From Cyclobacterium sp. (lineage in GTDB: Bacteria; Bacteroidota; Bacteroidia; Cytophagales; Cyclobacteriaceae), in the NCBI RefSeq assembly GCF_014762705.1, contig NZ_JABURL010000110.1:1-56638 (forward strand): 56,638 bases of DNA. Reading direction: 5' to 3'. The position numbers and the translations under genes were made by a program. Below the pieces are notes generated by a model. That model was not told where the DNA came from. It saw only the letters and a list, made by a program, of their open reading frames with translations, and did not search any database. Each line of letters opens with the position of its first letter. Position 1 is the stretch's first letter. Positions 1 through 56,638 of this stretch are shown here, piece by piece.

Positions 1-347
1 CAATCGATTGCAGAATAATCAAATTTTGAGTAATTGTCATATACTTACCTCTATCCCCTTAAAGCATAAAAAGTTGGAATTATTTTGATTATTATTATTT
101 TATTCTGTTTACTATTGTTTTATTAAATAATTATATGTAAAAATTTTGCAAAATTGATTAAATGGACTTTTGATTTTCTCACTAGCCTTGCTGGTTGAAT
201 CGTTTTTACATTAATTTATAATCAATATACATAGTAGGGGAAGCACAAGATTGGGTTTGGTCAACAATAATCTTAAATTGCTACAGACAATCAATTACAG
301 CCATCAACCGATGGCAAGTATTATTTTTCAACAAAAAATGTAGCATC
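1..347. other. Intergenic region, no gene seen
   Basis: AT-rich stretch before the first oxidoreductase gene. I see no ORF with coding character and no RNA fold. It probably carries the promoter of the forward gene that starts at 348, but no clean TAnnTTTG box could be assigned. The left edge may hold regulatory DNA of a gene outside the window. Confidence 0.5.
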
Positions 348-1352
348 ATGACCAAAAAACTAAAATGGGGGGTATTGGGCGTAGCCAAAATAGCCAGGGA
401 AAAAGTAATTCCCGCCATGAAAAACAGTGATTTACACGAAGTATACGGACTGGCTTCCAGAGATTTGGAAAAAGCCAGATCCGCCGCAGACGAATTGGGT
501 ATTCCAAAAGCTTATGGATCGTATGAGGAATTGATTGCCGATCCGGAGATCGATGTGGTTTACAATCCCCTGCCCAATGACCTTCATGTTCCCTATACCC
601 TGGAATGCATCAATGCCGGCAAACACGTGCTTTGCGAAAAACCACTCGCTTTAAATGCAGAAGAAATAGACGAACTGATCAAGGCCAGAGACAAGCACCG
701 GGTAAAGGTTGGAGAGGCATTTATGGTGGCCTCTAACCCCCAATGGATCAAAGCCAGGGAATTGGTTCGGAAAAACTACCTGGGGAAGGTGAAGGCAGTA
801 CATGGTTTTTTCAGCTATTTCAATGTCAATGAACAAAATATCCGGAATATTCCCGAAATGGGCGGTGGTGGTATCTGGGACATTGGCTGCTATCCGGTCT
901 TTACTTCCCGCTTTGTGCTGGAAAAAGAACCCGGAAGGGTAGTATCCATGCTGGAATTTGATCCCAGATTTAGAACCGACAAACTAGGATCTGTATTGAT
1001 CGATTTTCATGAGATCCAGATGACTTTTACGGTGAGCACCCAGCTGACCCCCTATCAGCGCATGTTGTTTTATGGAGAGGAAAAAATAATGGAAATCAGG
1101 ATTCCTTTTAACGCTCCTTCAGATCAAAACAATGAAATCCTGATCCATGATGGCAATTTTCTCCAACCAGACCCGGAAAAAATTGTATTGCCTTTAAGCA
1201 ACCAATACACGGAACAGGCCATTGATTTCTCCAAGGCAATTCTGGAAGATAAAGAGGTACCTGTTTCGCTTGAAAATGCCAAAGCAAATGCGACAGTCCT
1301 TCAGGCAATTTTCGAATCCGACAGGAATGAAAGGTGGGTAAACATTGAATAA
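348..1352 (+). CDS. Gfo/Idh/MocA family oxidoreductase
   Basis: A 334-residue NAD(P)-dependent sugar or cyclitol dehydrogenase of the Gfo/Idh/MocA family, expected to be cytoplasmic. Visible features are an N-terminal Rossmann fold with GVLGVAKIA at about residues 8-16, the family EKP signature in CEKPLAL near residue 97, and a C-terminal alpha/beta domain beginning with GGGGIWDIGCYP. The length is normal for the family. The ATG start at 348 leaves the Rossmann strand right at the N terminus. The gene converges on nagA, with 6 bp between the stop codons, so it is not part of the reverse-strand operon but probably serves the same pathway. It resembles D-xylose or glucose-fructose oxidoreductase-type enzymes; the substrate cannot be read from the sequence. 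Confidence 0.9.
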   Translation: MTKKLKWGVLGVAKIAREKVIPAMKNSDLHEVYGLASRDLEKARSAADELGIPKAYGSYEELIADPEIDVVYNPLPNDLHVPYTLECINAGKHVLCEKPLALNAEEIDELIKARDKHRVKVGEAFMVASNPQWIKARELVRKNYLGKVKAVHGFFSYFNVNEQNIRNIPEMGGGGIWDIGCYPVFTSRFVLEKEPGRVVSMLEFDPRFRTDKLGSVLIDFHEIQMTFTVSTQLTPYQRMLFYGEEKIMEIRIPFNAPSDQNNEILIHDGNFLQPDPEKIVLPLSNQYTEQAIDFSKAILEDKEVPVSLENAKANATVLQAIFESDRNERWVNIE

Positions 1353-1358
1353 ATTTTA

Positions 1359-2549
1359 TCAGGCAGCACCGTGGACAATTTTACCCTTAACCATGGTAAA
1401 GCTTACCTGAATATCCCTGTCAAATAGTACCAGATCGGCGTCCATTCCTTTAAGGATGGCGCCTTTTTTATTTTGAAAACCCATGATCCTGGCAGGTGTA
1501 CGGCTCATCATGTTAACTGCCTCCAACAGCGGTACATCTGCCATTTTCACCATATTGCGCACCAGGCGGTCGGCAGTAGCCACGCTCCCGGCAAAGGAGC
1601 TGCGGTCGGGAAGTTTGGCCACATCATCCTCTATGATTACCTTCAAGCCATCGTCCTTATGGCCAAGAATGCTTTCTCCCTCAGGCATGCCGGCTCCCCT
1701 CATCGCATCTGTGATCAGGGCTATTTTTTCCGGACCTTTTATCTTGTAAATCAATTTCAAAAGTGGAGCGGGCAAATGCACTCCATCAGCGATGATTTCC
1801 ACATCAATTTCGTCCAGCAGCAAGCTGCTTTCTATGACACCTGCAAAACGAAAAGCATTTTTTCTGCTTACCCCGGACATGCCCGAATATAGGTGGGTAG
1901 ACAAAGTATAGCCGGCTTCAACTGCGGCTAGCACCTCTTCGTACACGGCATCGGTATGGGCCATGGCAGCCAGGACGCCTTTATCCCGCAGCCTTCTTCC
2001 AAAATCCAAAGCCCCTTTTCTTTCTGGAGCGGCACTCCATCTGGCAATAAGGTGTGCATATTCCAAAATTTCCCCATATTCCACAGGGTCCGGATCCCGG
2101 ATGTACCTGGGATCCTGGGCACCACGCTGGTTCATGGCGAAATAAGGCCCTTCCAGATGTAAGCCCAAAAAGGCTGCTCCATCTGAATTGGACTGAACAG
2201 CAGCTTCATATACCTTCAATAGGCCAATCAATTGGTCCTTTTCGCTGGTAAGAGAGGTGGGCACCATGGCCGTAGTGCCGTGCCGGGCATGAAGCCGGGA
2301 GATTTCATGAAACCCTTCCAGCTCTGCATCCATAAAATCATGTCCTGCTCCACCATGCACATGGATATCAATAAAACCCGGAGACAGAAATTGCCCCCGG
2401 GCATCTATGATCTTTGCCTGTTCAATGGTTTTGTTATCCCTGCATATTTCTTCAATGCGTCCATCCTTGATCAGGACGGCTGCATTGAATACTATTTCAT
2501 GAGGTGTAATGACATTTCCATTGACAATTTGGGTCAGGCCCGTATTCAT
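1359..2549 (-). CDS. nagA: N-acetylglucosamine-6-phosphate deacetylase
   Basis: A 396-residue amidohydrolase that removes acetate from N-acetylglucosamine-6-phosphate, the entry step of amino-sugar catabolism and of cell wall recycling. The metal site motifs are all present: HVHGG after the first barrel strand, HLEGPYF, AMAHTDA, STHLYSGMSG, and the catalytic aspartate in ITDAMRGAG. Length is typical for NagA. It is the last gene of the reverse-strand operon, 21 bp downstream of the SSS symporter gene. No glucosamine-6-phosphate deaminase or GlcNAc kinase is visible nearby, so those activities must be encoded elsewhere. Its presence suggests that the transported sugar contains N-acetylglucosamine or N-acetylgalactosamine, which is inference. 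Confidence 0.93.
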   Translation of the reverse strand: MNTGLTQIVNGNVITPHEIVFNAAVLIKDGRIEEICRDNKTIEQAKIIDARGQFLSPGFIDIHVHGGAGHDFMDAELEGFHEISRLHARHGTTAMVPTSLTSEKDQLIGLLKVYEAAVQSNSDGAAFLGLHLEGPYFAMNQRGAQDPRYIRDPDPVEYGEILEYAHLIARWSAAPERKGALDFGRRLRDKGVLAAMAHTDAVYEEVLAAVEAGYTLSTHLYSGMSGVSRKNAFRFAGVIESSLLLDEIDVEIIADGVHLPAPLLKLIYKIKGPEKIALITDAMRGAGMPEGESILGHKDDGLKVIIEDDVAKLPDRSSFAGSVATADRLVRNMVKMADVPLLEAVNMMSRTPARIMGFQNKKGAILKGMDADLVLFDRDIQVSFTMVKGKIVHGAA

Positions 2550-2570
2550 GTTTTCTTTAGGTCTAATGTA

Positions 2571-3992
2571 TTATTCTTTTGTTTTTGGTCGGATGAGCTG
2601 GCGTTTGGTACCTGTAAGATGACTGATTACAGCTGCTATCCCTAAAGTGATGAACAAGATCAGATCCAACCTTATATCAAAATACATGTCAGGAATCCAG
2701 CCTCCCAGAGAAAGTAGAAATATGATCAGTCCAGTCAGGGAGAGGTAGATAATCGCAGGAGAAACCTTTCTGTTACTCAATATACCCAAAATAATCATGG
2801 GACCCATTATGCCTGTACCGGCAAAACTCACCCTGGCCAATAAAACCAGTTGGTCTATCACAATAATGGAAAAGAAAAAGGCTATCACCGAAAAAACAAA
2901 AATACCGATTTTGGTTTTGGTCATGATGCTGTTTTCATTTCCTCTCAGCAATCCCCTCAACTCAGAACCCAGCGCAAAAATCTGGGCATTGGTAGTAGAC
3001 AAACCAGCAGCAATCAAGCCAATGATGGCGAGCGCCGCCACGGCATCTGGCTGATCATAGAGAAATGCATTGGCAAAAAACTCATCCCTTCCATACTCAC
3101 TGTATAGATCTGCCCCATACATCCCAATAAAAATGGTAGGTAAAATCACCAGAATCGCGAAGGCTCCTAGCGATACCGCCATCAATTGCATGGTCTTCAT
3201 GCTCTTCATCACCACTATCCGGGTGGTAAACTGTGGTTGGGTCACCGGAATCATCAATATGGCGATCAGGGAAGCAAACAAAAACTGAGGCGTGAGAAGC
3301 CCTTGGGGACCTGGGCTTGAAAGCAAATCTTCCTGTACCGTTCCGATTTTATCAAACATGGGTCCGATCCCACCAAAATGACTTAAACATGCCCAACCGA
3401 TGATCCAGATAACACCCAACAAGAGCAAACCCTGAATGGCATCGCTAAAAATAATGGCTTTTAACCCACCGATTTCGCTGTAGATCAGCATGATCAGCAC
3501 AATACCTGCGGACCATCCCCAGGCCGGAAAGGAACCAGGGAAGGCGGCATCCATAAATATGGCAATTCCCTGTATTTGTATTCCCACGTAAGGAATCAAA
3601 AACAAAAAGGAACTCAAGAAAAAAACATACCCTGCCAATCTGTTTTCATAGCATCTGGAGATCAATCCGGCCACTCCTCTGAATTCCATTCCTTTTACCT
3701 TCATCCGGATATGGTAACCAAACCACAGCAGCAAAAACACCATTGCTCCATCTGATACGGCCAAAAATATCCAGGCCGCTACCCCATTTATCCGGAAAAA
3801 ATCCGGCATCCCCAGAAAGGTAAAGGTACTGAACAGGGCTGCGGCAAAAGTCAATACCCCCAGGGTAAGACCAATGTTTGATCCAGCCATCATAAACTCT
3901 TCCGAAGACCTGTTTTTCTTATAGGACCTCAGGGAAGCAAAAACCAAAAGACCTGCATAGATCAGGCCAAAAACCCATACCCAGAAAATCAT
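2571..3992 (-). CDS. Sodium:solute symporter (SSS family)
   Basis: A 473-residue polytopic membrane protein with about 13 hydrophobic segments, matching the sodium:solute symporter fold (PutP/SglT type). Recognisable features are the N-terminal helix followed by SSEEFMMAGSNIG, the unwound TM1 region, and GGLKAIIFSDAIQG in the core, a strong SSS signature. The ATG overlaps the stop of the small upstream membrane protein by 4 bp (ATGA), so the two are translationally coupled. Sitting between catabolic genes and nagA, it most likely imports the mono- or disaccharide used by this operon. No SusC/SusD pair is present in the window, so outer membrane passage is handled elsewhere or by porins. Confidence 0.9.
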   Translation of the reverse strand: MIFWVWVFGLIYAGLLVFASLRSYKKNRSSEEFMMAGSNIGLTLGVLTFAAALFSTFTFLGMPDFFRINGVAAWIFLAVSDGAMVFLLLWFGYHIRMKVKGMEFRGVAGLISRCYENRLAGYVFFLSSFLFLIPYVGIQIQGIAIFMDAAFPGSFPAWGWSAGIVLIMLIYSEIGGLKAIIFSDAIQGLLLLGVIWIIGWACLSHFGGIGPMFDKIGTVQEDLLSSPGPQGLLTPQFLFASLIAILMIPVTQPQFTTRIVVMKSMKTMQLMAVSLGAFAILVILPTIFIGMYGADLYSEYGRDEFFANAFLYDQPDAVAALAIIGLIAAGLSTTNAQIFALGSELRGLLRGNENSIMTKTKIGIFVFSVIAFFFSIIVIDQLVLLARVSFAGTGIMGPMIILGILSNRKVSPAIIYLSLTGLIIFLLSLGGWIPDMYFDIRLDLILFITLGIAAVISHLTGTKRQLIRPKTKE

Positions 3993-4216
3993 AAGTCCTC
4001 CTCCTCATTTTGCATACCCGGATGCACCCTTGTACCAATATAGGTAAGGATGACCAAAAGTACGGTGATTACAAAACTCGTCCATAAGCTGTAGGGAACA
4101 CCTCCCAATTCAGGCTTGGAAACACCCTGAGGGATGACCAAAGGGGTGAATGTAATGATGCTGAGGATGATGGCCGCTACACAGCAAATCCTCCAGTAAA
4201 GTCTCTTTTTTTCCAT
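3989..4216 (-). CDS. Small membrane protein, probable symporter partner
   Basis: A 75-residue protein with two predicted membrane helices, roughly residues 8-25 and 44-62, joined by a short loop containing PELGGVPYS. The layout resembles the small DUF3311-type or DUF485-type proteins that are often encoded immediately before SSS symporters, but I cannot assign the family with certainty. The ATG at 4216 is preferred over the longer reading frame because it begins right before the charged MEKKRLYW segment and the first helix. It overlaps the symporter gene by 4 bp, which supports a role as an accessory subunit of that transporter. Confidence 0.7.
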   Translation of the reverse strand: MEKKRLYWRICCVAAIILSIITFTPLVIPQGVSKPELGGVPYSLWTSFVITVLLVILTYIGTRVHPGMQNEEEDL

Positions 4217-4337
4217 TAGTATTGGGTTTAAACGCTTTGAATTGACAATATACAATTGTTGTTGGAATATAAACAAAGATAGATGCATAAGCTCAAATGG
4301 CCGGGAAAAGTACCGGCCATTTGAATGTATGCCAAAA

Positions 4338-5111
4338 TTAAAGTCTGGGAATGGTCAATCCCCCATCCACCATGATTACCTGGCCAGTAGAATAGGGGAA
4401 ATCACCTTTGGCCAATGCCGCCACTGCCAGTCCAACGTCCTCGGGTAATCCCCATCTTCGCTGCACACAAAGCCCGGAACCGATCAGCTTATCATATTTA
4501 TCCTTTACTCCTGAGGTCATATCAGTGGCAATAACACCTGGCCTTACCTCAAAAACAGGAATATCGTACTCTCCCAAGCGGACAGCAAAAAGCTGGGTAG
4601 CCATACTCATTCCGGCTTTTGCCACACAATATTCCCCTCTGTTGACTGAGGCTACAGTGGCAGAAATAGAAGATACATTGATAATGGATCCTTTGAATTC
4701 AGCCGCATCGTTTTTTTGTGCAATCATCCAATTGGCTGCCAGTTGAGAAAGGAAATATGCCGAATTCAGATTGGTTTTCAACACATATTCAAAGCTCTCT
4801 TCCGTAGCTTCAAGAATGTCTTTCCTTTCTTTTGGGGCTACCCCGGCGTTATTAACCAATACGTGCAGACGGTTGAAATGGGATTTTATCCGGTCCATGA
4901 TGCCCTGCCGGTCCTTCGCACTGCCTACATCCCCCCGGCAATACAAAACATCAGCCCCTAAAGCCTTCAACTCCTCCAGACTCTCAGCAGTATCCGCTTC
5001 CTCGCGCATGCCATTGATGGCCAGGTCAAATCCCTCTTTGGCCAGGCACTTGGCAATTCCAAGACCTATTCCCCTCGATCCACCGGTAACTAAAGCTACA
5101 TTTTTCATCAT
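4338..5111 (-). CDS. Short-chain dehydrogenase/reductase (FabG-like)
   Basis: A protein of about 257 residues of the classical SDR family. It shows the cofactor motif TGGSRGIG near the N terminus, the NNAG motif, the catalytic serine in NVSSIS and the YCVAK catalytic tyrosine-lysine pair, and ends with a C-terminal VDGG segment. It reduces or oxidises a hydroxyl or keto group with NAD(P)H in the cytoplasm. It lies between the Gfo/Idh oxidoreductase gene and the small membrane protein gene in the reverse-strand operon, so it probably works on a uronate or keto-sugar intermediate rather than in fatty acid synthesis, despite its FabG-like sequence. Two adjacent ATG codons at 5111 and 5108 could each be the start. 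Confidence 0.88.
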   Translation of the reverse strand: MMKNVALVTGGSRGIGLGIAKCLAKEGFDLAINGMREEADTAESLEELKALGADVLYCRGDVGSAKDRQGIMDRIKSHFNRLHVLVNNAGVAPKERKDILEATEESFEYVLKTNLNSAYFLSQLAANWMIAQKNDAAEFKGSIINVSSISATVASVNRGEYCVAKAGMSMATQLFAVRLGEYDIPVFEVRPGVIATDMTSGVKDKYDKLIGSGLCVQRRWGLPEDVGLAVAALAKGDFPYSTGQVIMVDGGLTIPRL

Positions 5112-5120
5112 CAATTGAAA

Positions 5121-6263
5121 TTAAAGGTCAGGAATGTCCACCCATGCTCTTTTCTCCCAGCTTTCCAGGCCTTTTTCGGCAAGCTGAACTCCTTTCGCGC
5201 CTGCTTTCATGTCCCAGGGAAAAGGTTCATCTGCAACCACGTGTTTCAAGAACAACTCCCACTGCACTTTAAAGGCATTATCCATTGGCTCTTGTTCCGG
5301 AACCCTGGCCCAACCTTCATAGAAGTCGATAGGCTGTACGATATCCGGATTCCAAACCGGTTTGGGCGTATTCCCATAATGTTGGATGTGACATTCTCTC
5401 AGGCCGGCCACGGCAGAACCCTTTGTTCCATCTACCTGAACCGTGAGCAGATCATCCCTGCGCACCCTAACCGTCCAGGAAGAGTTGAAATGAGCAATGA
5501 TATCCCCTTCCAGTTCAAAGGTGGCATATGCTGCATCATCAGCGGTGCATTTATACGGCTTGCCCTGCTCGTTTACACGTTCTTTGATATGCGTGGCACC
5601 TGTACAGGAAACTGCCTTAACTTTGCCAAAAATATTATCCAGTACATACCTCCAATGGCAAAGCATATCCACGATAATACCGCCATCATCCTCTTTTCTG
5701 TAATTCCATGAGGGTCGTTGTGCCGGAACCGTATGTCCTTCAAATACCCAATACCCAAACTCTCCCCTTACGGAAAGAATTTCTCCGAAAAAACCATTTT
5801 CAATCAAACGTTTTAACTTTCTCAATCCGGGAAGCCAAAGTTTGTCCTGTACTACTCCGTTTTTCACGCCTGCCTTTTGACATATCTCGTGCAATTCCAA
5901 TGCGGTGGCAGTGTCCACCGCTACCGGTTTTTCGCAATAAACATGTTTGCCTGCTTTGACAGCCTGCTTGACAGCATCTGCCCTCCGACCAGTGGTCTGG
6001 GCATCAAAATAAATGCTATATTGATCATCATTCATGACCGTATCCAGATCGGTGGTATATTTCGGCACACCAGAACGCTCACTGAGGGCTTTCAATTTGG
6101 CCTCATTTCTACCCACCAAAACCGGATCAGGCATGATGGTATCTCCATTTGAAAGTTGTACACCACCTTGCTTGATGATTTCAACAATACTTCTCATCAG
6201 GTGTTGGTTGGTGCCCATTCTGCCGGTGACACCATTCATGATTATTCCTATTTTATGTTCCAT
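5121..6263 (-). CDS. Gfo/Idh/MocA family oxidoreductase
   Basis: A 380-residue dehydrogenase of the Gfo/Idh/MocA family, longer and clearly different from the one at 348. The N terminus has GVTGRMGTNQH, an atypical glycine-rich Rossmann loop; CEKPVAVDTATAL carries the EKP motif; DGGIIVDMLCHWRYV follows the fold switch. It is expected to be a cytoplasmic NAD(P)-dependent sugar oxidoreductase. It starts with ATG at 6263, 16 bp after the upstream isomerase gene, and is followed 9 bp later by the SDR gene, so it is in the same operon. Having two such dehydrogenases plus an SDR in one locus suggests a stepwise oxidation or epimerisation of the sugar released by the GH88 enzyme; this is inference. 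Confidence 0.88.
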   Translation of the reverse strand: MEHKIGIIMNGVTGRMGTNQHLMRSIVEIIKQGGVQLSNGDTIMPDPVLVGRNEAKLKALSERSGVPKYTTDLDTVMNDDQYSIYFDAQTTGRRADAVKQAVKAGKHVYCEKPVAVDTATALELHEICQKAGVKNGVVQDKLWLPGLRKLKRLIENGFFGEILSVRGEFGYWVFEGHTVPAQRPSWNYRKEDDGGIIVDMLCHWRYVLDNIFGKVKAVSCTGATHIKERVNEQGKPYKCTADDAAYATFELEGDIIAHFNSSWTVRVRRDDLLTVQVDGTKGSAVAGLRECHIQHYGNTPKPVWNPDIVQPIDFYEGWARVPEQEPMDNAFKVQWELFLKHVVADEPFPWDMKAGAKGVQLAEKGLESWEKRAWVDIPDL

Positions 6264-6279
6264 AAGTTAATTGGTTTTA

Positions 6280-7110
6280 CTAGCAATGGTAATAACTCTC
6301 TACAATTTTATCCAAAAATTCCTTTTGGTCTCCCGCCCAATGGCGGTCTGAAAAAATCTCAACTTCGTTATAGCCCGAAAAACCGGCCTCTTCAGCCCAT
6401 CCCCTTATCTTAGGAATGTCTATGCATCCTTCCCCCATCAATCCCCGGTCATTCAAAAAATCCACCGTAGGACTGAGCCAGTCACAGATGTGGAAAGCAA
6501 AAAGATTTCCTTTTTGCCCACACCTCAACAATTCAGTTTTGAGGTCAGGATCCCACCAAAGGTGATAGACATCGGCTGCAATGCCCACATGATCAGAATC
6601 AATGCTTTCAGCCATTTCATTGGCTTGTCTCAGGGTACTGACAGCTGATCGTGTATCGGCATACATGGGGTGCAGGGGTTCTATGGCCAATTTTACCCCA
6701 TTTGCCATGGCATGAGGCAAGACTTTTTCAATGCCTTCCTGGATTTGCTCTCTGGATGTTTCCAGTGACTGATCCGGGTCAGCCCCACATACCAATACGA
6801 TCATGGGAGCGCCAAGAGCCGCTGCCTCATCTACCGCTTTGAGATTATCCTGAATGGCCAAATCCCTGTTTTTAGCTGAAATCGAAGGAAAAAAGCCCCC
6901 TCTCACCAGGGAAACTATATCCAGACCATGGCTTCGTAGCCGATCACCTGCGGCAGAAATATCCCTGCCTCCCAGGTATTGCCGCCATACCGAAACCCCT
7001 TTGACTCCCGCCTTTTCATAATTTTCAGCGGCTTCTTCCAGGCTCCAGGGTTTAGTGGTAATGGTATGGACACAAAGTTTACTCAGGTCTTTTATGGGTG
7101 GTGCATTCAT
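6280..7110 (-). CDS. Sugar phosphate isomerase/epimerase (TIM barrel)
   Basis: A 276-residue protein of the xylose isomerase-like TIM barrel family (AP endonuclease 2 fold). Conserved acidic and histidine positions that could bind a divalent metal are seen in LAIEPLHPMYAD, GIAADVYHLWWD, FAFHICDW and YNEVEIFSD. The ATG at 7110 gives a 4-bp ATGA overlap with the upstream GH88 gene and is preferred over an upstream TTG. Its position right after GH88 fits isomerisation or epimerisation of the released uronate or keto-sugar in the cytoplasm. The exact substrate is not recognisable. Confidence 0.85.
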   Translation of the reverse strand: MNAPPIKDLSKLCVHTITTKPWSLEEAAENYEKAGVKGVSVWRQYLGGRDISAAGDRLRSHGLDIVSLVRGGFFPSISAKNRDLAIQDNLKAVDEAAALGAPMIVLVCGADPDQSLETSREQIQEGIEKVLPHAMANGVKLAIEPLHPMYADTRSAVSTLRQANEMAESIDSDHVGIAADVYHLWWDPDLKTELLRCGQKGNLFAFHICDWLSPTVDFLNDRGLMGEGCIDIPKIRGWAEEAGFSGYNEVEIFSDRHWAGDQKEFLDKIVESYYHC

Positions 7111-8489
7111 GACAAACAATTATAGAAGGTGTAATAAGGATCTTTATCGATAATGCGCTGAACGTACAGGGCCAGTTCACGGGCATGGTAATCTCCCCAC
7201 ATACTGGACTCGTTACAGGCAATTTTTTGGCCCTTCGGCACATTATCCCAACCATTTGGCTGGTGATAGATGGAATGGAGCAATATTCCCTGATGGGTTT
7301 TGTCTGTGCTCAGATAAGGCTCCTCAAGCAGGGTTTTGAGTACGGTCAGGCCAGCCTGCCAGTATTTGTTGCCTTTTTCGGTTTGTCCCTTTCTTTGCAG
7401 GTAATGCCCCAGACGCAACAATCCCTGAGCCCCAATGGCTGCAGCCGTACTATCCACCGGCTCATGCTCATTGAAAGGATCTGCAGGACGAGATAGGTAA
7501 TCACCTAATTTATGTAATGCAGGAGCTCCTGTATCCCAGTAAGGCACCCCATCAGTAGGGGTATGCGCCAAATAAAAATCACAGCTGGCAGTAGCAGCCT
7601 TTAACATAAATGCTTCTATTTCCACGGGGGAACCATAGGCCTTCAAGGCATCGTCAGAGAGATTATCCAGGTATTCCAATTCTTCAGCAAAGCCACACAT
7701 GGCCCAGGCCAGTCCCCGTGTCCAGGTAGAAAAACCGGTATAGCCCTGTTGAGAATTTGGGCAGCGGTAATTGCCGTCATTGGTATTGAAGACACTTTCA
7801 TGGGCAGTCCTTCCCCAGGTATCGAAGCGATCCCTGCCCTCCCCGTAATAGACGGAGTAATCTGCAGTGGCTTTGGCATGTTGCAGCCCCCTGACCAACA
7901 AATTTACTTTTTTGTCATTCTCTTCCTGTAACACATGACCCAAACTGTGGCTGAGCATCAAAATCCTTACGGTCCTGATGGTGTCGACAAATAAAGAATG
8001 AGGACCGTTAAAAGAATACATGAAGCCCCCGTCCTTGATGTTTGTCCACCTGCTTGCCTGGACAGCCCCTGAAATCTTCAGGGCCAATTCATAAAAGTTT
8101 TTCTCCCACTCCACGTATGGAATCTTTTCCTCTACCATCAGGCGTAACAAATTGCCATAGGTGCTGACATTGTTAAAGCCATGGTCGTGAACACCTGAGT
8201 GGCTGATGTGTGGGGCCATCAATTGCAGGGTTTTCATTTTTCCTTTGTCAAGGAAACCCTTTTCACCGGTAGCGTCAAACTGAAGAATAGAAGATCCAAA
8301 CTGAAATCCCTGGGTCCATTCGGTCCATCCTCTGGTGGTATACTTTCCATTTACCGTAAAGACCGGTGAGCCCTGGTTTTGGGGATACTCCTTATCTATA
8401 GATGTGATTTTTTCAGCCGAAAGCTGCCAAAATCTTTCCAGTCCCTTTTTCAGGTCTATGGGTTTAATTTCAGAATCTATTGCTATCAT
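7107..8489 (-). CDS. GH88-type unsaturated glucuronyl hydrolase
   Basis: A 460-residue (alpha/alpha)6-barrel glycosidase matching family GH88. Landmarks in order are HDHGFNNVSTYGNLLRL, the aspartate in LFVDTIRTVRIL that corresponds to the catalytic region, QGYTGFSTWTRGLAWA, DSTAAAIGAQGLLRLG and WGDYHARELAL. GH88 enzymes hydrate the double bond of 4,5-unsaturated uronic acids left by polysaccharide lyases and release the sugar behind it. No signal peptide is seen, so it acts in the cytoplasm on imported oligosaccharide. I chose the ATG at 8489; a longer TTG-initiated frame reaches 8525. It is the first gene of the operon and overlaps the isomerase gene by 4 bp. GH105 is a less likely alternative. 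Confidence 0.85.
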   Translation of the reverse strand: MIAIDSEIKPIDLKKGLERFWQLSAEKITSIDKEYPQNQGSPVFTVNGKYTTRGWTEWTQGFQFGSSILQFDATGEKGFLDKGKMKTLQLMAPHISHSGVHDHGFNNVSTYGNLLRLMVEEKIPYVEWEKNFYELALKISGAVQASRWTNIKDGGFMYSFNGPHSLFVDTIRTVRILMLSHSLGHVLQEENDKKVNLLVRGLQHAKATADYSVYYGEGRDRFDTWGRTAHESVFNTNDGNYRCPNSQQGYTGFSTWTRGLAWAMCGFAEELEYLDNLSDDALKAYGSPVEIEAFMLKAATASCDFYLAHTPTDGVPYWDTGAPALHKLGDYLSRPADPFNEHEPVDSTAAAIGAQGLLRLGHYLQRKGQTEKGNKYWQAGLTVLKTLLEEPYLSTDKTHQGILLHSIYHQPNGWDNVPKGQKIACNESSMWGDYHARELALYVQRIIDKDPYYTFYNCLS

Positions 8490-8640
8490 TTTTTTAAAGG
8501 GTTTACATTTGTTTGGAATAATCAACTTCAGAAAATAATTTCAGAATTTTAGTCTGAACACATGCCATTAAATCATGTACTTTTTATTTATGAGGTTAAA
8601 GGTATCTTTAAACAGAGTCATTAAAAAAGTGTTTTTCGAT

Positions 8641-9537
8641 TTAATGCTGGTACTTTTCGTTTTCTATTCTTCTAAAATCAGAAGGTGAAAAACCGGTTTT
8701 CCTCTTAAAAATCCTACTGAAATAAGAAGGGTCCTGATAATTCAATTGATAGGCAATTTGCTTATTCGACAAGTCGGTATAAATCAAGTATCTTTTTGCC
8801 TGAAGCATCAAGCGGTCAAGAATGATCTCGCCTGCCGTAAAACCGGTAATGTTCCTCACATATTTATTCAAGTTGGCCGGTGACAGACCCATCAGGTTTG
8901 CGTAATCCTGAACCTGATGAACTTGTTTGTATCGCTGTTCTAGCAGTGCATTAAACTGTTGAACCAATGAAAAATGAGGATCCATGGTTTTATTTTGCTC
9001 CGCGAAATAGCTCATATAATACTGCTTACATTTGATCAGGAATATCTGCAGGTAATTGCGCAATATATCCGAGGTGAAACCATTCCATTGCAGGTATTCT
9101 TTGCGTATTTGAAGGATCAAAACCAAAAGCTCATTAAAATCTGCGGGATCCAGATTTAAAATCGGAATCAAAGTAGGATTGTTGAAAAAGGGCATTTGAA
9201 ACAAGGGGTCCTCATGGTAGGCTTCCAGAGCAAAAAAATCTCTGGAAAAAACCATCAGATAACCATGATAATCATTTTCCCTGCTGATGAGGTGAACCTG
9301 TCCGGGTGAAAGAAAATGCACACTATTGGAATGGATGACATGAGATTCAAAATCTATATCATGCCTGCCGGCCCCGTTAACAAAAACACACACTTCATAG
9401 TATCTGTGTCGATGAGGGCGGGTTGTTTCATGGGGGTAGGTTTTGCTTTGAATGGTCTTCCCCTGAACTTCATAAATCTGAAATGCCCGCTGATTGGTAA
9501 TCTCGGGCATCTCATAGGTTTTAATTGGCTCTCCCAT
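8641..9537 (-). CDS. AraC family transcriptional regulator
   Basis: A 298-residue regulator with an N-terminal cupin-like sensing domain (RPHRHRYYEVCVFVNG, then LSPGQVHLIS) and a C-terminal pair of helix-turn-helix motifs. The second one has the AraC signature with IAYQLNYQDPSYFSRIFKRKTG. It lies just upstream of and in the same direction as the GH88 operon, separated by about 150 bp that should hold the operon promoter. It is the obvious candidate for the local activator responding to a sugar of the pathway. The ATG at 9537 is used. Confidence 0.93.
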   Translation of the reverse strand: MGEPIKTYEMPEITNQRAFQIYEVQGKTIQSKTYPHETTRPHRHRYYEVCVFVNGAGRHDIDFESHVIHSNSVHFLSPGQVHLISRENDYHGYLMVFSRDFFALEAYHEDPLFQMPFFNNPTLIPILNLDPADFNELLVLILQIRKEYLQWNGFTSDILRNYLQIFLIKCKQYYMSYFAEQNKTMDPHFSLVQQFNALLEQRYKQVHQVQDYANLMGLSPANLNKYVRNITGFTAGEIILDRLMLQAKRYLIYTDLSNKQIAYQLNYQDPSYFSRIFKRKTGFSPSDFRRIENEKYQH

Positions 9538-9724
9538 CAGGCATTGTTACTTTTTACGGCAAGTTAAGGAAAAATTGAAAAGCAACCTTTTTTAAATTCC
9601 TTAAAGGAGCGTGAATTTAAATATACAAAATTTCCTTTTTTAAATTTTTATACCGCTTTAATTAAAAATATGGTATTTTTTTTAATTATTCTTTAATATA
9701 TTTTCAAATTTAATCCAATTGTAT

Positions 9725-9732
9725 TACCTTTG
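9725..9732 (+). promoter_or_regulatory. Bacteroidota -7 box of the tRNA-like RNA
   Basis: The sequence TACCTTTG matches the phylum consensus TAnnTTTG, and the same 8-mer stands before the tRNA-Asp array at 47769. No clean TTG -33 element lies 17-20 nt upstream. Transcription would start near 9738, about 90 nt before the tRNA-like fold. Confidence 0.5.
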
Positions 9733-9828
9733 AAATATCAAATAAAGACAAAAGGTCTTCAATTTTGTTGAACAAAGGAAACCGGCATCACCGCCATCCG
9801 CCCTAATTCTTGCAAAATTGTTTCATAC

Positions 9829-9952
9829 TGTAGGATGATGAAATTGGCAGACATGCCCTCCTGTCTCGGGGGTGGGGAAACCAGGAAAAAGCAAGTAGCG
9901 AGCTCGTATTTTGCCTAACTGCTCCGTGGAGGTTCGACTCCTTCTCCTACAG
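9829..9952 (+). ncRNA. tRNA-like RNA with a 55-nt variable arm
   Basis: A 124-nt cloverleaf. The acceptor stem pairs 9829-9835 (TGTAGGA) with 9945-9951 (TCCTACA). The D arm has a 3-bp ATG/CAT stem and the leucine-type loop AAATTGGCAGA with G18-G19. The anticodon stem CCCTC/GGGGG encloses the loop CTGTCTC, which has U33 and would read GUC, but has U at position 37. The T arm is GGAGG-TTCGACT-CCTTC and the discriminator is G. The variable region, 9873-9927, is 55 nt and can fold into a long hairpin (GGGG/CTCC closing pair, then AGGAAAA against TTTTGCCT). Normal class II arms are far shorter. CCA is not encoded. A promoter box precedes it and a strong terminator follows. Whether it is aminoacylated is unknown; the body is tRNA-Leu-like while the loop would decode Asp. 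Confidence 0.7.
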
Positions 9953-9983
9953 CAGGTTATTTTGGGTTTATTGTTAATTGACT

Positions 9984-10020
9984 AAAGCTATGAGACAATG
10001 TTTCATAGCTTTTTGTGTTT
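9984..10020 (+). terminator. Rho-independent terminator of the tRNA-like RNA
   Basis: A perfect 10-bp hairpin (AAAGCTATGA with TCATAGCTTT, 9-nt loop) is followed by a T-rich tail. It sits 31 nt after the tRNA-like element and before the convergent DUF389 gene, which supports an independent forward transcript. Confidence 0.85.
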
Positions 10021-10094
10021 TCAGGCAGGGTCAGTATCAAGGAATTCAAAAAAAGAAATATACTAAGTGCGGAAAAAAGCTCCCTTAAAACCCC

Positions 10095-11492
10095 TTATTT
10101 GATAATAAGTGCAATCGAATCCGCTTTGGTTCTTACCCTGAGCCAATCTTTCAAACGTTTTTCCTCTCTTTCATCGGGCAAACTTTTGAATGTTGCAATG
10201 GCAATCATTATGGTATCCTGCCTGTTCTCTGATAAATTTGCCACTACTGATCTGTTTATGGAGAAAGCGGTCAAACCCGCATGATTTACCCTGGCCTCCC
10301 GGGCCAAATCATTGACCATTCCTGTTGAAGCAACATATTGGGCTACTTCCCTCTCCAAAAAGGCAATTTTTTGATCCTTGTCCTGAATCATGGCCTCATT
10401 TCTTTCATACAAATCCTTCAGCACATCAGAACGCAACATGTTCATATCCATACCCGTATCACCACTTTGTTTTACTACCAGATAAGTGCGGGTTAATTTA
10501 AAAGCTGCAGTCTTTTTCTGAATGATGGAAATTTCTTCATCGTCTATGCGCTGCCCTACCAATGCCACTTCGATCACACTGCTGTCCGGTTCATAAAAAT
10601 AGTTACTGTTGATGATTTGGGTACTTGGAAAATCAAATTCTGTCTGCACAAATTCTTTGGCAGATTTTTCCCAAATGGTTCTTCTCACAATATTATATGC
10701 CAGATAGATACTTGGGACTACGGTAAGCAGAATAAAAATGCTGATGTAATTTCTAACCCTTTTTTCCCTCCGCTCATCTACAAACTCCTTTTTGGGAAAT
10801 CCCATAAAGCGGACAATCAGGTAAGTTGACAGACTTATAAATACGGAATTGATAAAAAACAGGTAAAAAGCTCCTAAAAAATAATACAGGTTCCAGGTGG
10901 CCAGGCCATACCCGGCAGTGCAAAGAGGGGGCATCAGTGCGGTGGCAATGGCCACTCCGGGAATGGCGTTGCTTTTTTCCTTTCTCGAACCTGCAATAAT
11001 CCCCGCCAGTCCGCCAAAAAGTGCGATCAAAACGTCCCATATGGTAGGTTCGGTCCTGGCAAGTAGCTCTGATTGTGCTTCATTCAACGGTGTAAAAGAA
11101 AAATAAAGCGTGGAAGTCATGATACTAATCAATACTGCAATTCCCAGGTTTTTCAGGGATTTCTTTATCAATTCAAAATCATTGATCCCGGCTCCCAAAC
11201 CAATACCCATTATAGGACCCATCAAAGGCGATATCAACATGGCTCCAATGATGACGGCAGTAGAATTTACATTAAGCCCAACAGAGGCCACCAGGATGGC
11301 AAATATCAGGATCCAAAGGTTGGCACCTCGGAATTCCACATTCTTCTTGATGTATACGATGGTCTCAATTTCATCTTCCTTACCTTCATGAAGGTCAAAT
11401 CTGTCTCTGATAAAGGTCAGTAAACCTGCGATTTTGTTGGATAAGACAGATAGTTTTTGTTTTTCGGGATTCATCAAAATACTTTCAAACAT
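10095..11492 (-). CDS. DUF389 family membrane protein
   Basis: A 465-residue protein with the DUF389 membrane domain. The block from GANLWILIFAILVASVGLN through GAMLISPLMGPIMGIG and AIPGVAIATALMPPLCTAG is diagnostic and forms about five to six helices between residues 55 and 260. A charged C-terminal part of about 200 residues follows and is presumably cytosolic or periplasmic, with a possible coiled coil around YERNEAMIQDKDQKIAFLEREV. The function of the family is not established. The gene stands alone, reverse strand, between the tRNA-like RNA and a DUF3078 gene, and starts with ATG at 11492. Confidence 0.9.
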   Translation of the reverse strand: MFESILMNPEKQKLSVLSNKIAGLLTFIRDRFDLHEGKEDEIETIVYIKKNVEFRGANLWILIFAILVASVGLNVNSTAVIIGAMLISPLMGPIMGIGLGAGINDFELIKKSLKNLGIAVLISIMTSTLYFSFTPLNEAQSELLARTEPTIWDVLIALFGGLAGIIAGSRKEKSNAIPGVAIATALMPPLCTAGYGLATWNLYYFLGAFYLFFINSVFISLSTYLIVRFMGFPKKEFVDERREKRVRNYISIFILLTVVPSIYLAYNIVRRTIWEKSAKEFVQTEFDFPSTQIINSNYFYEPDSSVIEVALVGQRIDDEEISIIQKKTAAFKLTRTYLVVKQSGDTGMDMNMLRSDVLKDLYERNEAMIQDKDQKIAFLEREVAQYVASTGMVNDLAREARVNHAGLTAFSINRSVVANLSENRQDTIMIAIATFKSLPDEREEKRLKDWLRVRTKADSIALIIK

Positions 11493-11654
11493 TAATGTAG
11501 GAACGAAAATAACCAGAAAAACAATTATCCGAGGTAAATTCCTGAAATCCTTAAAAAGAAAACCTTTCCTTTCGGTATTATTTATTTGTTTTTAACGAGC
11601 CGTTGTTTGGTTCTACATTGCCCCAAAAGGATGGTGGATGCTAATTTAAATGCA

Positions 11655-11683
11655 AAAAAGCAGGAGAACTTCTCCTGCTTTTT
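11655..11683 (-). terminator. Terminator after the DUF3078 gene
   Basis: A perfect 13-bp hairpin (AAAAAGCAGGAGA with TCTCCTGCTTTTT) and a 3-nt loop, with A and T runs on both sides, so it could work in both directions. On the reverse strand it lies about 100 nt after the DUF3078 stop. Confidence 0.85.
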
Positions 11684-11786
11684 ATTTTGAAAACTAAACC
11701 AACTATTATTTAACTACCATAATACAAACAAAATTAACAAAAGCTGTTGAATTACCAAATTTACCAGCCAAAAAGTAAACAAAAGT

Positions 11787-12689
11787 CTATTTTTTGTTAC
11801 CTACCTTGTAGAGAATACCTAATGCCAGTGCCTGGCTGTATTGGATTCCAGGATCCTGGTCCTTATCATAAAGGCCGATTCCGGTGAAGGTTACGTTGAT
11901 AATATTGGTGATTTTGGCTGTCAAAGTCACATCCAGCCGATGATCTATGTTTTCAAAAGACAATGTTTGGTAGTTGGCATACATGGCGTACCTGGATTTA
12001 AGGTTGAGGTTTTCGCTCAGGTCTTTATCCAGACCGGCAAAAACCTGCATGGCCAGCCATTCAACCCTCACCATGTCTCCGGCTGGAACCCCATAATTGG
12101 ATGGCACATTGTTGATGATCTCGGTATCATTTACAAAAGTAAACCGGGGAGAAAAAGGCCCAATTCGTAGAAAAAAAGTATTATTAGGCTTGTACTCAAA
12201 GCCCAATGAGGAAGTCAGAAAACCAGGGGCCATGAATTTAGAAATCAATGTTCTGCTTCCGTCATCATTAAAGTTATACCCGGCTGCAAATTGGGTCAGG
12301 TAATTTACTGAGAAGTAACTGGACCATTTTTCGGTCAACTGGTACCCTAATTTGGAATCCAGAAATATCCTGTCATTGGATTTTCTGGTTTGCTCCCCCT
12401 CATTTCTTACAATTCCAAATAACAGTTCAAGCTCATTGTCCCAGGAAACTTTATCTTTCCTGTATAATGCCTTCCCCGCTATGATGCTTCCAAAAGCCAC
12501 AGAATTGACTCCCCCTGCCTTCCAGTTATTACTGAAACCTGCCTGATTAAAGTTCAATCCAGCACTAAATTCAGATTGCCAATAGCTGGTATCCTTGGGA
12601 GTCTGATCCGGTGCTGTGTTTTGCCCCTGAGCCTTTGAAAAGCCAAAAGAGAGAAAAGTTGCCGTGAGGACCAATAATATTTTTTTCAT
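11787..12689 (-). CDS. DUF3078 domain-containing outer membrane protein
   Basis: A 300-residue protein with an N-terminal signal peptide (MKKILLVLTATFLSFGFSKA, cleavage near residue 20). The remainder is rich in alternating beta strands with aromatic residues, matching the Bacteroidota-specific DUF3078 family, in which WQSEFSAGLNFNQAGFSNNW is a typical opening. It probably forms a small outer membrane beta barrel; no substrate is known for the family. It is a single gene on the reverse strand with its own terminator, divergent from the DUF202 gene. Confidence 0.88.
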   Translation of the reverse strand: MKKILLVLTATFLSFGFSKAQGQNTAPDQTPKDTSYWQSEFSAGLNFNQAGFSNNWKAGGVNSVAFGSIIAGKALYRKDKVSWDNELELLFGIVRNEGEQTRKSNDRIFLDSKLGYQLTEKWSSYFSVNYLTQFAAGYNFNDDGSRTLISKFMAPGFLTSSLGFEYKPNNTFFLRIGPFSPRFTFVNDTEIINNVPSNYGVPAGDMVRVEWLAMQVFAGLDKDLSENLNLKSRYAMYANYQTLSFENIDHRLDVTLTAKITNIINVTFTGIGLYDKDQDPGIQYSQALALGILYKVGNKK

Positions 12690-12831
12690 ACCCTGATTTT
12701 ATTAATTTTAAATTAATGTGATAAAACCCACTTTTGTTTGAAAATTTAAGCTTTAATTTTGAAGTAAAGCGTTAATAAATTAAAGTTTTTGGGTTTAAAT
12801 AAAATTCAAAATCTCTAACTAAAACAAATTT

Positions 12832-13107
12832 ATGGAAAATCAAACAGAAGATTTACTGATTGTAAGAGATTTTTTGGCCAGGCAAAGGACCAAGTTAGCC
12901 AATGACAGGACACTTTTATCCTACATCCGTACCAGCCTTTACTTTATCGTCAGTGGAACGGCATTGATAAAAGTAGAAGATCTGGAAAACGTCAAGGAAC
13001 TCGGTTACTTCTCTTTTATGATTAGCATAGCATTATTGGTACTTGGATTTATAAATTTCTTTAGGCTGAAAAGGAAGTTAAAAAAAGGGAAATACGAAAA
13101 AATGTAA
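12832..13107 (+). CDS. DUF202 small membrane protein
   Basis: A 91-residue protein matching DUF202, with the typical ARQRTKLANDRTLLSYIRTSL segment just before the first membrane helix, a second helix around residues 62-79, and a lysine-rich C terminus. The family is found across bacteria and its YidH/Vtc1-like domain is also present in eukaryotic polyphosphate polymerase complexes. It may be relevant that ppx and ppk1 lie only about 400 bp downstream, but a functional link is inference. ATG start at 12832, divergent from the DUF3078 gene. Confidence 0.88.
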   Translation: MENQTEDLLIVRDFLARQRTKLANDRTLLSYIRTSLYFIVSGTALIKVEDLENVKELGYFSFMISIALLVLGFINFFRLKRKLKKGKYEKM

Positions 13108-13191
13108 ATTTTTATTTTGATTTATCAACCAATCATAACAATTGGTAAGCTATTTGTACTGACTTGGTTCTAATCAACCTTTCAAGTTACT

Positions 13192-13401
13192 ATGAAAATT
13201 TTAGGAATTATTCTTATTGTCGCCGGTATCGTTATGTTTTTGATAACCGGTATATCTTATACCACAGAGGAAACGGTAATTGATGCAGGACCTTTGGAAG
13301 TAAATGCCGAAAGTGAAGAAAGCATTAACTGGCCGCCATATGCCGGTGGAATTGCAGTCATTGCCGGCTTTGTTTTGTTGGCTGTTGGAAAGAAAAAATA
13401 G
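13192..13401 (+). CDS. Two-helix small membrane protein
   Basis: A 69-residue protein of unknown function, with one hydrophobic helix at residues 2-20, an acidic extracytoplasmic loop containing EVNAESEESINWPPY, and a second helix at residues 49-65 ending in GKKK. The architecture resembles the DUF3185-like small proteins, but I do not claim the family. It starts with ATG 84 bp after the DUF202 gene and ends just before a strong terminator, so the two small genes could form one transcript. Confidence 0.75.
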   Translation: MKILGIILIVAGIVMFLITGISYTTEETVIDAGPLEVNAESEESINWPPYAGGIAVIAGFVLLAVGKKK

Positions 13402-13446
13402 AGGACCGGAGATCAATAATTTGTAAATGGATTTTCCATAAATTAG

Positions 13447-13493
13447 GGGAGTTGTTTTTTCCTTTCTCAGAATGGAAAAAACAACTCCCTTTT
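13447..13493 (+). terminator. Strong terminator, 16-bp stem
   Basis: A perfect inverted repeat of 16 bp (GGGAGTTGTTTTTTCC and its complement) with an 11-nt loop, followed by four T. It closes the transcript of the two small membrane protein genes before ppx. Confidence 0.9.
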
Positions 13494-13530
13494 CGCCATA
13501 ATTATACGTTTATTTTTAAGGAAAATTATA

Positions 13531-14421
13531 TTGAAACTTGCAGCTGTAGACATAGGGTCAAATGCCATCCGGCTACAAATCACCAAAGTCAATTTCTTTC
13601 AAGAAAAATATAATTTTAAGAGGCTGGAATACCTGAGGTTTCCTCTTCGATTGGGAAACGACACTTTCAAAAAGAGAGAGATTGGTCCGGAAAATATCCA
13701 CCGACTAAAGGAGTTGATGCGAGCGTTTCAAATTCTGATTCAACTCTACGAGGTGGATGCTTACCTCGCTTTTGCTACTTCTGCCATGAGGGAGGCAAAA
13801 AATGGAAAAATTCTGGCTGAGGAAATCAGAAGAGAAATCGGTTTGAAAATACAATTAATTGATGGCAACAAGGAAGCTGAGCTTATCAATAAATCTTTAT
13901 GGAATCATATTGATAAAAAAACTTATCTGCACATTGATGTCGGAGGGGGAAGCACAGAGTTGAATGTTTTTAAAAATGGAAAAAAAACAGCTGCAATATC
14001 ATTCAAAATTGGTTCTGTGAGAACCCTTGAAAACCAGACCTCCCAGCCTTTGTTTTCGCAGATGGAACAGTTTATCAATGAACATTTGTCCCGGGAAAAA
14101 AGTGTTATAGGCATAGGCACCGGAGGAAATATCAATAAGGTCTTTGAGCTGGCGGCTGTCAAAGGAAAGGGATTGTTTTTGCATGTATCCAAAATCAAAG
14201 AGGTATTGAGCAAGCTGGAAAATTTTTCTACTGAAGAAAGGATCAACCTGCTTAACTTGAATGAAGACCGCGCTGATGTAATCATTCCTGCTACCAAAAT
14301 TTATTTGGCGGCCTTGGAAACGGCTCATGTCCAAAAAGTCATGGTCCCTGCCCTTGGCCTGAAGGATGGCATGATCCAACAACTTTTTGATAAAAAAAGG
14401 CAGGAATTTTTTCCTGCCTAA
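13531..14421 (+). CDS. ppx: Ppx/GppA family exopolyphosphatase
   Basis: A 296-residue protein of the Ppx/GppA phosphatase family, which degrades inorganic polyphosphate or pppGpp. Motifs of the ASKHA fold are visible: AAVDIGSNAIRLQI at the N terminus, ATSAMREAKNG, IDVGGGSTELNVF and IGTGGNINK. The length corresponds to the short, two-lobe form without the C-terminal HD domain. The start codon is TTG at 13531, preceded by AAGGAAAA, because no ATG exists before the essential first strand. It converges on ppk1 with 6 bp between stop codons, and the last codons double as the ppk1 terminator hairpin. Confidence 0.9.
   Translation: MKLAAVDIGSNAIRLQITKVNFFQEKYNFKRLEYLRFPLRLGNDTFKKREIGPENIHRLKELMRAFQILIQLYEVDAYLAFATSAMREAKNGKILAEEIRREIGLKIQLIDGNKEAELINKSLWNHIDKKTYLHIDVGGGSTELNVFKNGKKTAAISFKIGSVRTLENQTSQPLFSQMEQFINEHLSREKSVIGIGTGGNINKVFELAAVKGKGLFLHVSKIKEVLSKLENFSTEERINLLNLNEDRADVIIPATKIYLAALETAHVQKVMVPALGLKDGMIQQLFDKKRQEFFPA
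14398..14419 (-). terminator. ppk1 terminator inside the ppx 3' end
   Basis: A 9-bp hairpin (AGGCAGGAA, TTTT loop, TTCCTGCCT) followed on the reverse strand by seven T. It lies 9 nt beyond the ppk1 stop and entirely within the last codons of the opposing ppx gene. Confidence 0.8.
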
Positions 14422-14427
14422 TAAATA

Positions 14428-16551
14428 TTATTCTATTAGTTTTACCCCTTCTATCATGTCCGGGCTTAACTGAAAAAACTGTTGGTGGATATTAAAGGGT
14501 TCCTCGCCTTCGTCTGGATTTTTACTGATATACTGCCCATCCTCCTGCATTACATAGGCATTTTCATTGTCTTTCAGGTTAAAACGAATGATATTCATCA
14601 GCTGTTTTTGTAAAAACTCATTTTCGACCCTAAATAAGGATTCAAGTCTTTTGTCGAAGCTCCTGACCATGGCATCGGCGCTTCCTACATAAGTCCTGAA
14701 ATCCCCATTATTGTGAAAATGGTATATCCGGGAATGTTCCAGGAAATCGCCTACGATAGAGATCACTTCAATATTTTCACTTAATCCTTTTCTTCCCGGC
14801 CGCAAACAACAAATACCCCGAACAATTAACTTAATCTGCACGCCTGCTTGTGAAGCTTTGTAAAGGGCGAAAATAAATGCTGAATCCTCCAGAGAATTGA
14901 TTTTAATGAAAATTCCCGATGGCAAACCCTTGCTTGCATTTTCGGCCTCAATATCTATAAATTCAATCAACTTGTTCCGCATATCTCTGGGAGACGTGAT
15001 CAAATTTTGATAGTTGGTAGGAGCAGAATGTCCTGTGATTACATTGAAAAACTCTGAAACATCATTTGCCAGGGTTTCATTGGTTGTCAGTAAGCCAATG
15101 TCTGTATAAATGCGACTGGTCTCTTCGTTATAGTTACCTGAACCCACATGCACGTAACGGGTAACCCTATTTTCCTCTTTTTTGACAATAAGCATTAGCT
15201 TGGTGTGGGTCTTGAAATTACTGACCCCATAGATCACAAAGCAACCGGCCTTTTGCATCTTTTTGGCTTCCCGTATATTGTTTTCTTCGTCAAAACGGGC
15301 TTTAACCTCAAATAAAACAGAAACATGTTTGCCATTTTCCACAGCTTTTAATAAGGCACCTACGATCCTGGAATTTTTTGCCAGCCTGTAAATAGTCATT
15401 TTTATGGCCATTACATGGGGGTCATCAGCTGCCTTGTCCAACAAATCAAAAATGGGCTCCATATCATTATAAGGGTGATGCAACAATACATCCTTATTTT
15501 TTAAAACCTGAAAAATATCTTCTGAAGCAGCTTCAGGATAGGAAAGCGGGGGTATTGGATTTGGAACAGGCGGTATCCTGTCTTTGAAACGTTTGTTGCC
15601 TATTATCTGCCAAAGCCCTGTAAAATCCATCAGGCTTCTTCGCTCTATTTTAAAGATACTATCGTCGTGAAGGGTCCACCTTTGCTTCAGTAAATTGACC
15701 ATCCATTTGCTGTATCCTTCTTCAATCTCTATCCTAACTACCCTTCCTGTCTTCCTTTCGTTGAGTTTTCTTTTCACTTCCTCCAAAAAATTAGAATCCA
15801 TGTCTTCACTCTCCTCCAGCGTAAAATCACCATTCCTGGTAATTCGGAAAAGGTTTATGGATTCTATGGTTACATTCCTGAAAAGGGAAACTATATGTTC
15901 CCTGATCATTTCTTCTATAGGAACGTAAATCGTTATCTCTTCCCGTTCCAATTCAAAAAACCGGGGTATATTGGAAGGGATCTGAACAAAGGAGAGCTTT
16001 TTGTTGTCCTTCTTTTCACCTGGTCCTATGGTTACGACCCCAAAGATCAGGAGTTTGTTCATCAGGATGGGGAAGGTATGGTAGCCATCAAAAACCATTG
16101 GGGTCAGCATGGGATAAACGGCCTTGAAAAAATACTCTTTGATCGTTTTTTGTTCTTTTTCTTTTAAATTACCCACGTTACTCATGATGAATCCCGCTTC
16201 TTCGGTCATGGGCAGTAATTCTTTCACAAATTGTCGTTGTAACCTCTTGTGAAAATTTTGGGACTCAATCATTAACTTTCTTTTGAAATCATCCTCCCTT
16301 AATCCTGAATAATCAATCCTCACCTTATCGTAATCCAGGTAGTTGTAAAGCGACCCCACCCGAATCATAAAAAACTCGTCCAAATTAGAAGCAGTAATGG
16401 CCAGAAATTTGAATTTTTCAAAAATATTTCTCCTGTCCTTTTTAATCTGGTCAAAAACCCTCTCGTTAAACTTGAGCCAGCTCAGGTCCCTGCTAATGAG
16501 TTCACTGTTGTGGATGGTTTCTTCTATCTTATCGGGTTGGATGAGTTTCAT
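14428..16551 (-). CDS. ppk1: Polyphosphate kinase 1
   Basis: A 707-residue cytoplasmic enzyme that polymerises the gamma phosphate of ATP into polyphosphate. All PPK1 domains are present: the N domain opening with ISRDLSWLKFNERV, the head domain, and two C-terminal phospholipase D-like domains with the catalytic histidine region THTKLMLIVKKE, GSGNYNEETSRIYTD and RIYHFHNNGD. The length is typical. The ATG at 16551 is preferred over an upstream TTG at 16569. The gene faces ppx, so synthesis and degradation genes are adjacent but convergent, which allows independent promoters and possible transcriptional interference. Confidence 0.95.
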   Translation of the reverse strand: MKLIQPDKIEETIHNSELISRDLSWLKFNERVFDQIKKDRRNIFEKFKFLAITASNLDEFFMIRVGSLYNYLDYDKVRIDYSGLREDDFKRKLMIESQNFHKRLQRQFVKELLPMTEEAGFIMSNVGNLKEKEQKTIKEYFFKAVYPMLTPMVFDGYHTFPILMNKLLIFGVVTIGPGEKKDNKKLSFVQIPSNIPRFFELEREEITIYVPIEEMIREHIVSLFRNVTIESINLFRITRNGDFTLEESEDMDSNFLEEVKRKLNERKTGRVVRIEIEEGYSKWMVNLLKQRWTLHDDSIFKIERRSLMDFTGLWQIIGNKRFKDRIPPVPNPIPPLSYPEAASEDIFQVLKNKDVLLHHPYNDMEPIFDLLDKAADDPHVMAIKMTIYRLAKNSRIVGALLKAVENGKHVSVLFEVKARFDEENNIREAKKMQKAGCFVIYGVSNFKTHTKLMLIVKKEENRVTRYVHVGSGNYNEETSRIYTDIGLLTTNETLANDVSEFFNVITGHSAPTNYQNLITSPRDMRNKLIEFIDIEAENASKGLPSGIFIKINSLEDSAFIFALYKASQAGVQIKLIVRGICCLRPGRKGLSENIEVISIVGDFLEHSRIYHFHNNGDFRTYVGSADAMVRSFDKRLESLFRVENEFLQKQLMNIIRFNLKDNENAYVMQEDGQYISKNPDEGEEPFNIHQQFFQLSPDMIEGVKLIE

Positions 16552-16608
16552 AGTTGTTTTCTTTTTCAAGTAAAAAATCGACCAATGATACTAAATAAAT
16601 CATGAAAT

Positions 16609-16637
16609 AAAAAAAGGGCAAACCGCCCCTTTTTTTA
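16609..16637 (-). terminator. gyrB terminator
   Basis: Reading the reverse strand, an A run and GGGGCGGTTTGCCC form a hairpin with one bulge, followed by seven T. It begins about 25 nt after the gyrB stop. Confidence 0.8.
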
Positions 16638-16661
16638 TTTCAGAACGCAAAACAATAGCAA

Positions 16662-18904
<2,243 letters not shown>

Positions 18905-19654
18905 ATGCATTTCGTGTTATTAGCAGAAATTATCGGCTTAGACCGGATCATCAACAGTGATCCGGTGGCCATTACCTTTTTTATTGGGTACATGGCCATG
19001 TTTGCTTCCGCTGTCTTTTTCTTTGCAGAAAGGGCATCGGTAGATGGGAAATGGAAAACTTCCCTGTTGGTGTCGGGACTAATCACTGGAATCGCTGCGA
19101 TTCATTACTATTACATGAGAGATTTCTATCTCCAAACCGGTTCTAGCCCAACAGCATTCAGGTATGTGGATTGGACCCTTACTGTACCCCTGATGTGTGT
19201 GGAGTTTTACCTGTTAACCAAACCCTTTGGAGCCAAAGGAGCGACATTGACCAAATTAATCATTGCCTCGCTGGTGATGTTGGTAACAGGTTATATAGGA
19301 GAAACCTCCGGCTTAGACAATAATATTTTCTGGGGTATTGTTTCTACTTTGGGCTACCTCTATATTGTGTATGAAGTTTTTGCCGGGGATGTTGCTAAAT
19401 TGTCTCAATCTTCTAATAGCCCTGCCCTGAAAAAAGCCATGTTTCTGCTTAAAATCTTCATTACCCTGGGTTGGTCGATATATCCGATTGGCTACATGGT
19501 ACTGCCAGGTAATTTATTGTCAGGTCTGTTTGAAGTAAGTAGTATTGACCTCTTTTACAATCTCGCAGATGCAATCAATAAGATTGGTTTTGGTTTGGTA
19601 ATCTATTCTGTTGCCATCAAAGAATCCAAAAAAGCTACGGCTCAAGTAGCTTAA
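18905..19654 (+). CDS. Proteorhodopsin, light-driven proton pump
   Basis: A 249-residue seven-helix retinal protein of the inner membrane. The DTE motif of outward proton pumps is seen in helix C: D89 (Schiff base counter-ion), T93 and E100 (proton donor), with R86 before it. H67 in helix B matches the histidine partner of the counter-ion, and K226 in DAINKIG is the retinal-binding lysine. The spectral tuning position, 8 residues after D89, is M97, which in Bacteroidota goes with green absorption. The NDQ sodium pump motif is absent. The gene is followed by a strong terminator and then by the cyclase and retinal synthesis genes, so chromophore supply is encoded next door. Confidence 0.97.
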   Translation: MHFVLLAEIIGLDRIINSDPVAITFFIGYMAMFASAVFFFAERASVDGKWKTSLLVSGLITGIAAIHYYYMRDFYLQTGSSPTAFRYVDWTLTVPLMCVEFYLLTKPFGAKGATLTKLIIASLVMLVTGYIGETSGLDNNIFWGIVSTLGYLYIVYEVFAGDVAKLSQSSNSPALKKAMFLLKIFITLGWSIYPIGYMVLPGNLLSGLFEVSSIDLFYNLADAINKIGFGLVIYSVAIKESKKATAQVA

Positions 19655-19667
19655 CCATTGTAAACTT

Positions 19668-19703
19668 ACAGGTACTGATAGTTTTTCAGTACCTGTTTTT
19701 TTT
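19668..19703 (+). terminator. Terminator between rhodopsin and crtY
   Basis: A perfect 11-bp hairpin (ACAGGTACTGA with TCAGTACCTGT, 7-nt loop) followed by eight T, ending 8 nt before the crtY start. It should end most rhodopsin transcripts and allow only limited read-through into crtY-blh. Confidence 0.9.
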
Positions 19704-19711
19704 AAATCAAA

Positions 19712-20866
19712 ATGACCTACAAAATTATCATTACCGGCCTTGGGGCAGCGGGTTTGAGTATGCTCTACCATTGCATCAAAAGTCCTTTACATACTGCTGA
19801 TATTCTGGTCATAGACAAAGGTATGGACCAAAAAACAGAGAAATCCTGGTGTTATTGGTCGGATAAGCCTCTCGATATTCATCCGGCACAAAAAGAAGCA
19901 CCCACTTCCTGGAAAAGAATAAAAATTATTTCCGAACAGGGGACTTTAGAAAAACATCTTGGCCAGCTTAACTATTACATGGTTTCATCAACAGAATTTT
20001 ACCGGGAAATATGGGCTAAGGTCAAAGCCTACCCCAACATTACCTATATCCAGGATGAAATCACAGATATTACTTCCCATAACAACTTATCGACAGTTGA
20101 AACGGGCCATAATGGTTCATTTAAAGGGGAATTGATCTTTAATTCTTCCATTTTTTCTGGTTTAACATCCTCCCAGGCGCTACTGCACCAATCCTTCCTG
20201 GGTTGGGTAATTGAATCCAGGGAAGTAGCTTTTGACCCGGAGAGTGTAACCTTAATGGATTTCAGGATTCCAACAAAAAACAATTCTGACTTTGTATACA
20301 TTCTCCCCTTCGGAAAACGAAAAGCGCTGGTAGAATACACACAATTTACCAGGGAAAAGCAATTGAATAATGCTTTCCTCCGGGAGCATCTTCACAAATA
20401 CATAAGGGATACTTTGGGCATTGAACAGTACAATATTTTAAGAAAAGAGCAGGGGTTTATACCCATGACCACAAAAGGAATTTTGAGTAAAACCAGTCCT
20501 TCCATCATACATTCAGGCACCATTGGAGGTTGTACCAAACCTGCCACTGGTTACACTTTCCATAATATTCAATTGCATTGTAAAAACATTGTTGATGCAA
20601 TTGTCAAAAACTCAGCGGGAAACTTGAAATCTCATTTTCCCAGAAAAAAAAGATTTAGCTTCTACGACAATATCCTTTTGAATATCGCTTATAAATGGCC
20701 TGAAAAATTACCTGAAACTTTTTTTAATCTGTTCCAGGTAAATAAAGGTGAGGAGATATTGCGGTTTCTACATGAAAGTACCAATATCTGGCAAGAAATT
20801 GCCTTACTCAAAAGGGTGAAATTTGGTGTCTATTTAAAATCGCTGGGTAATTATGAAAAGTATTGA
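19712..20866 (+). CDS. crtY: Lycopene beta-cyclase
   Basis: A 384-residue flavoprotein that closes both ends of lycopene to give beta-carotene, the precursor of retinal. The N terminus has the dinucleotide-binding motif ITGLGAAGLSML, followed by DKGMDQKTEKSWCYW, which is typical of CrtY/CrtL cyclases. The later IGGCTKPATGYTFHNIQ is another family signature. It starts 8 nt after the rhodopsin terminator and overlaps blh by 14 bp, so the two are translationally coupled. The earlier carotenoid genes crtE, crtB and crtI are not in the window. Confidence 0.93.
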   Translation: MTYKIIITGLGAAGLSMLYHCIKSPLHTADILVIDKGMDQKTEKSWCYWSDKPLDIHPAQKEAPTSWKRIKIISEQGTLEKHLGQLNYYMVSSTEFYREIWAKVKAYPNITYIQDEITDITSHNNLSTVETGHNGSFKGELIFNSSIFSGLTSSQALLHQSFLGWVIESREVAFDPESVTLMDFRIPTKNNSDFVYILPFGKRKALVEYTQFTREKQLNNAFLREHLHKYIRDTLGIEQYNILRKEQGFIPMTTKGILSKTSPSIIHSGTIGGCTKPATGYTFHNIQLHCKNIVDAIVKNSAGNLKSHFPRKKRFSFYDNILLNIAYKWPEKLPETFFNLFQVNKGEEILRFLHESTNIWQEIALLKRVKFGVYLKSLGNYEKY

Positions 20867-21740
20867 AAATTATTCAAAAATCCTGGCCCTTATTTTGGCT
20901 GCCTTACTGTCCTTTATCCCTGGAGATTTTGATTTTTTTCACTATTTGTGGTTTGCCATTGTGATGGGATTGGTAGGAATACCCCATGGGGCAGTTGACC
21001 ACATTCTTTTTCAAAAAACTTCTGGCACAAAACCTCAACTATCTTTTATTTTAAAGTATTTGACTATTGCCCTGATATACTTGTTGACATGGATTTTCCT
21101 ACCCCAGTTCTCCTTATTCGTATTCCTTTTGATTTCAATGTACCATTTTGGCCAGGGACATTGGATTGGAAAGCCAAAAATCAACCTGGCAACTCCGTTC
21201 TATATAATTGTTGGCGGGTTTTACTTAAGTATCATTCTTTCAGGAGACATTGAAGCAACAAAGGTAATCCTGGCACCAATTCTGACCCTAAATGAAAATA
21301 CGGATTTCCCCTTATGGTTCATGCCAGTTTTGTTATGGGTGACAGCCTGGATCTTGGATAAGACAAGTAATAACTCAAACGGCCCTTTACTCTTCGAAAT
21401 GTTATGGCTTGGAATGTTTCTATACCAACTTCCACTGATCGTTTCCTTTACCACCTATTTTGGATTTTGGCATTCCCTTCCCAATCTTTTGAACATTTAT
21501 AAGAATATCCGAAAAGAAAATCCAAAGGCTGATTATTCGGTATTTATACCTTTTTCTTTCTTAAGCCTATTTGGAATTGGCATCATTTTATTGGTTTCCC
21601 ATATCTGGTTTACAACAGCGCAATTAACTTTGCTCTTTTTTGTATTGGTGAGCCTGATATCAGCACCTCACATATGGATTATGGAGAAATTTTTCCAAAG
21701 GCAAAAAATGCAGCGCACCATTAAGTCTCCTCAGATTTAA
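20853..21740 (+). CDS. blh: Beta-carotene 15,15'-dioxygenase, Brp/Blh family
   Basis: A 295-residue membrane protein with about seven to eight helices that cleaves beta-carotene into two retinals. The iron-binding histidine motifs are visible: GIPHGAVDHILF near residue 45, MYHFGQGHW near residue 95, and FGFWHSLPN near residue 205. It overlaps crtY by 14 bp, and its stop codon overlaps the stop of the convergent CoA-binding gene by 2 nt. Together with crtY it provides the retinal for the proteorhodopsin upstream. Confidence 0.93.
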   Translation: MKSIENYSKILALILAALLSFIPGDFDFFHYLWFAIVMGLVGIPHGAVDHILFQKTSGTKPQLSFILKYLTIALIYLLTWIFLPQFSLFVFLLISMYHFGQGHWIGKPKINLATPFYIIVGGFYLSIILSGDIEATKVILAPILTLNENTDFPLWFMPVLLWVTAWILDKTSNNSNGPLLFEMLWLGMFLYQLPLIVSFTTYFGFWHSLPNLLNIYKNIRKENPKADYSVFIPFSFLSLFGIGIILLVSHIWFTTAQLTLLFFVLVSLISAPHIWIMEKFFQRQKMQRTIKSPQI

Positions 21741-22111
21741 AACTGACTTGTCTGCAACATTACCAGATTGCAGGCCGCCAAAACCTCTACTCCTTTTGCT
21801 TTGGCCATGTCCATGAATTCTGCATTTTCAGTTCCCGGGTTAAAAATCATCCTTCTTGGTGACAGAGAAAGGATGTAGGAATACCATTCTGGTTGGTTTT
21901 TGGGCCCAATATAAAGTGTAATGGTATGCACATCGGGAATGAAGGGTTTCTCCCTGAGGTTCATGATTTCCTTCCCAAAAACTTCTCCGGTTTTGATCCC
22001 AACAGGAACAAAGGGCACCCCCTTATCCCTAAGCATTCTGGCAGCAGTATACGCATACCTTGAGGTATTGGGGCTGGCACCGATAATCACTGTCTTTTTA
22101 TCTTTTTTCAT
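21737..22111 (-). CDS. CoA-binding domain protein (YccU-like)
   Basis: A 124-residue Rossmann-type CoA-binding protein. The N terminus MKKDKKTVIIGASPNTSRYA carries the nucleotide-binding loop, and VFGKEIMNLREKPF and MIFNPGTENAEF follow as in the CoA_binding_2 family. I use the ATG at 22111 because the longer frame would overlap the upstream gene and adds a non-conserved leader. Its cellular role is not established. It follows the FAD dehydrogenase gene in the same direction and meets blh stop to stop. Confidence 0.85.
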   Translation of the reverse strand: MKKDKKTVIIGASPNTSRYAYTAARMLRDKGVPFVPVGIKTGEVFGKEIMNLREKPFIPDVHTITLYIGPKNQPEWYSYILSLSPRRMIFNPGTENAEFMDMAKAKGVEVLAACNLVMLQTSQF

Positions 22112-22145
22112 ATTTGTAAATTCAGCATGCATGATACAACAACCT

Positions 22146-23729
22146 TCAAGCCAATTTCCCTTTGTACCTGCCAATCAATTTTTCTACGCATCTTTCTCCA
22201 TCCATGGCCGCAGAAACGATTCCACCGGCATAACCAGCCCCTTCTCCACAGGGGTACAACCTGCTGATCTGAGGATGTTCAAAAGTTTCCTTATCACGGG
22301 GTATGCGCACAGGAGAAGAAGTCCTGCTTTCCACACCTATCAATTGCGCCTCGTTGGTATAATAACCTTTCATTTTTTGCCCCATCAAGGGGAAAGCCAT
22401 GGCCAGCCTTTTCCCAATAAATTCAGGGAGAATTTCATGCATGTCTACACTTTTAATCCCCGGTTGATAAGAAGTTTTTAAAAGTTGACTGCTTGAGTTA
22501 TGGCGGACAAAATCAACCATACGCTGTGCCGGGGCTGTTTGGGTTTCTCCTCCTGCCCGGCAGGCAGCCTGCTCTATTTCTTGTTGAAAATACATGGCGG
22601 CCAATGGACCATATTGTCTATAAGCCTTAAGGTCTTCCAATTCCACCGCTACCACAATCCCGGAATTTGCAAATTTGCCGTCTCTCCTGCTAGGGCTCAT
22701 TCCATTCACCACAATCTCCCCCGGTGAAGTGGCTGACGGAACAATAAACCCACCCGGGCACATACAAAATGAAAAAACACCACGCTTTTTTCCGTCCAAA
22801 ACTGTTTGCTGAACCAGGCTGTATGCCGCAGGTGGCAAATATTCTCCCCTTTCCACCGGACAATGGTACTGTATGCGGTCAATGAGGTTTTGGTCGTGTT
22901 CAATGCGCACACCCAGTGCAAAGGGTTTGGCGGCTATGAGCACTTGCCTGCGATCCAGAAGACGGTAAATGTCTCTGGCGGAATGCCCTGTGGCCAATAT
23001 CACCCCCATCCCCATCAACTGCTCGCCTTCCTGAGTAGTGACACCCCTGATGCTCCCATTTTCCAAAATAAAGTCTGTCACTTTGGTATTGAAATGGATT
23101 TCTCCTCCATTCTCAAGAATGCGCTTGCGCAGGTTTTCTACCAGCAGGGGTAATTTATTGGTACCTATATGGGGATGGGCATCTACTAAAATCTCTTCTT
23201 TTGCACCATGGGCTACCAATATCTCCATGATTCTGCGGATATCCCCTCTTTTTTTTGAACGGGTATATAGTTTACCATCAGAATAGGTGCCGGCACCACC
23301 TTCTCCAAAGCAATAATTGGAATCCGGATCCACGACATGCTGTTTGTTTAAAGCTGCCAAATCCCTTCTTCTGGACCTTACATCCTTACCCCTTTCAAGG
23401 ATAATGGGTTTAACCCCCAATTCTATCGCCCTAAGTGCTGCAAACATACCTGCCGGACCTGCGCCCACTATAAGCAGCTGATCCTTATCTCTGACATTGG
23501 GATAGTCCCTTTCTGATGAAATCAGAGGTGGCGGATTAGCAGCAGCGTACACCTCTACAGTCACATTTACCCTGACTTTCCTTCCCCGCGCATCTATGGA
23601 CCTGCGAATGGGTCTGATAATCAACCCCCCACTATCTGATAAACCCGACTGTTTCGTGACTACCTGGTTAAATAATGTTTCGTTATATGCCTCCTCCGGA
23701 GAAATAACCAGATCCAGTACTTTTTTCAT
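22146..23729 (-). CDS. FAD-dependent dehydrogenase, COG2509 type
   Basis: A 527-residue flavoprotein. An N-terminal extension of about 100 residues with SIDARGRKVRVNVTVEVY precedes the FAD-binding motif IVGAGPAGMFAALRAIELG. Further family signatures are YSDGKLYTRSKKRG, FCMCPGGFIVPSATSPGE and the C-terminal PCGEGAGYAGGIVSAAMDG. These uncharacterised dehydrogenases are widespread in bacteria and cytoplasmic; the substrate is unknown. It lies 3 bp downstream of the tryptophan dioxygenase gene, so the two and probably the CoA-binding gene form an operon. Confidence 0.87.
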   Translation of the reverse strand: MKKVLDLVISPEEAYNETLFNQVVTKQSGLSDSGGLIIRPIRRSIDARGRKVRVNVTVEVYAAANPPPLISSERDYPNVRDKDQLLIVGAGPAGMFAALRAIELGVKPIILERGKDVRSRRRDLAALNKQHVVDPDSNYCFGEGGAGTYSDGKLYTRSKKRGDIRRIMEILVAHGAKEEILVDAHPHIGTNKLPLLVENLRKRILENGGEIHFNTKVTDFILENGSIRGVTTQEGEQLMGMGVILATGHSARDIYRLLDRRQVLIAAKPFALGVRIEHDQNLIDRIQYHCPVERGEYLPPAAYSLVQQTVLDGKKRGVFSFCMCPGGFIVPSATSPGEIVVNGMSPSRRDGKFANSGIVVAVELEDLKAYRQYGPLAAMYFQQEIEQAACRAGGETQTAPAQRMVDFVRHNSSSQLLKTSYQPGIKSVDMHEILPEFIGKRLAMAFPLMGQKMKGYYTNEAQLIGVESRTSSPVRIPRDKETFEHPQISRLYPCGEGAGYAGGIVSAAMDGERCVEKLIGRYKGKLA

Positions 23730-23732
23730 TGC

Positions 23733-24695
23733 TTATTTCACTCCCCCCAGCAGTTCTTTTTCCACCCAGTTTTTACCCCAATTATTGACTTCTTCTTCCG
23801 ACCAGAGATCCGGATAAAAAATAACTTTTTGAAACCGGGGAGGAAGAAATTTTTGCCAATTGGTTCCGCCGGTGGCTGCGATATCCATAGGGTCTTTCTG
23901 AAGGTATTTCACAGCAGATTTGTAATGCGCCAGGGGCCAGTAGACATTTGCCTTTTCATCCAATTCCCTCATCAAATCCGTCAGTTCCTCATCTTTATCG
24001 GGCAGATACAAATATTTTTTCCACAGGTTGTTCTTCCTGAACTTGGCAATGAGTTCTTTCAGGGAGCCGCCATATTTTTGCTCAAAGGATTTAAGCGTCA
24101 GGGTTTTTTCTCCTGTCGCCAGCTCTTTGGCCCCATACTGCCAGTAAAGGATATCAAAAAGACTGTCGATACTCGTCAGATTGATATCTTTGTAATCTTC
24201 TCGCTCTGCGAGGTAAACCAGATTTTGAATATCCGTACACATGATTTCAATCATCCGGTATTGGGCACTTTGAAATCCACTCGCCGGAAGCAGAGACATG
24301 CGGAACTTCATAAACTGCTCACGTTCCATTCCTTTCCACATGACAGCAAAAGAAGATATCAGCAGATCAAAATACATGATCACCCGCTTGAGTCTGTTTT
24401 TAAAAAAATCTATCTCAATATCCTTTACCTCCGCTATTTGTTCCAGTTCCCAAAGTATCAGATTGAAATACAACTCTGTGATCTGATGGTAAATGATAAA
24501 TATTTTTTCATCCTTAAAGGAGGTTTTGGGCTGCTGCAAAGTCAATAAAGTATCCAAATTGATATAATCCCAATAATTTAGATAATCAGCATGAAGCAAT
24601 CCTTCCAAATAGGATGAAAGGTCCTGTCCGGAAGACCTGAACTTTTCTTCCAACTGCCTGATTTTATCAACGATTTCTTTCTTGGGATGATCCAT
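23733..24695 (-). CDS. kynA: Tryptophan 2,3-dioxygenase family protein
   Basis: A 320-residue all-helical haem protein expected to oxidise L-tryptophan to N-formylkynurenine. Key stretches are LHADYLNYWDYINLDTLL, IYHQITELYFNLILWEL containing the distal histidine at about residue 70, GFQSAQYRMIE, and HYKSAVKYLQK with the candidate proximal histidine, followed by ATGGTNW. It is slightly longer than well-studied bacterial TDO and diverges at the C terminus, so activity on tryptophan is likely but not proven. No kynurenine formamidase or kynureninase gene is adjacent, though trpS lies about 1.3 kb upstream. Confidence 0.85.
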   Translation of the reverse strand: MDHPKKEIVDKIRQLEEKFRSSGQDLSSYLEGLLHADYLNYWDYINLDTLLTLQQPKTSFKDEKIFIIYHQITELYFNLILWELEQIAEVKDIEIDFFKNRLKRVIMYFDLLISSFAVMWKGMEREQFMKFRMSLLPASGFQSAQYRMIEIMCTDIQNLVYLAEREDYKDINLTSIDSLFDILYWQYGAKELATGEKTLTLKSFEQKYGGSLKELIAKFRKNNLWKKYLYLPDKDEELTDLMRELDEKANVYWPLAHYKSAVKYLQKDPMDIAATGGTNWQKFLPPRFQKVIFYPDLWSEEEVNNWGKNWVEKELLGGVK

Positions 24696-24871
24696 GCAAC
24701 TCTACTATAATATTCTCTTTTTTTGGCTGAAAAGACAGAGCCTGTTTTCTAAAGTAAACCAAAATTCCGTTTTAAATGCCAAAATAACAAGCTTGTCTGA
24801 TATATTAAGGACTTATCTGCCATTATATTAGAAAGGCTGCATTGACCAATCCGGAATTTTCAAAAACCCGT

Positions 24872-25969
24872 TTAATCTATTCTGCTTTTGATGATCACCG
24901 TTTGGGTTGGGTTAATGGGGTCGTTGCTGAAGAAAGTTAAGGTTTTATGGTCAATTCCCCTTCTCCCTTTCGGGTCAAAAGTAAAAACAATGTCTACACT
25001 TTGGCCGGAATTGAGGTCATGTGTGGGGAGTTCAAAAGACAGACAGGAGCAATTGGATACCACTTTTCTCAGGTTTAAGGGTTGAGGTCCGGTATTTTCC
25101 AGGGTCAGGGTTCCGGAGACTGGTTTATTGGAACTGATTCTTCCCAAATCGACTTCCTGTTCACTGATTTCGAGTTTTGGAACACTGTCAAGTTGATTTA
25201 TTGGAGTTGGGTCAAAGAATTCATGAATAACAGCGATTAAATTTAAGGACAATTCCATTTTTTCAGAAGAAATAAAGGATAATTCCAGCTCCTCTTCCAC
25301 GAAACCAAAATCATTCTTTATAGCTGGATCGTAGGTAATTTCCAAAACCCCCCGGCTTTCCGGCTGTACCACAGACGGGACCATTTGAACTTGTATGTAA
25401 TCTGGAATATTGGTTTGTACCTGATTCAACTGAATAGGGGTATCTTTGAAATTGTAAAAATCAAGCGGTTTGATTTTAGCTTGATTGGTAAAAAGCGTAC
25501 CCAGATTATTGGTTTCAAATACAAAACCCAATCCATTCTTTTTTACTTGATAATGCGATTGCGGATTTTTGGGATAAGGCACATTTACACCTTCCAGGAA
25601 AAGTGAATCCCCATCCGGGTCAAGGTTTGTTTTGACCAGAATCATTTTGGAAAAAGTACCACCCCTGGATTGATGGTCATAGGTTACCTTTACCTGCCCA
25701 ACTTTTCCGATACCGATAGTGTCCCTTGAAAAATCAGCCACGGTACAGCCACAATCTGTTTGAACATCTTCAATCAGAACATTTGTGTCTGTATTATTGA
25801 CAAAATAAAAATCAGCCGTTGCTGTTCCCTTCTCTTCCAGAACGGCACCGATATTTAATTGTTTTTTTTCCCAGACCAGGCCAGAACCTTCAACATCCTG
25901 ACTCTTAACGTCCGGCGAACAGGAAAACAATAAACTTCCAAGCCCAAATAAAAATACTATCCTCTTCAT
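24872..25969 (-). CDS. DUF1573 lipoprotein with two Ig-like domains
   Basis: A 365-residue protein exported as a lipoprotein: the signal peptide ends in LLFSC, with the lipid-accepting cysteine at about residue 17. Two DUF1573 immunoglobulin-like domains are seen, one at about 30-120 with DCGCTVADFS and one at about 265-360 with SNCSCLSFELP. Both carry the paired cysteine motif usual in the family and end with extended strands. The function is unknown; such proteins are abundant in Bacteroidota. Single reverse-strand gene, divergent from trpS with 69 bp between them. Confidence 0.87.
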   Translation of the reverse strand: MKRIVFLFGLGSLLFSCSPDVKSQDVEGSGLVWEKKQLNIGAVLEEKGTATADFYFVNNTDTNVLIEDVQTDCGCTVADFSRDTIGIGKVGQVKVTYDHQSRGGTFSKMILVKTNLDPDGDSLFLEGVNVPYPKNPQSHYQVKKNGLGFVFETNNLGTLFTNQAKIKPLDFYNFKDTPIQLNQVQTNIPDYIQVQMVPSVVQPESRGVLEITYDPAIKNDFGFVEEELELSFISSEKMELSLNLIAVIHEFFDPTPINQLDSVPKLEISEQEVDLGRISSNKPVSGTLTLENTGPQPLNLRKVVSNCSCLSFELPTHDLNSGQSVDIVFTFDPKGRRGIDHKTLTFFSNDPINPTQTVIIKSRID

Positions 25970-26038
25970 ACCAGCAAATAACGTTAAAATTGCCGCAAAT
26001 TATTCTTTAATTGGTTAATTTGCAACAAAATCATAGCA

Positions 26039-27013
26039 ATGGCAAGAGTACTTACAGGAATTCAAAGTTCAGGAAAACCTCATTTGGGGAATATTTTAGG
26101 GGCCATACAACCGGCCATTGACCTTACTTTGAGGGATAACAATGAATCATTTATTTTTATTGCAGATTTACATTCGCTGACCACCATCAAGGATGCGCAG
26201 CAAAGGGTGGAAAACGTCAATGCTGTCGCTGCGGCCTGGTTGGCATTTGGTCTGGACATCGAAAAGACCGTTTTTTACAGGCAATCCAGAATTCCAGAGG
26301 TGACCGAACTCACCTGGTACCTGAGTTGCTTTACGCCTTTTCCCATGTTGGCCAATGCCCATAGCTTTAAAGATAAATCCGACCGGCTCTCCGATGTCAA
26401 TGCAGGTCTTTTCACTTATCCGGTATTGATGGCTGCCGATATATTGCTATATGAAGCAGACCTGGTACCGGTAGGCAAAGATCAGTTGCAACATCTGGAA
26501 ATCTCCAGAGATATAGCCAGTGGCTTTAACCACCGTCTCGGTGTAGAGTTACTGACCATACCTGAAGCCAGAATCAGTGAAAATGTCATGATCATCCCTG
26601 GCACGGACGGCCAAAAGATGAGTAAATCCTATAATAACTATATAGATATCTTTTTGCCTGAGAAACAATTGAAAAAAAATATCAATACCATCATTACTGA
26701 CAGTACACCTTTGGAGGAACCTAAGGATCCTGATAGTTGTACTGTGTTTAAATTGTTTCAACTGATGGCTGAGCCCTCCCAAACGGAAGTGCTTAGAAAT
26801 AAATACCGGGGCGGAAACTTCGGTTATGGCCATGCAAAAAAAGAACTTCTGGGCTTGATCCTGGATAAATTCCAAAAAGAAAGGGAGGCTTATGATCATT
26901 TCATGAAGCACCAGGAGGAATTGGACGCAAAGTTAGAGGCGGGAGAAAAAAAGGCCCGTGCTACTGCCATTGATTTATTGGATAAAATCAGGAAACATCT
27001 TGGATTCAAATGA
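26039..27013 (+). CDS. trpS: Tryptophanyl-tRNA synthetase
   Basis: A 324-residue class I aminoacyl-tRNA synthetase that charges tRNA-Trp. It shows the HIGH-type motif as SSGKPHLGNILGA, the tryptophan-pocket region PVLMAADILLYEADLVPVGKDQ, and KMSKSYNNYIDIF. Length and order match bacterial TrpRS. It is preceded by a short A-rich leader and is divergent from the DUF1573 gene. A weak inverted repeat with AAGTTT arms just after the stop may end transcription. Confidence 0.96.
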   Translation: MARVLTGIQSSGKPHLGNILGAIQPAIDLTLRDNNESFIFIADLHSLTTIKDAQQRVENVNAVAAAWLAFGLDIEKTVFYRQSRIPEVTELTWYLSCFTPFPMLANAHSFKDKSDRLSDVNAGLFTYPVLMAADILLYEADLVPVGKDQLQHLEISRDIASGFNHRLGVELLTIPEARISENVMIIPGTDGQKMSKSYNNYIDIFLPEKQLKKNINTIITDSTPLEEPKDPDSCTVFKLFQLMAEPSQTEVLRNKYRGGNFGYGHAKKELLGLILDKFQKEREAYDHFMKHQEELDAKLEAGEKKARATAIDLLDKIRKHLGFK

Positions 27014-27064
27014 TCACTTGCTGGCATTTTATGGCCAATAAGTTTGGTTACGAAACTTATACCT

Positions 27065-28651
27065 TTAATCTGTTTTAAAAAGCGCTCTGATTACTTCCAG
27101 ATAATCAAAGCCATGACCCTCAGTCGGTTCTATATGATTGCCCTCCAGGTATTCATTCCAGCAACAAACCATCAAAGTATTGCCATTTGATTGCTTATTT
27201 TCGACCAACACCTCTTTGGCGGCGGTAAGTTTTGCTTTAAATGATGATTTGTCGGACACGACCCTGTCTTTTAAAGGCTCACTAGGAAATCCGCTCTTCT
27301 GGGGCCAGGTACCTCCTGCCGGTCTCCTATCCCATCCCATTGCCACAGGTATCTGATAATCAAAATCAGCGTCTTTTTTAAAAAATGCCGACCATTTATC
27401 CCAATGACCCTGATAGGTTTTCCGCATATCAGAATAGCTCTTATTGTTTTGCTCATAAAAATCATGGTAGATGTAAGCTGTCATGCCCTCAAAGCCTAAA
27501 CCTTTTAACCGGGGGACATAATCCTGAAAAAGCATGCGATTGGTATATTTTCCTCCCTGCCAGGGTTGCTTTGCATCAAGTGGCTTCCAGGTGGTGGGTA
27601 GTGCATAGGGTTTTAACGAAGCCGTCATTGCTCCTGAGGTCACTGCAATAAATTTTATCCCCGGGAGCCCCGCCTCTCTGGCCAAATCCTGAGATCTTTC
27701 CAATAAGTCGTCCAATCCTATTCCGTAATAACTTGCCCTTGCTTCGGTATCGTGGGGAAAATACATATAGACCACTGGCCTACCGGAATCATCTTTTAAA
27801 TAGTCCTTCCTTTGGAAATATTTATCTATCCACAACCGGGTGATTTTATCATGAACTTTTAAGTACAATTGTTTGTCCGGAGTCTCTTCCGGATAATTGG
27901 TGCGGGCATTTATATTTTGCGGGGAAGCCATACGGAGCCATTGTATCCAACGGTCATCACTGTCATCGCACCAGTTCAAGGCAAATTTGAGCTGTTTGCT
28001 TACAGGCCTTTTGGCGTTTTCCTGTAATAATACCTCTAATTGATCATTCCATTCCTCCAAACCCGGAACCTGTACCCGACCGTCTCTTTTGGTATCAATT
28101 GGCCAATTTTCAGGGTAATACAATTGTGCTTGAGGAGCAAAATTTTTATGGTAATAATAATGTCTGCCAAAAAACCAATTGTAGGCAATAAAATCAATCC
28201 CATACTCATGCATGTAGTCCAATTGTTTTCGGGCTACCTCCGGATCATCCCTTTTATAAAAGCCTTTCAACTCTTTTACCGGTTTCTTTTCCAAAAAAGG
28301 TCCTTCGTAGGGATAACTGGCATTATAAATCCTTCCATTGGGTCCCCAGGATCTTTTATCTGTTAAAAAACTACAATTCTCCCTGCCCTGCAAACATGGC
28401 CAAAAACTATCAATGTCTTGTTTATCATTTCCGGAAACATTCCAGGATGGCATAAAAAACACACCTACCTCTATATCTGGTACATTTTCCCTACCGGAAT
28501 TCCCATTGACTGCTACATTTTTTGAATTAGATTTATTTTGAGGTTCAACCGTTGAATTCTTTGTATCCTGTTTGTTGACGAAAGCCGAACATCCGGATAT
28601 CATCCCATTTATGACCAGCAAAGAAATAAAACCAATACTATTTGTTGTCAT
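27065..28651 (-). CDS. GH99/GH71-like glycoside hydrolase lipoprotein
   Basis: A 528-residue protein exported as a lipoprotein (signal peptide ending GMISGC, cysteine at residue 21) with a linker rich in Asn and Ser. The body is a TIM barrel of the endo-mannosidase or WbsX-like type, with VGVFFMPSWN at the start, YMHEYGIDFIAYNWFFGRHY, and the C-terminal MVCCWNEYLEGNHIEPTE, in which W-N-E-(W/Y) is characteristic. It is predicted to act at the cell surface or in the periplasm on a glycan. No other polysaccharide-use genes are adjacent, so it is an orphan. Confidence 0.75.
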   Translation of the reverse strand: MTTNSIGFISLLVINGMISGCSAFVNKQDTKNSTVEPQNKSNSKNVAVNGNSGRENVPDIEVGVFFMPSWNVSGNDKQDIDSFWPCLQGRENCSFLTDKRSWGPNGRIYNASYPYEGPFLEKKPVKELKGFYKRDDPEVARKQLDYMHEYGIDFIAYNWFFGRHYYYHKNFAPQAQLYYPENWPIDTKRDGRVQVPGLEEWNDQLEVLLQENAKRPVSKQLKFALNWCDDSDDRWIQWLRMASPQNINARTNYPEETPDKQLYLKVHDKITRLWIDKYFQRKDYLKDDSGRPVVYMYFPHDTEARASYYGIGLDDLLERSQDLAREAGLPGIKFIAVTSGAMTASLKPYALPTTWKPLDAKQPWQGGKYTNRMLFQDYVPRLKGLGFEGMTAYIYHDFYEQNNKSYSDMRKTYQGHWDKWSAFFKKDADFDYQIPVAMGWDRRPAGGTWPQKSGFPSEPLKDRVVSDKSSFKAKLTAAKEVLVENKQSNGNTLMVCCWNEYLEGNHIEPTEGHGFDYLEVIRALFKTD

Positions 28652-28723
28652 TCAAACTTCAAATGAGACTTTGCTTATAAAAACTCAGGATTTCTGCTAC
28701 TGCCTCCTATTTCCACTGGTATC

Positions 28724-29146
28724 TTATCTCGAGCGCCACAGATCTTTAAGTGGCCTTCCATTGATGACCATCACAAATCTGACTGGATTAGGCACCAGGG
28801 CGATACGCACATCCTGACCATCAAACTGTTCTGACTCGACAGGCACACCTTCCATCCCCTGAACATCATATGTTACCACTCCTCTGGCATCAGGCTGCAT
28901 GGGAATGTACTTGTTGGCCAGATAGGCTGAAGGCAATAAAACCTCATTATCTGAAGACAAGGTGGCATAAATTTCCTCCAACTTCCCCTCAAGTTCATGG
29001 CCATACTTTTCATTTAGTGTGTCTTCCAGATCGTGAAGTTGTTCCTCAATTTCATCATAATCAGGATCCGCATAGGTAATCTCACTCAATCTTATGCGCA
29101 ACTCTACGATTTGGGAAAGTTCCTCATCTAATTTATCGAAATCCAT
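28724..29146 (-). CDS. Conserved hypothetical protein
   Basis: A 140-residue soluble acidic protein that I do not recognise. Residues 1-65 are predicted to be helical, with heptad-like leucine spacing (ELSQIVELRIRLSEI), and the second half holds strands with IPMQPDARGVVTYDV and a basic end, LKDLWRSR. No signal peptide or membrane helix. It lies 72 bp upstream of the GH99-like gene in the same direction, so they could be co-transcribed. Codon use and composition match the neighbours. Confidence 0.75.
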   Translation of the reverse strand: MDFDKLDEELSQIVELRIRLSEITYADPDYDEIEEQLHDLEDTLNEKYGHELEGKLEEIYATLSSDNEVLLPSAYLANKYIPMQPDARGVVTYDVQGMEGVPVESEQFDGQDVRIALVPNPVRFVMVINGRPLKDLWRSR

Positions 29147-29343
29147 AAAAACTGTCTGCTATTTTCAATTAAAATATGAAGGTAGATAATCTCAAAACAT
29201 ATTCCAACCCCCATTTTAAAAATTGAAGTCCGGGACAGATAAAACAAGGAACGGTCAAAAATCTGACATGCCGTAAAGGGTAAATCCATATAATTGCTTA
29301 TATTTTGGCTCTAAACCTAAAAACAAAAAAACTTTTTTTACAC

Positions 29344-31071
29344 ATGACAGATGCATCCATAATAAACAAAGCGCAATCCTGGCTCAACAGCAACATCGAT
29401 ACCAAAACCAAAGCGGAAATAAATGCCTTGTTAAATGCTGAAGATCCTGCAGAATTGATTGATTCTTTTTACAGGGATCTGGAATTCGGTACCGGAGGCT
29501 TAAGGGGTATAATGGGGGTAGGATCAAACCGTATCAACGTATACACCATAGGCATGGCGACCCAGGGCCTGGCCAATTACCTGAAGGCAAGTTTTCCCAA
29601 CCAGGAAATCAGTGTAGCGGTGACCAACGATAGCCGGCTCAACAACACCCTTTTTGCAGACACTACGGCAAACGTGATGACGGCAAACGGGATAAAGGTC
29701 AAGTATTTTAAAGAAATGCGGCCAACGCCCATGCTTTCATTCGCCATCAGGCATTTCGGTTGTGAAAGTGGTGTAATGGTAACCGCCTCCCATAATCCGA
29801 AAGAATACAATGGATATAAGGTTTACTGGAATGATGGTGGACAGGTGGTGGCCCCTCATGACAAGAACATCATTACTGAGGTTTTGAAAATAAAATCGAT
29901 TGATGATGTCAATTGGAACAAAAATGACGCATTGAAAGAATTCATTGAGGAGGACTTTGATTTGATATACCTTAATGAAGTAAAAAAACTGAGTTTATCT
30001 CCTCAGTTCAATATTCTGGCAAAGGACATGCCCATTGTCTTTTCCCCTATACATGGGGCTTCGGGAAAAATGGTTCCGGCAGCACTTAAGGTATTTGGAT
30101 TCGAAAATATCCATATAGTGGAAGAGCAAAAGGAACCTGATGGCAATTTCCCTACCGTTATATATCCCAACCCTGAGGAAGCTGAGGCACTGGACCTCTC
30201 CATTAAATTGGGGAAAAAAGTTAAAGCAGAGCTGGTTTTGGCCTGTGATCCGGATGGTGACCGTACAGCAGCCGTGGTACCCAATGAAAACGGGGATTTT
30301 GAATTGTTAAATGGTAACCAAACCGGGGCCCTGATCATTTATTACCTATTGAATCTTTACAGGGAACAAGGTCGATTGACAGGAAACCAATTCACTGTGA
30401 GCACAATAGTGACCACTGATTTGCTGGGAGTTATCAGTAAAGATTTTAAAGTGGAATATTTTAATGTACTTACCGGCTTTAAAAATATCGCCAAGGTGAT
30501 TCTCGCCAATGAAGGAAAAAAGGAATTTATAGCCGGTGGAGAAGAAAGTTATGGATTCCTGGTTGGAGATTTTGCCAGGGATAAAGATGGCGTCTCTGCC
30601 TGCGCCATAGTAGCTGAAATAGCTGCCTATTACAGACAAAAAGGCATGGGCCTGATAGATGTACTGGCCGAGATATATCAGAAGTATGGCTTTTACAAAG
30701 AATCCCTGATTTCTATTACCAAAAAAGGAAAAGATGGTGCAGAACAGATTCAGGAATTGATGAAAGGTTTTAGAACCAATAAACCCTCCTCCATAAATGG
30801 AATAAAAGTGGAAAAAGTCATCGATGTACAGGAAAGCAGGATATATGATATGAAAGGTAACAAGGAATATCATTTAGACCTTGAAAAATCAAATGTAATA
30901 CAATTTTACCTGGAGGATGGCAGTAAGATATCAGCCAGACCATCGGGAACAGAACCCAAAATTAAATACTATATTTCTGTTAACGAGCCCTTACCCAACA
31001 GGGCAGCCTACCGTAAAGTTGAAGCCTCCCTGGAAAGAAAAATAAATGCACTTAAGGATTTCTTTGGCTAA
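29344..31071 (+). CDS. Phosphoglucomutase/phosphomannomutase
   Basis: A 575-residue alpha-D-phosphohexomutase that interconverts sugar-1- and sugar-6-phosphates in the cytoplasm. The four family motifs are present: the phosphoserine loop GVMVTASHNPKEYNGYK, the metal loop ACDPDGDRTA, the sugar-binding loop GGEESYGFLVG and the phosphate-binding loop SARPSGTEPKIKYY. The length fits the long PgcA-like forms. I take the ATG at 29344; a TTG upstream at 29305 would add a 13-residue leader that is not conserved-looking. A strong terminator follows. Confidence 0.93.
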   Translation: MTDASIINKAQSWLNSNIDTKTKAEINALLNAEDPAELIDSFYRDLEFGTGGLRGIMGVGSNRINVYTIGMATQGLANYLKASFPNQEISVAVTNDSRLNNTLFADTTANVMTANGIKVKYFKEMRPTPMLSFAIRHFGCESGVMVTASHNPKEYNGYKVYWNDGGQVVAPHDKNIITEVLKIKSIDDVNWNKNDALKEFIEEDFDLIYLNEVKKLSLSPQFNILAKDMPIVFSPIHGASGKMVPAALKVFGFENIHIVEEQKEPDGNFPTVIYPNPEEAEALDLSIKLGKKVKAELVLACDPDGDRTAAVVPNENGDFELLNGNQTGALIIYYLLNLYREQGRLTGNQFTVSTIVTTDLLGVISKDFKVEYFNVLTGFKNIAKVILANEGKKEFIAGGEESYGFLVGDFARDKDGVSACAIVAEIAAYYRQKGMGLIDVLAEIYQKYGFYKESLISITKKGKDGAEQIQELMKGFRTNKPSSINGIKVEKVIDVQESRIYDMKGNKEYHLDLEKSNVIQFYLEDGSKISARPSGTEPKIKYYISVNEPLPNRAAYRKVEASLERKINALKDFFG

Positions 31072-31089
31072 TCCCACTGGAATAACATT

Positions 31090-31124
31090 AAAAAGGCCGA
31101 CCGGTTATTCCGGCCGGCCTTTTT
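31090..31124 (+). terminator. Bidirectional terminator, mutase and UspA genes
   Basis: AAAAAGGCCG and CGGCCTTTTT enclose a second pairing of CCGG with CCGG around a TTATT loop, with one mismatch. It sits between the convergent mutase and UspA genes and has A and T runs on both sides. Confidence 0.9.
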
Positions 31125-31965
31125 ATTTATCTTTAGTTGTTACATTTAGGCTGATTACAGGTTTATCCAGGTAAGTCACCAAATTTTCTGTTACTGATGG
31201 AGAAAAAAGCTGTTGCAAATCGGTCTTTCCATGTGTGATTAAAGCCACAGCATCTGCATTTTCTGCTTTAGCATATTGTATGATTCCTCTTTCGACATTA
31301 TAGGCACCATAAATATGGATACCATGGGTGTAGAAAGCGAATTTTTCCAAAAATTGAGCTCCCATTTCTCTGATTTTCTGATCCTCCATAAAATTTGCGG
31401 GAGTGTTCACATATAGCAGCTCAACCTCTCCCCCCAGTAAGCGAATGGTATCTCCCAATACTTGGAAGGCCTTGCCGGAACTTTCCTTGAAATCCGTAGC
31501 CAATACCACCTTTTTAAAGCTGAAGACCTCTTCGCCAGGTTTGACAATAAAAACAGGCACTTCAGATTTTCTCAGAACCGTATAAGTATTAGAACCTAGT
31601 ACATGGGATTTGAAACCGTATTTTCCATGGGAACCCATGACGACCATATCTATTTTTTCAAGGGATAGAAATTGGATGACTCTTTCCTTCCCATCGCTAA
31701 AATGCAACAGCTCGCTGACATTAAGTCCTAAAGCACTGAGCCTGGATTTTCTGGCGCTCAATTCAATTTTTGCCTTTTTGATCACTTCCAAAGTATCCGG
31801 ATAGAGTTTCTCTTGCTCCCTGGTCAATTTGGCCCAGTTGACAGGGGTCAGAATCACATGCATGATCAATATTTCAGCATCCACCTTTTGCGCCAGATGG
31901 ACGGCAAAATCCAGGGCAGCATCTGCATAAGTAGAGAAATCAGTGGGAACCAATAGCTTTTTCAT
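31123..31965 (-). CDS. Tandem universal stress protein (UspA family)
   Basis: A 280-residue protein made of two UspA domains, about residues 1-145 and 146-280. The first has the complete ATP-binding motif, GSHGKYGFKSHVLGSNT. In the second, the corresponding loop is THGKTDLQQLFSPSVTEN, which lacks the glycine spacing, so it probably does not bind ATP. Cytoplasmic stress-response role as in the family; the specific signal is unknown. Single gene on the reverse strand. Confidence 0.92.
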   Translation of the reverse strand: MKKLLVPTDFSTYADAALDFAVHLAQKVDAEILIMHVILTPVNWAKLTREQEKLYPDTLEVIKKAKIELSARKSRLSALGLNVSELLHFSDGKERVIQFLSLEKIDMVVMGSHGKYGFKSHVLGSNTYTVLRKSEVPVFIVKPGEEVFSFKKVVLATDFKESSGKAFQVLGDTIRLLGGEVELLYVNTPANFMEDQKIREMGAQFLEKFAFYTHGIHIYGAYNVERGIIQYAKAENADAVALITHGKTDLQQLFSPSVTENLVTYLDKPVISLNVTTKDK

Positions 31966-32114
31966 GGCGGTTTGGATTAAAATAAGTATGGATTACTGAT
32001 TCAAATATACCTATCAGCTGTCAGATCTCATCTCACATCCGTCAGGGAAAAATATGACAAACATCATAATTTTTTATTTTTTCGGCGTTTTATTGCCTCC
32101 TAGTAGCAAGTGCT

Positions 32115-32300
32115 TCAGTCAAACTTTTGGTTTTGCTTTTTGGCATAAATACCGAACAGGTAAGAAGCTATGAGCAGTCCACCACAAATAGCAGGTATAT
32201 ACGGATGAGATACCAAATTGAAAAAATGAAACATATAAACCAGGGCTGCCAATAGCCCTATAATAGAAACCGTTATTTGCAGGGTTTTGCTGATTCTCAT
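32115..32300 (-). CDS. Small membrane protein of unknown function
   Basis: A 61-residue protein with two hydrophobic helices, about residues 8-27 and 34-52, and a basic, glutamine-rich end (KKQNQKF). I do not recognise a family. Its ATG overlaps the stop of the DUF2141 gene by 4 bp, so it is the last gene of a menE-DUF2141-small protein set and is likely translated by coupling. Confidence 0.65.
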   Translation of the reverse strand: MRISKTLQITVSIIGLLAALVYMFHFFNLVSHPYIPAICGGLLIASYLFGIYAKKQNQKFD

Positions 32301-32719
32301 AATAGGGTGAAGCTTATGGTTAATCCATCTGTGGGTAATTGAATGGCAGCACTTTGAAAGGTAGGCGGAGAAAAAGGATTCCTGACATCATTGGAAAATC
32401 CATAGGGGTCCTTGGGTATACCAAAAATATTCTTCCTCATCTTTCCGTCGCCATCCTGGTCATGAAAGGCGGAAATTGCATATTCTCCCTTTTTTAAATC
32501 TTTAAAATGAAAAAAAGCTTTTCCATTTTCGATTTTTACCGCTTCCCTTCTGATGGCCTTTTGGGGTTGATCTGGGAATCCCTCAGGGGAATCAAATACC
32601 AATAACTGTATCAAGCCTTTTTGCTGAGCAGTGACATATACCGTAATGCTAAGGGAGGAGTCTGGTACTTCGGGTTTTAAAAAAGCAGCCAGGAAAATAA
32701 AAACCATTAATTTTTCCAT
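32297..32719 (-). CDS. DUF2141 domain-containing exported protein
   Basis: A 140-residue protein with a short hydrophobic N terminus that could be a signal peptide (MEKLMVFIFLAAFLKP) and the DUF2141 beta-sandwich, recognised by AISAFHDQDGDGKMRKNIFG followed by PKDPYGFSND. Members are secreted or periplasmic and of unknown role. It overlaps the end of menE by 13 bp and the next small gene by 4 bp. Confidence 0.87.
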   Translation of the reverse strand: MEKLMVFIFLAAFLKPEVPDSSLSITVYVTAQQKGLIQLLVFDSPEGFPDQPQKAIRREAVKIENGKAFFHFKDLKKGEYAISAFHDQDGDGKMRKNIFGIPKDPYGFSNDVRNPFSPPTFQSAAIQLPTDGLTISFTLL

Positions 32720-33777
32720 GTTGCTAAAGTACGCAATTGATCTATTTTTCCTGAAGAAGTTAATTTAATTTCGGTCACAAAAACAATGTCTTTTGGATTT
32801 TTATACCTGGGAAGAATTGCTTTTGCCCGGTTTAGGAAGGCCTGCCTCACTTTCTCATCATCAACCCCTTCCACCACTGCAATTAAGGACTGTCCCAATT
32901 GTTGATCCGGTCTGCCCGTAAAAAAATACTTTTTACCTGGAAAAAATTCCTGCATAAGTCCACTGAGTTTTGCGGTTATTTCCTCAGGGTGTATTTTTAT
33001 CCCACCCGAATTGATTACAAAATCCGCCCTGCCTTTCCAAATAAAGGAATTTGAACTTTTCATTTGTACTATGTCACTGGTCAGCAGCCATAGATCTCCT
33101 GTCATGGGGGCTTTGACCTGCAGCCGCTGTTCATCATCAATTTTCAATTCCACTCCTGGCAAAGTCTGGTAAACCAAAGCACCAGCTTTTTTCACATTGG
33201 CCAGGGCAATGTGGGAAACAGTTTCTGTCATCCCATAACTTTGATACACACTGCCCTTTAGCTTACTTAAAGCCTCCTTTAAAGAAATGGATATGGAGGC
33301 ACCACCAACAATTAAATGCTTTACTTTATTCAATGCTTCCGCTGTTCGGGAATTGTTTAAACAAGCCTCTACCTGAAGTGGCACCATGGCCGCAAAGTCA
33401 AAATCTACTTCCGTCAAATTTTCCAATGGATTGGCGGCCGGGAGTTGTACCAATAAATGCGCTTCCCATTCCAAAGCCCGCAGCAACATCATTTTACCGG
33501 CTATTTTATCCAAATCCAGGCAACAGAGTAATTTCCAACCCTTTTTAACCCTGAAAAATTGCCTGGTTGCGTTGACACTGGATAAAAGCTGTTTTCGATA
33601 TACTTCGATGATCTTCGGTGCGCCGGTGGATCCTGAGGTTTGTAAACTAAAGCGATCCTGCCCATTTAACCATTGCCGGCAAAATTGAAAGCCCTGCTCA
33701 AACTCAGAAGGCAAAGGTCCTTTATCACCTGCTTTGATTTGATCTATGGTGTAAGAAGTATTGCCAAAAATTATCAT
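32707..33777 (-). CDS. menE: O-succinylbenzoate-CoA ligase-like AMP-binding protein
   Basis: A 356-residue acyl-CoA synthetase of the ANL family. The ATP loop SLQTSGSTGAPKIIEV, the GMTETVSHIAL motif and the C-terminal hinge region INSGGIKIHPEEI are all present. It is about 100 residues shorter at the N terminus than most ANL enzymes, as is usual for Bacteroidota MenE. The menB gene starts 113 bp away on the opposite strand, which supports a role in menaquinone synthesis, activating o-succinylbenzoate. The ATG at 33777 is preferred to an upstream one at 33804, which adds a hydrophobic leader. Confidence 0.85.
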   Translation of the reverse strand: MIIFGNTSYTIDQIKAGDKGPLPSEFEQGFQFCRQWLNGQDRFSLQTSGSTGAPKIIEVYRKQLLSSVNATRQFFRVKKGWKLLCCLDLDKIAGKMMLLRALEWEAHLLVQLPAANPLENLTEVDFDFAAMVPLQVEACLNNSRTAEALNKVKHLIVGGASISISLKEALSKLKGSVYQSYGMTETVSHIALANVKKAGALVYQTLPGVELKIDDEQRLQVKAPMTGDLWLLTSDIVQMKSSNSFIWKGRADFVINSGGIKIHPEEITAKLSGLMQEFFPGKKYFFTGRPDQQLGQSLIAVVEGVDDEKVRQAFLNRAKAILPRYKNPKDIVFVTEIKLTSSGKIDQLRTLATWKN

Positions 33778-33890
33778 GCTTGTTTTAAAAAACAAAATAA
33801 GCAAAAAGAGGCCAATCAGCGGATTACTTTGCCAATAATTTCTAAAAATTAATTTCCCCTATTATCTTGCCCTCTTAAATTATCCCATCA

Positions 33891-34727
33891 ATGATCAACT
33901 GGACAAAAGTAAAGGAATACAAGGATATTACTTATAATAAATGTGGTGGCGTAGCAAGAATCGCTTTTAACCGGCCAGAGGTGAGAAATGCTTTCCGGCC
34001 CCAGACCACTTCTGAATTGTATGATGCTTTTCTGGATGCCCGTGAGGACACTAGTATTGGCGTTGTATTATTGTCTGCAGAGGGGCCATCCCCCAAAGAT
34101 GGCGTTTTTTCCTTTTGTAGTGGTGGAGACCAAAAAGCCAGGGGTCATCAGGGCTATGTGGGAGAAGACGGCATGCACCGGTTAAACATACTGGAAGTTC
34201 AGCGGCTGATCCGGTTTATGCCAAAGGTTGTCATTGCTGTAGTTCCGGGATGGGCTGTTGGGGGTGGTCACAGCCTTCATGTGGTATGCGACTTAAGCCT
34301 CGCAAGTAAAGAACATGCCATTTTCAAACAAACGGATGCCGATGTTACCAGTTTTGATGGAGGCTACGGTTCTGCTTATCTTGCCAAAATGGTAGGACAA
34401 AAAAAGGCCCGGGAAATATTTTTTTTAGGTAGAAATTACTCGGCCCAGGAAGCATATGACATGGGAATGGTGAATGCGGTGATTCCGCATGAAGCTTTGG
34501 AAAACACGGCTTATGAATGGGCTCAGGAAATATTGGCCAAATCCCCAACATCAATTAGAATGCTGAAATTTGCCTTTAACCTGACTGATGATGGAATGGT
34601 GGGACAGCAGGTATTTGCCGGAGAGGCTACCCGTCTGGCATACATGACAGATGAAGCCAAGGAGGGTCGGGATGCATTTCTTCAAAAACGCAAACCAAAT
34701 TTCAAGCATATCAAATGGATTCCATAG
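33891..34727 (+). CDS. menB: 1,4-dihydroxy-2-naphthoyl-CoA synthase
   Basis: A 278-residue crotonase-fold enzyme that cyclises o-succinylbenzoyl-CoA in menaquinone synthesis. It has FCSGGDQKARGHQGY, the MenB signature, the oxyanion glycines in PGWAVGGGHSLHVVCDL and the active-site TSFDGGYGSAYLAK. The C terminus, EGRDAFLQKRKPNF, is typical. Divergent from menE. The rest of the men pathway is outside the window. Confidence 0.96.
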   Translation: MINWTKVKEYKDITYNKCGGVARIAFNRPEVRNAFRPQTTSELYDAFLDAREDTSIGVVLLSAEGPSPKDGVFSFCSGGDQKARGHQGYVGEDGMHRLNILEVQRLIRFMPKVVIAVVPGWAVGGGHSLHVVCDLSLASKEHAIFKQTDADVTSFDGGYGSAYLAKMVGQKKAREIFFLGRNYSAQEAYDMGMVNAVIPHEALENTAYEWAQEILAKSPTSIRMLKFAFNLTDDGMVGQQVFAGEATRLAYMTDEAKEGRDAFLQKRKPNFKHIKWIP

Positions 34728-34741
34728 ACCCTATTTTATTT

Positions 34742-37700
34742 TTAGCCCAAAACTTCCTTTTCTTCAAGGTTTTTGGGAATGGTAAAATATACATCCGTCC
34801 CTTTGCCGACTACCGAATTAACCCAAATGTTGCCATTTAGGTTTTCTACGTGCTTTTTAACAATTGCCAGCCCCATTCCAGTCCCCGCATATTGATCGGA
34901 TTTATGCAGTCTTTGAAACAGGACAAATATTTTGTCAAAATACTGCTTTTCTATGCCTATTCCATTATCCTCTACCAAGAACTGCCAGGCATCGGGCAGT
35001 TCAATTGCTTTAATGTTGATTTTTAGTTCAATGTGCTTTCTATTATACTTCAACGCATTTTCTATGAGGTTTTGAAAAATCTGAACCATTGGGGAACGAA
35101 AAGCCTTGATGACCGGCATGGGATCTATAGCAAAAGAAGCGTTTTTTTCTTCAATTGATTTTCTTTGCAGGTGCAATACATCTTCCAGCAGTTTGCCTAC
35201 ATCCAGCTCCACAAGTCTTCCATCCATGCGTCCCACCCTGGAAAACTCCAATAAATCGAGAATTATTTGTCGCATTCTTCTAGCTCCATCTACGGCAAAA
35301 TGGATGTATTGATGTGCTTTTTCATCCAGGGCCTTGTCGTATTTTTTCTCTAGTTGGGTAAGGAAGCTTGTCACCATTCGTAATGGCTCCTGAAGGTCAT
35401 GGGAGGCGATATAAGCAAATTGTTCCAGTTCTGCATTGGACCTGCTCAGATCCCTGGCATATTTTTTCAAATCGGTATTCAATTGCTTGAGTGAATTTTC
35501 GTAGACCTTTCTCTGGGTGATGTCATTTAAGGCACCAACCATCCTAAGTGCTTCACCGGATTTCTTGTCCCTAAGGATATAGCCCCTTTCCAGAATTTCA
35601 GCCATACTTCCATCCTTCTTATTTAAAACATATTCTCTTTCCCAAATGCTGGAATCTTTTTGTTTTAATGATTTACTGAGATCATTTTTAAAGCCTTCCC
35701 TTTGCTCGGGGGCAATGATTGCTATAAACTGATCCAATTGGGTGAAATTCTCCGCTTTGTAGCCAAGGATCCTCTCAAAACCGTCGCCCCAAAGCGTAAT
35801 TCCCGTGGAAATATTCCAATCATAAATCGCATCATTGGTGGCCTTATTGACCAATTTAAACCTTTCATTAGAAGTTTTAACAGCTTCAAATGCCAGTTTT
35901 TTCTCTGTAACATCCTTGAAATAAACAGACAAACCCTCAGCAGAAGGATAAATGCTGATTTCCACCCATATATTCAGCCCACGGTAATAGCGTTCTATAT
36001 TAACCACCTCCTGTTTCTCCATGGCTCGGCTATATTCCGGAAAAAATTCCCTGGCAGCTTTATCCTGATAAATTTCCCAAAGATTGGCACCCAAGACCTC
36101 CTCTTTAGGTTTACCCAGGATTTGTTCCGCCTTCCTGTTCCAATAAGTAATGATCCAATCCTTATCCACAGCAAAAAAACCATCCCCAATACTTTCAAGG
36201 GTATTATTCCTTTCTTGCAAAAGTTTTCTTTGTTTCTCCTCCGCCAATTTCCTCAGGTGAATATCCTGTATGCTTCCGTAAATTTTCTGGCATTTTCCAC
36301 GAAACCATTCGGATTGGCCAATACTTCTGATCCATTTTTTATTTCCCCTGGCAGTCTCTATCATCAGTTCCAGGTCGTATTCCTCCCCTGTTTGAATTAA
36401 TTTTTCAATGGCTTCCCTGATTTTTCTGTTGCTGTCTCCTTTAAAGAATGTCAGGTTTTTAGCCAAAGTCGGAGAATAGGCCTCATTGACTTCATATATT
36501 TCCCTGGTTGAAGGGGACCAATACATTGTTTTTCCTGCACCTTCCCTGGTCTCCATTTCCCAACTACCAATTCGGGCCAGTTTGCTGGCTCGGGCCAGTA
36601 AATCTTCGAGCTTTTTCTTCTCGGAAATATCAATGATCAGGGAATCCCATACGATACTATTGTCCGGCTGTTTTTGTGGCGTCCCGAAACCTTCATGCCA
36701 AAGAATTTTTCCATCTGGCCTTTTTGACCTGTATTGACAGTGCCACCTTTCCATTTGCTTAGCGGATTTCATAATACTGGCCCTTACCGCTTCAAAATCA
36801 CCGCCGGCTTTTGTCTGATCCCAAATAAGATTAATATTTTCCACACATTCCCTTGGGGAATAACCATACAGGTCATAGGCTCCTTTGGTGAGCTGGGTGA
36901 TTTTATCAGATCCATCCGGATAAAGGTGGTATTTAAAAATAACCCCGGGAATGTTGTCGGCAGTAACCTGAAGCCGCATCTCTGCCAACTTCTTGGCATG
37001 TATATCCTGAAAACTACCGTATATTCTTACACACCTCCCATCCCTGTACTCCATATTTCCAATCACCCTGACCCACTTTTCATTCCCCTTTGCCGTAACC
37101 AGGGGTATTTCAAAATCAAAGGCTTTCCCTTCCTGAATGGCTTTACGGATGATTGATTTCACCTCTTCCCGTGCATCTTCTCTGTAAAAATTGATCCCTG
37201 TTTCCAAATCAGGTAAAAAATCTGCCGGAACTTCGTGAATCTCCTTAGTCATTGAGGACCAAAAAAACGATTTGTTCATCAGATCTATCTCCCAACCACC
37301 AATTTTGGCCAGTTTGGTAGCATTGTCCAACAGCAATTCCAGTTCCTTTTGTTCTGTGATGTCCTTGGCCACGCTGTAAGTGATTTTTTCCTCCTGAAAA
37401 ATATTAGTGGACCAGGAAAGCCACAGCGTTTTACCTGATTTGGTCAGGAACCGGTTTTCAAATTTTAGGTGTCCGATCCCACCGTTCAGCGCTGCAAATT
37501 CATTTTGGGTTTTTTCCCTGTCTTCAGGGTGGGTAAAATCAATGATGGGTGTTTTGAGAATCTCTTCCTCGGAATACCCCAGAAGAGAACACATGGAAGG
37601 GTTAACCTTCTTAAAGAATCCGTCAAATCCAGCCACACAAACAATCTCGGGAGCCGCATCGTAAATCCTTATCAATTGCTCCTCTAACTCTTTTCTTTGA

Positions 37701-39784
37701 ATCTCGCTTCCAAGAAAATCCTCCAGCTCTTTGAAAAGGGGTTTATGGATTAAAAGTTTATCGACTGTTGTCACTGAGCCTAACAACAACACACCGGTAA
37801 ATTCCCCATAGTGACTAAGGGGGATTCCAAAAGCACAAAGTAAACCTGATGCTAGTGCAGCTTCTCTACGAATAAAGCTCTCTTTCTTATAAATATCATC
37901 CCAAATGACCATTTGTTTTGATTGCCAAACCATTCCAGGCAAGCCTTCTCCTTCTGATAGCTGGACCTCTTTTTCCATTCTACCGTAAAATGATTCCTTC
38001 CGCTTTTGGTCTGCATGATGGGCGAATAAATCCAATCGCTCACTGGTGGTGTTCAACAACCAAATCTCCCCTATTTGAAATTTCCCGAAATTCATTAAAT
38101 GTGAGAGCAGTGAAACCAGGCTTGAATGTAAGGTTTTTTCTCTTTTAAATATTTGACTGATCTCAGATAAAAATTGCTTTTGAATACTTTCTCTCCTGCT
38201 TTTGGTGATGTCATGCATGGCCCCAATCACCCTTATAGCCCTGCCGTTGGACCCTCTGATAACCAAAGCTTTATTGCTTACATAGGCATAGGACCCGTCT
38301 GACTTTAGGTATCGGTGTTCATATGCCCAATGGTTTTCTTTACTTTTCACCACCCGGGCTGATGATTCTATGACATTGGCTATTTCTTCCGGATGAAGTC
38401 TTTTGACTACTTTTTCTACATCCGGCAGGTGATTATAGGAAGGAATTTCACCAAAGATTTCCTGATAATTGTCTCCCCAATAAACCCGTTTTGCCTGGAG
38501 ATCCCAATCCCATATCACATCTGAAGTGGCCTGAGTAACATATTTGAATCGTTGATTGCTGGATTTAATTTCCTCTTCCGCCTTTTTCCTCTCTGTAACG
38601 TTTTGAACCGTTCCAAAAAGCCGGACAATAGTTCCATCCTCGTCGATTTCACTGTAGCCTTGTTCTTCTATTATCCGTTCTTCCCCATCGGCTGTAAGTA
38701 TTTGATAACTGATGGAAAATGGCTCGCCCGTTTCCTTAAACCGTCTATAAGTATGGGCTACCATGCTCTGGTATCCCTCAACAACCAAATCCAAAAAAGA
38801 ACGATAATTGACCGAAAAGGTCTCCTTTTTAAGCCCAAATACATCATAGGATGCATCTGACCATATCAACTGCTGTTGCTTGAAATCAAAATTCCAGCTC
38901 CCCATATTGGCCACTCTCTGGGCCTCAGAAAGCAAGGCCTCATTGGTCTTCAATTTGGATGCTGCCTCCTTTTGGCTGGTAGCATCTCTGCCTAAACAAT
39001 AGGCAATTTTTTCATCAGGATACCAGCGTGCTGACCAATTGATGGGGATAATCGAACCGTCACTTCTAATGTGACTATTTTCAAAACTAATATCGGATTT
39101 TCCTTTCATCAGTTCCAGAGCAGCCCGTAGACTTTTGAACCTATTTTCCCGAGATACCAATTCCAAAAATGATTTTCCTTTTAATTCTTCTGCACGGTAT
39201 CCTAAAAGGTTTATGGCAGCTTCACTCAACCAAAGAAACTTTCCTGTCTCATCAAGGGTACAAAATACGTCCATTGACTGTTCCAGGATTCTATTCAAAT
39301 TTTTTTCGGTCCGTTCCTGCGCCAATTTGGCGTTTTTCAATTCCTTTTTCAGGTAGCTGAGCGTATTTTCATCAGAATTCGGTGAAACCAGATCATTCTT
39401 TCCATTTGTAAAGCCCTCTACATCCAACTTTTCAAAAATAATCAGGAAGTAGGTTTGAGTTGATTTGCCTGAAACAAGTGGCTTGACAATGATCCGAATT
39501 GGAAATAATCCACCGGAAAAAGAAAGTCTGTTTATTTTCCCACTTTCACTGCTGTTTTTTTCAATCGCCCTGGCTAACAATTCATTGATTTCCAGCCTTA
39601 ATTCAGGTTTTATGGCTTCCAGTAAATTGACATTCTCCTTCTTTTTTGAAAATAAAAGGAATGAACGCGTATCTCCATTTGTCTTTAGGATTTGCTGGCT
39701 TTTATCAATGATCACATAGGGATGCTTATAAGAACTGGATAAGGCATCCTTGACCATTTCTTGAAATGAAGCAGAGCTTTCCAT
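34742..39784 (-). CDS. Multi-PAS/GAF sensor histidine kinase
   Basis: A 1680-residue hybrid-free sensor kinase with no clear membrane helix, so probably cytoplasmic. From the N terminus there is a weak PAS, then PAS/PAC repeats at about 165-280, 290-400 and 410-540, a GAF domain at about 545-700, and further PAS/PAC repeats to about 1440: roughly nine PAS in all. The HisKA domain has the phospho-acceptor H1462 in FAYIASHDLQEPLRM; the ATPase domain has FQNLIENALKY, VEDNGIGIE and TGMGLAIVKKHV. This resembles phytochrome-like or bathy-type soluble kinases without a chromophore domain. No response regulator is encoded nearby, so it is an orphan whose output is unknown. Confidence 0.93.
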   Translation of the reverse strand: MESSASFQEMVKDALSSSYKHPYVIIDKSQQILKTNGDTRSFLLFSKKKENVNLLEAIKPELRLEINELLARAIEKNSSESGKINRLSFSGGLFPIRIIVKPLVSGKSTQTYFLIIFEKLDVEGFTNGKNDLVSPNSDENTLSYLKKELKNAKLAQERTEKNLNRILEQSMDVFCTLDETGKFLWLSEAAINLLGYRAEELKGKSFLELVSRENRFKSLRAALELMKGKSDISFENSHIRSDGSIIPINWSARWYPDEKIAYCLGRDATSQKEAASKLKTNEALLSEAQRVANMGSWNFDFKQQQLIWSDASYDVFGLKKETFSVNYRSFLDLVVEGYQSMVAHTYRRFKETGEPFSISYQILTADGEERIIEEQGYSEIDEDGTIVRLFGTVQNVTERKKAEEEIKSSNQRFKYVTQATSDVIWDWDLQAKRVYWGDNYQEIFGEIPSYNHLPDVEKVVKRLHPEEIANVIESSARVVKSKENHWAYEHRYLKSDGSYAYVSNKALVIRGSNGRAIRVIGAMHDITKSRRESIQKQFLSEISQIFKREKTLHSSLVSLLSHLMNFGKFQIGEIWLLNTTSERLDLFAHHADQKRKESFYGRMEKEVQLSEGEGLPGMVWQSKQMVIWDDIYKKESFIRREAALASGLLCAFGIPLSHYGEFTGVLLLGSVTTVDKLLIHKPLFKELEDFLGSEIQRKELEEQLIRIYDAAPEIVCVAGFDGFFKKVNPSMCSLLGYSEEEILKTPIIDFTHPEDREKTQNEFAALNGGIGHLKFENRFLTKSGKTLWLSWSTNIFQEEKITYSVAKDITEQKELELLLDNATKLAKIGGWEIDLMNKSFFWSSMTKEIHEVPADFLPDLETGINFYREDAREEVKSIIRKAIQEGKAFDFEIPLVTAKGNEKWVRVIGNMEYRDGRCVRIYGSFQDIHAKKLAEMRLQVTADNIPGVIFKYHLYPDGSDKITQLTKGAYDLYGYSPRECVENINLIWDQTKAGGDFEAVRASIMKSAKQMERWHCQYRSKRPDGKILWHEGFGTPQKQPDNSIVWDSLIIDISEKKKLEDLLARASKLARIGSWEMETREGAGKTMYWSPSTREIYEVNEAYSPTLAKNLTFFKGDSNRKIREAIEKLIQTGEEYDLELMIETARGNKKWIRSIGQSEWFRGKCQKIYGSIQDIHLRKLAEEKQRKLLQERNNTLESIGDGFFAVDKDWIITYWNRKAEQILGKPKEEVLGANLWEIYQDKAAREFFPEYSRAMEKQEVVNIERYYRGLNIWVEISIYPSAEGLSVYFKDVTEKKLAFEAVKTSNERFKLVNKATNDAIYDWNISTGITLWGDGFERILGYKAENFTQLDQFIAIIAPEQREGFKNDLSKSLKQKDSSIWEREYVLNKKDGSMAEILERGYILRDKKSGEALRMVGALNDITQRKVYENSLKQLNTDLKKYARDLSRSNAELEQFAYIASHDLQEPLRMVTSFLTQLEKKYDKALDEKAHQYIHFAVDGARRMRQIILDLLEFSRVGRMDGRLVELDVGKLLEDVLHLQRKSIEEKNASFAIDPMPVIKAFRSPMVQIFQNLIENALKYNRKHIELKINIKAIELPDAWQFLVEDNGIGIEKQYFDKIFVLFQRLHKSDQYAGTGMGLAIVKKHVENLNGNIWVNSVVGKGTDVYFTIPKNLEEKEVLG

Positions 39785-40110
39785 TTTTTTTATTCGGGGC
39801 TGGGGTTTATAATTAACAAGTCAGGCTTTATCCACTGGAATTCTTTGATTTCACTAAAGCCCATAAAAATGTGTGCTGTTAACAGTCAGATGTTTAACAC
39901 TTCATGGATTAGCTACTCGAAATAATTAAATTATTCATGAATGTGTTTTTTTAAACGTACAAAATTCAAATTACAACTGACTGGTTTTCCTCTTAATTCC
40001 AATTCTTTAAAAATACCAAAACATATGGACTTTGATAAGTTTTGTGATTTTTATTACATACTAATTTGTTTTTATTTCATTTTTTTAAGCTTATAAAACC
40101 AAAAAACCAA
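39785..40110. other. AT-rich divergent region, no gene seen
   Basis: Control region between the kinase and the SQR-like gene. It has a palindrome AATAATTAAATTATT around 39922 and a near-consensus box TAAGTTTTG before the SQR-like gene. Nothing else could be assigned. Confidence 0.4.
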
Positions 40111-41373
40111 ATGAAAAAGTATAAAATTCTAATTATCGGAGGAGGAACAGCGGGGATCATGGTTGCTGCCAGATTGAAAAGAGCTGACAAAAATTTACAA
40201 ATAGGACTAATTGAACCCTCTGATAAACATTATTACCAACCTGCCTGGACTTTGGTTGGGGCTGGTACATTCGATATGCAGAAAACCATCAGGGAAGAGA
40301 AAAACTATATTCCTAAAGGAGTAGATTGGATCAAAGATGCGGCAACGGCTATTGACCCTGAGACAAAAACAGTTAAAACAGCGGCTTCAGGTCAAATTGG
40401 ATACGAATACCTTGTTGTCGCACCGGGATTGGTAATGAATCTTGATGGAATAGAAGGATTGAGAGACAGTCTTGGCAAGGAAGGGGTATGCTCCAATTAT
40501 GTAGATCCGGAATATACCTGGGAAGTTTTACGCAATTTTAAGGGTGGCAATGCAGTATTTACCCAACCTGCCACCCCCATCAAATGTGGTGGGGCCCCAC
40601 AAAAAATTATGTATCTGGCGGAGGATTATCTCCGCAAAAATGGTTTGAGAAACAAGTCAAACGTAATTTTTGCCACCCCTGGTACTGTTATTTTCGGGGT
40701 TAAAGATTTTGCAAAGACCCTGAACAAGATTATACAGGAAAGAGACATCTATTTCAAACCATTTTATACGCCCATTAAGATTGACTCAAAAAACAAAAAA
40801 ATCCATTTTAAATATTCACAATCCGGTGTTAACAGTTGCGTAGGAACTGAAGACAATCGGATCAACGAGGAAGTTGTCAGGGACACCGAGATCGTAATGC
40901 CTTACGACATGCTTCACCTGGCACCTCCACAGGAAGCGCCAAAATTCATTCAACAATCAAAAATAGCATACCAGGAGGGCCCCTCCAAAGGGTGGGTTAA
41001 GGTGGATATCAATACTTTACAACATCTTGACTACCCGGAGATCTTTGCTTTAGGAGATGTAGCGGCCCTTCCCACAGCCAAAACAGGTGCTGCAATTCGG
41101 AAACAAGCACCAGTTGTGGTGAGCAATTTGCTCCATCTGGTCAAAAACAATAAATTGGGTGAAAAAATCTATGAAGGATATTCCAGCTGCCCTCTCGTAA
41201 CCGGATATGGTAAAATGGTTCTGGCTGAATTTAAGTATGATAATGTAAGGGATAGTGATCCCATTTTAAGCAAAATTTTTGATACCTCTAAGGAATTGTA
41301 CCCCATGTGGTTGCTGAAAAAATACGGCTTGCCTTATCTTTACTGGAACCAAATGCTAAGGGGTAAAATGTAG
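40111..41373 (+). CDS. Sulfide:quinone reductase-like flavoprotein
   Basis: A 420-residue FAD protein of the sulfide:quinone oxidoreductase group. It has the FAD loop IIGGGTAGIMVAARL at residues 8-22, the second site FALGDVAALP at about 312-321, and cysteines C127, C159 (in PIKCGGAPQKIMYLAED) and C360 that match the redox cysteines of SQR. The C terminus ends in hydrophobic and aromatic residues suited to membrane association. Predicted to feed electrons from sulfide to the quinone pool at the inner membrane. Start is taken at ATG 40111, where the Rossmann strand begins. A terminator follows the gene. Confidence 0.85.
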   Translation: MKKYKILIIGGGTAGIMVAARLKRADKNLQIGLIEPSDKHYYQPAWTLVGAGTFDMQKTIREEKNYIPKGVDWIKDAATAIDPETKTVKTAASGQIGYEYLVVAPGLVMNLDGIEGLRDSLGKEGVCSNYVDPEYTWEVLRNFKGGNAVFTQPATPIKCGGAPQKIMYLAEDYLRKNGLRNKSNVIFATPGTVIFGVKDFAKTLNKIIQERDIYFKPFYTPIKIDSKNKKIHFKYSQSGVNSCVGTEDNRINEEVVRDTEIVMPYDMLHLAPPQEAPKFIQQSKIAYQEGPSKGWVKVDINTLQHLDYPEIFALGDVAALPTAKTGAAIRKQAPVVVSNLLHLVKNNKLGEKIYEGYSSCPLVTGYGKMVLAEFKYDNVRDSDPILSKIFDTSKELYPMWLLKKYGLPYLYWNQMLRGKM

Positions 41374-41394
41374 ATTCATTGGATTACAAAAAAT

Positions 41395-41436
41395 TGTGAA
41401 AGCCTGATACATATCATCCTTTCACATTTTTTTTTG
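41395..41436 (+). terminator. Terminator after the SQR-like gene
   Basis: TGTGAAAG pairs with CTTTCACA over 8 bp, with an inner GATA/TATC pairing, followed by ten T. Confidence 0.85.
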
Positions 41437-41494
41437 ATAATTTTAAGATAAGGTTGTATTTTCAAATCCCAAATAATAAAAACCAATATTATTT

Positions 41495-43072
41495 ATGGAG
41501 TTTAATTTACAGGCTTACGGCATTGAAGTTACTAATATCTTGAGAAATAGTGAAAAGGCCATCTTATATGAATCGGCTTTGAAACTTGAAAAGGGTTCTG
41601 CTATTTCAAGTAAGGGAGCCCTAATGGTCTATTCAGGCAAGAAAACAGGCCGAAGCCCAAGAGACAAAAGGGTGGTGAGGCACCCTGCTTCTGAAAAAAA
41701 TATTGACTGGGGACCTGTTAATTATGGTATGGATGAACATACCTTTATGGTCAACAGAGAAAGGGCCATTGATTACCTCAATACAAGAGAACACTTGTAT
41801 GTGGTGGATGCATTCGCAGGCTGGGACCCCAATTATCGGTTGAAAATCAGGATAATATGTACCAGAGCTTATCATGCCCTTTTTATGCAAAACATGCTGA
41901 TCATGCCTGAAAAAGAAGCATTAAATTCTTTTGGCGAACCCGATTACGTCATTTTTAATGCGGGCGGTTTTCCTGCAAATCATTTTACCACAACCATGAC
42001 ATCGAAAACCAGTATCGGATTAAGTCTGGAAAGAAAAGAAGTTGTCATATTGGGAACAGAATATGCCGGAGAAATGAAAAAAGGTATATTCTCGATTATG
42101 AATTACCTGATGCCTTTGCAAGAGGTTTTACCCATGCACTGTTCGGCGAATGTAGGCAATGAAGGGGATGTATCCTTGTTATTCGGCTTATCCGGAACCG
42201 GCAAAACAACCCTCAGTGCAGACCCCGGACGAAAACTCATCGGGGATGATGAACATTGCTGGCACCGGGATGGGGTTTTTAATATTGAGGGGGGATGTTA
42301 TGCCAAGGCCATTGATTTGAGCGAAGAAAAGGAACCGGATATTTTCAATGCCATTCGGTATGGCACCATACTGGAAAATGTAGTATTTGATCCTGAAACC
42401 AGGGAAGTAGATTATTCCGACACCTCTATTACCCAAAATACCCGGGCCTCCTACCCCATTGATTTTATCAATAACACACAAATCCCCTGTATCGCAGGAC
42501 CACCTAAAAACATCATTTTTCTTACCTGTGATGCATTTGGGGTGCTGCCTCCCGTGAGCAAACTCAATCCCGAACAAGCCAGTTATCACTTTATTTCGGG
42601 ATATACCGCCAAAGTTGCGGGTACAGAAATGGGTATCAAAGAGCCTCAGGCCACTTTCAGTGCTTGTTTTGGAGCGGCTTTTATGATGTGGCATCCCAAC
42701 CGGTATGCCACACTACTGGCCAAAAAAATGAAGGAATACAATGTTTCAGCCTGGTTGGTCAACACCGGATGGAGTGGTGGAGCGTATGGCGTTGGTTCCA
42801 GGATAAAACTTAAATATACCCGTGCCATTTTAGATGCCATTCACAATGGTGATTTTGATGCCGTGAAAACCCAGCGGGAGGAAGAATTCGGATTGGAGAT
42901 TCCCTTGAGTTGTCCCAATGTTCCTTCAGAAATATTGGTTCCGGAGAATACCTGGAAAGACCAGAAACAATTTTCAAAAATTAAAACTAAGTTGGTAAAT
43001 CTGTTTCGTGAGAATTTTGAGAAATTTAAAGACCATGTTGATGAAAGAATTGCCAAAGCAGGACCCAATTAA
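41495..43072 (+). CDS. pckA: Phosphoenolpyruvate carboxykinase (ATP)
   Basis: A 525-residue ATP-type PEP carboxykinase, the first committed enzyme of gluconeogenesis (oxaloacetate + ATP to PEP + CO2 + ADP). The P-loop kinase-1a motif is [20 protein letters not shown], followed by [33 protein letters not shown] is the conserved N-terminal substrate segment. Length is typical. It starts with ATG 58 nt after the SQR-like gene's terminator. The next gene begins inside its 3' end, on the same strand in another frame. Confidence 0.96.
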
Positions 43073-44246
43073 TAAATTCAGGAATATTAATGGTCCCCTT
43101 ACGATCATTTTTTTTCTGGCATGGCTTTTAATCCAATGCCAACCTAAGGAAAAAAACATAGTCTCTACCTCCTCCATTTTATTGGATGAGACTTCGCTTT
43201 TCAATTTTGAAGACTGTGTATCTGATGTTGAATTTATTCCTTTACTTGCCCCGAAGGACAGTTTGATAAACCTTTCCTGCAGGGTTCACGAATTGGTCGT
43301 CAATGACAAGTTTTACTATGCCAGTAGATGCCACAATGACTTATCCATCCACTGTTTTGATTTGGCAGGAAATCACCTCAGGAGTTGGAACAGGAAAGGA
43401 GATGGCCCGGAAGAATATCCATCCTTGCATGGATTGATGGTGGAAAATAATGATTTGTATATCAATACAGGGAGAGGAACAATTGTTAAGTACGGCCTTC
43501 CGGCATTTGAGTTTAAGGAGCAAATACAATTAGGAGACTTTGACTTTGTACCTACAGTTTCATTTATTTCCCCTAATAGATTCTTGATATCGTCAGAGCC
43601 TTCAGGGAATGAAAGAAATAAGATATTCCACGAAATTCAACTGGATTCAAAAAACTCCAAAACCCTCCCTGTTTCCAGCCTGCCATATAGTGGAGAATTG
43701 AATCCTGGACTACTCGCCCAAATGGAAGATCGTCATTTATTAAGTTTCGGGCTTTCCGACACCATTTACCATTATCATGAAGATTCTACAACAATTTATA
43801 CTACCCTTGATTTTGGTGACAAAAGCATAGATCAAGTTGATTTTGAACTGGAGGGCGGGGCATTTATGGAAAAAGTTTTGCTTTCACAAAATTACGCCTT
43901 TAATACAGGCCATATCTCTATTAGCGATGGGACCCTGAAATTATTGGCCTACGGAATACAGAAAAACCCTGATTTTAACCGGGATGACCTTTCCACATTT
44001 CCTTTTTATGATGTTTTTATCCATCCTGATACAGGTATGAAAAAGATTGCCAAAGCTTTAATGGATGTACGGAATAAAAGTTATTCCAGAGATGGATATT
44101 TTTATCAGGTGATGCAACAAGAGGATTGGCAAAGAGCATTGGATAAGTCTTATTTTGGGAAACATGAAAATAAACTCCTGCAAAGCATTCAAAGATTAAC
44201 TGATGAAGAAGATCCAATAATTCTGAAATATAAAATTGCATTTTAA
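43041..44246 (+). CDS. Six-bladed beta-propeller lipoprotein
   Basis: A 401-residue exported protein with a signal peptide of about 33 residues ending in AWLLIQC, a lipobox, so a lipoprotein. The mature part has repeated short strands with Asp/Gly turns; [22 protein letters not shown] is the typical first blade of six-bladed propellers in Bacteroidota (BF3164/DUF5128-like). Function unknown. ATG at 43041 (43035 is possible) lies inside pckA, giving a 32-bp overlap in another frame; no later start keeps the signal peptide. Confidence 0.78.
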
Positions 44247-44269
44247 CTTATTTTTTCGCAATTTCTAAA

Positions 44270-45457
44270 ATGAAGAAATTAGCCTTGGTTTTAAGTGGGG
44301 GTGGCTTCAATGGGGCTTTCCAGATTGGTGCTTTGAATTATCTCAGGGACCATTGGAAAACCCTGGGTTGTGACCGGGATCCCCTGAATTTTGATATTGT
44401 AGCAGGGGTTTCGGTAGGCTCACTGAATGGCGCATTAATAGCCAGCAATCAATTTGATGAGTTGAGTGAGATCTGGTCTAAGGTCAGGACCAATGGCGTG
44501 GAAGAAATTTACACTTCAGATTTCATTGATACCCAATCCAGCTCCGAAGAAGTAGTTTTCAAAATTAATCCTGCAATTTTATTTCAAAAGTTCATCCCGG
44601 ATTTTAAGCCCGATCTATCTTTTTGGAAAATATTGCCCTTGATTTTTTCCAATAAAAAGCAGCGGGATTTTTTGCGGAAAACCTTGGATCAGGCAGCTGA
44701 AAGCTTTACCCTTAACTTTAGTGAATTTAAGGCTTTGGCAGACAATGCCCCTCTTGGAAAAAAACTTGAAGGCCTGCTAAAAAGGGCCAATGTAAAGGAT
44801 AGGCTTTTCCGATGCGGGTTTGTCTCTTTGAATGATGGGAAATACCATGCTGTTGAAAGCCAGGAATTTTCCTCAGATGAGGATTTTCAAAAAGGGGTCC
44901 TGGCATCCTCGGCCATCCCCATTGTTTGGGAGCCTGTTCCCACCATACACACCAGCAAGGGAAGGCTTGAACAACTGATAGACGGGGGCATCAAAAATGT
45001 ATCTCCCCTGGGAGATGTTTTGGAAGATATAAACCGGGATCCGGAACATGATTATACCCTAATGATTATTAATTGCAACGCACACGAGCCTATCCCGGGC
45101 AATTATCAGCAAGCCAATATTGCTCAAATAGCGCTGAGGGCTTTGACCGATATCAGTCTCAATGAAATATTCAACAACGACATCAGGGAATACCTGAGAA
45201 TCAATGATATCCTGAATCAGGTTGGAGAGGATCAGTCTCTGTATAATTTTAATTACAAACTCCGGAGAAGGACGGATCAAAAACTAAAAGCCTTCAAAAC
45301 CATCATTATCCAGCCTGATTCCGGTTATCTTGGAGACAGCCTGGTTTCTACCAAAAAGTTGTTTGACAGAAGAGTAGCGCACGGTATCGAAAAAGCCGCA
45401 GAGGCAATGCACCTCATCAAACATCAGGGATTGAAGTTTCAAACCATTATCACATGA
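44270..45457 (+). CDS. Patatin-like phospholipase
   Basis: A 395-residue patatin-fold lipase or esterase with the Ser-Asp dyad: oxyanion loop LSGGGFNGAFQIGAL, nucleophile S48 in GVSVGSLNG, and the aspartate in IDGGIKN. No signal peptide, so cytoplasmic or peripheral at the inner membrane. It ends with an ATGA overlap onto the exported esterase, indicating a two-gene operon dealing with lipids or esters. Some patatins are toxin-like effectors of anti-phage systems, but the context gives no support for that here. Confidence 0.9.
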   Translation: MKKLALVLSGGGFNGAFQIGALNYLRDHWKTLGCDRDPLNFDIVAGVSVGSLNGALIASNQFDELSEIWSKVRTNGVEEIYTSDFIDTQSSSEEVVFKINPAILFQKFIPDFKPDLSFWKILPLIFSNKKQRDFLRKTLDQAAESFTLNFSEFKALADNAPLGKKLEGLLKRANVKDRLFRCGFVSLNDGKYHAVESQEFSSDEDFQKGVLASSAIPIVWEPVPTIHTSKGRLEQLIDGGIKNVSPLGDVLEDINRDPEHDYTLMIINCNAHEPIPGNYQQANIAQIALRALTDISLNEIFNNDIREYLRINDILNQVGEDQSLYNFNYKLRRRTDQKLKAFKTIIIQPDSGYLGDSLVSTKKLFDRRVAHGIEKAAEAMHLIKHQGLKFQTIIT

Positions 45458-46287
45458 ATAGTAAAAATATCTCATTTCAAGCCATAGGCTTCTTATTCCT
45501 TTTCTTACTTACTGTTTCATTTTCTTTTGCCCAGGATACCATCAAAGAAGTGTACAAAATCGCCTCAAAAGACAGCTTGGGTCTGGAGATTTATATTCCG
45601 GACGACACAAACTCTTTAAGGCCGGCAATGATATTCTTTTTTGGAGGCGGTTGGAACGGTGGTTCTACAGAGCAGTTCAGACCACATGCGGAATATTTTG
45701 CCCAAAAGGGAATGGTTACCGTTTTGGCAGATTACAGGGTCCGTTCTAGGCATCAAACCAGCCCTTTCGAGGCATTGGAGGATGCCAGGGCAGCAATGAG
45801 ATACCTCAAAATAAATGCTGAAAAGTGGGGTATTGATAGCTCCAGAATCGTCGCCTCAGGAGGATCGGCAGGAGGTCATTTGGCTGCAGCGACTGCCCTA
45901 ACCAAAAGCTTAGATACTTCTCAGGAAAACTACCCTGATCCAAAACCTGCTGCCCTGGTGCTTTTCAATCCGGTCATTGACAATGGTCCTGGGGGGTATG
46001 GTTATGAGCGGATTGGAGCACAATACAAGGAATTCTCTCCCATCCACAACATTACCGAAGGAGCCCCTCCCACCCTTTTCTTTTTAGGAACAGAAGACCG
46101 GTTGATACCTGTAATCACAGCTCAATACTACAAAATGGTGATGGAAAAAGTGGGAAGTTATTGTGAATTGATTCTTTATGAGGGAGAAGGACATGGTTTT
46201 TTCAATTATAAAAACCATGATATTTACCAACAAACCATAAAAGAAACCACTGATTTCCTAATCAGACAGGGTTTCATCGCAGAATAA
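45454..46287 (+). CDS. Exported alpha/beta hydrolase (esterase)
   Basis: A 277-residue esterase with a signal peptide ending in SFSFA. The fold shows an oxyanion loop, FFFGGGWNGGS, the nucleophile in VASGGSAGGHLAAA, the acid in FLGTEDRLIP and the histidine in GEGHGFFNY. It resembles BD-FAE and Aes-type serine carboxylesterases that work on acetylated or feruloylated polysaccharides. It acts outside the cytoplasm. Coupled to the patatin gene by a 4-bp overlap. Confidence 0.88.
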   Translation: MNSKNISFQAIGFLFLFLLTVSFSFAQDTIKEVYKIASKDSLGLEIYIPDDTNSLRPAMIFFFGGGWNGGSTEQFRPHAEYFAQKGMVTVLADYRVRSRHQTSPFEALEDARAAMRYLKINAEKWGIDSSRIVASGGSAGGHLAAATALTKSLDTSQENYPDPKPAALVLFNPVIDNGPGGYGYERIGAQYKEFSPIHNITEGAPPTLFFLGTEDRLIPVITAQYYKMVMEKVGSYCELILYEGEGHGFFNYKNHDIYQQTIKETTDFLIRQGFIAE

Positions 46288-46762
46288 CTACTAATTCGGG
46301 GAAAAGTGCTTCTACATTAACCATCACTTACTAATTACCCAACTATTTAGCAGCCATTTTCCCCCTTTTAATAGGAGAAGACCCTACCGGAATATTTTCT
46401 TTTTTTAATAGAAAAATCAAAGCATATAATGTATGCTACAATATTTTTTCAAAGGCTCATTGGTGAAAAATTACGGCAGGGAAAATTTAAATTAATTGTA
46501 TTTTAAACACTTATAAGCAATACTCTGGAACATTTTTACAAAATATAATTTTATAATATTACCTATTATAGAATTTTATATTTTTTTACATTTTTTCTAA
46601 AATATAAGTTTATTGGGGCCTTGTCCTTCCATTTCTTTTTGTTAAGTTTAAAAATAATTTACAATTAAATACTTACTCAGTAGGGCAATTTGCCAAAAAA
46701 ATAGCTGCAGTCAGTTAATATAAACCCATAACGGAGTCTCTGAAGGTCATTGGCTCCTTTTT
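46288..46762. other. Gap with possible small RNA and orphan terminator
   Basis: This AT-rich 475-bp gap has no ORF. A promoter-like pair, TTG at 46621 and TAAGTTTA at 46643, precedes a hairpin, GGAGTC with GGCTCC at 46733-46757, followed by seven T on the forward strand. The distance from the last forward gene (about 445 nt) makes an independent short RNA of about 100 nt possible. Confidence 0.35.
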
Positions 46763-47488
46763 TTATTGCAGCAAAAAAGCTTCAAGAAGGTCTCCGACAT
46801 AATATGCTACCAGAGCTGCGATAAACCCTAATGAAAGTGTTTCTATTACACTTTTTAAAAGCCCTGTTTGATTGGCCCAGCTTTTCAAGAACCCAACCAC
46901 CAAAAAAGCCAATCCAGTGAGCAGGCAAGTCCAGAAAAAGACATCAAACCTGGTGGTATAAAAATAGTCCCACACATAAACTGTAAGTGGAATGAAGCCC
47001 ACGGCAATAAAGGAAATCAAAGTTGCCAGTCCAATTTTCAGGGGGCTTTTATTTTCTTCCATCATATTCAGTTCGTCCTTCATCATTTCATTTACCCACC
47101 TGTCTTTGTCCGAAATGATCACATCGACCACTTGTTGAAGTAATTCGCCTTCAAATCCTTTCTCTTTATAGATTACTTCTATTTCTTCTCTTTCTTTTTC
47201 GGGCAAGTGTTCCACCTCCCAATATTCAATACTTTTATGTTTCTGGAAATTTTCCTTGTCTGATTTTGAGGAAAGGTATGCGCCAATAGACATAGACAGC
47301 CCATCGGCAAAGAGATTGGCAAAGCCCAAAATAATAATGACCAGGGGGTCGAGCCCTGCTCCTACTGCCCCGGCAACCACCGCAAAGGTCGTCACCGCCC
47401 CATCTATTCCACCATATACAAACTCCCTGAGATATTCCTGGAGACTTTTAAAAAATGGGATTTCCTGATGTAATTCTGATTCTTTCAC
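46763..47488 (-). CDS. VIT/CCC1 family transporter
   Basis: A 241-residue membrane protein of the vacuolar iron transporter family. The N-terminal part has [24 protein letters not shown], and [22 protein letters not shown] follows, both family signatures. A cytoplasmic helical domain of about residues 75-140, which in related proteins binds metal, is present with many Glu residues. Five helices are expected. The likely substrates are Fe2+ or Mn2+. The start is GTG at 47488, as no ATG precedes the conserved region. Confidence 0.88.
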
Positions 47489-47745
47489 TACCTGACAATT
47501 TATTTTGAGAAAAATATAAGATGCTTTAAGATAGAAATTTTTTTTAGAATGGAGACGAAAATGGGGTTAAAAATAGGTAATAAGAAGATTTTTAAAACAA
47601 CATGTGGGCTTGGATAAATTCTTACTTTTCAAGGATAATCAGGTTTGGATCCAAAACTATTATACCAAAGGACCTTAAATCTAAAATCAATCTCATTGAA
47701 AATGAAAGTAATAAAAACCTTCGGGATATTTTTTTCATCGTCTCC

Positions 47746-47776
47746 TTGTGAGAAAAAAAACAAAAACCTACCTTTG
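47746..47776 (+). promoter_or_regulatory. Promoter of the tRNA-Asp array
   Basis: TTG at 47746-47748 and TACCTTTG at 47769-47776 are separated by 20 nt and match the Bacteroidota -33/-7 consensus. The array begins about 145 nt downstream, with no other promoter seen between. Confidence 0.75.
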
Positions 47777-47893
47777 CATCACTTCAAAAGAGAAGTAGAA
47801 AAGAGACAAAATATTAAGTAAAAATTCAACCTTATAAACACCGAAAATAATAGCTGGTACTTTTACCTTTTCAGGCAAGTCCGGACGGTCAAA

Positions 47894-47921
47894 GGTTTGA
47901 ACTTTTGAAATATAAAATATT
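47894..47921 (+). repeat. Partial array copy (T-arm end and spacer)
   Basis: The sequence GGTTTGAAC, followed by the 19-nt spacer TTTTGAAATATAAAATATT, is the diverged end of a further unit in front of the first complete one. It shows the array has lost or started from an older copy. Confidence 0.7.
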
Positions 47922-48157
47922 GGAGTGGTAGTTCAGCTGGTTAGAATGTCCCGACTCGTCGGGAAGGACGCTGGTTCGAACTTTTGAAATATAAAATATT
48001 GGAGTGGTAGTTCAGCTGGTTAGAATGTCCCGACTCGTCGGGAAGGACGCTGGTTCGAACTTTTGAAATATAAAATATTGGAGTGGTAGTTCAGCTGGTT
48101 AGAATGTCCCGACTCATCGGGAAGGACGCTGGTTCGAACTTTGAAATATAAAATATT
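47922..48157 (+). repeat. Three tandem truncated tRNA-Asp-like copies
   Basis: Units start at 47922, 48001 and 48080 (79, 79 and 78 nt). Each repeats the first 27 nt of the intact tRNA-Asp (acceptor 5' strand and D arm), then replaces the anticodon arm with TCCCGACTCGTCGGGA, a perfect 6-bp hairpin with a CTCG loop, then has GGACGCTGGTTCGAAC, which holds a T-loop but lacks the 3' half of the T stem and the acceptor 3' strand. The 19-nt spacer TTTTGAAATATAAAATATT closes each unit and also precedes the true tRNA. Units one and two are identical; unit three differs by a G to A in the hairpin loop (48116) and one fewer T in the spacer. They cannot form a cloverleaf, so they are not tRNAs. Confidence 0.92.
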
Positions 48158-48231
48158 GGAGTGGTAGTTCAGCTGGTTAGAATGCCTGCCTGTCACGCAG
48201 GAGGTCGCGGGTTCGAGTCCCGTCCATTCCG
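48158..48231 (+). tRNA. tRNA-Asp (GTC)
   Basis: A complete 74-nt cloverleaf: acceptor GGAGTGG with CCATTCC (one G-U), D arm GTTC/GAAT, anticodon arm CCTGC-CTGTCAC-GCAGG with anticodon GTC, T arm GCGGG-TTCGAGT-CCCGT, discriminator G. CCA is not encoded. It is the last, intact member of the array and is followed 8 nt later by a terminator. Confidence 0.97.
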
Positions 48232-48239
48232 CAGGAAGA

Positions 48240-48285
48240 AACCCTAATGGCTTAATTTATAAGCTGTTAGGGTTCTTCTTTTTAA
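48240..48285 (+). terminator. tRNA-Asp terminator
   Basis: AACCCTAA pairs with TTAGGGTT (8 bp), with an inner GCTTA/TAAGC stem, followed by CTTCTTTTT. Confidence 0.9.
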
Positions 48286-48657
48286 ATGTGGGGCTAATTC
48301 TGGGGCTATTTGTAATTTTTTTTTTCTTCGGATATGTCAAAGGGTTGAAATTCCAAGCTATTCTGTTTTACTTGGATTTTATTATCTTTTAGCTGGAGAA
48401 GCTCATTGGGGATATTAAGTCGAAATAATTTTATGTTCGAGTTTTCAAATAAACTTCAACCACTCCCCTGCCCTGTTGAAATAGCAATCCTTCCCTTTTA
48501 AATTTAAATCACAAACTAAACACCAACTAGCACTTTTTTGGCGACACAACTTAATCAATTGGTAATAAGTTAATTAATATAAATATTTTCAACTAAAATA
48601 CTTTTATTTCAGCCAAAATTTGGTTAAATTAAGGTATAGTCTTTAACTGTTGAAGCC
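48286..48657. other. Junction region after tRNA-Asp, no gene seen
   Basis: A tandem of two 12-mers, TGGGGCTAATTC and TGGGGCTATTTG (48289-48312), directly follows the terminator and resembles the short direct repeats seen next to tRNA-integrated Bacteroidota elements. No integrase gene is present in the window. The remaining sequence is AT-rich, with a palindrome CCAAAATTTGG before the 76-residue gene. Confidence 0.45.
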
Positions 48658-48888
48658 ATGAAATTTATCATCAAACTTATCCTTGTGTCCTTTATTGGCA
48701 TGGTAGCCATGTTCGGTGCCCTGGGCAGCGAGAACGAATGGCCAGGTCTGATAGTGGCAATTTCGGTGTGGGTTTGGTTTATCTATTCCCTATCTAAACC
48801 GAAGGAATACAATTCCGACAGAAAGACCAGGGAACTGGAGCGAAGAAATGAAGAGCTTCTAAGGAAACTGGAACAAAGAGGTCACTAA
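48658..48888 (+). CDS. Small membrane protein with coiled-coil tail
   Basis: A 76-residue protein with two hydrophobic helices, about residues 3-22 and 28-45, then a charged helix, TRELERRNEELLRKLEQ, that should form a coiled coil. No family recognised. It is the first gene after the tRNA, forward strand, with no partner close by. It could be a phage- or island-borne small membrane protein; no function is claimed. Confidence 0.65.
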   Translation: MKFIIKLILVSFIGMVAMFGALGSENEWPGLIVAISVWVWFIYSLSKPKEYNSDRKTRELERRNEELLRKLEQRGH

Positions 48889-48940
48889 TAATCGGGTCCA
48901 GTAAAATTTTTCTTTCAATAACCCAAAAGCAGAAATACCA

Positions 48941-49173
48941 TCAAAGGTCCAGTTTCAATCCTTCTATTTCCAATTCATTGATGTGCATACCGGCCAGGAT
49001 CAAGTCGTCTCCTTCGATGGCTCGCAGGATTTTTTGAATCAGCTCATTTAGCTTTTTTCCTTTTTCCAATCTTTCAATTGATCCAGGTTCTGGTCTCTCA
49101 GCTGGTTGATCTTCCGTTCAATCTGGGCTTGCCTGTTTTTCAACTGCGTTACGATCAGGGAGATGGCTTTCAT
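48941..49173 (-). pseudogene. Frameshifted small coiled-coil gene
   Basis: From the ATG at 49173 the frame reads MKAISLIVTQLKNRQAQIER and on to KINQLRDQN, then stops after 33 codons. A -1 shift around the AAC-CTG codons restores a second open stretch of about 47 codons reading SIERLEKGKKLNELIQKIL and ending GLKLDL at TGA 48941. Together they give a helical protein of about 77 residues without the stop, so a one-base deletion (or a sequencing error) has broken it. Found by reading the strand; the family is unknown to me. Confidence 0.6.
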
Positions 49174-49357
49174 TGTTTATTAAATTAACTTTTTTGCGTT
49201 AATAATTTAAACATTAAAATTCAGTTTTTTCTCACCAGCAACCTTCTTCTCTGTTTAACAATCTCTTCCAAAAATGAGTATTTCAAAAGTAATCTCCGCT
49301 TCTGGTATATCACTATTTCTGAAAATATGCATATCCATTGATCCAGGCTCCTAAACC

Positions 49358-49380
49358 AAAAAAAGCCCCTAAGGGCTTCC
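49358..49380 (-). terminator. Terminator after the 85-residue gene
   Basis: AAGCCC and GGGCTT form a 6-bp hairpin followed on the reverse strand by a run of seven T, directly after the stop at 49383. Confidence 0.7.
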
Positions 49381-49382
49381 TT

Positions 49383-49640
49383 TCAGGTTTTTGATTTCCT
49401 GGCCTTCCCCCCTTTCGGAGCAGTTACCTTTTTGCTGATATAGGCCGTATGGGTTTTTCCATATTGATCCGGCTCTTTCAGCGAGGCGACTTCAAATACC
49501 AGGTATTCCCTGCCATCGTAGTCGACCATGTGGCCTTTTAAGATTTCCTCCAGTGTTTCTTTGGAGATGGATACACGGATGATGTTCAGATCCTTTACCT
49601 GGGTTCCTTTGCCGATGTAGGTTTTTTCAAATTGTGACAT
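49383..49640 (-). CDS. Hypothetical protein, accessory region
   Basis: An 85-residue soluble protein. It is mostly beta strand and ends in a basic tail (KGGKARKSKT) that could bind nucleic acid. I do not recognise a family. It starts with ATG at 49640 and has its own terminator. The upstream gap and the broken gene downstream suggest a patchwork accessory region. Confidence 0.65.
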   Translation of the reverse strand: MSQFEKTYIGKGTQVKDLNIIRVSISKETLEEILKGHMVDYDGREYLVFEVASLKEPDQYGKTHTAYISKKVTAPKGGKARKSKT

Positions 49641-50067
49641 GACTTTAACTGTTTAAGGTTTGAAATTTGATTATGCCCAAGAGAACGGGGGCTGCCAGGG
49701 ACTCCCAAGCCAAGGGACGGGCAAAAAAATGGTGGAAGGCTTCCTTTGGAAAACCCCATTTTTTTGATCGGGCGAAGCGTATCCTTTGCGGGTGTACCGC
49801 TGCCCCCATCTTTGCATGGATCATAATTCACAACCGGGAACAGTATAGGTCATGGCATTGGAAAAGCCTACAATAAAAGGAATCGAGGAATGGTCCTTTA
49901 CAGTAAAAGGGTTTATCCAGCTATAGAAAATAGGGGAATTTGAAGGCCATGGACGAACGGCTGTTAAAGATCCTGTAATTTGAATTCCCTGGTAAAAGAT
50001 AAAAGAAGAATACCCCATCCAACTTATACAGAAAAACTGAATGATAGTGCATAGAGGCCTAATTAAT
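49641..50067. other. Gap with an 11-bp inverted repeat, no gene seen
   Basis: CAAAAAAATGG (49722-49732) and CCATTTTTTTG (49756-49766) are perfectly complementary across a 23-nt loop that includes GGAAGGCTTCC. The surrounding 150 bp is GC-rich compared with its neighbours. The overlapping open frames on both strands lack coding character. It could be a structured RNA, a terminator or a remnant of a mobile element. Confidence 0.5.
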
Positions 50068-50742
50068 CTATTCCGGAACCGGATCAAGAATTCCAGGGTG
50101 ATTGTTGCCAGGTTTGTTAACTTCACTGGATATTTCGTAGGCCTCCATGGAATCGGCCGGATAAGCGTTCAACAATTTTAGCAAATCCTTGGGGTTTTGA
50201 TCGGGATCCAACCATAATTTTTCTTCTTCCCTGGTCAAAATCACTGGCATTCTGTCATGAATTTTTTCCATTAGTGCATTTGGAGCGGTGGTGATAATTG
50301 AGTATGAATTATACAATTCCCCATTAGGATTTTTCCAACTCGACCAGAGCCCGGCGAAAAAAAAGAACTCCCGTTCGGAAAGGTAAATCCGGAATGGCTG
50401 CTTTCCTTTTTCCTTCTTTTTCCATTCAAAAAAACTGTCCGCCAGTACCAGGCATCTTTTGTTGTTTACTAAAAGGGGTTTATAAGAGGGTTTGTCAAGC
50501 AGGGTTTCTGAGCGGGCATTGATCATTTTGTAACCTACTTTTTTATCTTTTGCCCAATGGGGTACCAAACCGAAATGAAAGATATCTATTTCATCAGGCT
50601 TCTCCGAAGTGACCACCGGAGCCATTTGCGAAGGAGCAATGTTGAAGGAAGGCTTCCAGTTTTTTGCCTTTTCGGACAACCTCAACTTCAATTGGTCCTC
50701 AATAATCTTAAGGTCTTGTTTTTCGGAGTATCTGCCACACAT
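50068..50742 (-). CDS. yedK: SRAP domain protein (YedK/HMCES type)
   Basis: A 224-residue SOS response-associated peptidase-fold protein that forms a thiazolidine DNA-protein crosslink with abasic sites in single-stranded DNA. All catalytic residues are in place: C2 exposed after Met removal (MCGRYS), N75 in MINARSE, E106 in SFFEWKK and H162 in KIHDRMPVIL. The length is typical. ATG at 50742. SRAP genes are often found beside DNA repair or mobile element genes in Bacteroidota; here no other repair gene adjoins. Confidence 0.93.
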   Translation of the reverse strand: MCGRYSEKQDLKIIEDQLKLRLSEKAKNWKPSFNIAPSQMAPVVTSEKPDEIDIFHFGLVPHWAKDKKVGYKMINARSETLLDKPSYKPLLVNNKRCLVLADSFFEWKKKEKGKQPFRIYLSEREFFFFAGLWSSWKNPNGELYNSYSIITTAPNALMEKIHDRMPVILTREEEKLWLDPDQNPKDLLKLLNAYPADSMEAYEISSEVNKPGNNHPGILDPVPE

Positions 50743-50944
50743 GGTTTCCTCTTAATGGTAAGTATTAAATTTACAAATAAAATGGCTACGTTTTACCTTG
50801 CCCTCTGCTATTTGGCTTAGGGATAGCAATGGAAATCCTTTTTTGGAAGGGAAGCGCAGGGGAAAAAAGATTGGAATGGAAGCATCGCGGTAGCCCGACC
50901 CATAGGGTAAGCCCCAAAATATCCTGACTTAGCTATGAAAACAA

Positions 50945-51244
50945 TTACCGGACCATCATTGCGCTCAAATTCTCATAACATTCCACCGCCAACTCCCGCA
51001 GCTCTTCCCCGGAACGAGTTATCGGAAATTCCAGACAACGTTGCATATAACGCATATAGGTAGTCGAAAAATCATCTATGAATTCCTCGGGAATCCCCAT
51101 CAACTTTTGAGTCAGATCCAAAATACCTAAATAATGACTGTAACCGGCATCCAGATTCAACCTGTCCAGGCCCAAAATCAACTGATTGTGTTTCAGGTCC
51201 TGGAGTATCAACTCAATAATCAACTCGTCTAAGGTCATATTCAT
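50945..51244 (-). CDS. Hypothetical helical protein
   Basis: A 99-residue acidic protein, all helical by composition, with LDELIIELILQDLKHNQLI at the start and ELRELAVECYENLSAM at the end. No signal peptide or membrane helix, and no family recognised. It lies alone on the reverse strand between the SRAP gene and the XRE regulator and is divergent from the latter. ATG at 51244. Confidence 0.65.
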   Translation of the reverse strand: MNMTLDELIIELILQDLKHNQLILGLDRLNLDAGYSHYLGILDLTQKLMGIPEEFIDDFSTTYMRYMQRCLEFPITRSGEELRELAVECYENLSAMMVR

Positions 51245-51478
51245 CTTAACATCCAGGCTTTCGGTTAAATGGAGGCCACTCTCTATTTGCGGTCAACTTT
51301 GATGCAGTCTTACAAAATTCAAAAATCCCTGACCCCTACCCTATTCTGATAAAGCATAACTTATTTTCTGAATATGAAAGGGTGGTGGGGAAAAAAGATG
51401 AAAATCCCAACCAATTCCAGATGGTCACCAGCATAAATTATCCCTTCTACGGATATTTTATTAAAAAATCCCTTATTA

Positions 51479-51498
51479 CCTTAGAGCCATATCTAAGG
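51479..51498 (+). promoter_or_regulatory. Palindromic operator before the XRE gene
   Basis: CCTTAGA and TCTAAGG form a perfect 7-bp inverted repeat with a 6-nt spacer, 20 nt before the XRE start. The left arm overlaps a near-consensus -7 box, TACCTTAG (51477-51484), as expected for an autoregulated repressor gene. Confidence 0.6.
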
Positions 51499-51517
51499 AA
51501 ATGGTTAATTTTGATCA

Positions 51518-51973
51518 ATGACAGATAGTAACAACATGCCAGGAAAAATCCATCAAGGCCGTAATATCAAGCGGTTCCGTGAAATGCTGGGGATCAAGCA
51601 GGAAGCCCTGGCCCATGAACTGGGTGCCGACTGGTCCCAAAAGAAAATTTCACTCCTTGAGCAAAAGGAAACGGTGGAAGATGCCATCTTGGCCCAGGTT
51701 TCCGAAATCTTAAAAATCCCCGTGGAAGCCATTCAGAATTTTGACGAGGAGCAGGCGGTGAATATTATTGCTAATACCGTAACTACTGTTAATGACAATG
51801 CAACAGGGCAATTATTCCAGATCAACCCAACCATCAATACCTCAGAAAAATGGTTAGAGGCATTGAATGAAATCAAAAAACTGAACGAAGAAAAAATTGC
51901 TCTGTACGAGCGGATGTTAAAAGAGAAGGATGAGATGATGGTTAGGTTGGAGAAACTCTTGGAAGGAAAGTAA
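51518..51973 (+). CDS. XRE family regulator with coiled coil
   Basis: A 151-residue regulator. Residues 8-70 form a Cro/C1-type helix-turn-helix (FREMLGIKQEALAHELG, then WSQKKISLLEQKE). The middle has low-complexity polar sequence, and residues 105-150 form a coiled coil likely for oligomerisation (KWLEALNEIKKLNEEKIALY). The architecture is common in Bacteroidota mobile elements. It has no partner gene in the same direction. The palindrome at its promoter suggests it represses its own transcription. Confidence 0.88.
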   Translation: MTDSNNMPGKIHQGRNIKRFREMLGIKQEALAHELGADWSQKKISLLEQKETVEDAILAQVSEILKIPVEAIQNFDEEQAVNIIANTVTTVNDNATGQLFQINPTINTSEKWLEALNEIKKLNEEKIALYERMLKEKDEMMVRLEKLLEGK

Positions 51974-52139
51974 ACGCATATTCCATCGATACTGGAACAA
52001 AAACGAGCTCTTCATCACCTCCAACAGTGACTCTTTAAAAGTGAGACATAGGTACAGTGGATTTTCAATAAGTCCCATCCTTATTATGCACTGGTTAATA
52101 AGGAATACTTATAACCATTTCTAGACTAAAGTAAATTTT

Positions 52140-52646
52140 CTAACTCCACTTCCGCACCCTAACTTCAATTTCTTTCCTAGTCTTTGTGCTCGCATACATT
52201 GTGTTAATAGTCAAAAGCTTTTGTATTTTAGATACTGCTTTAGCCTTGGAACAAATGCAATTTGTGACTAGAAGATCGAAAATCCAAAAAAGTCCGTGAT
52301 ATTCTAAGGAATGTCTTTCTGCACATTTTCTCACAAGCTTATCGCTACTAAGAACGATACCGTTTTCAAGACCGAATGCCACGTAAATTACCGATCGATC
52401 TTCGGGGGAAAGGCCTTTTGGAAAAGCCATTTTATCCATTTTTGAAAAGTCCTCTTCGTTTAGGATGTGGACAATTAACTTTTCTACCTTTTGGTATGCT
52501 ACCAACACCTGCTTTTGTTCTTGGAACAATTCATTCATTACATCAACTGTCGTGTGAAGCTGAAGTTCCAATTGAAAAAAATCGGAAATAAGATCCAGTT
52601 CAATCAAATCAATAAAGATACATGCGTCGGTAACAGCAATTCTCAT
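52140..52646 (-). CDS. PIN-domain protein, likely toxin
   Basis: A 168-residue protein with a PIN-like nuclease fold: aspartates in VTDACIFIDL at the N terminus, an acidic residue in VMNELFQEQ, LSPEDRSVIYVA in the middle and SSDKLVRKCAE near residue 115. PIN domains of this size are usually ribonuclease toxins. The ATG overlaps the stop of the upstream HTH-ImmA/IrrE gene by one base (TGATG), so the pair is translated as a unit. This matches a toxin-antitoxin or regulator-effector arrangement. Active-site completeness cannot be confirmed by eye. Confidence 0.72.
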   Translation of the reverse strand: MRIAVTDACIFIDLIELDLISDFFQLELQLHTTVDVMNELFQEQKQVLVAYQKVEKLIVHILNEEDFSKMDKMAFPKGLSPEDRSVIYVAFGLENGIVLSSDKLVRKCAERHSLEYHGLFWIFDLLVTNCICSKAKAVSKIQKLLTINTMYASTKTRKEIEVRVRKWS

Positions 52647-53701
52647 CAGATAACCAGGTTTTCCTTCCTAAACTCCGCCAACTTCTGATTATTCAATGCA
52701 GCTGCTTTGCTGATACTAATAAATTCTTCTGCCAGTGCCCTGAACAAAAGTTGGGAAAACCGATTCGAGTGCTCTACGCCTTCATAGGCCACCGGCTCAC
52801 TGGATCGATATCCTAACTGGGTAAAGACAATGTAAAACTGTTTGAGGTAATTCTCGGATATTAATCCAAGGTCCTTGGCTCTGTAAACCAAAGCCTGCAT
52901 GGATATACCATACTGTTGTTTTATCGCAGAAAGTTCTTGAAAAGAAAGTTTGAACCTTTTACCACCCAGTTCAATTTTCATGGTCTTCTCAGGAATTAAC
53001 ATGGCTGCGGCAAAGGCATGGCAGTATTTTTCTTTCTGTTTTTCTTCAAGCCCGTTCACATCCAATAGGAGGTGCGCTAATTCATGAAGGGCGGTAAAGC
53101 GTTTTCTATCCAGTTTATTTTCAAATTTGGATTTATTTAAAACAATCAACGGAATATCTTTTCCATTGACCCAAGTGGAAAATCCATCAAATGATTCAGT
53201 AGATTCAATTTCCAAAACCTTCACATGATGGTCTTCCAACAGCTCAACTACATTCGATATTGCGTCTCTACCCAAACCCCAAGTTTCCCTTAACTTTTCG
53301 GCGGCTTTTTCGATAGCTTCATGTGAGTCAATAACCATACTTTCCAAAGGATTTACAAATTTGGTTTCTATACCCAATATTTCCTCTAGCTCAATGTAGC
53401 GACTGAGCTCATTTTTAGCAATTTCCACAATCCGGCTTTTCTCCTTACTTGGATAATTTTTCAATTTGCGAAATTCTATTACACCAAACTCAACTTCAGT
53501 ATTGGTATGGAAATAATCCGGCCTGACATGGAGGGCATCTGCTAGTATGCCAATCATTTCAGCATCGGGCACTACTTGTCCTTGCTCATATTTGCTCAAA
53601 GCCTGTTTGGTGACAAAGTTATGAATGCGGTCTGCCAAACCTTGAAGGGATAAGCCATTCATCAAACGGGCAGATTTGAGACGTTCGGCTAAATATTTCA
53701 T
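52646..53701 (-). CDS. HTH and ImmA/IrrE metallopeptidase fusion
   Basis: A 351-residue protein joining an N-terminal XRE helix-turn-helix (residues 5-60, LQGLADRIHNFVTKQALSKY) to a C-terminal ImmA/IrrE zinc peptidase with the HExxH motif H206-E207-xx-H210 in ALHELAHLLLDV. Such proteins act as antirepressors or stress-sensing antitoxin components. It is followed directly by the PIN gene in an overlapping TGATG. A perfect palindrome sits just upstream of its -7 box, suggesting autoregulation. Confidence 0.9.
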   Translation of the reverse strand: MKYLAERLKSARLMNGLSLQGLADRIHNFVTKQALSKYEQGQVVPDAEMIGILADALHVRPDYFHTNTEVEFGVIEFRKLKNYPSKEKSRIVEIAKNELSRYIELEEILGIETKFVNPLESMVIDSHEAIEKAAEKLRETWGLGRDAISNVVELLEDHHVKVLEIESTESFDGFSTWVNGKDIPLIVLNKSKFENKLDRKRFTALHELAHLLLDVNGLEEKQKEKYCHAFAAAMLIPEKTMKIELGGKRFKLSFQELSAIKQQYGISMQALVYRAKDLGLISENYLKQFYIVFTQLGYRSSEPVAYEGVEHSNRFSQLLFRALAEEFISISKAAALNNQKLAEFRKENLVI

Positions 53702-53739
53702 TGTATTTGAAATGTTAAATTTATTTAATAGATATAACG

Positions 53740-53747
53740 CAAATGTA
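53740..53747 (-). promoter_or_regulatory. -7 box of the HTH-ImmA/IrrE gene
   Basis: Reverse strand TACATTTG fits TAnnTTTG and lies about 40 nt upstream of the ATG. Confidence 0.55.
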
Positions 53748-53759
53748 GAGTTTGAGTTT

Positions 53760-53788
53760 ACGAATATATAAATTATTCATATATTCGT
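53760..53788. promoter_or_regulatory. 10-bp palindromic operator
   Basis: ACGAATATAT and ATATATTCGT form perfect arms separated by 9 nt, directly upstream of the -7 box of the HTH-ImmA/IrrE gene and over its expected -33 region. This is a candidate binding site for the encoded HTH protein. Confidence 0.65.
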
Positions 53789-53886
53789 CAATTATTTATG
53801 ACAAACGGTCACTGACACCACAGGAGTTTTTCACTGACAAAATGACTTAAAATCAGTGAAATATCTTAATTTTTCAATTTTGGAGC

Positions 53887-53925
53887 TTGATTGACAAATA
53901 TGGTTTTATATTTGTTATTTGTCAA
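53887..53925 (+). promoter_or_regulatory. Promoter with embedded inverted repeat
   Basis: TTG at 53887-53889 and TATATTTG at 53907-53914 (17-nt spacing) form a good promoter. The arms TTGACAAATA (53891-53900) and TATTTGTCAA (53916-53925) are perfectly complementary and bracket the -7 box, so a bound repressor would block transcription of the DUF2188 gene and those after it. Confidence 0.7.
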
Positions 53926-53946
53926 CCAACAAAAATAACACATAAA

Positions 53947-54174
53947 ATGGCAAAAGGTAAAAATCAACACGTAGTCACCCATTCAGACGGCTGGGCTGTC
54001 AGAGGTGAAGGAAACGGAAAGGTAACAATGGTTACCGCGACGCAACGGGAGGCTATTCAGATAGCTCGGCAAATAGCACAGAAACAGCAATCCGAATTAT
54101 TGATCCATGGAAAAAATGGACAAATCCGGGAACGGGATTCATTCGGAAACGATCCATTTCCACCAAAGGGGTAA
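53947..54174 (+). CDS. DUF2188 domain protein
   Basis: A 75-residue protein matching DUF2188: QHVVTHSDGWAVRGEGNGK at the start and HGKNGQIRERDSFGNDP at the end. These small proteins are widespread in accessory regions and of unknown role. The ATG at 53947 is chosen rather than an upstream in-frame start, because it follows the promoter by a suitable leader. It is the first gene of a three-gene forward set, 46 bp before the coiled-coil protein gene. Confidence 0.87.
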   Translation: MAKGKNQHVVTHSDGWAVRGEGNGKVTMVTATQREAIQIARQIAQKQQSELLIHGKNGQIRERDSFGNDPFPPKG

Positions 54175-54220
54175 AGCCCCTTCTCTTATTCTCTTTAACT
54201 AACCACTAAATGAAAATAAC

Positions 54221-55090
54221 ATGGCCAAAAAATTCAATGCTTCACAACTTCGAAGTAAATTAACTCAGATTCAAAATAAACAACGATCTGCTGTAAATCG
54301 CTACAATCAGAAAGTTAGAGAATACAATAGGAAAGTTACCCATGCAGTGAACAATTACAATCAAGCAGTTAGGCAACATAATGCCAGAGTAAAAGCGAAT
54401 CGACAACGGTTAAATTCAGCCATAGCTAGACTGAATTCACAGACTTCTATCCGTTATTCCGCTACTACCACATCCTCTTACAGACTCTATCAAAGTTACC
54501 AAGAACTTGATAATCGCTTTGAGTCTGGTTATTTGAATGATAGGTATGGGGATTGGGTAGATTTAGCCGAAAGAGAAGCTGCTAATAGTGCTGAACTTTC
54601 AAAATCATTGCAGGTACCGGCTGAATCAAGTCAATTCTTAGGACCAGCCATAACATCCTCCATATCCAATGAACTAAAAGGAATATCTGAAGATCTAGAC
54701 AATAGATGGAAGGGAGCCATATTCTCGTTGAACCCACAAAATCCGGATGCTGCACGACATTTTTGCACCAGTTCCAGAGAGGTGATTGTTCAGCTGATCG
54801 AATTGAAAGCATCGGATGAAGAAGTCAAAGAAAATTATCCAAGAATAAAATTAACTGAAAATGGAAAACCTTCAAGAAGGTCTAAAATTGAATACCTACT
54901 TCACCGAAATCAGCGGGATGCCTTGGCCGATTTCACTGAAGCTGACATCGAGGATATCATGCTTCTCTTTCGAGATTTTAATAATGGGACCCATGGTTCC
55001 GCTGGAAAATATTCCTATGATCAGCTTCTGAAATTAAAGAATAGGGTGGAGGACTCAATAAAGTACTTGTACCAGGTCGCTTACCATTAA
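54221..55090 (+). CDS. Coiled-coil protein, possible pPIWI-associated nuclease
   Basis: A 289-residue protein. Residues 1-75 form a long basic coiled coil with recurring Y-N/Q repeats (NRYNQKVREYNRKVTHAVNN). The C-terminal half, from about residue 150, carries NPDAARHFCTSSREVIVQL, then SRRSKIEYLLHRNQRDAL, which looks like the predicted pPIWI-associating nuclease domain family. Family assignment is from memory of motifs and uncertain. The genomic position, next to a HTH-ImmA/IrrE and PIN pair and under a palindrome-controlled promoter, fits a defence role. It is followed 12 bp later by an unknown gene. Confidence 0.6.
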   Translation: MAKKFNASQLRSKLTQIQNKQRSAVNRYNQKVREYNRKVTHAVNNYNQAVRQHNARVKANRQRLNSAIARLNSQTSIRYSATTTSSYRLYQSYQELDNRFESGYLNDRYGDWVDLAEREAANSAELSKSLQVPAESSQFLGPAITSSISNELKGISEDLDNRWKGAIFSLNPQNPDAARHFCTSSREVIVQLIELKASDEEVKENYPRIKLTENGKPSRRSKIEYLLHRNQRDALADFTEADIEDIMLLFRDFNNGTHGSAGKYSYDQLLKLKNRVEDSIKYLYQVAYH

Positions 55091-55102
55091 ATTTTCAAGC
55101 AA

Positions 55103-55966
55103 ATGCTAAACTGGCGAGAAATAACATCCGACCTCCCTGATATCGAGCAAATTGTAATCCTATCAGATGAAAGGATCACTGATTTCAGAAAATGGACTTT
55201 AGGCCAGTTTTTAGAGAATGACGATAAAACAGCCTATGGAATATTAATTCACTCAAATAAAATAGTTAAGCCTGAAAGTTTTGCTTTTTGGACCCCATTT
55301 CTGATAACAGACCTTGGAGTACCAGGAGACTATAAAGGAGAGGATTTAGCTCAATACCTTTTTGCGTTCAAAGAAATTTTAAAAAGCTATGAACATAGAT
55401 TTTTATTGATGGCTCGTACAAGTCAATTATCCGGTGGACAAGTTTTCCATTTTGATTTTTATTTGAATGGCACCTATTCCAGAGCCCTTTCTTTGATTGA
55501 AGGTTTTATGATCCTGTTAGATTCTAAAAATTATTTGGCTGCGTCTCATCTTGTTAGACCCTATCTGGACAATTTCCTTCGACTATTTGCGGCTCATTTG
55601 GTCAAAAATCCACATGAATTTGCCAATGAAGTAATGAAAGGAAAAAAGGTTGAGAAATTCTTCGATAAAGAAAATCAAAAACAAGCTCTTAAGGATTGGT
55701 ATTTAAGAGAGAAAGCCTCCGAATCATATCCTTGGATCAACGATGTTTACAAACATACCTCAGATTATATTCACTTCAGCTCAAAGCATATTTATAATCC
55801 AATTGTGAAAGTTGATTCAGAAAACTCCACTATTGGAACATACCTTACCAAATATGACTCAGATACTATTACCGACTTTAACAGAATAGAAGCAGTATTG
55901 GTCATGATTGAGATTTCAAACTGTATTTTGAAATACGCCTATGGTTGGGCTAGAACTAAAATATAA
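55103..55966 (+). CDS. Protein of unknown function, accessory region
   Basis: A 287-residue soluble protein I do not recognise. The N-terminal 100 residues look like a mixed alpha/beta domain (SDERITDFRKWTLGQFL). The C-terminal part is helical with RALSLIEGFMILLDSKNYLA, ASHLVRPYLDNFLRLFAA and HTSDYIHFSSKHI, reminiscent of DUF5677-like helical domains, but this is not certain. It is encoded 12 bp after the coiled-coil gene and likely in one operon with it, so it may be its partner. GC content is lower than in the core genes. Confidence 0.7.
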   Translation: MLNWREITSDLPDIEQIVILSDERITDFRKWTLGQFLENDDKTAYGILIHSNKIVKPESFAFWTPFLITDLGVPGDYKGEDLAQYLFAFKEILKSYEHRFLLMARTSQLSGGQVFHFDFYLNGTYSRALSLIEGFMILLDSKNYLAASHLVRPYLDNFLRLFAAHLVKNPHEFANEVMKGKKVEKFFDKENQKQALKDWYLREKASESYPWINDVYKHTSDYIHFSSKHIYNPIVKVDSENSTIGTYLTKYDSDTITDFNRIEAVLVMIEISNCILKYAYGWARTKI

Positions 55967-56073
55967 TAAAAGTAGGCTACTTTTTTGATAAATTAAAAAA
56001 ATAGTAATTTATTTTATCTCTACTTCTATAGTTATCCAAATTAATGAAATAAATTCTTGTTTAACCTATATAC

Positions 56074-56631
56074 TTATTTATACCAGTTTAAATTATATTG
56101 GTCTATTACTTCGATAGTTTTTTTAAGAAAGAAAAAGAAATTAATTTCATTTGCCCCCATGAGAACCCCATTCTTTAAAATTTTATATTCTGGATTAAAG
56201 TATATACTTCGGCCAGAAGGATCACTATTTAATTTAGTAAGTTTCCATTCAATTATTAAATCGTCAAACTGGAGTGTTCCGTTTTCCTCTTTTGATATTT
56301 CCCATTTATGTTTCTCATATGTGAGGAATGGTAGTAGAAGATTAAAAAATAAGTCCTTATTTTCAATATAAATATTATTATTTTTAGTTTCTTTTATTTT
56401 ATACAAAGAATTTAAAAATTCTGTTCTATCATTAAAAAGTTCATCTAATATTCTAAGGATTATCAATAGTCTAATATTATAAAGTTCAAGATATTTTCCG
56501 TTAACTTTAGTATATGTGTTACCTTTAAACTTAATGTCCTTGTCTCGTATTTTTAATATATTTCTAATTATCACAATATTAGATTTATTTACTGAAAAAA
56601 TAATGTATTGATTGCACATAATAAAATACAT
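56074..56631 (-). CDS. AT-rich orphan hypothetical protein
   Basis: A 185-residue predicted soluble protein with a very high content of Asn, Ile, Lys and Phe, reflecting the AT-rich DNA. It has helices around residues 50-85 (RLLIILRILDELFNDRTEF) and a strand-rich end with SGRSIYFNPEYKI. No family recognised. Base composition is clearly below that of the rest of the window, so it is likely acquired. The start lies 8 bp from the window edge and might be further upstream. Confidence 0.6.
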   Translation of the reverse strand: MYFIMCNQYIIFSVNKSNIVIIRNILKIRDKDIKFKGNTYTKVNGKYLELYNIRLLIILRILDELFNDRTEFLNSLYKIKETKNNNIYIENKDLFFNLLLPFLTYEKHKWEISKEENGTLQFDDLIIEWKLTKLNSDPSGRSIYFNPEYKILKNGVLMGANEINFFFFLKKTIEVIDQYNLNWYK

Positions 56632-56638
56632 ATATTAT

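Follow-up and report, generated by a model that had tools for sequence, protein, structure and literature searches.

Hairpin-armed tRNA-Asp relics in Cyclobacterium as probable scars of tRNA-anchored GIY-YIG nuclease elements

The array beside tRNA-Asp

The window, i.e., the whole analysed stretch of 56,638 nucleotides from a draft assembly of Cyclobacterium sp. (GCF_014762705.1, contig NZ_JABURL010000110.1), holds a single tRNA gene, an intact tRNA-Asp(GTC) on the forward strand at 48158-48232 (ARAGORN and Rfam; the end is placed at 48232 or 48231). It is the sole tRNA-Asp found in the draft genome, for which 37 tRNAs above the cut-off were listed; 30 of them were typed, one as Asp, and the seven untyped ones are all 82-89 nt long, one being a tRNA-Tyr seen in neighbouring loci. 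Upstream stands an array of tRNA-Asp mimics, which had been noticed in a sequence-only reading and is real: Tandem Repeats Finder reports a 79-bp unit in 3.7 copies with 98% matches at 47894-48184, exact copies of the first 27 nt of tRNA-Asp start at 47922, 48001 and 48080 as well as at 48158 in the tRNA itself, and hairpins of the form TCCCGA-N4-TCGGGA at 47949, 48028 and 48107 differ only in their loops (CTCG, CTCG and CTCA). Within the window genome the unit is restricted to this array, other matches being weak and partial.

Each unit consists, in this order, of tRNA-Asp positions 1-27, a perfect 16-nt hairpin that stands where tRNA-Asp has its 17-nt anticodon arm, a stretch left over from the variable region and T arm that reaches into the T loop, and an AT-rich leader of 18-19 nt. 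The three units that had been put at 79 bp each were confirmed on the forward strand at 47922-48157, except that they measure 79, 79 and 78 bp and follow a truncated outermost unit at 47894-47921, which is made of a T-loop remnant (GGTTTGAAC) and the AT-rich leader. In unit 1 (47922-48000) the tRNA part occupies 47922-47948, the hairpin TCCCGACTCGTCGGGA 47949-47964, the variable-region and T-arm remnant 47965-47981 and the leader 47982-48000; unit 2 (48001-48079) has the same anatomy with hairpin TCCCGACTCGTCGGGA at 48028-48043, and unit 3 (48080-48157) carries hairpin TCCCGACTCATCGGGA at 48107-48122 and a leader shorter by one T. The units had also been described as lacking the 3' half of the tRNA; the 3' end is indeed absent, but the 17 nt after the hairpin (AGGACGCTGGTTCGAAC) are similar to the variable region and the T arm as far as the T loop. 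Tandem duplication of the tRNA gene was rejected, as units without anticodon arm and 3' end are not complete tRNAs, and the hairpin was ruled out as a terminator because no T run follows it.

The tRNA-Asp transcription unit probably has its native promoter at 47746-47778 on the forward strand (TTG-N-TACCTTTGCA), which we take to be of the Bacteroidota type; several congeners have this sequence, or one very like it, ahead of tRNA-Asp. The array sits between this promoter-like sequence and the tRNA and is, from its position, probably transcribed. The tRNA is followed on the same strand by a terminator-like inverted repeat at 48240-48274 (arms 48240-48254 and 48260-48274), and similar sequence also lies 3' of a tRNA-Asp 3' relic on another contig of the genome, C20. 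This repeat is probably the near end of an integrase island that would part the tRNA from a GIY-YIG gene at a putative junction here.

The stretch after tRNA-Asp (48232-56638; see also contig C20, locus L085) resembles the terminal part of an island that had integrated at the tRNA 3' end. Its genes encode a SRAP protein (50068-50742), a helix-turn-helix/IrrE-like protein (52646-53701) with a neighbouring open reading frame (52140-52646), a predicted pPIWI-associated nuclease (54221-55090) and a weakly matched DUF5677 protein (55103-55966), so that it is possibly a defence island.

Small GIY-YIG genes beside tRNA genes

The sequence-only reading had named the lack of a related array in close genomes among its refutations, and this lack is not borne out. 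A search with the unit over 59 genomes, the window genome included, gave matches in 52, many of the weaker ones covering the tRNA part only, and hairpin units with the tRNA-Asp D-arm flank are present in 12 of 12 Cyclobacterium genomes at 1-8 per locus (counted on fetched loci). The intact tRNA-Asp lies on the same piece as the units in 11 of the 12; in G004 the array breaks at a contig end. Two of the 12 are single-contig assemblies (G002 with eight units, G011 with five), and as these arrays are longer than that of the window, an assembly artefact was rejected for such arrays. Outside Cyclobacterium, units adjoin tRNA-Asp in two genomes (G012 and G031) and stand at contig ends in two more (G029 and G032), while a diverged unit was read by eye in G022. 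Across these relatives the stem of the Asp unit is almost fixed and the loop variable; a chimera with tRNA-Met or tRNA-Thr (loop CTCAT/CTCGT) was dropped because congeners show a fixed stem with freely varying loops. Among 395 genomes drawn from the phylum the Asp relic pattern appeared in three, all of the window's family and one of them the window's own. The Asp version of the pattern is local, and the set of named loci described below adds Saprospiraceae to its range. A true tRNA amplification was seen in G021 (L055), where five intact tRNA-Asp and two tRNA-His genes stand in tandem, with no hairpin relics in the stretch read.

In several relatives a GIY-YIG gene of about 85 codons follows tRNA-Asp; behind it come another tRNA-Asp relic and, in many cases, the same terminator again. 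The order intact tRNA, terminator, small GIY-YIG gene, hairpin-armed relic and, often, the same terminator recurs in many relatives, in which further relics lie upstream between promoter and intact tRNA, and the GIY-YIG domain is recognised by PF01541 with E-values down to 1.6e-19. The array belongs to this recurrent architecture of tRNA, nuclease and hairpin, which bears out the earlier view that ordinary tRNA gene duplication does not explain it and supports the proposal of a selfish repeat or recombination site.

The window genome has seven PF01541 matches, two of them in large open reading frames (604 and 456 aa); the others lie at tRNA-Val, at tRNA-Met, near tRNA-Pro (two fragments, of which one scores under the family cut-off) and at a tRNA-Asp 3' relic. 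At tRNA-Val, Met and Pro this genome combines nuclease genes or pieces with hairpin relics, and at tRNA-Arg(TCT) and Arg(CCT) such relics stand without a nuclease. The Asp nuclease of this strain is broken: it has an in-frame TAG, its conserved arginine reads glycine, and it lies on contig C20 beside a gene of the phage integrase family (PF00589) and a tRNA-Asp 3' fragment. A single contig of C. plantarum (G005) carries both tRNA-Asp and the corresponding nuclease, about 123 kb apart, and before the nuclease stand a fragment of the tRNA 3' end and the beginning of the same integrase gene. This suggests that the Asp nuclease once adjoined the tRNA-Asp of the window and was probably pushed away by an island. 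With the nuclease broken and beyond the island, the array would now be a fossil. The same genes could be taken to mean that the array is an attachment-site array of a tyrosine-integrase island, given that the PF00589 gene adjoins the tRNA-Asp 3' fragment on C20 and that similar sequence occurs in C. plantarum and G003; the island end, however, carries the tRNA 3' end, whereas the array is made of 5' parts upstream of the tRNA, and we find this origin hardly credible.

The linkage between nuclease and tRNA was scored in 104 clusters of PF01541 matches listed from the 59 genomes (open frame below 250 aa, one nuclease scored per cluster), which were taken irrespective of tRNA, so that small GIY-YIG loci number at least 104. 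With flanks of 400 nt upstream and 350 nt downstream, same-strand tRNA sequence is present at 57 of these 104 listed loci (upstream in 54, downstream in 41, on both sides in 38 and on neither in 47), against about 0.3 expected by chance from simple arithmetic with 37 tRNAs in 6.08 Mb. An intact tRNA lies within 120 nt upstream in 38 of the 104, and the linked tRNA would be the target of the nuclease. The isotypes among the listed loci include Met (11), Asp (9), Val (9), Pro(GGG) (7), Asn (4) and Arg(CCT) (3), and the arm swap is found in GIY-YIG loci at Val, Pro, Met, Ala and other tRNAs. The named loci, obtained by protein search in Cyclobacteriaceae, Saprospiraceae, Marivirga and other Bacteroidota, carry tRNA sequence in 22 of 23 cases (21 Asp and one Val; no tRNA was detected in the Marivirga locus).

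At gathering score, Rfam gave only tRNA matches and no group I intron in the window and in 40 further loci at which ARAGORN had placed no tRNA close by, and TIGR01453 was matched by two Asp nucleases only weakly, below the cut-off. A phage or plasmid vector was rejected, as one Val nuclease had no match in 50,697 phage records and one Asp nuclease had none in 72,556 plasmid records; viral contigs yielded three distant relatives.

In a tree of 126 nucleases the tRNA label changes 27 times against a mean of 71.1 in shuffles, a value as low being reached in 0 of 200, with the clustering inflated in part by shared descent. The alignment has 74 columns and resolves few deep forks. The Asp clade (97/88) holds 27 Asp rows among 29, from Cyclobacteriaceae and Saprospiraceae together with the Marivirga row without a tRNA; eight of nine rows are Val in the Val clade (100/97) and ten of eleven are Met in the Met clade (100/94), and there are Pro groups too. 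Exceptions are L119, a Saprospiraceae locus at tRNA-Val within the Asp clade, two Asp loci (L240 and L246) outside it, and the scattered Asn loci. The nuclease clades thus largely follow tRNA isotype. The nuclease is under purifying selection, with dN/dS of 0.05-0.23 in 13 of 14 chosen pairs (one was saturated) and the catalytic Y, Y, G, R, H and E kept in 76-78 of 78 tRNA-linked rows.

A separate clade (98/97; 36 of 36 rows) is free of tRNA and is assumed here to be Ssn; the tRNA-linked rows branch outside this palindrome-associated group, yet are not one clade themselves, since the label 'free' needs seven changes on the tree. Similar sequence lies on both sides of the gene in 29 of the 47 listed tRNA-less loci (score at least 25; shuffles at most 14) and was palindromic in those read. 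Side examples are L158, L184, L162, L178 and L222, small tRNA-less GIY-YIG genes between other repeats (GTGGTTTCGACAGGCTCAACCACCG; GTCATTCC...GGAATGACG; others), a parallel pairing of nuclease and palindrome. These loci bear on an account in which a Ssn-like nuclease acts on incoming or replicating DNA, e.g., in transformation, by cutting single strands at the palindrome, and the relics are arrays of target sites and not homing scars. It is in keeping with the presence of this well supported clade in the same genomes, with the repeats beside its genes, and with a stem nearly fixed per isotype and a variable loop. However, the position of the tRNA-linked nucleases outside that clade speaks against it, and it leaves unexplained why the palindrome lies at the position of the anticodon arm, why the tRNA is restored and why its 3' end is duplicated together with the terminator; we consider the account unlikely.

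Anatomy and decay of the relics

Hairpins were listed as perfect stems of at least 6 bp touching tRNA sequence (207 rows), a list that alone cannot show conservation, and junctions were scored for the 180 hairpins in the scored isotypes. Of 145 left junctions scored, 64 coincide exactly with the base of the anticodon arm and 39 lie 4 nt inside the arm; of 87 right junctions scored, 60 coincide exactly with the base, and both junctions lie within 1 nt of it in 29 of the 52 hairpins with two sides scored. Val relics are the cleanest (13 of 22 exact at both junctions). Met relics have one hairpin in the anticodon 3' strand or variable region and some have a second one replacing the D arm. A second hairpin is also frequent in Asp relics, where it lies in the T arm, and in the Arg(CCT) relics and one Ser relic the hairpin is a pure insertion.

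Among relics found by their flanks alone, perfect stems occur in 33 of 37 for Asp (at least 6 bp; imperfect in L079, L101, L111 and L121), 8 of 8 for Pro, 5 of 5 for Val and 3 of 3 for Met; ordinary or variant tRNAs had been set aside from the contexts found, i.e., five of 42 for Asp (L006, L018, L104, L131 and L198), and intact tRNAs likewise, two of seven for Val and four of seven for Met. In the few and related Pro relics one stem pair changed on both sides, being C-G in two, T-A in six and mixed in none. Substitutions per site amount to 0.042 in the D-arm flank (37 contexts, including three ordinary or variant tRNAs) against 0.009 in the stem (28 contexts), and per isotype the stem is nearly fixed while the loop varies.

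Upstream of the intact tRNA, most relics begin at tRNA position 1 and extend into the T arm; the relics 3' of the nuclease begin in the D arm. Among the 64 Asp relics not known to be downstream of a nuclease, 48 start at position 1, and 56 end at 49-63 and eight at 74-75; all 12 upstream Pro relics start at 1 and end at 50-65, and the eight upstream Val relics end at 50-65. Downstream of the nuclease, 25 of 25 Asp relics start at 3-24, with four ending at the tRNA 3' end, 11 at 63, which is the second hairpin, and the rest at 44-71; the 12 Val relics, with starts at 13-21, extend without exception to the 3' end, and the six Pro relics start at 3-22, five of them reaching the 3' end. Left ends of Met relics were left out because the scored range did not fit the position of the Met hairpin. 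The two sets of extents indicate that a core of about 45 bp (D arm, hairpin and T arm) flanks the segment of leader, tRNA, terminator and nuclease on both sides.

Such extents also bear on the earlier idea of a decoy, here an RNA decoy or antitoxin in which the array is transcribed in the tRNA leader and the mimics titrate RNase P, RNase Z or an anticodon-cutting nuclease. The place of the array between the promoter-like sequence, shared with congeners, and the tRNA would suit it, as would a hairpin about the size of the replaced arm (16 versus 17 nt for Asp). The predicted fold of one unit, however, nests the hairpin in a helix of D and T loops and gives no cloverleaf, with the caveat that the program misfolds the intact tRNA too; the downstream relics usually have no tRNA 5' end; and GIY-YIG enzymes are, to our knowledge, DNA nucleases. 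The decoy idea found no positive support: relics flank the tRNA on both sides and lie 3' of the nuclease genes, where the same terminator is often repeated, a pattern that speaks for DNA rearrangement. We regard a decoy as very improbable.

The differences between loci are reminiscent of homing genes, which are gained and then decay in cycles. At tRNA-Arg(CCT), C. plantarum has three units, each made of a tRNA 5' part with hairpin CCTGCCTGCCGGCAGGCAGG and a nuclease, followed by the intact tRNA; the window genome has a near-identical flank, the same hairpin in the same place and the intact tRNA, with a short spacer replacing the nuclease and a second insert in the D loop of the relic. A relic with a short spacer, such as the 79-bp units, can therefore be what remains after nuclease loss. 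At tRNA-Val, pieces of the nuclease persist in G006 (35 codons) and C. lianum (G009; a stop after 12 codons), a short open reading frame of doubtful kinship is present in G001, G004 and C. plantarum have island-like sequence, G003 has several upstream relics and no adjacent nuclease, and G002 has zero relics in 1,500 nt upstream and six downstream. A clean pre-insertion site, as opposed to decayed copies, was not seen in the Val and Arg loci compared.

Passive decay could be proposed instead, with tRNA copies arising by slippage, dead copies catching a REP-like palindrome and the nuclease gene hitchhiking. The near-identical 79-bp copies do look like products of slippage or unequal crossing-over, and palindromes of the same families are dispersed in the window genome (33 places, three of them in the array itself, versus four for a reversed control). 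In G038 (L082), a genome of the same order, TCCCGA-N4-TCGGGA occurs in 190 copies versus 0 for the reversed control pattern. Passive decay predicts neither nuclease clades by isotype nor purifying selection on the nuclease, nor that hairpin junctions should cluster at a single arm in several tRNA types and genera, and we judge it rather improbable.

Two side observations concern sequences resembling the relics. Partial 5S rRNA-like copies, read by eye in G002 (L072, 1100-1850), carry the same palindromes (GATCCGCCGCGGCGGATA and TGCCTGTCCCGACTCATCGGGAT), so that hairpin-bearing relics may extend beyond tRNA genes. ARAGORN types some relics or damaged copies as tRNAs with odd anticodons (L101 as Val-GAC, L111 as Cys-ACA, L117 as Ile-GAT and Ser-CGA), and odd-anticodon tRNA annotations in Bacteroidota genomes may thus be false.

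Origin of the relics and its implications

We propose, with a probability of about two in three, that the units are scars of chromosomal, tRNA-anchored homing elements with an isotype-specific, SegB-like GIY-YIG nuclease. The nuclease would cut the tRNA gene, recombinational repair would insert or amplify the cassette, and the displaced tRNA half would be rebuilt so that a working tRNA is kept and the old piece becomes a relic. Repeated rounds together with unequal crossing-over could then produce arrays, and the cell would come to depend on the remaining intact copy. If the old pieces are dead and the intact tRNA is possibly the sole copy, loss should be lethal, which would stabilise the element. 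The arm might turn into a palindrome in one of two ways: a DNA hairpin could be excised at its base and another put in, which agrees with some GIY-YIG enzymes cutting at branch points, or selection could favour relics resistant to the nuclease. Cleavage, mobility and the origin of the hairpin are deduced from the sequence.

The closest tested system is SegB of T-even phages, a free-standing GIY-YIG homing endonuclease in a phage tRNA cluster, which cuts inside tRNA genes, has the motif RAWTSGAAC and drives tandem amplification of a tRNA-containing segment by homologous recombination (PMC13096335). In our own comparison this motif resembles the reverse complement of the tRNA T loop; the break points of upstream relics in the T arm fit SegB-like cutting, and the array can thus be read as the scar of repeated cutting and repair. 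Both systems place a small GIY-YIG nuclease next to tRNA genes; SegB, however, belongs to phages and the elements here are chromosomal. That study reports no isotype preference near segB, whereas the clades here largely follow isotype, and the passages considered describe neither hairpin-swapped relics nor split-tRNA restoration (PMC13096335).

Likenesses to other systems are partial. A small GIY-YIG gene with palindromic repeats nearby recalls the single-strand-specific Ssn nucleases and NTS palindromes of Neisseria, whose repeats are not known to be tRNA derived; here the tRNA-linked nucleases branch outside the tRNA-less, repeat-flanked clade. Tyrosine-integrase elements insert into tRNA genes and restore them, and like them the present elements break a tRNA gene and supply the replacement part, but the unit has no integrase, the breaks lie in the D and T arms and the relics contain a foreign hairpin. 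REP elements are dispersed palindromes with the RAYT transposase; short perfect palindromes of the same families as the relic hairpins are dispersed in the genomes here, but the nuclease is GIY-YIG and the palindrome in the relics often replaces the anticodon arm.

Several observations count against the homing reading. Unequal relic numbers, as at tRNA-Val in G002, defeat simple nesting without later rearrangement, and the intact tRNA retains the presumed target, so that self-cutting needs explaining. Moreover, 47 of the 104 listed small GIY-YIG loci have no flanking tRNA, 4 nt of the arm persist at 39 of 145 left junctions, and some hairpins are situated in another arm (D or T) or were inserted without replacing anything. 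The tRNA-linked nucleases are not one clade, the isotype link is not absolute, and the Asp relic pattern occurs in just 3 of the 395 genomes from the phylum.

We suggest more tentatively, as a possibility that we would not yet favour, that these are a new class of chromosomal selfish element in which an isotype-specific GIY-YIG nuclease attacks DNA hairpins formed by tRNA genes, swaps an entire arm, at its base, for a palindrome (one hairpin for another), kills the host gene and carries the only working copy; the host could then not lose the element. The entries listed by searches of open-access full texts (for some queries the top entries), a body outside which most subscription journals lie, included no paper combining bacterial chromosomal tRNA genes, GIY-YIG nucleases and hairpin relics.

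If the homing reading holds, selfish nucleases in bacterial chromosomes would have a permanent target in essential tRNA genes, and their clades, specialised by isotype, would form a natural series for the evolution of GIY-YIG specificity. The elements would represent a possible route for a selfish gene to become indispensable, and the exact arm swap, if it is an exchange of DNA hairpins, would be a new kind of rearrangement. The relics would also be a source of false tRNA annotations and would explain the tRNA-like repeats at which several assemblies break off.
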